From assembly GCF_022201045.2 (NCBI RefSeq), contig NC_068556.1:18953501-19017500 (forward strand): DNA of 64,000 nt, given 5' to 3'. This stretch comes from Citrus sinensis (taxonomy: Eukaryota > Streptophyta > Magnoliopsida > Sapindales > Rutaceae). Below the pieces are notes generated by a model. It did not search any database and was not told the origin of the DNA. It saw only the letters and a program-made list of their open reading frames with translations. Of the stretch, positions 1-64,000 are shown one piece after another; the stretch's first letter is position 1, and the number at the start of each line of letters is the position of its first letter. The translations under genes were made by a program, and so were the position numbers.

Positions 1-337
1 TCAGGAAGGGAATTGGGATACCATTACTATTTTGTTCATAATTTTAACAAATTTTATTTTATCTGCTATGAATTGTTTCACCAAGGAAGTTGATTGATCA
101 ACTTAGGTTTATTGGACATAGAAAATGCACAGCAGCGTTAGTTCCAAGCTCTATTTTTAGCTATTCAGTTATAAAAAATTCTCAATGTACATAAACCAAA
201 ACAAAATAGAAATTATATTACTTATCCTGCATAGTTAGAATGCAGTACGCAATTCAAATAAAATACAAAATTAAAAAGATATTCTTAAAACTAGTGGACT
301 TCAATTTGATTTGGAACTTCAGTGTACCAGGTCTGCA
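1..337. other. 3' flank of the cullin-like pseudogene
   Basis: AT-rich sequence downstream of the stop codon that ends the cullin-like reading frame. No further cullin-homologous coding sequence (C-terminal cullin homology or neddylation region) is visible here. The sequence may hold the 3' UTR of the truncated gene. Confidence 0.4.
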
Positions 338-953
338 TCACAGCTTGATATTATCACTGAATGTTGCCATAAGTTCTGAACTCAAAGTACCACCAACAGT
401 TTCATTGTAAAAACTCTCAAAAGCCTCCTTCAGGGCCTTGTGGAACAACTCGTGGTTTATGAAACCATTACTAACATATTCCATATACTCGTTGTGTAGC
501 TCAATTAATTCTCGAATAAGGATCTGTTGCTGCAGTTGCTCTTTGCAGCATCTTCAGCCTGTTGTACCAACAGCGTACATTCAACAATAACATGTTGTTT
601 GAATGCACTAGCCACTTCTTCCAAGCCGTTAGGTATTTTATGGTAAAGCCTACACATCCTGGGAAGATCATCCACCCTATCTTCTTTAAGCAATGCTCTG
701 CATTTTGCTTGTTCCTTTTCAAAGAGCTGAATTGCATTCACTACCAACAACTCATGTTCTACTTTCTCCACCAATTTTTGCGCGCTGCTCGAATGCATGT
801 AATGAGACACTCTATCTCTTTCCTTCTCCAAGCATTCCTCAGCCTTGATCATGTAATCTGGACACGAATCCGAAATAATCCAATTCGATGCCTTACAAGA
901 ATAGTAATTACCGGTATCCCGAAGCATATGTTCTTCAAAATCCTTTTCATAAC
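338..953 (-). pseudogene. Cullin-1-like pseudogene, 3' segment (after the retrotransposon)
   Basis: This is the downstream half of a cullin-1 N-terminal region. Reading on the minus strand from 953, it matches the CUL1 segment beginning [11 protein letters not shown], then [32 protein letters not shown], and ends near [10 protein letters not shown] frame slip near 540 then moves the reading frame to one that continues as [12 protein letters not shown] and [13 protein letters not shown], and stops at TGA 338-340, in the region that is LATFCDNILKK in CUL1. The linker, the cullin homology domain and the winged-helix neddylation region are absent. CUL1 normally scaffolds SCF ubiquitin ligases: its N-terminal repeats bind SKP1/F-box and its C-terminus binds RBX1. 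This copy could at best encode the SKP1-binding half, and it is interrupted. The coding match runs without introns, unlike my recollection of multi-exon plant CUL1, so a processed copy is possible. Confidence 0.8.
949..953. repeat. Target-site duplication, left copy (ATAAC)
   Basis: ATAAC directly precedes the TGTTG terminus of the left LTR and is repeated immediately outside the right LTR at 6575-6579. Five bases is the usual Ty1/copia duplication size. Confidence 0.95.
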
Positions 954-1458
954 TGTTGTGCACGGAATGCGGAATCAAGCGCACCAAATAATTACAGAAA
1001 AATAAAGGACACAAGAATTTACGTGGTTCGGTAATTAAACCTACATCCACGGAGGCAAGAAAGAATAATTGTTTATTTAACAATTAATAGAGTACAATAT
1101 TTGAGTAACGAATCTCACTTCCCAGAAACTCAAATATACCCAGTACTCTCACACTCTGCAGGAAAGATAAATTCCCCAGACACACTTCTCTCACTTCTCT
1201 CAAAAGCTTAGAAACTTATAAGCTTAACAATTTTAGGATGATTTCAAATGAATGAAATCCTTAGCTATTTATAGGAGAAATGAATTACTATGCAAAGAAT
1301 AAAATAATTAAAAATATAATTTTTAATTATTATTATTTTCCAAATCCATCCCCTTTGTCCATTCTTTCTTTTCGGCTTGAAAAATCTCTACAATTGTTGG
1401 TGTACCAAATCGTGCTACCAACCTTGAAATTGGCAAGCTCTTCTTTGACTTTTCAACA
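954..1458 (-). repeat. 3' LTR of the copia element (left copy)
   Basis: 505 bp running from TGTTGTGCAC to ...TTTTCAACA on the plus strand. It is collinear with 6070-6574. By eye the differences are all transitions, e.g. the two bases after TGTTGTG, and ACGG/ACGA in the middle. On the minus strand it starts TGTTG and ends CAACA. Confidence 0.95.
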
Positions 1459-1470
1459 ATTTTCCACCTC
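1459..1470 (-). other. Polypurine tract of the copia element
   Basis: On the minus strand the bases just before the 3' LTR read GAGGTGGAAAAT. This is the usual purine-rich plus-strand primer directly abutting a copia 3' LTR. Confidence 0.8.
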
Positions 1471-1742
1471 GGCGAAGATTATTCAAATCTGAGCCGACTA
1501 CCAACGAGCCATCATACCCAAAGTGGCTGCATCTCTATGACTGCCTACGTACCCAAAATTTGGGATCAAGCCAACCCTAGTTCAAAATTCCCGAAGGACA
1601 TATCTTAACACAATCGAAGGATTTGAATTAATTTCAAGCAATGTTGAAACTTAACTCCAGAAACTACCTCCATCAACATATCTGATGGATTATCTTTGGT
1701 ATCGATCTTTCTCAACAACACAACACCGCTCTCGATAATCTC

Positions 1743-2282
1743 TCACACATAATGATATTTCACATCTATGTGCTTCGTCCGAGCGTGATATGTTTGATTT
1801 TTCGCAAGGAATATCACACTTTGATTATCACAGAAGACCGCAATGTTCTCCTGGATTACTCCAAAATCACCTAACAAGCCTTTCAACCAGATAGCTTCCT
1901 TTACAGCTTCAGTTGCTGCCATGTACTCTGCTTCCGTAGTGGACAGAGCAATTGTCGATTGTAGAATCGACCTCCAGCTAACCGGACCTCCACCCAATGT
2001 GAATACGTAGCTCGTTGTTGATCTTCGCTTGTCAAGGTCTCCAGCGAAATCAGAATCACAATACCCAACACATTGTTGACCACAATCCTTCTTGAACAAT
2101 AACCCAACATCAATTGACCCATACAGATATCGGAGAATCCACTTTACCGCAAGCCATTGATTTTTACCCGGATTGTGCATGTATCTACTAACCATGCTCA
2201 CTGCTTGAGATATATCGGGCCTTGTGCATACCATAGCATACATAAGACTACCCACAACACTAGCATATGGAACACGAGCCAT
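1743..2282 (-). pseudogene. copia RNase H / end of reverse transcriptase region
   Basis: Reads as the connection and RNase H part of copia pol. Landmarks are RPDISQAVSMVSRYM, YCDSDFAGD, TTEAEYMAATEA, WLKGLLGDFG, CDNQSVIFLAKN and the HARTKHIDVKYH box. A stop follows directly after HYV, while recognisable sequence continues beyond it towards the LTR, so the C-terminus is broken by an in-frame stop. Confidence 0.9.
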
Positions 2283-2297
2283 GTAATCGCGCTCCTC

Positions 2298-2966
2298 TTA
2301 ATATCTAAGACATGAAGAATAGCTTAATTTAACATGAGGAGCTAGAGGTGTACATACCGGTTTAGTTTTGTCATCCATACTGAATCTTTCTAGCACTTTC
2401 TTCAAATAAGACTTTTGAGTCAACCATACGCTCCCATTCTTCTTGTCTCTACGAATCTCCATCCCAAGTATTCTTTGTGCATCACCCAAGTCTTTCATCT
2501 TGAACTCAAAAGCCAGCTGCTTTTTTAATCTTTCGATCTCATCTCTATTCTTCGAAGCTATAAGCATATCGTCGACATAGAGTAACAAATAGATGAAAGC
2601 TCCATCTGGTAGTCTTTTAAAGTAAACGCAATGATCGTGTTCACTTCTGGTGAATTTCTGCCCTTGTATAAATTGATCAAATCTTTTGTATCACTGCCTT
2701 GGTGATTGCTTCAGTCCATACAAAGATTTAATCAACCTACACACATGATTCTCCTTTCCAGCAACTCTGAAACCACAAGGTTGAATCATATAGATTTCCT
2801 CCTCCAAATCTCCATGTAAGAACGCCGTCTTAACATCCAATTGAGCCAACTTTAACTCATATTCTGCAACTAAGGCAAGTAAGATACGAATGGAAGTATG
2901 TTTTACAACTGGAGAGAAAACTTCATTGTAGTCAATACATTCCTTTTGAGTAAAACCTTTTGCCAC
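2298..2966 (-). pseudogene. copia reverse transcriptase (broken)
   Basis: The RT domain is split over two frames. The 5' part (2691-2966) carries MAKGFTQ, FSPVVKHTSIR, QLDVKTAFLHGDL and SLYGLKQSPRQ. The 3' part (2298-2588) carries the catalytic YVDD box in LLYVDDMLIAS and GMEIRRDK. A frame break and altered sequence lie between 2590 and 2690, so no full-length RT can be made. Confidence 0.9.
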
Positions 2967-3286
2967 GAGCCTTGCCTTGTATCGAGGAGTTGTTTGATTC
3001 GGAGATCCTTTCTTTTTAGTGTAGACCCATTTATTGTCAATAGCCCTTTTTCCTTTTGATAACTTTACAAGTTCCTAAGTCTGGTTTTGATGGAGAGATT
3101 TCATCTCTTCCTCCATGGCTAACTTCCACTGATCACTTTCACTGCTGCGTAATGCTTCACCGAAAGTGTTGGGGATGTCATCATCAATAACTGGAAGTGC
3201 ATAGGCTACCATCATATCTTTAGTGAGCCATCCGGGTTTCTTTATCTCTCTTCTTGGCCTCCTTGTTGCTATAAAATCATCATTAT

Positions 3287-4190
3287 CTACATCATCAATT
3301 GTTTCTTCATTTTGTGGGACATCAGAAAAAAAACATCTTCTTCAACTCTAGGTGTCACCTTCATAGTTGAACTATTCTTTAATGTAGAACTAACTGGTAC
3401 ATATAGAGTTGCATCAAACTCCACCCGCTGCAATACCTCGTTAGTCTTGTTCTCCACCTGCTGAGAACTTGAAGCTTTCATCATTAAAGCTTCATCAAAT
3501 GTGACATCTCTACTACACACAAATTTTTTGTCTTCGAGATCCCAAAGCTTGAAGCCTTTTAATCCACATTTGAATCCCACAAAAATAGCTTTTCTAGCAT
3601 GAAGATCTAGTTTACCATCTTTAACATGATAATAAGCTGGACACCCCAATATACGAAGGGAATCATAGTCTTGTGCATACTTTCCAGACCACATTTCCAT
3701 AGGAGATTACCTCCAATTGCAGCAGAAGGCAATCGGTTTACCAAGTGACTTGTGTAGCTCACAGCTTCAGCCCAAAACTTTTTATCTAAACCAGCATTAG
3801 ATAACATACACCGTACCTTCTCTAGTAAAGTACGATTCATACGCTCAGTCACACCGTTCTGTTGCGAAGTATGTCTCACCGTGAAATGTCTTTTAATACC
3901 CTCGTTTTGGCATACTTGCAAGAATGGATCAGAAGTATATTCACCCTCATTATCAGATCGTAATACTTTGATCTTTCTGCCAGTTTGAGTCTCTACCAAT
4001 TTCTTCCATTTCACGAAAATCTCTAGAACCTCATCTTTTGCTCGCATGGTGTACACCCACACACGTCTAGAGAAATCATCAACAAATATAACAAAATAAT
4101 GGCTTCCACCAATTGATGCAATCTTGGTTGGTCCCTATACATCACTATGAACATATTCAAGGATCTCACGAGTATCGTGATTAGCTGTAT
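3287..4190 (-). pseudogene. copia integrase (broken by frame change)
   Basis: The integrase core is recognisable from KVLRSDNEGEYTS, HTSQQNGVTERMNRTL, MLSNAGLDKKFWAEAV and HLVNRLPSAA. The C-terminal extension, with GCPAYYHVKDGKLD, FVGFKCGLKGFKLW and SRDVTFDE, is in another frame. The change falls around 3640-3700. The core belongs to the DDE superfamily, and the frame split rules out a functional protein. Confidence 0.88.
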
Positions 4191-4326
4191 CAAACTTGAC
4201 CCTTGTTTTCTTGCCTACTACACAATGCTCACAGAAACTTAATTTACAGGTTTTGGTACCTTTTAAGATTCCATACCTCATCAGAGTTTGCAAAGACTTC
4301 TCTTCAGCATGTCCCAGCCGTACATG

Positions 4327-4722
4327 TTATAGCTTGGTGGTGTCACTGTGCGCCTCAACAACATTTGTTTCATCAGTTGTACCTCCCTTCAAATAGTACA
4401 GATTGTGACGCCGAACCCCTTGCAGAATCACCATAGCCCCATGTGTAAACTTCATTATACCATCTTCAATGGTAACCTTGTAGCCTTTAGCTTCCAAAGC
4501 ACCTACAGAAATTAGATTTTTCTTTAAAGCTGGAACAAATCTAACCTCTTTGATTTCTCTAACCATTCCATCAAACATTTTGAGCCGAATTGTTCCTATC
4601 CCCATTGTGCGACAAGGTTGATCATTCCCCATCACAACTGTACCGGATTCCAGATTATGAAAATCTGTAAATCATTCCTTAATAGGACACAAATGATAGG
4701 TTACTCCAGTATCAAGTATCCA
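4327..4722 (-). pseudogene. copia protease and GAG-pre-integrase region
   Basis: The aspartic protease motif reads WILDTGVTYHLCP near 4700, where copia elements usually have DTGA or DSGA followed by SxH. A TGA stop follows PIKE where related elements carry a Trp before FTDFHNLE, consistent with TGG to TGA. The zinc-binding pre-integrase segment ends with GVRRHNLYYLKG at about 4400. Confidence 0.8.
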
Positions 4723-5673
4723 CTCGCTCAAACTAGCCACGTATGCTGCAGGAGTAATACTTAGTGAATAATCAAAGCCCTCATCTTTCCGTGCCATGTT
4801 TGCTGCTGCTGGTTTCTTCCCATCTCTCTTTTGAGCCTTTGGACAATCTTTCCTCCAATGGCCCTTTTCATGACAAAAGGCACACTCATCTCGAGCTATA
4901 TTTCTACTTTTCGATTTGGATCGAGAATTCTTTCCACCACGCTTCTTCTGTTTCTCCATCGCTCAATCTCTGCTCACCAACGCTTTAGACGATGCTCGTT
5001 CAGAATTTTTATCATTATTCCGAATCTCTAAGCTAGTCAATGCTGTGCAAACATCTTTAAAGACGATCACACTCTTCCCATATATCAAAGTAGTCACAAA
5101 ATGGCTATATTCCTCTGGTAGTGAGTGTAACATAATTATAGCCTTGACTTCATCCTTAATATATTCATCAAGATTCTTCAAATTAGCAAGTAACTTTTCA
5201 AATCTTGAGACATGATTGTGCATTGACACCCCAGGCTTCATTCAAAAACCATATACTTGGCTCATTGTATAAAGGCGATTTTCAAGACTTTTCACTAGGT
5301 ACTTCTCCTCTAATGTACGCCACAAAGTCACCGCACACTCCTCATCTTTCACCAAGTATTTCACCTCCTTGGTCAAACAAGATCTGATCTGACCACATGC
5401 TTTTTCATTCATACGATCCTAAATTTCTTCATCATACAAGTGTCTTTTATTTTTCAGAACAACATCCAGATCGATTTGAATAAGGGCATCCATAACTTCG
5501 TGCCTCCACATGCCGAAGTTGATTTTCCCATCAAACTTTTCAACATCGATCTTTTGGCCTCCTATAACAGGTGCTGAATAGCGATTTGACAAATTTCGCC
5601 TCCCACCTGAAGCGTCTCCTGAAATAGTCTCGGTAGATCTTTCCCCAATTCTGGAAGTTTCACCTTCTACCAT
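4723..5673 (-). pseudogene. copia gag with CCHC zinc knuckle (several stops)
   Basis: Starts at an ATG at 5673 and shows the gag core (VEKFDGKINFGMWRHEVMDA). It then runs through a TAG after YDEEI, a TGA near 5242, and a TGA after LVSRD. The nucleic-acid-binding knuckle CAFCHEKGHWRKDC lies near 4880 and is intact (CX2CX4HX4C). The three in-frame stops make gag non-functional. Confidence 0.88.
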
Positions 5674-5869
5674 TTTTTTAACGAATTATTTCCACTTGAA
5701 AAACCGTCTCTATGATGTTAATTTCGCGTGAATAAATGCACCAGGAAAGTTCCCAGGAGACTGGACGGGAACTCGGTCCCAATTAAAAACCAGAATCCTT
5801 AGACTCTTATCGCCTTTATTGACAGAACTTTCTTATACATGCAAAAATACACACTACTTACAATAGACT

Positions 5870-6055
5870 GTCTCCCAAGTACAAATGGTCGTCTCCACCA
5901 TATTCGTGAACAGTACCGTATACAGGAATAGTACCGTATACGTGAACAGTACCATATCCCCCCAAGTACGAACCATATCGTATTCGTGAACAGTACCATA
6001 TGTGAATAGTATCGTATACGTGAACAATACCGTATCCCCCAAGTACGAACCGTCG
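5870..6055 (-). repeat. Degenerate short repeats in the copia leader
   Basis: Between the primer site and gag, units of roughly 20 bp such as GTATACGGTACTATTC and GTACTGTTCACG recur about seven times with variation. A longer unit containing GTACTTGGGGG recurs three times. Similar motifs occur in the leader of the second copia remnant at 10345-10435. Confidence 0.75.
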
Positions 6056-6067
6056 ACTCTGATACCA
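6056..6067 (-). other. Primer binding site, initiator Met tRNA type
   Basis: On the minus strand TGGTATCAGAGT starts two bases after the 5' LTR. This matches the 3' end complement of plant initiator methionine tRNA, which primes most copia elements. Confidence 0.92.
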
Positions 6068-6069
6068 CT

Positions 6070-6574
6070 TGTTGTGTGCGGAATGCGGAATCAAGCGCAC
6101 TAAATAATTACAGAAAAATAAAGGACACAAGAATTTACGTGGTTCGGTAATTAAACCTACATCCACGAAGGCAAGAAAGAATAATTGTTTATTTAACAAT
6201 TAATAGAGTACAATATTTGAGTAACAAATCTCACTTCCCAGAAACTCAAATATACCCAGTACTCTCACACTCTGCAGGAAAGATAAATTCCCCAGACACA
6301 CTTCTCTCACTTCTCTCAAAAGCTTAGAAACTTATAAGCTTAACAATTTTAGGATGATTTCAAATGAATGAAATCCTTAGCTATTTATAGGAGAAATGAA
6401 TTACTATGCAAAGAATAAAATAATTAAAAATATAATTTTTAATTATTATTATTTTCCAAATCCATCCCTTTTGTCCATTCTTTCTTTTCGGCTTGAAAAA
6501 TCTCTACAATTGTTGGTGTACCAAATCGTGCTACCAACCTTGAAATTGGCAAGCTCTTCTTTGACTTTTCAACA
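6070..6574 (-). repeat. 5' LTR of the copia element (right copy)
   Basis: 505 bp, collinear with 954-1458. It ends ...TTTTCAACA on the plus strand and is followed by the ATAAC duplication. A putative promoter and the transcription start would lie in this copy. Confidence 0.95.
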
Positions 6575-6579
6575 ATAAC
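6575..6579. repeat. Target-site duplication, right copy (ATAAC)
   Basis: Identical to 949-953. Discounting the element and one duplication copy gives an uninterrupted cullin reading frame across the site, which confirms the insertion boundaries. Confidence 0.95.
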
Positions 6580-7159
6580 AATCCATTTTCCCCTGTCCAA
6601 TCTCAACAAAGATATCCAATACATTCTTCAGTAATGCCCTGTCAATCTCTTCTCCCTCGCGTTCTCTATCAATTAAAGTAATTACGACATCTTTTGCTTT
6701 ATGCTTTAGAGCATCAAAAACCAGATCCCGGAAGCAGGTAAGTCCAATTTCACTAATTGTAGGAAGTGCTCTTTGACGAATGTAATAGTGTTCGAGATAG
6801 TTGAAGCAGAGTGCCAGCCATTTAACCATAACTTTATGATTAGCAAATCTTTTCACAAGCTCCCTCAGCAAATGCTCATCATGCTTCTCACTCAAAGATG
6901 GAAATACCGTTGATGACATATATTCTTCAAGATCTTGCTTTCACTTGTTATACAGCTGAGCATAATATTCATGATGAGGCCCCTGGATGCAAGTAGAGTA
7001 GACAGAGCTGTAAAGCATAACGTAATCGTCCACATTAAAGGGTGGCTCTAGTAATCCTTCTGAAATCCTCTTCAATTTTGTGATCCATTTCTGGATAATG
7101 TCCCATCCTTCATCCATGTCAATTTCCTTGTGCCCCATTGCTAAACAATTACCATCCAT
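6575..7159 (-). pseudogene. Cullin-1-like pseudogene, 5' segment
   Basis: Begins at an ATG at 7159 and matches the CUL1 N-terminus: GWDIIQKWITKLKRISEG, DYVMLYSSVYSTC, then [36 protein letters not shown], and the [20 protein letters not shown] helix characteristic of CUL1. A TGA codon interrupts the frame at about 6942, directly after QLYNK, where CUL1 has Tyr or Arg. Homology continues in the same frame after it. Translation would yield about 72 residues, so the gene was already damaged or became so independently of the retrotransposon. Confidence 0.85.
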
Positions 7160-9870
7160 GACAGCAATAACTTAAGAAAAAGCTGAAAACTAACTAGCTA
7201 TTTTATTCTAATCTTTCAACTCTATGGCGAATTTGTGACTTGAGAGCTCAATGTAGGTGCCTTTATATAGTTTTATCATGTATCCTAACTAGACAAGAAA
7301 TCCTAGGCCCGCATTTTTGTAATAGACAAATTTTTCTTAATCTAATAAGGATTCTTTTCCGTTGGAAGAGTCCTTCTAGAATTTTAATAAGACATGCCAA
7401 TATATATAATACAAATACGTACCAGGCATCCAGAATTCGAATAGCCTCTTCCTCTTCTTCTTTGTCCGCTCTTTCAGTATAAGCTGTCATCATCGATCTC
7501 TTTGCATTCGAATTACTAATTATTCTTTTAACTATATATATATATATTAATCTTTACTTCTTGGGCTAGATCCTGGAAAATTTCCCTTATAGCCCTTACA
7601 TTTTTATAATTTTTATTAAATAATAAATTTTTTTATTTTATGTTCAAGTATGTTCCCAATTCAATTTTTTTCTTTCTTCATTTTTAAAGTAGAGTTAGAG
7701 ACTTATTTTACAATATAATTCAGTTGTATATTTATTGGATAAACTGAAATCATTAGGAGGCTAAAATATTAGTACTAATTCAACTTATTATAAAAAGTAT
7801 TATGGTTTGTTCTAATTGAAAAAAGAAAAAAAAAAGATATGCCAATATATTATAACATTCCCACTAGGAGTAATTTTAAAATAAGGAAATCTATTATTCT
7901 AATTAAAATAATAATGGTATGTGTCACTCATCTAATGGGCGATGAATGTAACATTACTTGTCACTCTAATTCTACAATCTAATTGATGAATGACACATTA
8001 TTTGTAACTCAATTTGGGACTCAAATAATGAGATTCCTAACATTACTCAATGATATAGTAACAATTAACAACATTTTCATAATTTCATGATTTATTTTTG
8101 TTGATGCCAAAAATGGTCGTGTCAATGTGCGGGTTACTTACTAGATTCTAATGACAACATTAAAATTTATTTGTTCGAGGAGACGGTTTCTAGCCTCAAT
8201 TTAGCAACCTCAGCAAAAGTTGGTGACCAGGAATCTGATCTAGTGAGCAAGAAATAGAGAGCATGATCCAATCCTAGTGAGCACCTGCAACCAGAGAAAC
8301 GGTCAGGGGTGCCGGAAGTTTTTCCGGCATTAACCCTTCGAAGCTCAAGTTAGTATCAAGGATTTTCATGTGATAATCGGGTGTACGAATGTTTGTGTAA
8401 AAAGACCTATTCAAAATGGACCAAAGAGAGAAAAATTGGAAGAAACTCTCCCTTAAATAGTAAAGAATGATAGTGAAGAGGGAAGACCAATTGAAAAATA
8501 AAAAGGATAAGAAAGATCATAGATCAATCTTCAAATTTCAATTTGATTAAGTAGGATTTCTAGAGTTCAAAAAATTTGTCCATCCCTTATCCTTTAAGGA
8601 GTTTTATAAGAATGGCAAAGCCAACAGAGTCAAGTTTCAAGGAAAACCTGATTCTAGTAGCTTTATTTTATCACCCAAACAATTTCCTTCACAGTCATAC
8701 TTATTCTTTTTCATTTCATTAAATTATATTATTCAAATGTATCACGTTCTATATCACCAAAATAAAACGGAATTTCATAAATAGTTTCTTTAATGCATAA
8801 TTTAATTATTTATGTTATAAGCTTGTTTGTTATATTGTTATCATTCTTTTATTAAATATATGTAATTTACTAGGAGTTTTAATGTTTATTTTTTTCCCTC
8901 TTTCTTTACAAGAACCAACATTCACACAAACATTTACCAAAAATTTATAAATTAGTCTGGGATAATAAAAGTCATGGGTTTGCCTCTGCTATTAAGAAAA
9001 ATTAAGACAAAATGCTATAACAAATTCAGAGCAACACACATTTATTAGTCAAATATCCATTAAGATTGTTTATTACTCAACCACAATCAAATTCAGTTCA
9101 TGATTTGCAATAGAACAGTGAATAAAATTGTTTTAACCATCAAATACATTCCCATAAATAAATAGCAAACAAGAAAATAAGAAGAAGAACTGAGCTCTGT
9201 TTGGTCTTTGTGACATCTCCTTTGTTTTCTATTTGAGTCCTCTATTACAGCCTTGAATCTATCTCATAATTTTTGTTTTCTTATTTTTTTTCAGTATTCT
9301 CCTTGGCTGATGGCTCTCCCTTTTTTTTCTTTTCATGTGTGCTCCTTTTATAACTTGAGATTAGGGCAACATAAAGTGTGTACGCGTATCCTCCATTTTT
9401 GGAAACTTCATATCGCAATCTTTTAGTTATTGCGCCGAAATCCAGTCTGTTAGTGCTCCAAGATTTCTACAGCAATGACTACAACATCTTCACTGATTCG
9501 AACTTGTTTTAACTCCTCTGTAGTCAAGTTTTTTCATTATCTCTACAAGTCTATTGCAATAGCGTTCCTTCCCTAAAACTTGAGCTTCTCAGTCATCTAT
9601 AATCATGCACATAATCTTAGCACAAAAATGATCTAGACAACTCAATTTATTAAAAATAATCCAAAATAGATGTTTATGTAAAATGTAACTAAAATGCAAT
9701 AAAAAACACATTATTTACTCTCTAAATAATATTGATTTAAGTTTAAAAGTGTCATGATAACTCTCATTTCATAAAGTTATCAGTTACTTTCCATATCCCA
9801 TTTCCGGGATTCTACTTTGCTCAGATAAAATCATTCGAATTCGCCCTTACAATCTAGTGTTTTGTATTAA
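7160..9870. other. Intergenic, upstream of the cullin-like pseudogene
   Basis: No convincing gene. The segment next to 7160 should be the former promoter and 5' UTR of the cullin-like copy. A region at about 7915-8060 resembles the MITE at 53968-54135 (shared AATTGATGAATGACACATTATTTG-like stretch). A short hairpin with stem GCCGGAA/TTCCGGC lies at 8311-8328, inside a moderately GC-rich patch (8130-8350) that looks like a mobile-element relic. The rest is AT-rich. Confidence 0.5.
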
Positions 9871-10314
9871 TGTTGGCCAATGTCAACAATCTACCAATTT
9901 CAACAATGGCAGCACCGAATTCGGTGCTGCCAAAATCAAAGTGAAAAAAAAAGGTATGAACAGTCGCTAATTTTTTGCTATAAAAGGAGGATGCTCCTCC
10001 TTATTTCAGCATCCAATTCTTCAATTTCTTTTCTTTTCTTTAGAGAGAAATTGAGAGTCGAGAGTTTCAAAGCTTTAAAATCTTGATTTAGTGATTTAAG
10101 AAATTAGGTGTATTAGAGTTCTAGATAATGAGCTTAAATATTACAATATTTGTAATCATCTTTTCACTAGTAAAGTTTTATCTTTCTGTTTTCACCCATG
10201 GATGTAGTCTAAAAGTATAACCGCATAAATTTCTATCATGTTTATGTGCATATTCTTTTTTTCTTCTAATTTCATTTCAGCTGTGACCCTACTTCACCCA
10301 TCAATGTTTTAACA
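9871..10314 (+). repeat. LTR of the second copia remnant
   Basis: 444 bp starting TGTTGGCCAATG and ending TGTTTTAACA directly before the primer site. It holds a TATA box (CTATAAAAGG, about 9978-9987) and a 26-bp perfect palindrome upstream of it. No matching second LTR was found. Confidence 0.82.
9907..9932. repeat. Perfect 26-bp palindrome in the LTR
   Basis: The 26 bases are their own reverse complement, centred on GAATTC with arms TGGCAGCACC and GGTGCTGCCA. It lies about 45 bp upstream of the LTR TATA box, a position suited to a dimeric transcription-factor site, but no factor can be named. Confidence 0.9.
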
Positions 10315-10315
10315 G

Positions 10316-10327
10316 TGGTATCAGAGC
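10316..10327 (+). other. Primer binding site of the second copia remnant
   Basis: TGGTATCAGAGC follows the LTR end by one base and matches the initiator Met tRNA type primer site, confirming the LTR boundary and the plus orientation. Confidence 0.9.
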
Positions 10328-10488
10328 TAATGATTATATTTTTTAGAGTCGAGGGTACTATTCATGCATATAGTATTGTTCAAGTATACGGTACTATTCA
10401 AGTATATGACATTGTTGATGTATACAGTTACTGTTCACATGAAATGATAGGAGCTGATCCTAGAAAAAGTACGTTGTGGTGAAAAGTA

Positions 10489-11046
10489 ATGGCAGAAATA
10501 TACGATAATGAAAAGTTCAACAGAAATAATTTCTCATTGTAGAAAATGAATATGAAAGTTATTTTGAGGAAGAATAATTGCTTGGCAGCAATTGGAGAAA
10601 TGCCCATGGAGATAACTGATGATGACAAGTGGAATGAAATGGAAGGCAACGCCATTGTTGATCTACACTTGACACTTACAGATGGGGTGTTATCCAATTT
10701 GACGGAGAAAAAGACAGCAAAGGAAATATAGAATACTCTCATAAGATTGTACGAGACCAAGTCGCTACACAACAAAATCTTCTTAAAGATGAGACTCTAT
10801 ACTCTTCACATGGCGAAATCTACATCGGTGACTGACCATATTAATACTTTAAAGACTCTACTTTCGCAACTCACAAAGAGCCAAACTCAAGGGACAAAAA
10901 CTCAATGTTCTTCCTTGTCCCTTGAGTTTGAGGGGACTGCTATAGAAGCTCATTTCATACAGAAGAAGAAGGAGAATTCTAAGCTGAAGAAAGAAAATAG
11001 AATTGTGACGTCAGAAGTTAGTAACCAAGATGACAGCTCAGCATAA
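10489..11046 (+). pseudogene. Partial copia gag (stops, internal deletion)
   Basis: Starts MAEIYDNEKFNRNNFSL, then a TAG in place of the Trp of FSLW. It continues NMKVILRKNNCLAAIGEMP and NEMEGNAIVDLHLTL, has a second TAG after KTAKEI, then SLHNKIFLKMRLYTLHMA and TDHINTLKTLLSQLTK. After this the normal gag sequence is replaced by a Lys/Glu/Ser-rich tail, so material has been lost or rearranged. A 15-bp perfect inverted repeat (10883-10897 with 10915-10929) sits at that junction. Confidence 0.8.
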
Positions 11047-11081
11047 ATCATTAAAAATTTGTTACAACGCAATGTGTACTG

Positions 11082-11270
11082 TGTTGAAGTTCAGCTTGTA
11101 ATTAGTTAATAGTTAGTTATCAATTAGTAATGATAGTGATACTTAAGAGATGTATATAAATAGAGATTGTATTCTTGTAACAGTTTAAGCTGAGTAATAA
11201 TAATAATACAGATTCTAGAAACATCTTTTCTCTTATCTATTTTCTTAGCAACCAAACAACATCTCTATTT
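11082..11270 (+). repeat. Possible LTR-like fragment
   Basis: Starts TGTTGAAGTTCAGCTTG. It carries a TATA-like GTATATAAATAGAG and a downstream TTGTATTCTTGTAACAG...AATAATAATAATACAG stretch of the kind seen around R/U5 of plant LTRs. It does not match the LTR at 9871. The boundaries are guesses. Confidence 0.4.
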
Positions 11271-11545
11271 TCTTGTAAAATCTTTTAAGGTTTGTATGAT
11301 AACAGAGTTAGAATTACTTACGAGAGTGTGATTCCTTGAAACATAATTTTTTATTTTTTATTTTTTTTTACCTGAAATGATTAATTTGGTGTTTGATGAA
11401 AAATGAAATATGTGGAAAATTTTTATTCTCTGCATTCATACGACAAAACATAATTGAAATCATTAATCATCGTCTAGCCTTGTGATTTTTAGTGACACTT
11501 ATTTTGGGTGTTCCTTTTTAGAAACTCTCTTTCTTTCTTTTTCAG

Positions 11546-12720
11546 ATATTTGTACACTTGAAGATCATGAAAACAGTTACCTTGAACGTTGAGAAATCTG
11601 AGACCATCAAAAATCTCAAAGGTATGGTACATGAGAAGGAAGGGACATCTGAAGATATTCAGGATCTCTTCTTTGCTGGTGACAGGCTTATGAATGGCAG
11701 GTTGATTGATTATGGTATTGAGAGCAACTCTACGCTCCATCTTATTGAACAGACATCAAACGGAAAAAAATTGTTTGTGAAAATGCCAACGAATGAGAGA
11801 CCCATTGTATTGGAAGCAATGGCTCACCATAACACATCAAATCCCTGATTCATGTTAAGAAGGGGATTCAGTCCGATCGATTCATCCTTGTTTATGATGG
11901 AAATCTTCTTGAAGAGGACATGGCACTAGCTTCCCCGAATGTCAAAAGGGAGTCAACAATGCAATTGCTCTTTTGTGCAATTAAGGTTCTATCCATTTCT
12001 GTGAAAGCCCCATCTGACGATATTCTGAAACTGAAAGTTAAAGTTTTTTTACTGTTGCTGATGTCAAAGCAATAGTTGGGAGTATCACAGGCGTCTCTGT
12101 CAGCGATTTGATTATGAACTATGCAGGAAAGCTGCTTGAGGATTGCAAGACTTTGGCATTTTATGACATCAAAGAAGAGTGAATGTTAGCGATGTTTCCT
12201 TCATTGATTCAGATTTTTGTTAAAATGCTGACTGAAGAGATTGTGAAACTCAAAGTTAAAGTTTTGCTTACTATTCGTGATTTATTTTGCACAGGAATGA
12301 AGCTCAAGGATTGCAAGACCTTGGCTTGTTACGGTGTCAAAGATGACAGGGGTGTTGCCTGCTTCATTTCAGATATTTGTTAAGACTTGGACTGCATGGT
12401 AACACTAGATGTCGAGCTCTGTAACAAAATAAAAGTTCCGAAAGAAAAGGTTTTTTACAAGCTGCAGATTCCCCTTGAGCGTCATAGTATTGTATATGGT
12501 GGAAAGTGTCTGAAGGATAACCTGGATCTGGCAAGCCACGACATCCAAAAGGACGCTACTCTCCACTTGGTTTTGCGCCCTGGGATTCTATTTTGTTTTC
12601 TGATCTCGAGGATATGGCTTAACCTAAATTTTGAGTTCCAGTAAAGGAATTACATTCTGTCAAGTGGTAGTACAGGATGACTTCTCCTGACAGATTATGG
12701 TATGAACTTTATCACAAGAC
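11546..12720 (+). pseudogene. Tandem ubiquitin-like-domain gene, decayed copy
   Basis: Paralogue of the intact gene at 14362-16613 and collinear with its second exon. The exon starts after a CAG acceptor at 11545 and opens IFVHLKIMKTVTLNV. The first ubiquitin-like (UBL) domain and the start of the second are open to 11847. A frame slip in the second domain and another near 12040 follow, then a TGA near 12180, an internal deletion in the fourth domain (between LLTIRD and LFCTGMKLKDC), and a TAA near 12380. The fifth domain (VTLDVELCNKIKV...ASHDIQKDATLHLVL) is recognisable. A scrap of the sixth lies at 12642-12715. The intron before it also matches the intron of the intact gene. No first exon was found upstream, where the copia remnant lies. 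Confidence 0.85.
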
Positions 12721-14361
12721 TGGCTCTAGCATTTTGAAAGGAACTAATATATACCTTTTTATACAATATTGCTTAATGACAGTACTTTCGATAATTAGTC
12801 GAACTTCTGAAACCAGTTCCGTCGATGCATTCTTGTCTTTTTTCTTTTCTTTTTTTGTTGGATTGATGCTTTAAACTAATCATATTTTACTATTTCAGGT
12901 CCCTTTTCTTTTAGTTTTCATATGGATTGATGCTCTAAAAAGTCGACTCCGTGACATCATTATATCAGTTATTCTCATAATTTTGTTTCCACCCTTTCGT
13001 ATTTATGTCATCTCAGCTTGTATAGGAAAGTTTGCATAACCAGTTTCTCAAGCTTATCTGTAGCCAAATTTTAACCCTAAATACCTGCTCATACTTACAG
13101 TTCAATTTGAATTGACCGAAAGCTAGGTCTAGTACCATATCCAGGCAGAATGTGCAGTAAAGCACCCTTGTGTAATGGTTATTGCTTATGCAGTTATTCC
13201 ATAAGTGGTTCTATCTTATCTTCCAAATAATTCTCAGTAGGGTAGATTTGATATTGTAAGTGTAAATTTTTTATCTATACTCAATGAACTGTCGGATTGT
13301 ATTATATAATAATAAATGTAGATTTCATTTTTAGCTATACTCTAGAATTATAAAAGATTTGACCTATAGGATCATAGTAATAATATATTAGAAAAATAAA
13401 TCGCTCGCTTTGGGGTTTACATTGCTATTATTTAGTCTATTTCTTTTTACTTCTGACTAATCATCAAAGAAAAAAAGACAATATTTAACACGTTTTTTTT
13501 TTAAATAGTAATGCTAGACATGCAATTGCAAATCCCAACTAATGTTGTTCTAGTACAAATCCACCACAAATGGTAAAGCATATAAACCAACCATTACATT
13601 CTTTGTCACAATTGTATAGTATTATAGTTAATATTTTTCCAATATTAACTTTTTTTAGTAAATTCTCACCCATTCTTGAAAACTTACCAATTGTGATATG
13701 TAGGAAAGCAAAGTTGATAAAATTCTTTAAAAAAGAAAAGTGGAGAATAATAATTTTTTTTAAAAAAAAATAAAATTATCTCTTGCCTAATATTGGTCTT
13801 TATTGTGGTAGCTTCACTTGGTGGGATTCTCCTCCTAATGAGTTTAAAATATTTATTTCATGCCATGTTAATAGATTTCAAATCCACCACATGCTTTGGT
13901 ATTTGTCTTGACTTTAAGCATTTACGAGTTAAGGCTTAATATGTCTCCTTAAGTGTTCCATTTAAAAAAATTAAATTACATTGTTCACAAATGAGAGCAA
14001 ATTAATAAATAAATGCCCATGCCATAATAAAAACTCTTTATAATTAAAAAAAAAAACTCTTCATACAAATTTTTACGTACAAACTGCTACGTCAAAAAAT
14101 ATTAAAAACGATAATAACAATAAAAACTCTGCATGATTGTCTTTTTAAGAGTTTATTACATACTTATATCAAACTTCATCATTTTTTTTTTTTATTTTGG
14201 GATTTATTGGATATGGTTAGTTGCCATTTGTAAAGCGAAGTGGAAATTGCTTGTTCAAGTTTGCCAACTTCTTAACTCTCTGTCACACCCTTGACTCTCA
14301 TTCTCTCTTCATAACCGTAAGAAAAGGGGGGAAAAAATTGTATTTTTTTGGTTCATTCTCC
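12721..14361. other. Intergenic; 3' flank of the dead copy and promoter of the intact UBL gene
   Basis: The sequence around 13045-13095 matches 17019-17065 downstream of the intact gene (CTCAAGCTT..TATCTGTAG followed by a similar run), so the duplication included 3' flank. The remainder is AT-rich with no gene. The promoter of the intact copy should lie in about 14100-14361, but no clear TATA box was identified. Confidence 0.55.
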
Positions 14362-16613
14362 ATGGATTCATCAGAAGGTCAATCATCCACAACCCACCTC
14401 AATTCCCCTGAAGAAGAGGTCTATATACGTTTTACCTTTTTTTCTTTTAATTATTTTGGTTAAGTTGTAATTCCATTTTTACTTTTTGTTTTTCTTACAG
14501 TTGTTAAGAAAATAAAAAGTATATGATGTGGAGGTAGGTTTCATTTTAGAAGTGAGATTAATAAATTGAGATTGATTCATGAGAAGGACATGAAACAGAG
14601 TAGTCTCTGAAAAATGAAATAGGTGTTTGTTTGCTTAAGATGTTTATATATGTAATTGTTACCGAGTTGTCTACTTAGACACATGATGTTTCTTTTGTTT
14701 ACATCATCAAATTAATGTCTAGAATTCTTGCTTGTGATCTTGTGATCTTTTTCGGCATAATATTGGAAACTTGTATAACATGAACTCCAGCTATAATGTG
14801 TGTTAGTTGGTTCAATTGGTAAGTACAATTATGCATCATATAATCTCTCAAATGCTTACTAGCTAGTATATATCTTTTTATACTATGTTTTCTCTGTAAT
14901 TATGAGGGATGGATTGAATTTTCTTTTTAGACATAAATTTTTAAACTTGTATTACATAAACAGCATCTAAATTGTGTGTGGTGATTGGTTCAATCAGTAA
15001 AATCTCTTGGGGAAATACAAGAAATCCAGGACTCAAAACCACCCTCACATAGTCACATGAGTGAGGAGCAAATTTAGTTATTATTGATGAATGCTTTAAA
15101 AAAAAATGTAGCTATACTACTAGTACAACCTTAATGATTTGTATGATAATCGTACCAGGATTACTTATTTCTAGTGTGATTCAGTGAAACATTCGTCGTA
15201 CAGTAATTAAATCATTAATCATCTAACCTAATAATTGTTAGTGACTCTCATTTTGAGTGTATCTTTTAGGAATTTACTTTCATTTTTTTTCTGTAGATAA
15301 ATGTATACTTGAAGATCATAAAAACAAGTACCATGAAAGTTAAGAAATCCGAGACAATCAAGAATCTCAAAGCTATGATACATGTGAAGGAAGGGATATC
15401 TGAAGATATTTGCGATCTTTTCTTCGCTGGTGATAGGCTCGAGGCAGGCAGGCTAGTTGATTATGGGATTCGGAACAACTCCACTCTCCATTTTCTTCAC
15501 CAGAATCTTAGTGAAATGAAATTGTTTGTGAAAATTCCAACTAATCAAACAGCCACCGTCGTGGAAGCAATGCCTTACCATACTGTTCAAAACATCAAAA
15601 CAATGATTCAAGTTAAGGAGGGGATTCAATCCGATCAATTTACCCTTGTCTATGATGGAAAACTGCTTAAAGAGGACACGGCGACTATGACCTCCATGAA
15701 TATCAAGAGTGAATCAATCATTCATTTGGTCTTTTGTCCAAAAGAGATATTATCAATTTTGGTGAAAGCAACAACAGGAGAGATTGTGAATCTTGAAGTT
15801 AAACATTCGTTTGCTATTCGTGATGTCAAAGCAATAGTCGGGAGCGTTGTGGGTGTCTCTGCTGCCGATCATGTTTTGATATATGAAGGAAAGAAGCTGG
15901 AGGATTCTAAGACTTTGGCATTTTATGACATGAAAGATGAGTGCTTGTTAGAGATGTTTCCATCATCGATTCAGATTTTTGTTAGAACACCAATTGAGGA
16001 GATTGTGAGACTCGAAGTTGAAGTGTTGATTGCGGTTCGTGATGTAAAAGAAATTGTTGCAAACATTATTGATTTATCACTTCGCAACCAAGATTTATTT
16101 TATGCTGGAACGAAGCTTGAAGCTTGCAAGACCTTGGCTAGTTATGGCATCAAAAATAATTACGTCGTAGACGTGCTACCTTCCCCATTTCAGATATTTG
16201 TTAAGACTTGGGGTGGAAAGACTATAACACTTGATGTCCAGCCATATAACACGGTCCAAGATGTGAAAGTCAAACTTTTTGACAAACTGCAGACTCCTCT
16301 TCATCTTCAGAGTATCGTTTTTGATGGAAAGCGGCTATTTGAAAACCATGTTCTGGCAAGCTACAACATCCAAAAGCATTCGACTCTTCACATGGTTTTG
16401 GCACCCTCTTCAAGGATCATCGAATTGCCATTAATCTTTATTGATCCTTCAATATCACTGTCTATTTCCATTTCTGAAGTGAAAGAAATGGCTAAAGTCA
16501 AATTTCAAGCTGCAGTGAAGGAGTTATTAGTCGATCAAGTGGCATTACAGGATGACCGCACTCTGGCTGATTATGGTATGGACTTGTCCGAGAAAGTGGT
16601 TCTCGTGTTTTGA
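14362..16613 (+). CDS. Protein of six tandem ubiquitin-like domains
   Basis: Two coding exons: 14362-14418 (MDSSEG...PEEE) and 15297-16613, joined in phase 0 (GAG|gt, ctgtag|ATA), giving 457 aa. The splice is inferred. It restores the first beta strand (INVYLKI) of the first domain, which a start at 15309 would miss. The six domains are at about 20-88, 93-167, 169-239, 243-313, 317-387 and 393-457. The fifth is closest to ubiquitin (QIFVKTWGGKTITLDV, SYNIQKHSTLHMVL). None ends in Gly-Gly, and the protein ends VVLVF, so it cannot be cleaved or conjugated like polyubiquitin. It is more likely a stable scaffold or decoy for ubiquitin-binding proteins or the proteasome; that role is inference. 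A lysine at the ubiquitin Lys48 position is seen in domains 2, 3 and 5. A decayed tandem copy lies upstream. Confidence 0.85.
14971..15110 (+). mobile_element. Possible tRNA-derived SINE fragment
   Basis: Within the intron of the UBL gene. GTGATTGGTTCAATCAGTAA resembles an A-box region and CCAGGACTCAAAACCACC a degenerate B box, followed by an A-rich end at 15101-15109. A similar GTTAGTTGGTTCAATTGGTAAG lies at 14803. No clear target duplication was seen. Confidence 0.35.
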
Positions 16614-17677
16614 GAAGGCAATAATAGAGTCTTATTCCATATTGGTTGATGCCATTATTTTACCTGATATAATTACATTTGAAAACCTATACACAGATGC
16701 TTCAAAGGACATGTATTTTAGACCCTTTTCTTAAATTTTTCTTTTGGATGTTTGGTATGTTTTGGTATTAAGTGTGGAGGATTAAATAAAGACATTTGTG
16801 ATTTTATTGTATCACTGCTGCATCTTTTATTCTCATATTTATATCCTCATTCTGCGCTTTTATGCAAACCTCAATTTGGTATGCATTATTTGACATGAGA
16901 TTTAGTGCAATCAGTATGAAGTTCAAAACTAGCAAAACATTCTGTGTATATGAAGCAGAAGCTGACATTGGAAATTAGTTTTGAGCCTTTATTACCTCTC
17001 TGTGGAAATTAACTAATTTCTCAAGCTTTATCTGTAGTCATTGTTTTAATCGGAAATACTGGGCCATAAGAAGCTCTCATTGAATTGTTTTTTTTTGCCA
17101 AATCCATGTTTTCCCTTTTCTCAGCTCATAGCTGCCACAAGTTTTACCCCTGCTTGAGTTTGCCAAAAATATCCTCAAATTTTCATATCTTTAATCATAA
17201 ATATTCAAAGGTCCTAGAAAAATATCATCTCTGTGGAATGTAAAAGAAAGTGATGATATTTCAAGTTTTGAGCTCGTGCAAATGGCATTGAGCATAAACT
17301 TGTAGTTTCCAATGTTCTTCTAACGGTGATATACGCAATCACTTTCTTTCCACATCTAGGTCCCAGGCATATGTACATCTATGTAGAAGCTTTTTGTATT
17401 ATGAATTGTTGATCCTTTAATGAATGACACTGACATGATTAACAATAGGCCTCAAGCTATTTTTTTTCTCTGCAAGCTGCTTTTTCTATGTACAGGTCAA
17501 AACAAACACAAGTTCTCTCTTCTCCACTTTGTTGATTTTCTTGGCATCCGGAACATGGCAAGAAAAAAACAAATACAATGGTTGATAAAATAAGGTTTGA
17601 GTTACATCCCTCCATCCTGAAGATTTTGTATACCTGTAAAATTTACAAATGGCTAGATTCCTGCTGAAACTTACATC
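16614..17677. other. Intergenic between convergent UBL and RIC genes
   Basis: Holds the 3' UTRs of two convergent genes. No coding region seen. 17019-17065 is the downstream copy of the duplicated flank described for the dead UBL copy. Confidence 0.5.
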
Positions 17678-18627
17678 TCATCCCCTGTCTTCTTCGTTCG
17701 TTTCTACAACCGTATTTAGCTTTACCTCTGTTTTCTTCGTTCTCTGACCTGTGTCAGTATCAGCCAAAGAATTCCCGCCTTTTGATTTCAATGCTTTCGA
17801 GGGCCCTTCACTGCCCTTGGATTTTTTCCGGCGAGATGATTTTGGAACACCAGCAGGATCACTACAGGTTGACTGATCATCTCCCAGACTTGACTTGTTC
17901 AGCCCTCTTGGGGAATCTACTGAATACCTAGATTGCTTTGATCCATCAGACCGCCGCTTGGTCGGGGAATCTACGACTGAGCCTCCGCCTGTAGACGATT
18001 TGCTTCTGGACTTATGCTTAGGCTTATCAGTAGTACTTTGAGGCTTTATGTCTTGAGTATCGTTAGAAACCAGCAACATCAGAACAATAAATTTAGATGT
18101 CTTTGCATTGCAAAAAACAACACAATGGAATATGTTGTTCAATGAAACAAACAGACCTGATTCTAAATATTTCGCGGGGTTCTTCGATTCTTTAATAGAA
18201 TTAGAAGGCTGCTTTGCTATTTCCGGAACACATTTGAAGCCAGACATCTGCACAATTTTATGGTATTGTAGCCATGGCACATGTATGCATAAACATTTTG
18301 TCTTTTAAAAAAAAATAAAAAAATATATATTGCTTGAGACAGTGTGAAAGGAAAACAGAAATTACCCAGCTGGGATCAACAGCGGATGGACCATCCCAGC
18401 CAATATGGGCAACATGCTTTACATCTGTGGGGAGACCAATTTGCATTTCTGGTTCTTTAGGTTGATCTGCAAAAGTTCTAATGAGCACCTTTGTATCTAT
18501 ATTGAGAGGAAAAATGCAAAATGAAGTGAATTATAATGTAATATATGTACAGAAATGAAAAATTGTTCATACCAAATATTTGTGCAATGTATCTCAGCCC
18601 TTTTAATAGGCCCTTGACTGATGTCAT
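17678..18627 (-). CDS. RIC1: ROP-interactive CRIB motif protein (RIC1-like)
   Basis: Four exons on the minus strand: 18627-18573, 18466-18366, 18247-18157 and 18051-17678. These total 621 bases, 206 aa. Exon 1 gives [18 protein letters not shown], the conserved RIC N-terminus that helps membrane association. Exon 2 gives the CRIB motif [18 protein letters not shown] at residues 28-45, which binds active ROP/RAC GTPases in plants. PSWMSGFK follows across the next junction. The tail is Ser/Lys-rich ([24 protein letters not shown]), as in the RIC1 subgroup. RIC1 proteins act downstream of ROPs on cortical microtubules. The short first exon fits by frame and similarity. The RIC1 assignment also rests on the neighbouring GLTP1-like gene, since the Arabidopsis orthologues have adjacent locus numbers. 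It could be another RIC. Confidence 0.85.
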
Positions 18628-20646
18628 TTTAGCTTATATTCACTGGAAACTTTCCTCCTCAGGTTGCTGCTGCTGCTTTTACTTGTTCCACTGCTATTCA
18701 AATGCCAAGAATAAAAGGAAAAATGAAAATAATAGATGAGAAATTACATGAACCCAGGTACAAATTTCACATAAGCGAAGTAAAATAACAAACAGATTAG
18801 AGATATAAACTTGAATCAAACCTCTAGGGGAAAAAAAATATTGAAGAATATGCCATGATCACTGCCTTTTGTAATGTAGTAGTAAATTTTCCATTCTCAC
18901 CCTCTCACCCACATAACTCAATTGCAGAAACATGAAGCAAATACCATTTTACACAACAATGAAATTTTCCAAAAAGAAGACAAAAGCATGAACAACTTCA
19001 ATTTAGTTTATCTCATTTTATTTGATCAATTCTTGCTTGTTTTGGTTTCTAGGAAAGGAGAGCAAGAAACGGAAGATTTCAAAAGCAATCAAAGTCGAGC
19101 ACAGCCCTTTTGTTTTGACAGACGCGTGATCCGTTCCTGTAACCAGTCAATGGAAGCCAGTAAATGACCAAATTTTTGGGATAAAAATCTAGAAAGGCAA
19201 AACCAAAAATAAAACCAAAGAGGATTGGCTAAATATGCGCAGCCGTTTTGATGAAAACGCGGGAAAAACGGTTAGGAAGTAAATGTCTGGTAGTTTGGTT
19301 ATGACGTGTATGCCGTAGGTCTGTTCTTTTCACATCATCCGTGTGCAACAATTAATCAATACAATAAGCGGAATACGGATAAAGGATGCCTATAAAAGTA
19401 TTATATGTTTCATGAAAACATTGTATGTTTGGGATTGTTTATTGCCGAAGATATTTCGGGTCACTTTGTATATATTAGTGTTAAAAATGTTCCTCGTCTA
19501 CAAGCCTAGGTCTGGGTTTGTGGTTCTCATGAGTGAAAAGACTTTTGATCGGTCACTGCAACTCCTCGTAAAGAGAAATTATAGAATACTTTTTATTTAT
19601 TACAATCAATTAATACATGCATGATACGTGTAGTTAAATTTAATATAACTACCACTTGCATAATGATTTTTTAAAATAAATACACACATATTATAGCATC
19701 ATTTACTTGTTGTATAGCTGATATAATTTCTCCCTCATAACTTTTGAGTGTAAGTGTGTGGATTCTTATTGGTGAGAAAAAAACTTATTAAGGGCATACA
19801 TGAGTTCCGCGACCAATTAGAAGGTGTCATAACTACTATCTCACAAATCAAGTGGGTTCCACAAATTTTTTATTTTTTATTTTGTAAATCTCAATTAAAG
19901 AGCGTTGTTCCCCTACCAAACCCCCCCAAATCCTACAAGAATAACAATTTGGTGAGGAAATGCAATCAAATTATATTTTTAAAATAACTCAAATACAAAT
20001 CTCGTAGGTTAACAAACGAGATTTTATCTATTTATCCATTGAACCAACGAACATCCCACTTTTATTGATTTTTAAATTTTATGTGTAATTTGTAAACGAA
20101 GTAATAACAATACTTCGAGAAGAAGGAACCAAATTAGGCTGGCAGATGTTAATATCAGTCCCAACCACAATTATGATGTCGTCGATAAATTTTTCTCTTT
20201 TAGTTCGGATCATTAGTTATATTTTAGAAGATCTAAATAATTAAAACAACTATACATTTTTAACCTGCTAAAAAATTAACCAAACAGACATGTTATTCAA
20301 CTCAATTCGAATTTTAGTCAACTTCGTATTAGTATTTAGTTTTCCGATGAATGTGTCACCCAGCATAATAACAAATTTCAAATCACTATTACGAGCAACA
20401 AAATTGGAAACTAATGAGGCAGTCCAAAATCCAAATCAAACATTCGCAATTTTAAGGAAGTACAAGTTTAAGCCGGAAGAGGTTAGTCGATTGGACAATA
20501 TGCGGTATAGATTGAAGTCAGCTGATTGTTTATCACGTCCATATATTTAGAAGCCAATGGAAAAATGTCCAGAAACTAAAATGGCAAAGAAGTTGACACT
20601 CAAGTGTAAAGCAGAGCACCAGCCACTGATCGTGGGAATTTTTCCA
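18628..20646. other. Intergenic between GLTP-like (upstream) and RIC-like genes
   Basis: Should contain the RIC promoter (minus strand) and the GLTP 3' flank. A long open frame at 20290-20550 has no recognised homology, no Kozak context and ordinary AT-rich composition, so it was not called as a gene. No repeats with clear ends noticed. Confidence 0.5.
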
Positions 20647-23046
20647 CTATGAAGCTTTCAGATCATCCATGCCAACACTAGCCTGTAGCAGAAAAGAATA
20701 TTTACGTCAGCCACCACATTCCCAACCATAATCAGGAGCAGAAAACTAGATTATGGAAGAACGAGACTTGACTTAACCCTAATCTCATTCTGAAAATCAT
20801 ATGTTCTAATTATGGAAATTTTCAAAGCTTTACATTTGAGAGAAGAGTGAGTTCCAAGGGAAAAATTGAGATACTTGAAAATATCTTACCAAAAACTTGT
20901 GGTTCTCTTCAAGCAGAGGAGCAAATGCAGTACAAAATTTATCCATGTCAGAATTAACATCTCCAGAGCCACCAATAACTTCCATAAACTTCTTCCTATC
21001 TGGTGCAAGCTTCATAGCGACCTGCAAAGTAGCAAGAAGCATTGCCTCAAAAGAGTGTGAAATGAGTGCGTGTTTTAATTAAGAATGTAGCAGTTTTAGC
21101 AGTATAAGAGGGACATGGATGACTATTTTCTGTCAACATTTAACTCAAGCACTTAAATTATTCCTATAAACAAAGTGAACTAACTTATGCTTGGAAGAAT
21201 TGTATTAAAAAAGAAGAAGAAAGAAAAAGGCATTAAAAGGAAGAAAGGAAAACAAAGAGTTGGACGATGAAGCTTCATAGATAGACTTCTACATACCTTC
21301 AATCCAAAGAAAAATGAAGGTTAAACCGTGTAATGATTTCGTAAGTAAGGTTTAAAGTTTTGCAAGAATATGTTTGATCCACAGTTAACAGGAAGAAGAC
21401 AACAAGAACTATTGATTTATCGGAGTGAATAAAGCTAATAGTTTGCCTTTAATAAAACAAGCACGAAATTATAGTAATATTGTCAAAAAACAAGTCCAGC
21501 ATATGACTTTAAATAATCTAACTAACCTAGAAACTAATATTCATTCATACTAAAAAAATTCATCATTTGATTGAGGAGGTATGAGTTTACCGTGAAACTT
21601 GAACTTGCAATCCAGCCATGAAATTTTTTCAGGGTCTTGCTGTAGGAATCTGTACAAACTTGTGGCATTGTCCAATCTGGATGTGCAAGTAAGTTGCGAA
21701 ACAATTCCACCAGGAAATCCATTGCTCTGAAGATGCATAAAAAATGGATTAGTTTTAGACAATTGACTAATGACATCTACTTTAGAGTCTGCTCAAAAGG
21801 ATTGCATGTCATAACATTTAGCAAAGAAGTATTATGGAATCTCAACAGTACTCAGCAACAGCTTTGTAAAGTGAAAACAAAGCTACCCATTTAGACATGA
21901 GTTACAAACTAGTGGCATAAAAGTACAGGCATCTACACGTGCGCAGGTGAGGAAAGAGAGCCCAAATTCTACTAGTTCACTTCTTATTCTATTCCTTATC
22001 TTTCAGTTCAAACTTTAAAGTATTTTCATGTATCATTCAGTGGAAGGAAAACACAGGAAAATATTCTCCATCTTTTCCTCCAATTCTTGCCACTTAGTGA
22101 CAATGGGCATGATTCGATAATATAAAAACCAACACATTAGAAAAAGAAAAAGAAAAGGACTGGATGCAGGATGTGCTGTATACCTTGTCAACCAAAGAAG
22201 ACCATTGGTACAACTAGATGATCTTTTTGCTGTTTTAGCTTCAACTTCTTCTCCTACCATGCTGTACAAGTTCTTGTACTTTTCGGGATTGGATAAATAT
22301 TTATTCTCCAACCTCTAGAAGCAAATAAATATAAGCTCGGTTTAAATGAATTATAACCAAACATTACCCACAGGAAATCTTTTATAAACTGTTTAATTTC
22401 TACGGACAAATAGAAAATAAACTATTTAACTTTCACAGACTAAATATAGCTATATATTTTTAAACCACAACAGAAAAACCAAAATCAGGCTCATAAGCTC
22501 TATCTGTGTACCATCATCCACAAAGCAATCTAATTATCATAAACAAAATTTTCATGAGAATATAAATTAGGAAAATATGTGGTTAATTCATTACCGTAAT
22601 ATTACCACCAATATCTGACTTTACAAGAGACATAGCCGCTCCAAACTTATCTGACATAGACAAAACAGAAAACTTCAATTCTTTCCCTTACCTCGAAACT
22701 TCAGTCACTCTTTATACACAGGGAATGAGAAAAATAAAATCAATAAAAATTTTCCTAATTAAACAATAATCTAAAATATATTTATTTCTTCCTCAAGTAC
22801 ATTTTTAAATGAGTAATAAGCTGGTACATAATCATATCATCCAAATAACATTTTATCAAATTCTAAGAAATTGCAAAAAGAATAAAAATAAAAAGTAAAT
22901 CAAGATTGATTATTTTTGAATTATTTACCCAAAACAGGCAAAATCAGTTTGCAAACTTCCAAGAAAGGCTTGGTAAGCATCTCGCCTTGCTCAGACTTCA
23001 CGTGCTTCATTCCTTCCAGTGATGGACTAAACGCTGTTCCCTCCAT
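20647..23046 (-). CDS. GLTP1: Glycolipid transfer protein (GLTP1-like)
   Basis: Six coding exons on the minus strand: 23046-22929, 22650-22595, 22314-22184, 21726-21591, 21021-20890 and 20682-20647. These sum to 609 bases, 202 aa, the length I recall for Arabidopsis GLTP1. It opens MEGTAFSPSLEGMKHVKSEQ and ends ASVGMDDLKAS. Residues expected to bind the sugar headgroup are present: Asp52 and Asn56 in DIGGN, Trp99 in LLWLTR and His138 in KKFHGW. GLTP-fold proteins move glycosphingolipids between membranes in the cytosol. A further intron lies in the 5' UTR (23059-23160). All junctions have GT-AG and keep frame. No lesions seen. Confidence 0.94.
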
Positions 23047-23058
23047 TTCCCTACTTCA

Positions 23059-23160
23059 CTACAAAGTAACACAACCAATTAATTGATTCAAAATTAATCA
23101 AAAATAAAAAATAAAAAAATAAAAACCTTGAGAATTTGATCGGATCAGATCTGAGAATAC
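23059..23160 (-). other. 5' UTR intron of the GLTP-like gene
   Basis: Minus-strand donor TTTCAG|GTATTCTC at 23160 and acceptor TACTTTGTAG|TGAAG at 23059, twelve bases before the start codon. Leader introns are common in plant housekeeping genes. Inferred from splice signals only. Confidence 0.55.
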
Positions 23161-23497
23161 CTGAAATGATGTGAGACGAAATGCAGATCGATCGAAGAAG
23201 AATTTGGAAATGAGTGTTGATGTTTTGGATTGATTCGATTCGGTACTCGATTGAACGGCGAAAATATCTCTGAGAATCAGATTCTGTTTTTGTTTTGATT
23301 GATGTTTACTTTTTAATTTTGCTTCCAGAGGAACCGCTGGCACGCAATCCGCGCTGCCTGGAATTTATACTATACTGCCGCCATCCGGCTTGGGATAATT
23401 GTGCGTTGGTACACGTGGATTGAATTCATTTGACCGCCGTTCTTTTGTTGATTTTAACCCCATAGTTTAAAAAATATGTCAATTAAGTCCCCTATAA

Positions 23498-23874
23498 GAG
23501 CATCACCAAAAAAACCTTTTAAATAAGTAATAAAATCTTATTTGAAGAGTCACATCAATATTTAAAGGTCCAAAAAATACTTCAATTAAGATTTTTCAAA
23601 TAAGAATTGATTCTCTCTCTTTAAATTTAGAGAGTTAATTTCTTCCTCTTCAATTTATATTTTATTAATTTTCATTGAAGAAAGAGAGAGAAGTGTTTTA
23701 ATTGTTATTGACTTTTATTTTAAAAAAATAATTATTTAATTAAAATAATATTAACTTATTTTAATTTGAAGAGTTTTTTTGAGAATATCATATTTTTTTA
23801 CCCTTCTATTTATCATATAGGTAAGCAAATAGGTATTTGAAGAGTAAAATTTATAAAAATTTTTAGAGATGCTC
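23498..23874. mobile_element. Tourist-type MITE (PIF/Harbinger)
   Basis: 377 bp with terminal inverted repeats GAGCATCACCAAAAA and, inverted, GAGCATCTCTAAAAA. It is flanked on both sides by TAA (23495-23497 and 23875-23877), the standard 3-bp Harbinger duplication. AT-rich and non-coding. It lies in the promoter-side flank of the GLTP-like gene. Confidence 0.8.
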
Positions 23875-23956
23875 TAATAGGTTAATAGCCTAATATTACT
23901 AGGCTTATGTCAACGGGTTTTGTTCATAGATGTGGCAACTCATGTGATGATGCTAA

Positions 23957-24682
23957 TGGTGTGTTTAATTCATGGAATAGAGAATGGGAATGAAACCATA
24001 TTTACTTGGCAAAATATAATTTGAAAATAAGAATAAAATGTGTGGATCCCACATAATTTGGAAATAAGGAATGAAAATCACATTCCCATTGGCGGTTGAA
24101 AACGAAAATGAGGGAATGGGAATGTAATATATTTTACTTTTGTATCCCTCTAATTTTTTCATATTTCTCAAATTACTCTCATTCAAATCACAATTAATTT
24201 TATTATTTTAAATGTCATTAATAATAATATTACTATTATTATTATTAAATTTTATTAACTTTATTATTTTAGTTATTATTAATTATTTCTATTATTTTTT
24301 ATTAACATTATCATTATTAACAATAAAAATAATGATAAAAATAATTAATTTATCATTATTAACAATATTATCATTATTGTTGTTGTTATTATTATTATTA
24401 TTAAAAATAATAATAACTAAAATAATAAATTTAATAAAATTTAATAATAATAATGTAATTTTCATCATCTAAATACATGTATAAATATTATTAAAAAATA
24501 ATAATTAATGTTAATAATGATAATATTAATAAAAATAATAATAACAAGAATTAATAGTAGCTAGAACTATAAAGTTAATAAAATTTAATAATATTAATAT
24601 TAATTATTTTTTAATAAAATATAATAATAATAATAATAATAATAAATGTTAATAATGATAATATTAATTATTATTTAATAAA

Positions 24683-24720
<38 letters not shown>

Positions 24721-25028
24721 GTTAATAATGATAATATTAATAAAAATAATATTAACAATAATTAATAATAACTAAAATAATAAATTAATTATTTTATTAA
24801 TTATTAATACTATGAGTATTTTGGTAAATTGATTCTCATTCCTCATTCCCATTTATTTTGCCAAATTTCCATTTATTTTGCCAAGTAAACACATCAATGA
24901 CATTTCAGCACATTCTCATTCCCATTTATTTTTGCCAAGTAAATATTAAAATCGCATTCCCATTCTTCATTCTCATTTCAGTCCATTCTCATTCCACCTC
25001 ATTCCTATTTCATAAAGTAAACGCACCA
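23957..25028. mobile_element. Long PIF/Harbinger-like MITE with (ATT)n core
   Basis: Ends read TGGTGTGTTTAATTCATGGAATAG and, from the other side, TGGTGCGTTTACTTTATGAAATAG. Both are flanked by TAA (23954-23956; 25029-25031). The subterminal regions repeat GAATGGGAATGA-like motifs. The core at about 24190-24800 is almost pure A/T, dominated by ATT and ATA units that can fold back on themselves. No coding capacity; the open frame in the core is low-complexity. Confidence 0.78.
24190..24800. repeat. (ATT)n/(AAT)n low-complexity tract
   Basis: About 600 bp with essentially no G or C, built of TTATTA and AATAAT runs in both orientations and several near-duplicate segments (e.g. around TAAATGTTAATAATGATAAT at 24640, 24715). 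It lies wholly inside the MITE above and is likely to be length-variable. Confidence 0.85.
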
Positions 25029-25199
25029 TAAATCCCTACTTAGTTAGTCAGTCAACAACGCCAACAAAGTCGATCTAAAAGCAACCCACAAGACTCGCAA
25101 TGAAGGTTATTGGAAGAGATTAACTAAACCAACCACAAAAAATAAAAAATAAAAACAAAGTACTAACACACAGTGTATAACAAAGCATTGACACACAAT

Positions 25200-25843
25200 G
25201 GGCTTGTTTAGGATTGCAATTGAAATTTAATAAACTGCTTATTTTATAATTTTCGATAAAAATAGTGTTTGGTAAATTTTGTAAAAGTAGCTTATTTCAT
25301 AAATTTCTCCATTTTATCAGCAGCTTTTAAAAGCAGGTATGGAGTTGCTTTTCATAAGTAGCTTATTTAATAAGCTACCATATCTTTTTAAAATTCTTAT
25401 TATAACCCTAGATTTTAATAAAAAGATAATTATATCTTATTTATCCATAAACCATAATATATAAATCATATCTTTATCTTTATCATATTTTATGTAACAG
25501 ATTATAAATTTCTTTAGATTTTTTTGATTGAGTTTTTTTAATGTAATTTTACATATTTAAGAAAAAAGATATGTCTAATATTTAAGAAAAAAGATATGTC
25601 TAAACAATTTTATTAAACATATTTTAAAAATAAAAAGTAATTAAAACTTATGTCTATTTTGGTCATTATATAATAAAACAACACTTTCGTAATAAAATTT
25701 ACCAAACACATACACTCTACTTTTCAAACTCACGCAACAACATAGTTTACCAAATGCCAAATTACTTTTTTAATCAGCAGCTTATTTTATCTGCACAGCA
25801 CAAGCAACTTATTTCATCAGCCGCCACAATCCCAAACTGGCCC
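25200..25843. mobile_element. MITE with GGGCYWGTTTRGGATTG ends
   Basis: Inverted termini match at 14 of 17 bases (GGGCTTGTTTAGGATTG against GGGCCAGTTTGGGATTG). Extended inner similarity follows (GTGTTTGGTAAATTTT; AAGTAGCTTATTT). Flanking AAT on both sides could be a 3-bp duplication. Non-coding. Confidence 0.65.
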
Positions 25844-26039
25844 AATGTATGGCTTTTATGGAGAAAAGGACCCCAACTTTATTATTAGTCAATAAAAAAA
25901 AATTACAAAATAGCTTTCGGTTTTATGGACTAAAGGAATCCACTCTCTCTACTAAAATCTGGATCCCCAAAACACACATTGACCCTCACTATATATATAC
26001 ATGTTGCAAATGCAATCCCCATTTGCTGAGGCGAGGTGG

Positions 26040-26790
26040 CGCGCTACCCTCGCGCAACCTCATTTCTTTTCCCCAAGACTAGACACGACTACAATGATTT
26101 TAAGAAGCACATCTTTACTCCCCCAAGGATAATGCAACTGCTGGCCACTAGACTAGAAGCAAGGAAGTGATGAGTAAACATTGCTGCCCACTTCCCTTGT
26201 CTCCACGTTTCTAGGCATGTATTCTAACTCTCCAAGGCCATATCTTCCAGTAGTTGCACTAACAACTACCTAGTCATGCTTATTTCTAGGACTCATTTTT
26301 AAGGATTTCCAGCCAACATGCTACATATTCAACCGTCGTTGCACGAACATAGCCCGGGTGTAAATGCCTCTCATTTTCACATAATTTGGTCCCCATGGAT
26401 GTCTTTATATGCTGCACGTTGTACATTCACGTGCTACGTACTTATGCACACTTTCGTGCCTTCTACCCTCCAGCATGTTTGTTGCCCACACATGCTTGGG
26501 TGCTATTGCCTTGCGCCATCCCGCATTCTGCCCAACTTGGCCTGTGCGTGTGCACCCGAGCTTCCCCGTACTTGCAAGATGTGGCCTGCATTGCCCTCAC
26601 TCACCCTTCCGCGCGCTGTCTCGAGCTCCCTGCATTTGTTGTCATGCCTCAACCCGCGTACCAGTCTTGCTTTACTTTAGTGCTTGCCCACAAGCACGCC
26701 CATATTGCTGCCAATGACTTAGTACAAAGCCACAAGCCAAGCCTTGGCGTCCGCCATCATGGTTTACAACAATGACAGTTGGACAATGCT
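26040..26790. other. GC-rich island of unknown origin
   Basis: About 750 bp with clearly higher G+C than its surroundings. Cys/Pro/Ala-rich open frames overlap here in all three plus-strand frames (26318-26680, 26386-26775, 26409-26717). Overlap in all frames argues for composition rather than coding. It may be a fragment of a retrotransposon spacer or transferred DNA. No domain was recognised. Confidence 0.4.
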
Positions 26791-27343
26791 CAAGTAAGAT
26801 TGGTTGAGCTAAAACTGAACCCAAATCAATGACGTCACATTGAGAAATTTTGAACCCATGACCAAACCGAGTATATACGAATCAAGCCAAACCAAACGAA
26901 AAATTCGAGTTAGTTTGATCGGGTTTGGTTGGTTTAGGCTTGGCCTTAAGAACACTTCGGACCAATTTTTTTTTAAAAAACAATTTACGTTATTTTTTTG
27001 GACTATTTGAACTTATCATTATTCATTAGTTCATTTTTAGGCCCATATTTTAAATCTATTAATATTAATAATGTAAGATTTGCTAAATGAATATAATCAA
27101 TTTTGCTGTAATATGGTATAACGTTTCTATAGTTAAATAGTGTAATAAGAATTAAAATAATACATGTGGTTTTTTTCCCCGGTTTGATCGAGTCGAGATT
27201 TGCCAAATTGTTTTCAACTCAAGATTCACCGAGTTTGTAACTTGTGAGAGAGGAAATTTACCCATACATAATAATGGAAGGGAAATATTAAGTTCTTGAC
27301 CAAAGTTTTACTATTACCATAAGTAGTCTAGTAATATAACAAT

Positions 27344-28081
27344 TAGGGGTGTTTGTAGATCGGATTTTACGGATTAGACATCAATCCTTATCCGATCCAC
27401 GATTTTGCGGATTATAAATTTACAATCCAATCCACAAATTGATAAAATTTAATCCAAATCTAATCCATACATTTGCGGATTGGATGCGAATTTGACTCAA
27501 TCCATATCTAATCCACTATTTTGTGGATTGGTTTGCAGACCGAAAATTTTAATTCTGTTAAATCCACAAACTAGCTAAGTAAAAAAATTTAATATAAAAA
27601 TAATTTTACTACCAATCAAATTTAAAATTAAATAAGATTTAAATAAATTAATTGTTTAAATAAAAGCTAGAAAATTAATACATTTAAAATTTCAAATTAT
27701 AACACACCAAAAAAAAAATCTCATTCATTTAGATCAATACATGGAAATTAACTATTTAGGAAGCTATATTTGTTTATTTAATTATTTTTTTATTTTATAT
27801 TATTATTGGATAAGATATAATATATTGTTTATATAACTATATTTTACCTTATTTACGAGTAAGTACTAATGCCATATTTATAAGTTTTATTTTTTAATTA
27901 CATAAATATTTTTTTATTTTTTGCGGATTCGCGGATTTACATAAGTAAATTAATATTCAATCTACCGATTGCGGATTATCAAATTTTTAATCCAATCCAA
28001 TCCACGAATTGGATTTTTATGAATCAGATTTCTACGAATCGAACGAATTGAACAAATCGGATTGGATTTTAAACACCCCTA
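27344..28081. mobile_element. hAT-type MITE, TAGGGGTGTTT ends
   Basis: 738 bp bounded by TAGGGGTGTTT and its inverse AAACACCCCTA, with a perfect 8-bp duplication ATAACAAT at 27336-27343 and 28082-28089. Subterminal regions are packed with variants of ATCCAATCC, GCGGATT and GATCGGATT in both orientations, as hAT transposase binding arrays often are. No transposase reading frame. Confidence 0.9.
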
Positions 28082-28089
28082 ATAACAAT

Positions 28090-29265
28090 ATTTGTGATGT
28101 TTGAGAAAGTGGGAGTGGAATATGAGTCCATGTAACTGCAGGAACTTGAATGAGTGAGTTATCACTCAGGGTATGACCTAAGTGGCATTGTTAAAGAATA
28201 ATGGTGAACAAATAGAAATATAAAATGAAATCTATGCAGTCTTGAATTTCACTTCAATGGCTTCAATTCCATTTCGATTATCAATTAACAATTTCTTCTA
28301 TCTTTGTTATAAATTTGATTGTTTCTCCACGGTACTTTGATTTCATATATGAGTAAGATGGTCTACTCTATTTCAATAGTTTTTCTTACAACATAGAACT
28401 TCTCAAATTTTTCCCTAATTTTTCGATCATCACACAATCACTACTCTTACCACTAATATCATTCTTTTACCACTAAAATTTCAGAAATTAGAGCTGCGAT
28501 ATAATCGAGCTGATATAAATTCTTACAGCACCCAACTGTATAGCATGCTATGGCCATTGATTATACTAATATTTTAGATAATATAGCTTTGGAACTACAT
28601 AATTTATCCATGCTAATGTAGCGAGGGAAAAAACGAAGGCGAGAAAAAAAGGTAATCAATTCTTTAAAAGAAAAGTGTAGAATCTCTCCATCTATCTAAT
28701 TATTAATGGCACAATTTCAATTACGAGAATATGTGAAAACTGAAAATGGTTTGACAGAATGTGATTCCCATTTAATAATATTTTGGCCTTACAATATGCA
28801 ATTTGCATTCATTCATTCATTTTTTTTCCTATTGTTGTTGCTAAGTTTCTTTTCTCTAGCAAAATAGCTGTGATAGAAGTAAAAACAAAAGCAGAATCAA
28901 TATTCAAGATTTTTTTTTTCTTTCATTGAGGTTTAAGGCCTCATAAGTCACAAGTATGTTCTAGTGGATCTATCAACACAACCGGAATGGCCAATTTGAG
29001 CAGGTGGCAGCTTCATTAATGTTGCAATAATAATATGAATGAATCTCCCAAAGTACCTTGATTTGATGGAGATGATTAGGTGCTTCTAATCACAATTCTT
29101 GCTTGACACATCAAATTCCTTAACCATATCATTAGCATTTTACACCACAAAAACTGCTTTTGCAAAAAGTTGAAATGTCACGACAACAATGGAAGTTGAA
29201 AGACAAGATAGCTTATTATCTTATAAGTTTACATCAAAACGTTGTTCTCCGAGCTCAATGGCAGG
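28090..29265. other. Intergenic
   Basis: AT-rich sequence between the hAT MITE and the dCTP pyrophosphatase gene. No coding region or well-bounded repeat seen. The last 300 bp probably include the 3' UTR of the minus-strand gene. Confidence 0.4.
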
Positions 29266-30526
29266 CTACAGAAGCTTTCTTTCACGAGGTTTAGGCGGGT
29301 ATTTGATAGCATTTTTGACAATCTTTTTGGTAGCAGCATCACCAAGATCAATGCCACAAATATCAGCCAACCTGATGAGATAAAGCAGCACATCAGAAAG
29401 CTCTTCTCCTAGATGCTCCTTATCTGCGTCTTCCCAATTTGGCAGGCCTTTGTCCACTTCTCCTCTCCACTGGAATATTTCTGATAGCTCTCCCACTTCC
29501 CCAACCTGCACATCAGGAGATTTAAAGTTAGAATGAGACTGCATATCAACCGTGGCTTTGCATTATTATTTTCATCATCATTTTTTATATGCGGCAAAAA
29601 AGTTTGATCTTACTGAGAAATGACAAAAGCATCTTCCAAAATTTTTAAAACGAAAAAGGTGGGTTGCAAATTCCCCAAGCACAAATTCCCTGAAATCTTC
29701 CACAAGTGAAAACTTCCTCAGAGATTCTGGTTTTGTTTGGCACTCAGACCGTACAATTGACATTTTAAAGATGCCTGATTTAGCTACACTTGCATAAGCA
29801 TATGCTGTGTGCTTATGAGCCATTCATTTGCCCAGCATGCTCCTAATGTAACAAATCATGGACAAAATGAAACATCAACTTCAATATTAGCACCCATGTT
29901 GAATTCTCCGATTATTCTGTCGATTCTGAACCGACAGAAGCCTTATGATTCTGCTCCTAAACCATTGGTTTGTGTTCAACCATCATATATTAATCTCGTA
30001 GAAGCCCATAAGGGAGCATTTTAAATTGATAGACAAGAAATTAGCTACACAGTCACTTTGATATTTACCTATTCTTATGATAAATAACAGAAGCCTTCAT
30101 GTTGTACCAATATGCCAGATAGTGACACTTGATATTCACAAGACAGCAGAGTCCTTTGGCTTGGGAAGAGCCTTACAGCTCTAAATAAGACCATAGTCAA
30201 ATACAAAACAACGACACTTTCGAAGGAACATCGTATCTATTCATATGCAACAATCTTCCAAGTACACGTGGAACTGGAAAATGTTTTAGCATTGTTTCAG
30301 ATGCAACAGGATCCTGGATTAGATACGAGGATTAAGAAAAAATTAATAATAATAACAAAGAGCTTTTTTTAATTAAAAAGCATACCATAGCAAGAAGTAA
30401 GTTTCTAGGACTATGGAACTTTTCCCAGTCTCTAGCCATGGCGAATTCCTCGAGTTGCTTTGAGAGATCTTTGAGACTGATGTCCATAACTCTCTCGTCT
30501 GCATTAATCTCTTCACCTTCTCTCAT
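29266..30526 (-). CDS. dCTP pyrophosphatase 1-like (MazG-like NTP pyrophosphohydrolase)
   Basis: Two exons on the minus strand, 30526-30386 and 29505-29266, joined at LLLAM|VGEVGELSE in phase 0, 126 aa. It is an all-alpha NTP-PPase of the DCTPP1/RS21-C6 type. ARDWEKFHSPRNLLLAMVGE is the start of the conserved core. GEVGELSE (about 49-56) and EELSD (about 83-87) supply the acidic metal-binding EExxE and ExxD residues, and FQWRGE is the substrate-side loop. The enzyme hydrolyses dCTP and modified dCTP to dCMP and pyrophosphate, cleaning the nucleotide pool. The protein is close to family length with no lesions. The 880-bp intron holds a spurious open frame at 29578-29823. Confidence 0.9.
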
Positions 30527-32654
30527 GTTTTTCGCTTCTTCTGAATCCGCAATGCTAAGGAGAGGAGGAGAGCTCTTGTGGCTTTAAAGAGGCGAAAAGT
30601 TCGTCTTAATGTTTGGTCTTGTAAAGAAAGTGTTTTATTATGTGCAAATAATATGAAAGGATATGGCTTAAAGTGGGGAAAATGCCATCCTCATGGTTTA
30701 CACATGAGATTCCTTGCAGCCCCACCTTCTAAAATGGCCAACTTCACTACCTGAAATTACAAGAGAATATGCCATTTTTATCATTTTTTTTAATCTTTTA
30801 GAACAAATGGCAATTTAAGCTAACCAATCCCCACTCAATGGTCTAATTTAACATCACCATTTTTTTCTGAAAATCCCATCAGCTAAGGATAAGGATTGTT
30901 GGGGTGAAAAGTCTCCTTCATGTCAAAATAAAAAATCTAGAAGATTTCAAGTAGAGACTCCTCAACTAACTAAATTCTAGCAGGTGAAGCTTTATGTATA
31001 AGGTCACTTCTTTGATTGATCACGCAACAGAAGCATTCTATGGTTCACAAAATAATTAATCATTCTTTATCAGTGAGACCATATGCAATGTATGAAATAT
31101 TACATGGATAAAACATTTTCTGCTCGCAAGTAACACATCAGTTTGATGCTATTTAGCTTTATACTTTTTCAGGGTATTTTTCTTTTAGAAAACTAAACTG
31201 CAGAATAAAATCCATGGAACCTCCTCGATTATTTATGAATTAAGAGTGGCGAGACAAAGTTAAGAGGTTAGACTTTGTGGCTTCTTCTTTCTTAAAGATA
31301 ATCATTGTATATTATAACAAGTGAGGAACAACTGCTCTCGAGGCTCCTGTTAGCATAGAATCTACATCAAAATGGTCCAAAATGATGTGCTCGAAAATTT
31401 CATGAGACTTCTCTCTGCAGACATTAGATTGACAATCATCGTTGTTTAATTTAAAACCTCTAGAAAAGTAACAGAATATGTACATTATTTGAGTTGATAA
31501 CCTGGGTTTTATGTGCTACAACGCTCGAAAGAATGTTCAAATTAATTTTAAAGCAAATCCCCAGAATTTGACAGTCAGAGAAGGGAATAACTTTAAGCTC
31601 AAGTAAAGCTTTAGATTGAAGATTCACAGAATGTGATTACAAGCATGAAATTGTGATAATATATAAAAAGCTATCAAGTCTAGCTCATTCTATTAAACTA
31701 ATTGTTAGTGTTCACACTCTGCATGGTGGCATTAGATTAACATAATAACACATTCAAGTCAGAATGATTATGATATTTCTGGTGTTTTGTAAAATTATAA
31801 TGCTCAGCAAGTTGCTCATGCATAAGCAGGTAAAGGATTTGGTCGGTGACCTCGTGGTAGAGATTCTTGAGAGTGAAATTTCAAGCTTCTTAAGCATTTC
31901 CTGATCATGATTAGCATAAAGTTACCATTTTTTTTAAGTGGAATCACCGACTGTACGGCCTTGTTAAATGATATACATAATACATTAGCAATATTAAAGA
32001 CATGTTGAAGATAAGGTGGTCATCTAGAACCTGGAATCTTATTCCAGTCAAATTAAACAAAAACTAGAGTCTAAGTAAGAGCTACAAAAATGGGTTCCTT
32101 AGTATTGATAGACTTATTCTGTATGGGATAATGCAAAATTTTTCAAAGGAGATTCTCTTCTCCTCTGTAACTCAAGCAGTTTGTTTGCTTCTTTGCTTCT
32201 TCAGATGTTTGAGAATTCAATTGTTTGCTTCTTTGCTTCTTCAGATGTTTGAGAATTCAAGCTTTAGTATCAAAGAAAAGGAGACTGTCTTCTCATGCGA
32301 TGGATTGATCAGTAAATAGCTAGCTTGCATGTGAAAAACTTCACCATGTAGTGAAGAAAGACAAATCTCTAGCTCAAATAAAGTGATTTATATTTCTAAT
32401 AGTTATATGTTTATTATAATCATTAGATTTGCAGCTAGTGATATTGAGTCGTTATAATCTTTTTGTAACAAATTTTAGAGAACCCTGAACCAAATGGAAG
32501 TGACTATTTACATAATACATGGTTAGCAGTTTTTTTTTCTTTTGAAATTTTGAAAAATAGAGTTAGCAAGTTTTGATTGACTTAAAATAACAAAATTATC
32601 AAACATTTTATAAATACTATCAATAATTTACTAACCATGTTGGGCGGGGGAAAT
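30527..32654. other. Intergenic
   Basis: Begins with the promoter of the pyrophosphatase gene. No gene recognised. A perfect 40-bp tandem duplication lies at 32181-32260. The open frame spanning it (32131-32319) is created by the repeat and is not called. Confidence 0.5.
32181..32260. repeat. Perfect 40-bp tandem duplication
   Basis: 32181-32220 and 32221-32260 are identical, beginning TTGTTTGCTTCTTTGCTTCT and ending GAGAATTCAA. Perfect identity points to a recent slippage or end-joining event. Confidence 0.95.
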
Positions 32655-33615
32655 TAGGGATGGCAATGGGGAGGGGAGGAGAGGGGACCGATCTCCCCGT
32701 ACCCATCCCTGATATTTTGCGTATATCCCCGTCCCCTCCCCATCCCTATCAGAATTACTTAAGAGAATCTTCATCCCCTCCCCGAATAATAACAGGGGAT
32801 CCGCGAGGGTTCCCGAATAACTAATACATTTTTTTTTCGATTTTGAGTTAATCATATTAAAATAAAAAATTCAAATAAAAGTAAAGTTCGAAATATATCT
32901 TACATTAATATTTATTACAAAAGTCGCATACATTAAATTAGTAAGTAACGCAACATGCAAGGAATACAAACTTCTTTTACAAACTATCATGAACAAATTA
33001 ATAGTTTAATACAAAATTGTTACAAATAAAATCGAATTTAGATTCAAAACTAACTTTTTCAATAGTAGCGTGGGCACTTTATAAATGTGGACTATTCCCT
33101 TTACAACACAATAGTTAAATCGGAGCAAATCAAAAGCAAATATTATATTAGAATAGATTAGATTAGATATTAAAATTGTGATTCGTTGTGGGCAATTATA
33201 ATATCTAAAAATAAATAAAAAATATATTTAAGTTTAAAATATTTAAAGAATATTAAAATTAAAAAAATATTTAGCTAATAGAATCTACTCGGTCTTTTTA
33301 ATGTCCTAAATAAAAATTTAAGACTTTAATTAGTTAATTAGGCCTAAAAGTTTAATAATATAAATATTTTGATTTTTTTTATTTTTACCAATATTTATAA
33401 TTTTATAATTTATTTACTAGTAATTTTAAAAAATTAAAATGGGAAAATGGGTAAGGGATGGGGATTCCACCTCATCCCCGTCTCCTCCCCAAATAAGAAA
33501 TTAGATAAAAAAAAATTTTCGTCTCTTCTTCGAATAAGAAATTGGGTATAAAATTATCCCCATCAGAAAGAATTCCCGAGAGTACCCGTCCCCGTGGGGA
33601 TTTTTGCCATCCCTA
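32655..33615 (-). mobile_element. hAT deletion derivative, TAGGGATGGCAA family
   Basis: 961 bp with TAGGGATGGCAA ends and GC-rich subterminal regions (GGGGAGGGGA, CCCCGTCCCC). The flanking 8-mers GGGGAAAT (32647-32654) and GGAGAAAT (33616-33623) differ at one base. Both ends match the element at 54632-55618 in the opposite orientation, but the interior is AT-rich and lacks the transposase remnant of that copy. It lies about 350 bp upstream of the RPL14 start codon. Confidence 0.9.
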
Positions 33616-33809
33616 GGAGAAATTGAGTTGCCGGCTAAATTAAAAAATAATAATAATAAGCCTTTGTGTTTTATAATTGTAATGAATTTCAAGATGAAAT
33701 CAGGCTTATTTAGAAGGTAAGTGGGGGGCAATTAGGTTATTCTTTTGGGCGTCAATAATTTAAGCGCACCCGGCTCAAACCCGACTCCCAAAACCCAATA
33801 AAAAAAAAA

Positions 33810-33869
33810 AAACCCTAAATCGTTTGGTCCAAAACCCTTTATAAAAGCAGCGTAGTTAAAAAACCCTAG
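33810..33869 (+). promoter_or_regulatory. RPL14 promoter: two telo-boxes and a TATA box
   Basis: AAACCCTAA at 33810-33818, TTATAAAA at 33839-33846 and AAACCCTAG at 33861-33869. Telo-box motifs near the transcription start are typical of plant ribosomal protein genes and support growth-linked expression. Confidence 0.75.
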
Positions 33870-33957
33870 CTTCCGTTTGATCTCTACTCATCTCCGCCTC
33901 TCGCGCTACTGTCTTCCTCACACAGCCACACACCATCACCAACCAGAATCCCCAAAA

Positions 33958-35126
33958 ATGGTTCGTCTTTCTCTCCCCGTAACACTTTATTCCCCATTGA
34001 AGCTAAGTCGTTTTACATCTGATGTTATTTTTATTTATTTATTTATTTTGGCAGCCGTTCAAGAGGTACGTGGAGATCGGGAGGGTCGCCCTCGTCAACT
34101 ACGGCAAAGAATACGGCAGGCTCGTCGTCATCGTAGATGTCTTAGATCAGAACAGAGTATGCTTTCTCAATTTCTCTCTGTTTTTTCCAATTTTTTATTG
34201 AATAATTACATAAAAAATAATAATTTAATGCCTTACTTTTTCTTGCCTCTTTATGTTTTGCTTGTGCAGTATTTTTTTCTTTTGTCATACTTTAAGATTC
34301 ATTATATTAGTTGCCAATGCTTAGTTGGGTTCCTTAGTAAACAGTTCATTAGAGCTTGGAATGACTCATTTTGAGATTATGTCTTTGTATGAGGAATCAA
34401 TAATGTACTTTATCTGATTGGGTAAAAATACAAAAAACACGATTTGGGTTTATGGTTTTTTGGTGTGTTTGCTTGTCGAAAGTATTATCCTTTCTAAATA
34501 TTTAGAAATTTGGGTTTGACTTATTTCATGTTATTTTCATGTGGGGAAGTGGTGACTGGGAATTTGTTTATAATGCAGTTGCTTGTGTGTTTTGACAGGC
34601 TCTAGTTGATGCCCCTGATATGGTGAGAGGCCAAATGAACTTCAAGAGGCTTTCACTGACTGATATCAAAATTGACATTCCCCGTGTACCGAAGAAGAAG
34701 ACATTGATTGATGCTATGGAGAAGGCTGGTAGGGACTCTGTGTGTGTGTGTGTCTATATGTATATATATATGGAGAAAGTGTTGTTTCTGTTTTTAGTTT
34801 ATGCATGTTGATTTATTTTGCTATACTTGATGGCAGATGTTAAGAACAAGTGGGAAAGTAGCTCTTGGGGAAGAAAGCTGATTGTTCAGAAGAAGAGAGC
34901 ATCACTTAATGACTTTGACAGGTTCAAGCTTATGTTGGCCAAGATCAAGGTTGGTGATCCTTCGTGTATTTCTATGTTTGCTTGTACAAGTAGCGATTGA
35001 GTTTTCTATTAAGTACTTTCTTGAGACCTTTGGATGGAGCTAATAGGCCTTTCCATTGTGCATTTGCAGAAGGGAGGTTTGGTCAGGCAGGAGCTTGCTA
35101 AGCTGAAGAAGGAGAATGCAGCCTAA
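33958..35126 (+). CDS. RPL14: 60S ribosomal protein L14 (eL14)
   Basis: Five coding exons: 33958-33960 (only the ATG), 34055-34156, 34599-34728, 34837-34949 and 35070-35126. These total 405 bases, 134 aa, the plant L14 length. Landmarks are [17 protein letters not shown] (KOW-like start), [58 protein letters not shown] and [14 protein letters not shown], ending [10 protein letters not shown]. eL14 is a cytosolic large-subunit protein. The start codon is cut from the rest by the first intron (ATG|gttcgt ... ggcag|CCG), which is why no long frame starts here. All junctions hold frame and no lesions were seen. Confidence 0.95.
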
Positions 35127-37003
35127 TGTTATCCGATGTGTAGCTTCCAATTTTGTTGTGATGATGGCTAAATTTTCTTCAAGAACGTTTTACATTTATT
35201 TTTGTGTCAGTTCTGAGATTAAGACCAATTTAAGGAGATGCTTTTTATATTATGATACTGTAGTCAGTGTTACCTGCAAATCCTTCTTGTCTGCAGGCTT
35301 GTTTTACTTTTTAAGAATTTTTACATGGATGTATTATCATCTTGTGTTTCATTTGCTACTAATTTGAAAATTAGGAATGGTGGGGCCAATGATTTGTCTA
35401 ATTTATACGATATCATGATAATAGTGGCTATAATTATGATGAAAATATTTAGTCGTCGTGTTTACATTTCTAAGTGATTTAAGCTTTGATAAGGCTAGGT
35501 GGGTGTCAAAATTCTCTCAATCGTGCTTGTATTATGTTATTGATGTTAGTTCTAACTAGAGTCTGTACAAGGAGATGCTGAGTTGAGAGTTAAGGAACTG
35601 GAAGTTTTCATCATACTTCCCATCTTGTTTTCCCGTAACAAGCTTTCATATGGAGTAAATTCTGTACGGACAGTGCGGTGGAGCTCAGTCCCAGATAGCA
35701 TTGCTATTCTTAAGAGAAGACTACTAAGGTGAAGCAGAAGTGACATTGTTATGTGGTTGCAATAAAAATGCATTTTCGAGTTGTTTTGATCACATTATAG
35801 ACATTCGCCTATGCTTCCAGGGTGACGGCCTCAACTCCCCCATTTATGCCCGCATAATATGAGATTATCATCGAGCTCTATTCACATATGGTTGTTTACC
35901 TTTTTATGGATTTTTATAATACTGCTCTTCAAATGTTTTCACCTACAGTAAATTATGACATATGATGCGTAACTTTATATTTTTGATGTTCCAAAGTAAA
36001 GCAATGTGTCATCCGCTAAATTTGCATACCATATTTGGAATTGAATATACCAACTTGCGGCAATCAGCACATTATTAAAACAATGGCATCCGTACGATTG
36101 GAGTCAGCTCTACATTTAAGGTGTGCTTCTCACTAAAAATAATACATGGTATCTACTACTAGCATGCTGCATTCATTCATTGACTTAAACTAGGCAGGTA
36201 AAGCATGAATCATTGTGGCTAACATACTCATTTCAAATAAATTTTCCACCTATCTGACACTCACATATATTAAATTATGTAAATTACCCACCTAGCTAAC
36301 CAATTTAAAGCTATAGCCGAATAAATTTTGTTGCCCGATGTTCAATCTTCTTTATTGCAACTTCAGGTATTGTATAGCGTATGAATATTGTTAACATTAT
36401 GCATCAATCTTGTTCACTATAAGTTGAGCTGTATAACTGATTAAATCAGTATTTGTTAAACAGCTTATTCAACAATTTATTAGTTGATAAAATCCTGATG
36501 GTATTAATTTCAAAGTAAAATGGGAGTCTTTAGTTGACCACCGTGGTAAAATTTATGGCAACAAAGACTGAGAGAGCAGCATAAGTGAGTGGGATGTCAA
36601 TTTCATGTGCAGAGTGTTCCGTGTATGTATTTATATTTCCTCTTGTTTATAATCTTTCCACAATTCCACTCTCATGACGAGTCACTTAGAAAAGTATTAG
36701 AATGGCTTTTGACTCCAAACAAAAGATAAAATGGAAGTTGACAGTTACATGTTCAATTTGGCTCAACAGAATAATCAAAGCTCATAAATTTTCTCATTAA
36801 ATACATTAACCTAAACGCAAAGCTTCCAGTGAATAGCCTCATCATCTTTTGATTCTTTTCAAAACTTTGAATTAACTTCAAATACCTCCTCCTCTTAATC
36901 ATATCACCAAACCGAAAAGACTAGAAGGTCCAAGGCTTATTCTCGGCAAACTTTGAAAATATTATTGGAATACAAGATACTTCTCAAAATTCAGAAAATA
37001 AAC
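35127..37003. other. Intergenic between RPL14 and the PP2C-like gene
   Basis: RPL14 3' UTR, then AT-rich sequence. No gene or bounded repeat recognised. The final 300 bp should hold the promoter of the PP2C-like gene. Confidence 0.45.
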
Positions 37004-38810
37004 ATGGGACTCAGAGATCTTCATCTCAAGCTCAAGGTAAGCTTATCATATTCATTTTCGCATGTTCTTGATTCTTTCATAAACAAAATCTGTAAGGTTG
37101 GAGTTCCTGGATAATCATTTTCATTCTTGGGCACATATTGCTACAATCTTTCACATGCTACGCGTACGAAAATGTAAAATAAAAAATATTTTTTTCAACT
37201 GGTTGGCAATGTTTTAATTGATCAAGAATCAGGATTTTGAAGTAATTTCGTCAAAAATCATACTAATCTTTCACTATCTTGAAGTTGGCATCAAAGGGCT
37301 TATTTGCACTCATGTGTTTTGCATGATTGGGCAGGCATTTCGGCTGAGAAGGCTTCTCATAGGAGCTGGTCCAAGCAAGAAAAGACAGTATGGGAATGCA
37401 AAGAAGCAATCATGGATGACGCCAATATCTCACGGCTATCATGTTGTTGAGGATCAGTCGTGTAGAGGCGACCTGGATGTGTCTGACTGTGACTCAGTTG
37501 TTGTACAAAGAGAGCAACTGGATGAAATTGAGTTGTGGTTTTTTGGAGTTTTTGATGCTCAAGTCGGGGACTCAGTGGCCAGGTTCATGCAATCCCATTT
37601 CTTTGATAGAAAGCTCAAGCCGGTAAGTAATGTATGTTCGTATGCTTCTTGGTCAAGTTATGTATTTAATCAGCATTAGTCTCTCTTGACAATCATTGCC
37701 ACCAGTCAAGCTATATAATCTTTTCGTGATATCAAGAGTAAACTTCTTCATTTAGCTTGTTTGTCGAAGATATGATTCTGTTTTGTGAAAATGAATCAAC
37801 AGATTTCATTCCCATTGCTCCAATCCCTATTCCAGCTTTATTGTGACATTACACTGCATTTTCACTTTTGCAGTCTCAAATCAGGAGAAAGAGCAAAGAT
37901 ACACTGAAAAAGGCGTATCTTGGTGCACGAGCTAAGGCCAGAGATGCAGAGAAAGCAGATGAGAAATGGAGAGCAGGTTCAGCATCTGTGATGGTGATCA
38001 ATGGAGAAAAGCTTGTTATAGCCAACATGGGTGAGTACAGAGCTGTTGTGTGTAGAGATGGTGTAGCTCATCAGATAAGCAGTGGACGCCAGCATACAGC
38101 TAAAAGACATTGGTCTCGAAAACTCTTTTCAGGTAGAAGCACGTCTTACTCTTATCTATCCGCATATACGTTTTGTTACTTTTCTGGCAACAATGGACAT
38201 TTCACCCAGAAATATTTTGCATAGTTAAAAAACCCAGAGACGAGTGACTCATCATGACCAAATGGTCGTAAAAACCCATAGATTTACTGTTCTTTAGAAC
38301 TTGTTTTACTTAAACCTGCGCAGAAGCATTCTGTGAATGCCAATATCTGATTTTGGGTGCTCTGTTTGTGCCGACAGTACGTATATTAGCTTGCGACTCA
38401 GGCAATTATGCAACAGGAACTAAGCACTCTAAAGGCTCAGAGCTTGCAGTTGGAGCTGAAAAGATTGACTCAGATACTGAATTTGTCCTCATAGCAAGCA
38501 CCGGCATATGGGAGGTAAGAATCATTCGTTGGGCATTTCCTCTAATCCTTGGTTTCATGCTTCATAACTAAATCATCCGAAGGGAGTGTAGAAAAGCAGC
38601 ATATCCTTTTCCTCCTTCCATTTCACAAATGAAAGAGGAATTGATTAGTTCGTTTGCATACTGTTTGTCCAGGTAATGAAAAATCAAGAAGCTGTGAGTC
38701 TTATCAGGCACATAGGAGATGCACAAGAAGCTGCCGAGTGCTTAGCAAAAGAGGCACTAACTAGAATGAGCAGAAGTAACATTTCTTGCGTAGTCGTCCG
38801 TTTTGATTAA
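37004..38810 (+). CDS. PP2C-like protein lacking catalytic residues (putative pseudophosphatase)
   Basis: Five exons: 37004-37036, 37335-37622, 37874-38132, 38378-38514 and 38673-38810. These sum to 855 bases, 284 aa. The fold is recognisable from HGYHVVEDQS, ELWFFGVFDAQVGD, KWRAGSASVMVINGEKLVIANMG, FVLIASTGIWEV and SCVVVRF. Key positions have changed: the FDGHGG metal loop is FDAQVG (84-89), the GDSRAV loop is GEYRAV (about 160), the ASDGLWD aspartate is threonine (IASTGIWE, about 235), and the final acidic position before SCVVV is Asn. Active PP2Cs need these acidic residues to hold the two metal ions, so catalysis is unlikely. The frame is intact and all splice sites are good, so the gene looks maintained. 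It resembles the plant group annotated as PP2C-like protein 44; that assignment is from memory. Confidence 0.87.
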
Positions 38811-39292
38811 TGGATACCATGTTTTGTTTAGATTTTTGCAGCCCTCTATGTACTGATAGCCAAACTATAATATGCAATATCAACTACAACCATATATCCA
38901 ATTTGATGATACAGCAGGCTATTGCAACAAAAAGAGCCCCAAGTACTGTGTAATGGAGAACAGTGCACTTTAATTTTCCACTTCAAAGTCCAAATGCTTT
39001 CTATTTGTCTATGGTCATATGACACGCACCTGCAAATGAAGGGAAGACATAATTGATGGGCAGGATTCTTGCAATCCTTGCTTGTTACATTATTCTTTTG
39101 AAATGCCCAAGAGAAATGAGCTATTTTCCTGTCACAAATGCTCACAGTTCCGTTAGCACTGGAAAAGACAAAAAAGTTAATTGCACTTGGAAGCAATATC
39201 TGATAGGTCACCCTCCCATAGAATACTTGTGGTTGTATGAAAAGCTAAGTTTATATAATATTAGAAAGAAGCTAAAAATTGAAACATTAAAT

Positions 39293-39396
39293 AAAATGTA
39301 CAAGAGGTCTAAGGTTCAAAACCTCGCACGTGGGTGGGGAAAGAGTTGGTTGCCATTAGATTATAACTTCAGGGAAAAAAAAAAGCGAAAAAAAAA
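39293..39396 (+). mobile_element. 5'-truncated SINE-like insertion
   Basis: An insertion of 104 bp with a B-box GGTTCAAAACC (39314-39324) and an A-rich tail (from about 39374). It is flanked by an 11-bp direct repeat GAAACATTAAA at 39282-39292 and 39397-39407. It falls between the convergent PP2C-like and CIP7-like genes. Confidence 0.75.
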
Positions 39397-39589
39397 GAAA
39401 CATTAAAACATAAAAAACACCAAATGTACAAACACCAATTTTTTACAACATGAACGATAATGTGATTTTTTCTCATTGTAAAACAGGAAAATACGTAAAC
39501 GTGAAACCTGTAACAATTCACAGACAAAAGATTTAAATGTTTCCACTTGCTGCTTCCTCACCTTCAGCTCCAATATAGCATCCAGATTA

Positions 39590-42500
39590 TCAAGTTGTCA
39601 CCTTCTTCTCGCTATTCTTGCTTCGAAAGGGTGACAACAAGGAGAAAGATCGAGAAGCTGCAACCATAAGAATAGAACTCTTGATACCCATCCACATTCA
39701 TTCTAGTAACATATAATATTTGGGAAGAGAAGACAAATTATGAACAGCATCAGTGAGATAAATGCAATAGGAAAACTTACACTTTTGTGGAGTAGATGCA
39801 GCTGTAGGGGTTTCGTCTTGAGATATGAGATTTTTCAAAGTATGAACTGAGGGTGACAACAAAATTGATGGTCAGGTTCTAAAGAAAATATATAATTATG
39901 AGTTTACACTAATGTTTCATATCTCAGAACTTCAGACATTTCCAAATTGCATTATTACTTACGGTTACTCAATCTTCATTCATGTATAGGGAGGTCCTAA
40001 TTGATAAAGCTAATTTCTAGAGTTCATTTCTATAAGCCACATGTCCCATGTGAACATTGCTTACAGTTACTCAATCTTCATTCATGTATAGGGAGGTCCT
40101 AATTGATAAAGCTAATTTCTAGAGTTCATTTCTATAAGCCACATGTCCCATGTGAACATTGCAAAATTTTCCTAGTAAAATATAAGCAACTTCTCATGCT
40201 ACATTTTCTTCTTTGAACAAATTGACTTTCCTGTACCAAAAGTGACTTAAGTTGTGACACAAAAATAGGTCTCCGTAACATTCCTGTGCATTGTGAATAA
40301 TCTAGACATCTAGTTCAAATTGCACATCCGAAGATAAATCTGCAATTCAAGGATTCTAACCAATTTTGAATATATTGGAAAATGCAAATAATATGATATT
40401 ACTAATAATGCTCTTGTTTCATTACCATAATCATTTAACTTCAAATTGAAAAATGGAGGCTAAATAATATGTGATTGTTTCTGCAATTTTCCTTTTGTAT
40501 TGATTAGATACACGACTATCTAGCATTTTGAATATCTTTGTCGTCAGAATGCACAAGGATCAAGTATATTGTAATTACCTTCTATAGCAGCATCATCTGT
40601 CTCAGAATTAATAAAACTAATGCTGTCAGAGTCAATATTGCGGTCCCCAGTACTTGAGCTATGATTCTTTTTTCCAAACTTCAACAGTCGTCTAAACCCT
40701 TTTGATGACTCCTTTGTCTGAGGCTTATCTAATGCTTCCGGAATCTTTTCTAATTTCATATTGTTACCATCGGACACACGAGCTTTAACCATCTCTGTTC
40801 CAGCCACAATAGATGTGGGTGCTCTTCCATACTCTGAATTTCTAGTACATGGATCTTCCAAAGAAGAGACCCGAGCATATGGTGCTTGATATGGTTTTTC
40901 ACTAACACTAACGCTTGGAAATTTTGGTGTTTCCTTCTCTGCATCATCAGAGTATGCTGCTGTGACCTAGAAACAGAAAAAGTAACAGAATCAGATAATC
41001 AAGAAAATCAGCATTGCTGCCAAACGGAGGCTCAACCAATTAGAAAAAATATGTTTGATATTTATAGATACGTCAAAATCTTGTTCAATTGTTAAGATGA
41101 AAAAGAAAATTGTAAAAACAGATCAACACAGTAACCACATTTTCTTTTTCAACTATAACAAACTTAAAAATAAGTTTGTAAACAGTGTTCACACTGTTTT
41201 CGAGACTGATTGCACATTCAGAATAATCAAGCAAAACAAACACCAATTAAATTTGTTTAAAAAAAATTTAATCACTTTCAGTTTTAATCAATATTACCAT
41301 GCCTCTTAATTTTCAGAATGGCAACATTGAATACTCATAAGTAGGGATGGCAAAATCCTCCACGGGTTTGGGGCTCCATGGAGCCCCACCCCAAATGGGG
41401 AAAATTTTTAATAATTTTTGGAGAATGGGGTGGGGAGTGGGGGAAAAATAATCCCCAAATTGTTAACGGGTGGGGTTTGGTATTGCACTCCCCACCCCAC
41501 CCCCACCCCCACCCCAATCCCCATTATATATAAATATGTTTTTAATTCTTATTTAATAATTGTTATTTTATCAACTATAATGTCAATTAATATTTTTTTA
41601 ATTTTTATGTAATATAAATAGAATATGAATAAAAGAAAACCCTACAATATTTTCAACTTTAAAACATTATTATATTTTTTTTTCTCTTTTAAGGAGCTGC
41701 TCTCTTTAAATATTTTTCACTTTTAATATCATTTTAAGATATTATTTCAAATTTTTAGAGATTTTTTTAAAAAATTTCAATATTTTATAATATGGTAATG
41801 ATTTTATTTTAAGTCTCTAATTTTTAATTTACTAAAATCATATTTTTATATCTACTATAAAATAAGTAAATGGGAAATGAGGTGAGGATGGGGGAATCAT
41901 TCTCCACGTGGGGATTCTCCATCCCCAACCCACTAAATTTATTGGGGAATGGGGTGGGGAATGGAGGCAAAAATTTTTAATGGGGTGGGGAATGGGGTAG
42001 GCATCCCCACCCCCACCCCGCCCCATTGCCATCCCTACTCATAAGTGCATCTGATAGGCAGTCGGTTGTCATCAACTTCAAGTGGGATTTTACAGATCTT
42101 ACCAATCCTATCTCATAGGCAGCCGGTTGCTCCTGTAATTGGTCTTCAATGTGTGCTTTATCAACTTCAACCACAGTTAGTAGTGACACTGGCGCACGAA
42201 TAGCAACATAATCTGACACGGCCTCATTTTTCTCCCCTGTTCTGTAATCATCACTGTTTTGCTTCTGAAACCCCATATTTTCCTCTCTTGTATTTACAAC
42301 AGGAATGGAAGGTCTCTCGGATTCAAGCATCACAACAGTCTTCTCAATTACCAAATTGTCATCTGCATCGCTATGATATGAAATTTTGTCCTTATTTCTC
42401 TTCAATTCAGCACCTTCAGAAGTGGAATCAGACTTGGTCCCATTTACCTTTTGTACAAGTTCTTTTCCTGCTGGTTTGCTGTGGGCAACAGCAGGTTCTT

Positions 42501-45500
42501 TAGATTTTCTAATTTTCAGTTCTGGAAGGGAAGCAGCCTTGCTTTTATCATGGTTCATGATTGCAGATATTTTCTTAGTCTCAGACCCATCAGATGCTTT
42601 AGGTTTTGATACCGGTTCAGCGCTTCGTGCCTTTACAGAAGAAACATGCTGACTACTGCTCATTTTCGGCTCAGATAATCTTCTAATTCTTGCCATGGAT
42701 ACCTTGGTATCGGGTGTAACAACAGCGTTCTCTTTCTTTGGTTCAGGCAATGATGATACCGAGCGGGTCAACCTATTTCCACCAGAGTGGCTTCCAATAT
42801 TTAATTTGGTGGGCTTAGATGCTTTGTGAGAATCAATGGATCCCGCAGAACCAGTTCTGATGGGAACCCTCTGCAGGGGCGAAGACGATCCGGGTTCTGA
42901 ATCACTGAACTTTGAACTTCTTTTAGCACTTGGAGATAGCTTTGTTGGTAATTGTTTTCTGGTTTGCTGTGAGGACAAAGTTGATTGAGTGGTGGTTGAA
43001 CTACCCCTAGCAGCAATTCTCTTTTGCCTCTCTATCTTTAAGGCTTCTAGTCGTTTAGCCTCTTCCTCTTCCTGAAAAAATAAATGAATAAAATGAATAA
43101 GAGAATATTGGTATCCATTGAACTAAACATGCCAGTGTGGGAGACTCTGAAGTCGTGCCAAAAAGAAAATACTTCTCTGATGTAACTGGCTATATGAACA
43201 GGAATATCCTGCTTTCCCACAAGTGCTTTTATATTTTCAATTCAGATCTAAGTGTTCAAATAATAGTTAGCAAAGTACCTTCTGTTTCTTTAATTTCTGC
43301 ATATCAGCTTTAAAGGTTCTTAGCTTCTCAGCACGTACTCTTGCTTCATCCAAAGGACTCAATTTTGAAGGCTTTCCTTTCCTTATTGGCCCCACGATTT
43401 TCTTCTTATCCGAAGTATCCATAAGTTTTGATTTCCGGTCCTTGTCTATCTTCTTGGACCCTTGCTTGACATCAGTTTCAGACTGCTTGTTTTTCTTATT
43501 CTGTGAAGCACCTTCAGCTTGCATTTCATAATCTAAAGCAGGGTCATAACCTATTAAACCTTTTTCTGCTCCACGCTCGGGCAGCAAAGTTAATTCATCT
43601 GGCTCATAACCGAAAGCCCTATTAGATGTGTTTTCTGACTTCTGATAAGATGATGGGAACTCAGAATCCATATCAATAGCATTTCTTCCATCAGTTACAA
43701 CTTCATCTGGCAAAACTGATCTCAATGGAACTATGTAGGAATCATCATCCATGTTATTCGATGAGCTTCTATCCCAATTATTAGTCACTCGCTCAAAACG
43801 ATTAACAGCTAATGAGTCAGATGGAGAGTTTGCAAGAGCTGATTGTCTATGAATTATAAAATCATCAGTTGTGGTCCTCCTATATCCACCCCTCCTGCCA
43901 TCTATTTCTGTTGATTGTAGATTGATTTGACCATCCGTGAACCTTCTACCATCACCAGATTGACCCACTCGTCCTGAGATCAATAATTCATCATTTGATG
44001 TCTTAGGCATGCGAGCAATTTTTCCACTAAACTTATCAATGTCTGCTATATTTTCTTGATGATATTCACCAGCATCTCGACCATTAGAAATTAAAGGGTC
44101 ATCACCAACTGTGCTTTGTCGCCTTCTTGCTCGAACACCCTTTTCCATTGCAAACATGCCTTTATCAACAGCACGATCCTCTTCATCAGCACCTCTAAGC
44201 AGATAATTTTGAAATGCATGCCACTGACCACCATCTTCCTCCTTCATCTTACCTGTTCCTTCCATGTTGAATGAATTTGAGGCATCCCCAGATTTTATAT
44301 GACTTTCTTTTATTTTTGAAGATCTTGAAGAACTTTTATGCTTCATCTTTGGTGTACTGACCTCCGTGTCTCCATCTTCTTCATCGGTTTCGGAGTTTGA
44401 AGCTGATTGTGATTCACTACCTGAAGAGTTTTGCCTGTTTGCAGTAATGTAATTAATGTTCCGAATGACAACCTTGCCAGATTGCTTTTTACCTGATCGA
44501 CTAGCCTTCTTTCTCGAAGATTCTCTGTCCAGTTCTGCATCATCCTGAGATTTTACCTTCGATGCGTCCATCTCCCAAGTTTGTAATTCAGTATTGCTAT
44601 CCCCACTATCCATGGAATGCCTTCTCTGTCTCATTCTTTGACCGGCATTTTGTCTAGGATCCTCCATTGGTGGATAAGGTGGATGAAAATATCCACTATT
44701 TGCAGGATAGTAAGCCATGCCCTGCATAGGATACCCCTGAAATACTGGTAGTGCACCTGGCGGAGAATGGATAGGCCAGGGAGGGAACATGGAATGTGGA
44801 AACTGCCCTTGAAGATATTCTTGATTGCCGGCTGGTTGCTGATTTATAGTAGGCTTCTCATCTGACATTAAAAATTTTTCAACTCAACTTTTGAAGACAA
44901 CAAGGATGAATAAAATACCATAAAATTGAAATACAAATGACACATTCCAAGACATAGCCAAAAGTTGCAATAGGACATTCAAAACTTTCATATTATATAA
45001 ACATGTGGTTATGGGACATTTCCCAGGTCCTGGGACACCTTTCAGGTTGTTGGACCTGTGTGGCAGCTCTATTCTTTTAAAGTACCAACTCAGCACCTCA
45101 TGTAAATCTTGACACCAGCATCCACATGAGTGCCCCTGGTACATGCATAGAGGGCTTCTGGAATATTATTATAACCAAAAAAAAATGGAGCTGTACAGCT
45201 ATTACCATACTATCTTATGAATTAAGAAATTAAGAAATCAAGAAATCAAGACACGAGGCGTCCATAAATGCAAAAGAAATTCTAGATTATTTTATAGATA
45301 AAAAGAAAATGATTAATGGTCTTTCCATGCTGAGAAAAAGCTATGATTTATTTTCCCACTTTGTAGGGACACATAAAGAATAAGATCCTCAAACATTAGG
45401 CGGGCATGAGCTATGAAGTGTTTGCCTCTGCAAAGGAAACTTAATTGTTTATATCAAGGGACAGATCTAAGAATCAAAGCGCTGTTTTTCCATTCTATTT

Positions 45501-48500
45501 GCATATTGTGTGAAACCAAAAAATTAATATCATAATTCAGAGTCTCACAAACTATTGTTTAAAAAGACTCTACAATATGAAAAAACTCAAAATTCCTCAT
45601 ACTCTAGCAAGTGAAAAACCAAAGGACTTTTCTCCATTTCTAGCATTGGGAATGATGGGTTAGCTAAAGTTATTCAACAACCAAGCACGGGGATCCACCA
45701 TAATACTACTTCTTACACAGCAATGATAAATAAAAAGGAATTCTTCACATGTAAAACAACTCCTACATTTTGAGCTCATACCCGCATTTGCATCAATGCC
45801 TGCTTTGCCATTTTCACTGAATTCCTTCTGCTTGTTGACCATGCTAGAAAGAATAATGCCTGATGCATTCAAAGCAGAAAAATCTGATTGGTTGGACATT
45901 GCCTCAGCTTCAATTTCAAGCCATTGGCCACTCTCATGCTTTCTTTTCCATAATTCCCTAAATCTCACACAAGCATCCCTGCAGCATTAATACATGCAAT
46001 TCCATAAGGAAAATGATATTGGAACAATAGTAATTCTGCAATTCTGTCACAGATCAATTGTAGAATAAATAACACAATATGTTCAAAGAAACATGTTCTT
46101 ACTTTAAACGCGAGGCTCCAAAGCTTTCAGCAAACGACATCAATGATGGGATGTGATCAACATCAAAACCTGCAGCTACAGCACGTGCAAAAGCCATCCC
46201 TTGCTCTTTCTGCAAGACAATTTTCCGTGTCTCTAGGACTTTCAAGAGCTGCACTCTGGTGAACAGGCATATAATATACAGCATAATTAACACCATGAAA
46301 ATGCCAATGCACATGCATAAACTCATATATATGGGTGCATCCGGAGCTTATGCAAAAAGAAAGCTGCTACCTCAACTGTCTGACAAGTCCATGTTTGATA
46401 ATTTGCAGTATTTGACGTAACAACTTGATTAAAATTTCCAAACAGATACAATTGGAAGAAAAGAGAAATGACTCCTCCATCTAAGTATTTTTCCTACTGT
46501 CAAAACAAATCAATAAAGAGCAGAAGGATGGACATTATGCATTTCAACTTTCATTTTGGCTTCAATAGCACATAGAACAGCCTGAAATGCTTTGACATCT
46601 CTGTTTTTCCCATGCTTCCAAAAAAATTAAAGGACAAAAAATGTTTTCAAAGTCTGTGAGGTTTGAAATGTTCAGTAAACAAATTTTCACAATTTCCCAT
46701 GTATGACCCTCAATATACATTCATTTTCTAGGATAATTAGGTACTCATGGTTGCATGGTATATACTTTGGATTTCCCTCCTGCACAGTAGAGCCATTTGC
46801 TTCAGGCGAATGTGCTTCAGGCTGCCAGATTTCAAAAAAAAAAATCATACAATAATAATGAGAAAAAAATTTCTACAATGAGGTAACTCAGATTCAAATC
46901 ACCGTATAAAGAACAATGGCTTTCTCCTCATTAGATTCCAATAAAGGTCGGCCACCTGTTCAAAAACATCGGTCCAAAAAAAAAAATCACAAGCTTATCA
47001 AAGCTACCAACAAAATTTTATTCTACACTACCCACTGAGTAAAGTAAAATAATAAGAGAACAGAAGAAGCAAATATTCAGCACCTAGTTCTTAGAATATA
47101 AACTTAAAAAATAAATAAAAAAATAAAAAACCACTGCAGAGTAAAAGCCTTTGGTCATGTGAATTAAAAATTGTACAATGGAAAGAAAAAGATACACAGA
47201 AACCGATGAATGAACTATAAAGCATAATACAAAAATGCAAAGCATCACTCAGCCTACTTCAGTATGAGTATAACAGCAAGATAAACATAATTATCCTTTT
47301 CTTCAGTACCTTCAATGCTTTGCACATGTTTTGCTGGATTTTCTTCTGTCTGTCAACAAAAAGGAAAAAGAAAGAAGAAAAATTGAATTTGTGCCCTGTG
47401 ACAGGTGTTTTATAGAAAACCAAGCATGTTACTTACTGTACTCAACCCCATCTCATTATTGCTTTGAATAGCAATTGCCTCCTCAATCTGCAAGATCTCA
47501 GATTCTATAGTATAAACCCGTTCCAGGACCTCAGGAGTGCTAACAAAGCGAACAAACCTATATTAAATAAAAGATTTAGTCCATTGTAGCAAAAAATATT
47601 TTCTCCACATACTCAAGAGTCACAGTACATATTTGCTTATATTAGTTAACAATAAATTCAGGTTAAAGACACAGAAAGTTCCACGATCCTTTCAATCTTC
47701 TGAGCTTCTGCTTAACACCGATTCTCTTGCAATACAAAACCCAAAAACAAGACAATATTTAAATGATTTAACTAGTATATGTTGACATGGCAATATTTTC
47801 TATACATTTGTCGTGATTCTCATAACCAGAGGCTATTAGTACTGTACTAAACCCAACATCTAAAACAATTACCCTCCCACTTTCACAGACCAAAGCCTTA
47901 TCAGCCTCTGTGCTACAGTTAATGGATCATGGGTCTCAATCTCTCAACCATTCGTGGCAAAAGCAAACTGACTTGATCTATAAGGGATGTAGTAGATCAA
48001 TATTCCAACAACATGTCAAAATTTGAATTCTCACCAATGCCTAGAATATGCGCCCTCCATAATGCAAGAACAAAATGCAACCAATGTGGCATCATTTAGC
48101 CGGCATTCCAGAAATTATTTTCTTTTTCTTTTGTAAAAGAACAGGATGAATAATTTTTAATATGGCAATCAACCATCACCTAGGTACCACCAGTTGCGCA
48201 ACATTTATAATGGTAAAAAATAGCATTCAACAACAAACAAACCTTTCGAGTGTTCCCTTTGTGAACCATGATGCATCGCTGCCAGGAGCTGGCTCAAGAA
48301 TAATTGAATAGCCACCTTTAGCCATCTGTTCTTGTGCAGTCTTCAAATGGGCAAGAAATGGATTCAGCAATCCCGACGCCATTTTTTCTGTCTTCCCATA
48401 TGCAGATATCAGCAAATCACACCTGAAAAAAAAAATGAAAATTCAGTTCCCATAGCTGCATTGCTGAGGAATATTACAAGTGAATTTGCACATAGATTCT

Positions 48501-48962
48501 TGACAAACCATATATTACAGATTACTCTGAAGAGTCAAGATAAACCAGAAAATCCATTCTATGATGTAAATAAAAGGCAATACCACTCCTTCAAAATTCA
48601 TAGACCGTTATCTAAAAAACAAAATACACATGTTTTGCAAAGAAATGCAAACTTAAAAAGACCTCTATAACATAAACCCAGCAAAGAAAACCAATCCTTC
48701 AACCACAGAGACATCAATGTCAGAAAATAAATAAACAAATAAAAAATATTAACCACAACACAGATCGCTAAATAAATTTCCCACAAAAAAAAATAATTAA
48801 AATAAAATTTCCCATTTCATCAACCAAATTTGTAGACATTTTAATCAGTAACATTATGAAAAAATAAGTCAAAATTGGACAATGTAAAGGGAAAAAAAAA
48901 TACCTTGTCCGAGTGGGAGTGAGCTGAAACACAGCTGAGTTAAGCCGAGTTGACGACTTCAT
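39590..48962 (-). CDS. COP1-interacting protein 7 (CIP7)-like
   Basis: Thirteen coding exons on the minus strand: 48962-48904, 48422-48243, 47557-47437, 47349-47310, 46955-46903, 46821-46766, 46255-46103, 45978-45782, 44861-43279, 43071-42103, 40966-40579, 39846-39781 and 39657-39590. The sum is 3,933 bases, 1,310 aa, in frame throughout. The N-terminus ([94 protein letters not shown]) is the conserved family head. The rest is long, charged and low-complexity, with a coiled segment ([40 protein letters not shown]). It ends [18 protein letters not shown]. Arabidopsis CIP7 binds COP1 and promotes light-regulated genes; family members are nuclear. I chose the ATG at 48962 because family proteins start there, though an in-frame ATG lies at 48989. 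The intron at 42102-40967 holds a hAT element. Confidence 0.9.
39959..40162. repeat. Tandem duplication of about 102 bp in a CIP7-like intron
   Basis: 39959-40060 and 40061-40162 are almost identical (TTACGGTTAC against TTACAGTTAC at the start, ending GTGAACATTGC). They lie between the coding exons at 39781-39846 and 40579-40966. Near identity suggests a recent event. Confidence 0.93.
41342..42037. mobile_element. hAT MITE, TAGGGATGGCAA ends, in a CIP7-like intron
   Basis: 696 bp with TAGGGATGGCAAAAT and, inverted, TAGGGATGGCAATGG. A perfect 8-bp duplication CTCATAAG occurs at 41334-41341 and 42038-42045. Subterminal regions are rich in GGGGTGGGG and CCCCACCCC. No transposase frame; the Pro/Gly-rich open frames within it are compositional. 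Its GC-rich ends differ from the copies at 32655 and 54632, so it is a related subfamily. Confidence 0.92.
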
Positions 48963-49096
48963 TGTTAACAAAATCCGATCTTTTACCACCTAGATCAATA
49001 AATCGTGCCCAAAAAAAAAAAAAACTTTTTTTTCCAAGAACTTAATCAATCTTGGGTTTATAAATAACTTTCACTCACATCCATCATAAAGAAAGC

Positions 49097-49210
49097 AGCT
49101 CAGTGTACTCTGCACATAAAAGTTTTACAGAGAGACCCCCAAACTCACGCCCAAGCTCAGCGTACTCTGCACATAAAAGTTTTTCAGAGAGACCCCCAAA
49201 AGAAGAAAGC
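49097..49210. repeat. 57-bp tandem duplication in the leader of the CIP7-like gene
   Basis: AGCTCAGTGTACTCTGCACA... at 49097 recurs as AGCTCAGCGTACTCTGCACA... at 49154, each running through CAGAGAGACCCCCAAA. It lies 135-250 bp upstream of the start codon, so probably in the 5' UTR or core promoter. Confidence 0.9.
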
Positions 49211-52200
49211 TGCTTTAGCTGGAGACAGAGAAACTAAGTGAGAGTAGGGGGGGGCTATAGAGAGAGAGAAAATAATTTTTTTTTTTTTAATTAAGAGAGA
49301 GAGGATCCAAAGATTATTGTTTGTGCTGTTGCTGGTCTTCGGATGCTTTACTAACTGCAAATTAATTTTTTTATTTTTCAGAAAATAATATTAGGAAATG
49401 TGGGGGGTGAAGCGGTAATTTAGCCTGAAGTTGACAAAAACATCATGGAAAATGCGGTTACGTAAAGACAAGGATTCGACAGTGATAGTGTTAAATTTGT
49501 TATTCCAAAATTACGAGAATGGCCTTATTGTTAATTTTCCAACGGTAACATTAATGTTGTTATCGACTGAAGTAGTGTTTGGTTGGTGGGTTTAGTCAAA
49601 CAAGTTATAACCATCTTCAATCTTCATCATCAATTCATAATTTATTTGTGCTTTTTAGAAATAAAAAAAGGTTTTTGATTCTATCAAACTTAACAAGCTT
49701 TGTTAAAACAAATGTTTCTGTACTTGCAAGCTTAGATAGAGGAAATTAGTTGAGGCTGAGGCTTTTAGTAAACAACATTATGCATCATCTAATTTTATTA
49801 ATTATTGCGCATTATTTGATCATTTGACGATGTTCGGATTATGGTACTTTTGAAGTATCATAATTAAACCTATTATTTGAATTATAATCATATAAATAAA
49901 GTAAAATTGTTAGTGTATAATGAGTAATTTCATTTAGGATGAGAAATGAAAAAAAAAATTGCATCATTAGTGAAAATGAAAAGATTGGAGTGATGATGAT
50001 ATAAGGCAAGTATAGCTTGAACAAGTCATTGGCGCATAATTAGATTGATGAAAAAGATTATTATTCACAATATATGATTAGAGAAAGACATGAAAGTTGA
50101 AACTTTGCCCCAACCTTTTTGTTAAGATTTCAGCCACTTAAATAGAAGATTGAAAAGATTAAAACAAAAGAAAAGTATTATCTCAATTCACCAATCTTTC
50201 TTGTAAGAAGGAATCCAACCCATCCATGATGAGGGGAGGGAAAAAGGAAGTCTTTAAGAGGATGCTTCGAAAATGTCATTACAACAATCATTGACTAGGG
50301 TGGTGTAAATTACTGGATACTTGATGGTGATACTTCGAGTTCATAATTACGATATAATATAACTATATGCTTCACCCTCAACATTGAACTATTACAAATA
50401 ATAAAGTTACATGTATATATTTTCATGCTTTGCTTATGAAGGTTTAAAGAAAATTAAAACAAATTAAGAAATAATAGTTAAAATAGGACTAGCGAATTAG
50501 ATGTTTACCAATGACATACAAGATTCTCATGATTTTATTTAAAAATAATTAGGTCCATGAAATTTCAAGTTAGTGCCTTATAATTGTATTCTATAAGTCA
50601 TCTAGAATAAGAGAAATAGAGAATGTGCTATGTATTCTCTGTTTCTGTCATACTTTGAAGCAATATGAACATAATAATTGTATCAACCTATGAACCATTT
50701 AAAACTAACATATGAAAATAATATTCAAGTCCCTCGTGTGTGTTAATGAAAATTAGATTAGTTCGGGGCCTACATATTCAGATTGCACCATATTTAATCG
50801 ATTTAGACAGTGCATTTGTAATGTGTCATTAACCATGTTTCACTTATTTTTATCCCGGACAGTTGTTGAAATAGATCTAGTCATTGTCATATGAGCAAAA
50901 ACTACAGTCAGTGGACCGTTCCAAATGGAAAAAATTAGGCCAAGGACAAGGAGAGTCCTCCTAATTTACTATTCATGTTACAATAAAACGATAACATTAT
51001 CTATATTATGATGTTATCATTTTTATCTTTCTACTATCTTACTACTGTTCAAATAACATTTTCCTATTCTTTTTATTTTTTTATGTAAGCTTCAGTTATG
51101 CTATTATGCTCCACTAGGATTTTATTTTCAGTAAAACATCAACAAGATGGAGGCCAAAGTAAGTGCTAAATTACTAAAGAGCCCATAGATATCATAGTTT
51201 TGGCATTACCTTCTTGTAGAGTCTCATCAGTTCTTTATTTGGATTTTCAATCAGATTTTGGTCCCCCATGTGTCATTATTTCACCAATAAAACTTTAATT
51301 TTATTTTCCAACTTTTAATGATTCATTGTGGATAAAAAGGGGCCTGTAGACTACAATTAGAATGATTGATCCTTGGTAACATTTTCATAAAAATACAATC
51401 AAACCGGCATTTATTGAATTGATCCAGTTTGAAGTAATTGCCATCATTTATGAAACTTTTTATGAAAAAATGCAAACTATTATACAAATCAGAATCCACA
51501 GTCGGACTAATTTGATTACATTCAGTGTATATTCCTTTTCCTATTTTTTATTAGGAAGTCAGTGATGAAGAAGAATCAATAGTGTAAATAATTAGTAATA
51601 TATTAAATATAAAAAATTAAATCTGTTCTTAAGCTACATGGACAGTAGGTCCAAATGTGCCCAAACTGCCAAACAAGAAGGGCACCGCCATTTTATCTTT
51701 GGCTTGATGGTTCATTCATGAATTTTGCCTCTTTCTTCTTCCTTTCCTTTCCTTTTTTTTTTTTTTTTTTTGGAAGTTTTCAATTATGATTAGTGTTATA
51801 ATTTGATGCTTGGCTAGTTTCCCATTTCAGAATTTAGCAGCCTTATAATCTAATTTCAGAATCTTTTCCATATTCAGTCTAAAGAAAGATACATATCCAA
51901 TTTTGATATAATGGTCACACCATTGACAATATTTAAATCTGATTACATAGTTGGCTTCTTGACCTACTTTTCATCCCCGCTCTTTTGATTGGGAAAAAAG
52001 AAAAGAAAAACTCCGTACTCAACAGTAAAACACCATCATTTACATTCTGTTGGAGGCTTGATGGAATTTGATGAGCATATAATTAAATCAATTATATAGA
52101 AGAAAAAATTGGTAATTAATGATATTCATAAGGGATCAAAGGACCCCAATAATAATACTACAGCTATGCTGCAACAGAAACAGCATATCTAAGCATTTAT

Positions 52201-52285
52201 TCTAAATTACTTATAACATATATTATATACAAAGAAAAAAAAATCATGTTTTAATATATAATATAAATTCAAATAATTAATTCTA
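49211..52285. other. Intergenic
   Basis: Promoter side of the CIP7-like gene (a GA-rich stretch with GAGAGAGAGA near 49260 and 49295), followed by about 2.9 kb of AT-rich sequence without a recognisable gene. A poly-T run lies at about 51747-51770. Confidence 0.45.
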
Positions 52286-53624
52286 CTAAAATTTTGAAGA
52301 ATATTGGCTATCATACCTTTTTCTGATAGTCCTATTATTATCAGAGAAACTTCTAAATGTCTTTTTGTGATCACCGTTATTTAATTTTTTAGGACTAATA
52401 GCAGCGAGCTTTGAACAAATTCCCCCGAATAAACCATTTGATTCTTCATTTTCATCATCATCAACATCAAGTAAAGATCCTGATTCTTCAACCGGAAGGC
52501 TATCCCAAAGATGAAACCCTTGGAAACTATTGTCTTTATCAGCAATAGGCATCTCTTCTTGAATACCTCCTAGCGAATATTTTGTTCCGGCTGCAGCTTT
52601 TGAGGGTGATGAGTGTTCTTGTTTGTTCAATTGATCATTAACATCATTCCATGTAATTGATGAATTTGTGGTACTGTATGATCCGAATGATGAACGCGAT
52701 GCTTCGGATGAAGATGGCGAATAAGTTGATGAGGAAGGAGAAGCCGTTGCACTTCCGAATCCTTGGATTTCATTTGTTATTCTTAATGCTTTTAATCTAG
52801 CTTCTTTGAGAGTTTGTCCTCCTCCTAATAACTTCAGTATATTTTCAGCTCTCTTTTGCATGTTAGCACCCCAATTGAACCTATAACACGATTGTTGTAG
52901 AAATTGTTTTAGCGGCATACATATGCACACGCTGTATAAGATTTTTAAAAACTCGGCGCAGTTCAGATCCAGCATTAGAATAATAAAGCAACACTCACCC
53001 TTTTTCATCGATGTAAACAAAAGTTCCAAGCTCTTGGAGTATAGCCGTATCGCATTGAAATTCTATTGCAAAATCCTCAGCACCATGAGTTAGTAAGAAC
53101 TCAAGAAGTACCAATGTTTTATAGGATTGCCTCCAAAGCTTCCAATCGATGCAATATAACCTGCAGCATTTTATAATTTGAATTGCCAAAAAAAAAAAAA
53201 AAATTGTGAACATAATAATAATAATAATCACAATACAAAAATCTTTGAAATGAATCAATCATAATTTGCATTTTTCTATAAGCTACCTTCTGTGTAGAAC
53301 ATCAACAATTCGCCAGTAATCATCTACATCGCAAGATGCCTCGGCTAGTTTAGTCATTGTTTTTGCATCAGGGCCCAATGGATCATTGTTTGTTGCTTCT
53401 TCTGCCAGCCTTCAAATTAATATGATCATGGCGATGAAATGTTAATGATAAAGAAAGTGAAATTATAGATACTTCAATAATATTTCTAAATGTTTTGAAT
53501 GAAATTAATTAAAGACTCACAATTCTGCTTCAGAAACATCAGTGAAGGCAAGCCTAGCAGTTTTGTATTTCTCTTGAAGATAACCAGACGCTTGTTTCTT
53601 AATCTGATTTATCAGGGTCTCCAT
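52286..53624 (-). CDS. ENTH-domain (epsin-like) protein
   Basis: Four exons on the minus strand: 53624-53521, 53409-53287, 53160-52999 and 52880-52286. These sum to 984 bases, 327 aa. The ENTH domain covers about residues 20-145, with TNNDPLGPDAKTMTKLAEAS, YWRIVDVLHRRL, WRQSYKTLVLLEFLLTHGAE and ILKLLGG. ENTH proteins bind phosphoinositides and clathrin adaptors at endosomal, Golgi or plasma membranes. The remaining 180 residues are Ser/Asn-rich with an acidic patch (LLDVDDDENEE) and no DPW/NPF runs noticed. It is therefore a short ENTH protein rather than a full epsin with ubiquitin-interaction motifs. Splice sites are GT-AG and keep frame. Confidence 0.92.
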
Positions 53625-53967
53625 CCTAAAATCTCCTTAAATTATTGTGAATTTTTTAGACTATAAATTATTTTGGAAGTATAATTTTGATTAATGCAAG
53701 CAATGTTCCTCCAATTCTCCATGCTCAGGTTTTGGAGCAGTTATTGTAAGGGATTAAATAGATGATGAATAGTATAATTTGACCGTATTTTATTATTTTT
53801 CAATAAAAATAAACAAGAAAAAAAATGCTTGGTAAAACTCAAAATTAGGACCTACAAACAATCATGCCCGTGGATTTTGGGTGCTTGAGGTTTTGTGGAT
53901 CCGATAACTTATCAATGTTTCCTAAGTTGATGGCTTCCATTTTAAAGTAATTTTTTTCCTTGAGTAG

Positions 53968-54135
53968 TGATACACATCCCAAATTTTTTAATTTAAAAAG
54001 TTATCCTAAATGATGTGTCATTAATTGAGTGGTTGATAATTTTTTACAAGATCCAAGTGAATTAATTGTATTATTTCACCAACCAATTGATAAATGACAC
54101 ATCATTTGGGATAAAAAAATTTGGAATGTGTAGCA
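53968..54135. mobile_element. Short fold-back MITE
   Basis: About 168 bp. The arms TGATACACATCCCAAATTTTTT and TGCTACACATTCCAAATTTTTT are inverted, with further matching TCCTAAATGATGTGTCATT against TCCCAAATGATGTGTCATT. No unambiguous target duplication. A degraded relative appears near 7915-8060. Confidence 0.7.
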
Positions 54136-54439
54136 TTATTCTTTTTCCTTTATTTACTAAAAAAATAGGTTTAGGATCATCTCCATATTTTTCTCTACTT
54201 ACCTTCATAATCTTTTTTTAAAAAAAAGTTTGATCGTAAATAAAGTGAAAAGATAAATATAAAACTCAATATTAACCAACTAGAAAAAAAAAAGACAAAG
54301 ATTATTATTTCCTAACAAATAATAGCCGTCTTAATCGAGGACCATATTTTTTTACATGAAATCTAAGATTTGCGACAAAATTGTTTACAATTCATTTTGA
54401 TGTAATTATAGTTTTTATAACATTCTATAAGTCACATTT

Positions 54440-54582
54440 ATATTAATTTTTTTTTTTGTTTGAACCACGAGGTGGTCCTGAGTGGGCCCCAAAGTGGTGA
54501 CTCTATATGAGAGCGGGGCTTGAACCCCGATCTCTCTTAAGGAGTGAGAGTGCCGAACTACTCACACCAACTAACTTTAATT
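54440..54582 (-). mobile_element. tRNA-derived SINE
   Basis: On the minus strand it opens GTTGGTGTGAGTAGTTCGG (A-box region), has the B box inside GGGGTTCAAGCCCC (54515-54528) and ends in an A run (T run 54447-54457 on plus). It is flanked by a 10-bp direct repeat AGTCACATTT (54430-54439 and 54583-54592). Structure and duplication together make this a confident SINE. Confidence 0.85.
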
Positions 54583-54631
54583 AGTCACATTTTTATGGGA
54601 GCTGCTACCTTACGTTTAACGTAAGGTACAG

Positions 54632-55618
54632 TAGGGATGGCAAAAATCCCCACGGGGACGGGTACCCTCGGGGATTTTCCCCATTTGGGGAGGGTACGGG
54701 GATAATTTTATACCCAATTTTTTTTTCGGGGAGGGGATGGGGAAAATTTTTTACCCAACTTTTTATTTGGGGAGGGGACGGGGATGAGGTGGAATCCCCA
54801 TCCCCTACCCATTTCCCCATTTTAATTTTTAATTTTATTTTTATTTTTAAAATTACTAATAAATAAATAACAAAATTATAAATATTGTTAAAAATAATAA
54901 ATATCAAAATAGTTGTATGTTGGGAAAGTGGTCACCCTTTGCCGGGAATTAGTTGAAGTGTATTAATTGAAGTTTTCACCAACTGTTTATTGCTTTGATT
55001 ATACTGGTAGTAGTTCTTCTACTAGATCTACAAGGGATTCTTATAAGAAAGTAACCAAATGGATGACAGGTTTTGATGATTATGTAAACAATGGAGATTG
55101 TGCAGTTGTTGCAGATGAATTAGATTCATATTTGGATGAGAAAGTTATATCTCGGATGGAAGATTTTAATATTTTGAGTTGGTGGAAGACAAATGCTAAT
55201 AGGTATCCTACATTAGCTCGAATTGCTAGAGATATTTTGGCAATTCCAATTACAACAGTTGCTTCTGAATTAGTTTTTAACACCAGTGGTAGAGTTGTGA
55301 GCCCATACCGTAACAAACTTCATCCAAGCACATTGGAGGCCTTAATGTGCTGTCAAAGTTGGTTACGAGCTTACAATAGCGGTATGAGTTTATTTTAATA
55401 TGATTAATTTAAAATCGAAAATAAAAAAATGTATTAAACTATTAGTTATTCGGGGACCGGGGAGCCTCGGGGATCCCCTGTTATTATTCGGGGAGGGGAT
55501 GGGGATTCTCTCAAGCAATTCTGACGGGGACGGGGAGGGGACGGGGACATATGCAAAATATCGGGGATGGGTATGGGGAGATTGGTCCCCTCCCCTCCCC
55601 TCCCCATTGCCATCCCTA
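54632..55618 (+). mobile_element. hAT transposon remnant, TAGGGATGGCAA family, with hATC domain
   Basis: 987 bp with TAGGGATGGCAA ends and a perfect 8-bp duplication AGGTACAG (54624-54631, 55619-55626). GC-rich subterminal repeats match the copy at 32655-33615. Unlike the other two family members it retains the C-terminal part of a transposase on the plus strand. Non-autonomous. Confidence 0.95.
54967..55398 (+). pseudogene. hAT transposase C-terminal (dimerisation) fragment
   Basis: 143 codons ending at TAA 55398. The hATC signature is clear: ILSWWKTNANRYPTLARIA, then ILAIPITTVASEL (usually SES), the GGRVxxPYRxxL-like box and EALMCCQSWLRA. The BED zinc finger, the DDE catalytic core and the insertion domain are missing, so it cannot transpose DNA. 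Resembles the DAYSLEEPER/RICESLEEPER-type group. It could in principle dimerise with a full transposase, but that is speculation. Confidence 0.88.
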
Positions 55619-55849
55619 AGGTACAGCCCCCTCACACAGCTGGATCTCATTGGGATTCGTTCCTCAGCTGTGTGAGGGGGCTGTACCTTACGTTAAACGT
55701 AAGGTAGGCCAACCCCATTTTTATTATTAATTGAAGTATTATATAATCAAAATTAAACATATTTGTATTGTGTATTCATCCAATCAATGTTGTTAAATCA
55801 TTTGTAATTATTCAGAAGGGCCATTGAGAAGAGAGTCTTACATGGGCCG

Positions 55850-57900
55850 GACTATTCGCCTCTTGCCAAGTGTGGATTGGGAGACGGGAGACCCGTCTTT
55901 AGTGCACTAATTGGATGAGGCTCACCACCCAATTAAAAAATTTAATTTAATTAATGATAAATGAGCTCAATTTGGTTCGGTTTAGTTCCGCCGGTTCTCA
56001 AGCCTGCATGCTTCATTTTCGGTTCAGTTTAATTTTGAATTGAAAACTAAATTAAATCAAAAAGTTATCTGAAACAATATAAATTCATAGTTTCTTTGAA
56101 ATAATTGAAAATTTACAGTTTCTTATCAATATCGAAATAAACCAAATCTAGCAATTCGGCTAACCAGCTAGCTTGGCTTGATCTTTTTTTCTTTGACCAA
56201 ACCTAACATTGATTTTATACCGTGAACACATTTGAACCAGAAATTTATGTTATGGTGAAAAATGTCAAACCGTAATCAATGACATTCTCTGTGGTAAAAT
56301 CCGACAACTTTGATAGTCAGATACACACTCCATTCTATAAGTTATAATCTTGTCTGATAAGTATTTTTATGCAAAATCATTCCCTATTTTGATCTACATA
56401 CTCATTTCATTAGGAAAACATGAGAAATTATCTATTAATGATATCGGTATAAAAGAAAATTATCAAAAACTGTTATCAAAATAAGAGTTTGAGATAGACA
56501 AACTAATCATCTTATGTCAAGTGTGGATCTTATGACTCAAACTTAGTATTATTTGAGTGGGGAACACCCAACCCATAATTAAATGGATGGAGTTGACCAC
56601 CCTATTAAAAATTAAATTTATATTAATGCCAAGTGAACCTATTTAGTTCGGTTCAGTTCAATTGAATTTAGTTTTTTAATTATCTTTGTCCACTCCTAAT
56701 ATATAGAATTATCATAAATTCATTTCAACCAATTCATATTCACATTCACCTTACTATCAAATGGCAAACCACAATGTATGAGAACCATACACTCAATTCA
56801 TTAATAAAAATGACATTATCTGAATAGATATTTGTATAAAAGAAAATTATTAAGAAATATCATTAAAATGAGAGACTCAATTACCTTATGCGCCAAGCGT
56901 GAAATTCAAAACTCAATGTTGGCATAATTTGGGTGGAACACACCATATAATAAAATGAGTGGACCCCACCACACTATTAAAAATTAAATTTATATAAATG
57001 CTAAGTGAACCAAGTTCGTTTGATTTAGTTCGGTTTGGTTCAATCCAATTTTTAATTTTCTTTGACCACTCCTAATATATAGAATTATCATTAACTCATT
57101 TCAACGAATTCATATTCACATAACTATCAAAATGACAAACCACAATTTACGATAACCATACACTCAATTCATTAATAAAAATGATAAATTAACTAAATAG
57201 ATATATGTATAAAAGAAAATTAATAAGAAATGTCATTAAAGTGAGAGACTCAATCACTTTTTACGCCAAGTGTGAATCTCGGGATTCAAAATTAGTATTA
57301 CTTGAGTGGAACATACCATATAATTAAATGAGGGAACCCCACAACATTATTAAAAGTTAAATTTATATAAATGCCAAGTGAACCAATTTGATTCATTTCA
57401 ATTCGGTTCGGTTCGGTTCAATTCGATTTTTTAATTTTCTTTGTCCACTCCTAATATATAGAATTATCATTAACTCATTTCAACCAATTCATATTTACAT
57501 TACTATCAAAATGGCAAACCACAATTTATGGGAACCATACACTCAATTTATTAGTAAAAATGACAAACTAGCTAAATAGATATTTGTATAAAGAAAATTA
57601 TTAAGAAATGTCATCAAAGTGAGAGACTCAAACACTTTATATGTTAAGTGTGAATCTCGAGACTCAAAATTGGTATTACTTGGGTGTAACACATCCTTCG
57701 ATTAGATAAGTCGACCCCACCGCACTATTAAAAATTAAATTTACATAAACACAAGTGAATCAATTTGGTCGATTGGGCTCGATTTTTTTTTTTTTTAATA
57801 ATTTTAGTTTTCCACTCCTAACCTATAGAATTATCATAAACTCATTTTAACCATATATTGACACTACTATTAAAATGGCAAACCACAACTTTAATATAGC
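55850..57900. repeat. Tandem array, about 375-bp units
   Basis: The anchor CAAGTGTGGA (with variants) occurs near 55868, 56519, 56892, 57268 and 57643. A second anchor, CCACTCCTAATATATAGAAT, occurs at 56690, 57066 and 57445 and, diverged, at 57812. Three intervals are 373-376 bp and the first is about 650 bp. Units contain GGTTCGGTTCAATTC runs and a conserved ATGGCAAACCACAATTTATG segment. Units differ at many positions, so this is an old, short array. Confidence 0.88.
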
Positions 57901-58393
57901 AAGTAAAACATTCAAAAAGAACTTATTGATGACAGTCAGAATGTACATTGGAATAATTTTTGTGTTATATTAAACATATACAATGTACTATTATAATCTT
58001 GTTGAACTAGTGAAGTTCTCAAGTCTGCAGCACAACTCTACAACAGTAAACACACAAATGATTGTATATTACTTCCATTGTCGAAGATATATAGCATCCA
58101 AATTTTTATGACTTTTAAGAATTTTCACTAACCATGCATCAAAATCAAATCACATCTTCCAGAATCGAATACAAAACAAACAGAAAAACTTTATTACTAA
58201 TGACTGAATAACAAAGTAACGACTCTGACACCAACACGAAAACAACATGTAACAACAATAGCAATGACACCATTGACTCAAAAACAGCAAACTGATAATT
58301 CTAAGGTTTTCTTCTGTTTTGTTTTTTTTTAAATTTAATTTAAAGAACATTGACCCGAATGCATCCTGAATCTGCAAATAATCCTTGAGGATT

Positions 58394-58957
58394 TTAACGA
58401 CCTAGGGTCAAATCAAGATTGATGCCACCACCAGTGTTGTTGTAATTCCCCTCTTCACCAAAATCCAGGTCAATTACATCTGGAACTGGGACAGCAGCAG
58501 CAGCAGCAGCAGCAGGAGGTTGATTCCGCTGAGCAGCTCTAGGCCTAGCAGCAGGCCTGGCCATGTTAACACGAGGAGCGAAATTTTGTCGGCGCCGGAC
58601 GGGACCACCTGCACCAACTGGTTGAATCGGTCGTGCCTGTATAACAGTATGAGTAGTCCTAATGGCAACTGGTGGCACTGCAGGGGCCGAGAATGATGGA
58701 GGGAGTGCAAAAGTAAGTCTCCTTTGAGCTTGAGGTGCTGCTGCTGCTGCTGCTTGGTTCTGAGCACGCACGTTGTTGTTGTTCTGAAAATTCATGAGCT
58801 CATCTGATCCTCGGATGTGCACATCATAGTGGTTTATGAGAGCCTCAGTGTTAGAGAAGGCTCGGTGACATATTACACACTGCTCTTGAACTCGGTTTGG
58901 ACCACGGCTGGAACCAATGGGGTTTGCTCCTGATGAGTTCATGCCACAGCCAGACAT
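58394..58957 (-). CDS. Single C2H2 zinc finger protein with EAR motif, copy 1
   Basis: Intronless, 187 aa, using the ATG at 58957 (MSGCGMNSSG); the longer open frame to 59098 runs through the leader. One finger, CX2CX12HX3H, at about residues 25-45 (CVICHRAFSNTEALINHYDVH), lacks the QALGGH core of most plant C2H2 factors. The middle is Ala/Pro/Arg-rich, with alanine runs (about 67-72, 156-163) encoded by GCT/GCA repeats. The C-terminus NLDLTLGR holds the LxLxL EAR motif that recruits TOPLESS co-repressors. It is probably a small nuclear transcriptional repressor. A paralogue lies 3.8 kb upstream on the same strand. Confidence 0.85.
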   Translation of the reverse strand: MSGCGMNSSGANPIGSSRGPNRVQEQCVICHRAFSNTEALINHYDVHIRGSDELMNFQNNNNVRAQNQAAAAAAPQAQRRLTFALPPSFSAPAVPPVAIRTTHTVIQARPIQPVGAGGPVRRRQNFAPRVNMARPAARPRAAQRNQPPAAAAAAAVPVPDVIDLDFGEEGNYNNTGGGINLDLTLGR

Positions 58958-59049
58958 GGTGATGAGTGAAGAGAGGTAGGCAAAGAAAAAAAGAAAAGCA
59001 ACAGGAAATGAGAAGTTGGTAAGTGATGAAAGGAAGAGGTGGTGATGCG

Positions 59050-59056
59050 TTTTATA
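59050..59056 (-). promoter_or_regulatory. TATA box of zinc finger copy 1
   Basis: TATAAAA on the minus strand within CCACTATAAAACGC, 93 bp before the chosen start codon. The surrounding sequence (ATCCACTATAAAA, then GGTAACCC further upstream) matches the paralogue's promoter at 63403. Confidence 0.7.
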
Positions 59057-59099
59057 GTGGATTTTAATCATTTTGGTTAGAAAAGGGTTACCTGACAAT

Positions 59100-61378
59100 T
59101 AATGTTCTATGTTATACATTTATGGTATATGAAAACCTTGTTTGAATTGTCCTTCTCATATGTTAATATATGTATATCTACACCCTTATACCATTTTTTA
59201 TGGTAAAAAATTAATAAATAGTCATTATATATATTTATTTATATATTTTCATTCATTAACGCACATATAGTAGTGAGGCTCAAACACGAGAGCTCGAGAG
59301 CTGAGTTTTTGGAAGCCATTCCTTAGTCCTTACAACCTTAGTCCTTATAACCGGACCTAGACCTACATGTTGTTCATTAGAGATTTGAAGATATTAAGTC
59401 AACATGCAAAAGGATTGATTGTTTATATCTCTTATCAGTTAGTCTTTATAACAAATTTAGAAGATAAATTTTCAAAACAATAGCTCCATTTATACATATA
59501 CCACAAATAGAAAATTATTTATAACTTAATAAGTAAGATGTCGCGACGTTCATTAATTTTCTTAATTCAAAACAACCAATTTCAGATAATACTCAGGCAA
59601 AATTAAAAAAATAAAAAGGTGATTTTCGTATATTTTAAGTTAAAAAATCCAGAAAGTTATTACTTACCAATAAAAGATAATATGCATGTGGGAATAACGT
59701 ATGATATTATGTTATTTAACCGTAAGTGGTGTTCTAAATAACGCCTGTCTATGGGTCCAACTCATACTTAGAATTGAGTTTACGAGTTGATGGTTGCCCT
59801 ATGCATGACAAAAGATTATTCTGAAGGGGTTTCTTCTTGTATTGACTTAGGACCCTTTTGTTAATTTTCTGAAGTATGAAATTTTATTAATTTTATATTT
59901 TTTTAAAATTTGCTTCTCTATTTTTGTAACTTATATCTTATTTTCAGACATTTAGATCCGAATAGAAAGAGTAAAGTTTTGTGAGTTTTATCTAAATGAG
60001 AAAATGTCTGAATGAGAAGTAAATATTATATTCCAAAAAATCTTTATAAAATATACTTATTTCTTAAATTATAAAACCTAATCTTTTTTATTTTAATTTA
60101 TAAGGACAAAAATTTAAATAATAATTGTTAAGATGACTTTTAATTTATAAAAACAAATAAGATGTCATTTATGTTTAGATATATATATATATATATATAA
60201 ACAAACATGTCATTCAGATATTTATATTCGGACCCATTCAAATTTCATATTGTTGAGATTTTAGATTAAAAAAAAACAAATGCTACCTTAGATTTTCACA
60301 GAATTTACGTGTTGTTCAACAAAGACTTGATGATATCAAGAATGCAAAATAATTAAATGTTTATATCTATTATCAGTTAGATTTTATGAAAAATTTAAAG
60401 AATAACTCTCATGTGTTATGACAATAGTAGCATTTATGCATGAAACACTAGTGAAACTTTTTTTAAAACTCAATAAATAAATTTTTTTCGTCTCATTCAT
60501 TATATATATTTTTAATTCCAAATCAACTAATTCCCTATAACACCTTAGGAAAATTTAGTAAAAAAATCTGAAAAGTTATTACAACCAAAGGTTAATCAAG
60601 TATGGCAAATAAGGCGGGCCCGGCCCGATTAAGCACGAGCTCGGGAAAAGCGGGGCCCTTATTTGTATTATTGTATAGCGTAAGCTTTTTTGAAGACCAA
60701 ATTTTTAAATATATGTTTTTAATAATTAAAAAAGTAGAAAAACATTAAAATTATAAGCCTTTTTAGTGGCCATTAATATAAATTGGACCTAAAAATTTTA
60801 GTTATAAATAGGTGCAATTTATAATTAAAAATGGATGTATTTAAAAAATTTTAAAATGAAAATTTGATAAGATGAATGACGAGCCATGCTAACTAAAGAT
60901 TAAGAGTAATGATATTTGACTTCCTCAATTTACCTCACTAGCCCTACTTTGTAATTAATATGATTTATTCTAGATTTATTTTTATTGAAAAATAGAAAAT
61001 AATAAAAAAATACGTTTTCTTCTATATATATTAATTTCTCGTCTCTTACATCACTATTATTTTTCTAATTGATTGAAAATTGAATCAAATATTTAATCAA
61101 ATCCCAAAATGAAATTAAATAACATCTAAGTTGTCACACAAAATCCAAATTAATATAATAAATAACAATAAAATCACTACTTTTTCATAAAATTTAAGAA
61201 AACCCACAATTCAAATGATCATATCTTGGTGCAGGTGACGAAAAAAATGATGAAGAAGACAAGTGGTTAGTGGTGGTAATATTGATGAACTTATTGTTGA
61301 TGAAAATATGTGGTGAGATTTATGGTTAGTCTACAGAGAGGTTGGGGGGGGGGGTAAAAACAAATAAAAATGAAATAA

Positions 61379-61441
<63 letters not shown>

Positions 61442-62735
61442 AGTACGGATAATTTTGAAAAATAATAAGAAAATTTATAAAATTAAGACACGTAAGATAA
61501 TTTGAGGGATCAAATATCATTACTCTAAGATTAATAAATAGGCCCTAACTCTTTTTCATGGAAGCCTAGGCCTAGCCTCGCCTTGCCCCAATCCAAGTCT
61601 AATCTTTTAAAGTCCGAGTCTCGCCTCGAGCTGGGCTAAGGTAGGTTGAGCCCGAACTTTTCTATCGTCCTTCACATGAGGTTAATTGTAGTATGGTATT
61701 CAATAATTTTAAATTCATAAGCAGTGTGGATTGATGGTTATAATAGGTTTGCAATCAAAAGTAATTTCATATTATGCTAAATTTTATTTATCTAAACTCA
61801 AGTCATTAGTTTATTGGGTCAAAAATCAAGAGTTGAGGATTAGTTGCCTCAAACTTGTATATACAATTAAGAATTACACTATTGTTTCATGTGATAATAA
61901 AATTACAGAAACTGATTTACATGTGATAAGGGGGTGTTAAGAAGATAATCCCACATATCTATTGAAAATATCAACATAGTTATTACGCTAGCTTCTAAAT
62001 ATATAAGTTGTTTACATCCTTTACAGCTAAAGATTACAATAAAAAAATGTAAAAGTAATTACCTTTTACCTTTTTTTTTAATAAAAGAAGACAGGAGGTG
62101 GATAAAACTCAAATTAATTTTTAACTTATCATTTTCCCGAGATTCAAACTCAAGTGGTCAAACAAAGAAAACCCGGCGAAGTTTCTAGAGACAAAAAGTG
62201 ATTATATATCTATAGGCAAAGCTTTTTAATATAATCATTCTACTTATATATATTTATAATCAAGTGTAGGTTTGATTGAATATGACTTAACCTTTTAATG
62301 TTGACAGGTTGCGATTTATTAAGTTTGAAAAAATCCAACAGTGAAAATATTCAAAAGTGATTATCAATATAGTCAAGTTAAGCTTTATATATTTGAAAGA
62401 AAAATTTGAAATTCATAACTGGGCGAAGAACAATCTATTGATTGCCATCCCCTGTCGTATATATGTCTGTTAATTAACGAGGAGTAATAAAGATATATAA
62501 AAACTTAGTCACTGATCGATGATTGAACATGAAAGTAACAACACTAGCGACATGCAAACAAGAAAACGATAATAAAATGCTCCTTATGAGACTCAATAAC
62601 AACAAACTGATTACAATAAAATGACTATTTTTCATTTAATTTTAACTAATTTAAAAGTTTAGATAAAATAAAGATGAAGAACATCGACTGCGCAAGCATC
62701 CCTGAATCTTCCAAGTCCTTCAAAATTTCAAATTC
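59100..62735. other. Intergenic between the zinc finger paralogues
   Basis: AT-rich, no gene recognised. Contains (AT)n at 60179-60199 and 61381-61438 and an 11-base G run at 61344-61354. A pair of GC-rich patches, 60612-60660 (GGCGGGCCCGGCCCG) and 61555-61680, may be the two ends of a degraded transposon, but the inverted match is weak. The open frame at 61731-61940 shows no homology. Confidence 0.45.
61381..61438. repeat. (AT)29 microsatellite
   Basis: 58 bases of uninterrupted AT dinucleotides, preceded by an 11-base G run at 61344-61354. Likely polymorphic. Confidence 0.98.
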
Positions 62736-63272
62736 TCAAGGAGTACCTAAGGTCAAATCAAGATTGATTGATCCATCAGTGCTACTGCTTCTATTAATCT
62801 TCCCATCACGAAAGTCCAATTCAGTTTCATCTGGGATAGCACCAGCAGCAGCGGCCTGATCATTCGGCTGAGCAACAGCAGCCCCAGGTGCAGGCCTAGT
62901 AACGATCATGTTGCCATTATTAAGAGCAGCTAAATTTTGCCTGCGATGCATCATCTCTCGTTGTTGTATAACAGTATTAGCAGTCAAGGTGGCAAATCTC
63001 CTTTGAGCTTGACGATGAGATGCCACTTGGGTTACATTAGGAAAAAGATAAGGCTGCTGCAAAGGGTTATTATGATTAGGAAAATTTCTCCGTCCTACTA
63101 TAGCATAGAAATTCAAGAGATCATCTTCTCTGATATGAGTTTCATAGTGGTTTATGAGAGCCTCGGTGCTATAGACCACCTGGTGACAAACTACACATTG
63201 TTCTTGAGTACTTGGTGGGGCAAAGTTAAAACCATTTGGGGTTCCCATATCCTGATGATGAATTCCAGCCAT
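62736..63272 (-). CDS. Single C2H2 zinc finger protein with EAR motif, copy 2
   Basis: Intronless, 178 aa, ATG at 63272 (MAGIHHQDMG). The finger CVVCHQVVYSTEALINHYETH (CX2CX12HX3H, about 26-46) aligns with copy 1 (STEALINHY against NTEALINHY), and the C-terminus INLDLTLGTP repeats the EAR motif. QAQRRFATL and RRQNLA match the blocks QAQRRLTFAL and RRRQNFA in copy 1. The Ala/Pro-rich middle has diverged most, and the alanine tracts are shorter here. Same strand and probably a local duplication. The role is inferred as a repressor. Confidence 0.85.
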   Translation of the reverse strand: MAGIHHQDMGTPNGFNFAPPSTQEQCVVCHQVVYSTEALINHYETHIREDDLLNFYAIVGRRNFPNHNNPLQQPYLFPNVTQVASHRQAQRRFATLTANTVIQQREMMHRRQNLAALNNGNMIVTRPAPGAAVAQPNDQAAAAGAIPDETELDFRDGKINRSSSTDGSINLDLTLGTP

Positions 63273-63402
63273 AGCCAGACATAATATTTATTTGGTGATG
63301 AGTAGAAGCAAATTGGAAGAGGCAAATTAAGAAGTAAGAAACTAAAGGAATTGCAAAAACGAAGTTGGTGGTGGGTGAAGAGAAAGGTCATAGGTTGATG
63401 TA

Positions 63403-63409
63403 TTTTATA
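63403..63409 (-). promoter_or_regulatory. TATA box of zinc finger copy 2
   Basis: TATAAAA on the minus strand in ATCCACTATAAAATAC, 131 bp before the start codon. The upstream sequence on plus (GTGGATTTGAGTCATTTTTG, then AGAAAAGG and ACC) parallels that of copy 1. Confidence 0.7.
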
Positions 63410-63562
63410 GTGGATTTGAGTCATTTTTGTTACTAGAAAAGGCTTACCAGATAATCAATGTACCAAATCACATATTTATGAAAAAAAACTTGTTTAAGTT
63501 GTCCCTGACAAGTATTAATAGCACGTTTGTAATCACCAATTAAGAGGATACTTAGTTCTTAA

Positions 63563-63690
63563 TTTTTTTTTTTAAATCATCCGATTTTCGGCGGCCGCAT
63601 TGGACCTCGACTAATTCAAATTCAGGGTATAGTCACAGTTAAAACTTCTTACCCCTCCCAAATAGTGTGTTTAGTGAGATCGAACCCTTA
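63563..63690 (-). mobile_element. Probable SINE fragment
   Basis: On the minus strand it shows the B-box GGGTTCGATCTC (63676-63687), then GGGAGGGGTAAGAAG and GAATTAGTCGAGGTCC, and ends in an A run (T11 at 63563-63573). This order is familiar from plant tRNA-derived SINEs. The A box and target duplications were not resolved. Confidence 0.6.
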
Positions 63691-64000
63691 AGTACTTAAT
63701 ATTTCTTTTATGCACTTCAATCACCATCTCTTTCGCTTCCCTAATATTGGTAAATTTTGATTATTGACTTCTGTAAAGATAGGGAACGACTCCACTATAC
63801 AATTTTATTTGTGAAAGTGATGATTTGCCCCTCATTTTATGTTATTTCTGTCGCTGCCTTTTAAATTTATTATTTCTTCATTATGGCCCCCACCGAACCA
63901 TAGTCTTGGTTCTGCCCACTATCCTTGAAAACCTGCATCATGTTCAATGTACATTTTCATTATAATTGATATATTTAGGTAATAAGTTGAAAAATTATCA
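63691..64000. other. Window end, nothing recognised
   Basis: AT-rich sequence upstream of the second zinc finger gene. No coding match or bounded repeat. Confidence 0.4.

Follow-up and report, generated by a model that had tools for sequence, protein, structure and literature searches.

A predicted non-conjugating gene of six tandem ubiquitin-like units in a local gene family of Citrus sinensis

Analysis of a 64,000-nucleotide stretch of the 300-Mb, 11-contig Citrus sinensis genome (hereafter the window; C1:18953501-19017500) identified a two-exon gene that encodes six tandem ubiquitin-like (UBL) units, none of which ends in Gly-Gly (Table 1). We give roughly even credence to the view that this gene is genuine and evolves rapidly, that it encodes a non-conjugating UBL scaffold as one of a local family that would descend from an intron-bearing polyubiquitin gene, and that its product would act non-covalently and multivalently. 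The six-unit protein has apparently been kept by selection as an uncleavable chain, a reading that draws on comparison with a four-unit paralogue (Q) and a broken neighbouring copy (psi).

Table 1 Features of the six-unit gene and of two related copies (positions in the window unless a locus is named)
Feature	Position	Strand	Description
Exon 1, coding part	14362..14418	+	19 codons; acidic peptide ending LNSPEEE, then GT donor
Intron (predicted)	14419..15296	+	878 bases, GT...AG, 71% A+T
Exon 2	15297..16613	+	Open frame, 438 codons plus stop; six UBL units
UBL unit 1	15297..15515	+	45% identical to ubiquitin over aligned columns; first codon ATA
UBL unit 2	15516..15749	+	41% to ubiquitin; Lys48 retained
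UBL unit 3	15750..15968	+	37% to ubiquitin; Lys48 retained; groups with unit 4
UBL unit 4	15969..16187	+	30% to ubiquitin; probably duplicate of unit 3
UBL unit 5	16188..16415	+	50% (38/76 columns), closest to ubiquitin; Lys48 retained
UBL unit 6	16416..16610	+	26%, weak; DDRTLADYG motif retained; LVF before stop, without Gly-Gly
AATAAA, candidate poly(A) signal	16785..16790	+	172 bases past stop; read by eye from sequence
psi, broken neighbour copy of exon 2	11546..12740	+	75.0% identical (892 of 1189 aligned bases)
Q, paralogue	L009 5325-6221 = C1:18851324-18852220		Open frame, four units (PF00240, four stretches)

Gene structure and the six units

The ATG that opens exon 1 lies at its first listed base, and a GAG followed directly by GT sets the donor; the acceptor TTTTCTGTAG, immediately before the ATA of unit 1, sets the start of exon 2. 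This exon join, proposed in a first-pass annotation, is strongly backed by a matching exon 1 in Q, about 1.1 kb upstream of which MESSSDENQATPTLNSPEEE stands before a GT and matches MDSSEGQSSTTHLNSPEEE of the six-unit gene (E 0.84, the top of a list whose other entries were chance-like at E 2 to 100). A degenerate DNA pattern of the exon-1 end and donor, composed after both copies had been seen, occurs at exactly two places in the 300-Mb genome, namely the six-unit gene and Q, with none for the reversed control. A matching exon 1 for psi or for the two further copies R and R2 was not found in the stretches searched.

The Pfam ubiquitin family (PF00240) matches the exon-2 protein at E 2.7e-68, with ubiquitin-family stretches along its whole length; the six units of the first-pass annotation correspond to six such stretches counted at a lax limit (E <= 10 each). 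Unit 6 is weakly ubiquitin-like, reaching by itself 18.1 bits (E 0.0023), under the 25.4 cut-off. The absence of any cleavable Gly-Gly, also proposed at first pass, was borne out at all five unit junctions and at the C-terminus (the protein ends VVLVF), the sole Gly-Gly of the exon-2 protein being located inside unit 5, off the junctions. Likewise, a Lys48 equivalent is present in three of the six units (2, 3 and 5), and the fifth domain is indeed the most ubiquitin-like. R42 and R72, which in ubiquitin have a role in E1 recognition, are lost in all six units.

At 17 sites that we take to form the hydrophobic core, units 1-6 carry 16, 16, 16, 16, 15 and 13 hydrophobic residues (ubiquitin itself carries 16), compared with shuffled means of 7.1-8.9 across units (for unit 6, 13 versus a mean of 8.1, P 0.004). 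The ubiquitin surface patch, assumed here to consist of L8, I44, H68 and V70, is near-intact only in unit 5 (W, V, H and V at 8, 44, 68 and 70) and, position 8 aside, in unit 2 (P, V, H and V). Over the protein as a whole, the canonical patch is mostly lost. A chance origin of the UBL likeness is ruled out by the Pfam result, the hydrophobic-core shuffle and the second copy Q.

An AlphaFold2 model, for which three sequences including one polyubiquitin served as input, gives units 1-5 the strands and helix typical of ubiquitin (pLDDT 69-88 by blocks of ten), with a confidence of 33-57 across unit 6. The pTM of the whole model is 0.36, and we take this to indicate freely jointed units. Among the matches listed, the best PDB fold matches are linear tetra-ubiquitin chains, followed by tri- and di-ubiquitin, USP7, OASL and ISG15; TM-scores by query are 0.16-0.25 among the 50 matches listed, so that the chain of folds is matched and the overall shape is not. 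With regard to family membership, the exon-2 protein scores 226 bits with PF00240 versus 131 with Rad60-SLD, which points away from SUMO ancestry (the unit tree described below was built without SUMO), and no UBA domain of the kind that marks UBL-UBA shuttles such as RAD23 and DSK2 is present among the 10 Pfam families listed for it.

The local family and its descent

At least five copies of the six-unit gene family lie within 120 kb (C1:18851360-18970110), three of the five being interrupted, which makes this a variable tandem array of the kind described for the grass DSUL/GSUL2 locus. In psi, seven of nine gaps are frame-breaking and three aligned codons are stops. Q is open, and Gly-Gly is absent from its junctions and end; a unit-5-like fragment has apparently been left downstream of its stop (L009 about 6880, by eye), so Q may once have been longer. 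R and R2, two interrupted copies, both lie in L010. The open frame of R is listed as 410 aa in one search and as 147 and 195 aa in another, with stops between the two halves; we treat R as interrupted, and it may instead contain an unrecognised intron.

Beyond the cluster, two protein searches returned, among their best 51 and best 50 candidates, loci of ubiquitin and polyubiquitin, two presumed ubiquitin-RUB type loci (C6 and C9), a diverged ubiquitin piece on C9, a dispersed repeat and weak C3 matches (E 0.003 and 0.02). Contigs C6 and C9 carry genuine polyubiquitin; the copy in L016, on C9, has seven units, every one ending RGG. None of seven viral pattern matches encoded a relative. The dispersed repeat (L011 5364-6202 and L037 2149-2986; 839 bases, 97% identical between the two copies, with additional short matches at C3:3011870 and C7:21580162) contains ubiquitin codons 1-48 preceded by a splice-acceptor-like CAG, and the 40 bases upstream are one base off the genuine ubiquitin locus L015; on this similarity, the ubiquitin part is a putative captured piece. 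On C9, L034 2187-2562 (about 30.614 Mb, minus strand) holds a pair of diverged ubiquitin units (identity in pieces about 70-84%) whose junction reads LRGR and not LRGG; the pair may be a decaying dimer.

To describe the history of the units, a tree was built from 20 of them, with psi units 4 and 6 and copy R2 left out. Unit 1 grouped with the first unit of Q (Q1) and the first of R (support 91/86), unit 2 with Q2 and the second of R (93/90), units 3 and 4 with Q3 and the third of R (96/93), and unit 5 with Q4 and the fifth of R (84/90). Four of the 17 inner branches reached the strict mark and four were open; psi unit 1 was not placed sister to unit 1 of the six-unit gene, and the branch of unit 6 was very long (about 2.8). 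This position-specific grouping shows that unit identity predates the gene copies. Since units 1, 2, 3 and 5 match Q1-Q4, the ancestor was probably a four-unit protein that was already uncleavable, without Gly-Gly, and unit 4 probably arose by duplication of unit 3.

All five cluster copies read AG followed by ATA at unit 1, where genuine polyubiquitin reads ATG. In four of ten genuine ubiquitin starts compared in the Citrus sinensis genome (L015, L016, L022 and L027), CAG or TAG directly precedes the ATG behind an intron-like stretch, so that an acceptor abuts unit 1 as in the six-unit gene; the other six are not acceptor-like by eye. The simplest account would be that an intron-bearing polyubiquitin ancestor lost the ubiquitin ATG, which became ATA, and that initiation shifted upstream to the exon that now encodes the short acidic leader. 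Gly-Gly would have been lost at every junction, leaving a product that stays a single chain and for which conjugation would be impossible. The possibility that the gene is simply decayed polyubiquitin, entertained in the first-pass annotation, is made unlikely by the lack of Gly-Gly at all junctions that could be read in the five copies, by the ATA common to them, by unit identities that predate the gene copies and by the six-unit gene having changed less at coding positions than the broken psi.

Several other features were observed around the family. The UBL copies fall into two groups, at 18.851-18.863 and 18.965-18.970 Mb, with an array of cullin N-terminal copies between them: of 20 matches in a cullin genome search, nine fall in C1:18926230-18960644, of which six have internal stops and three, two of them spanning the full query, do not. 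The cullin copies (PF00888), which we take to be CUL1-like, occupy window 338-7171 on the minus strand and occur also in L011, where two are open over about 302-311 codons; Pfam Cullin was found in three pieces tested. The array resembles another family of ubiquitin-system genes undergoing birth and death at this place, and a link between it and the UBL copies would be speculative. Within the window, a Copia-type element (about 1743-5685, by eye) splits the cullin pieces, its gag piece at 4963-5241 matching PF14223, and a hAT transposase dimerisation domain is found at window 54967-55398 (E 2.9e-32). Two consecutive long open frames on the minus strand (window 41977-43122 and 43267-44883; 381 and 538 codons) have no Pfam match at E 0.001.

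Constraint and competing readings

Compared pairwise with psi, the six-unit gene has an omega of 0.61 (388 codons; dN 0.28, dS 0.46; 2dlnL 8.85), with 0.56 for units 1-5 and 1.03, that is no constraint, for unit 6 (49 codons). The omega versus Q is 0.21 (292 codons; units 1, 2, 3 and 5), a rough value given the saturated dS of 2.69. With Q as outgroup, the six-unit gene shows 29 unique changes and psi 52 at codon positions 1+2 (566 sites, chi2 6.53), compared with 26 and 25 at position 3 (283 sites); the amino acid counts are 17 versus 32 of 283 (chi2 4.59) and the counts pooled over positions are 55 versus 77 (chi2 3.67, borderline), where the psi counts may be inflated by misaligned bases near its gaps. 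We read these values as pointing to moderate constraint on the six-unit gene, short of proof.

Whether the gene might instead be a relic, a diverged member of the family that has become dispensable and in which stops have yet to accumulate, bears directly on this reading, and we regard it as a real but lesser possibility. Such a relic would suit a cluster in which three of five copies contain stops or frameshifts, with transposon pieces (copia gag, hAT) nearby, and a three-sequence codon model gave an own-branch omega (0.57) indistinguishable from 1 (lnL -2712.18 versus -2712.33), alongside the omega of unit 6 given above. However, neutral decay is hard to square with the deficit of changes at positions 1+2 and not at position 3, with the retained hydrophobic core residues, or with an exon-1 end and donor retained across the deep split from Q. 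Furthermore, when neutral change was simulated with the branch length as estimated (0.30 changes per codon), the expectation was about five stops, and the zero stops seen in the 438 codons arose in 0.25% of 2000 runs (P 0.0025), rising to 6.5% at half that length (0.15).

Among functional alternatives, the first-pass annotation had suggested that the protein might stand in for a linear ubiquitin chain, as a mimic or decoy, and titrate out ubiquitin-binding proteins or pathogen effectors. The predicted fold lends this some appeal, given top matches to linear tetra-ubiquitin and further matches to the tandem UBLs of OASL and ISG15, and fast divergence with copy turnover would suit an arms race; moreover, for tomato RAD23 proteins an interaction of their UBL with a zebra chip effector is reported (PMC8396652). 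Nevertheless, a decoy is unlikely, as a near-canonical patch is present in unit 5 only, the unit linkers differ from RLRGG in both sequence and length, and all omega values save that of unit 6 are below 1. A proteasome adaptor or degradation signal, in which the UBL array docks on proteasome receptors as RAD23-type UBLs do, is distinctly unlikely: the usable hydrophobic patch of unit 5, the Lys48 residues and the binding of RPN1 or RPN10 by the RAD23 UBL (PMC8396652) are consistent with it, but the exon-2 protein has no UBA or other cargo-binding domain listed and the acidic leader comprises 19 residues. That an unusual protease still releases single units, some acting as modifiers, is scarcely credible; nothing specific speaks for such processing, and Gly-Gly is missing at junctions and end together with R42 and R72 from every unit. 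In a wider and improbable scenario, these would be plant-kept, ubiquitin-derived, position-specialised permanent UBL chains, remodelled in a birth-and-death cluster around the cullin N-terminal array, and would serve as an encoded linear-chain mimic in an SCF/ubiquitin arms race.

We therefore return to the non-conjugating scaffold. A protein that lacks Gly-Gly, R42 and R72 is neither activated nor cut by ubiquitin-type enzymes, so neither fate is expected here, which leaves non-covalent binding. If expressed and stable, the product would present a fixed array of five to six differing UBL surfaces behind the short acidic leader, a multivalent scaffold on which partners that bind UBLs, ubiquitin or the proteasome may meet a different, position-specific surface in every unit. 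With the canonical patch mostly lost, the partner is not predictable from sequence.

Relation to known systems and meaning

Plant polyubiquitin (C6, C9) shares with the six-unit gene the head-to-tail units in one exon, and some of its exons start at unit 1 behind an intron-like acceptor; in contrast to the L016 heptamer, the six-unit gene is only 26-50% identical to ubiquitin, has no Gly-Gly at its junctions and starts upstream. It likewise lacks the C-terminal Gly-Gly of a conjugatable modifier, and with its fused units and lost diGly resembles a non-conjugating concatemer. The nearest published precedent found is that of the grass SUMO-like concatemers; a title cited in PMC6629649 links maize DSUL to female gametophyte maturation. 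At the grass DSUL/GSUL2 locus, SUMO-like genes and concatemers, several of which lack diGly, form a variable array with units in separate clades and active tandem duplication (PMC6680281). The grass genes are SUMO-like and came from gene fusions, whereas the present family is ubiquitin-like, has up to six units and a coding exon 1 of its own, and has lost the Met1 codon of ubiquitin; it is of the same kind, but built from ubiquitin. With these concatemers and the four-unit Q in the same genome, an arrangement of this sort is not confined to the six-unit gene.

Other systems also string several UBLs together in a single protein, as does the C-terminal array of USP7 (HUBL), whose chains were matched by fold at 10-11% identity and which is part of a deubiquitinase. 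Vertebrate OASL and ISG15 contain tandem diverged UBLs, and fold matches of the predicted model include 7sbi (OASL) and ISG15 chains; they differ in having two UBLs each, OASL with an OAS domain, and ISG15 is conjugated through LRGG. Reportedly, hOASL binds RIG-I and boosts its signalling via its UBL domain (PMC4351405), and UBL5/Hub1, a UBL without diGly, works non-covalently (PMC8431670), although it is a single, highly conserved unit; these examples show that UBLs are able to act non-covalently. Bacterial PolyUbl operons are described as encoding tandem UBL repeats in one protein (PMC11354881). They differ in being bacterial and in having E2-like and JAB partners. Within the open-access literature searched, in the portions of papers available, a plant ubiquitin-derived concatemer without Gly-Gly was not described; most subscription papers and database annotations such as RefSeq 'polyubiquitin-like' fall outside that scope. 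Arabidopsis UBQ8/9/12 and At1g53930-53980 are presumed candidates for similar genes. One paper includes At1g53980 among genes listed for downy mildew, and one names At1g53930 as a T-DNA site.

Ubiquitin is among the most conserved of proteins, and polyubiquitin genes keep their units alike. A polyubiquitin-type gene that has lost its start and all cleavage sites, with its units individualised, and has still been kept would show how a modifier comes to be a multivalent protein of fixed composition. Provided that it is expressed, the gene would offer a natural uncleavable linear chain with which to test which plant proteins read such chains. It would also carry the theme of SUMO-like concatemers in grasses over to ubiquitin.
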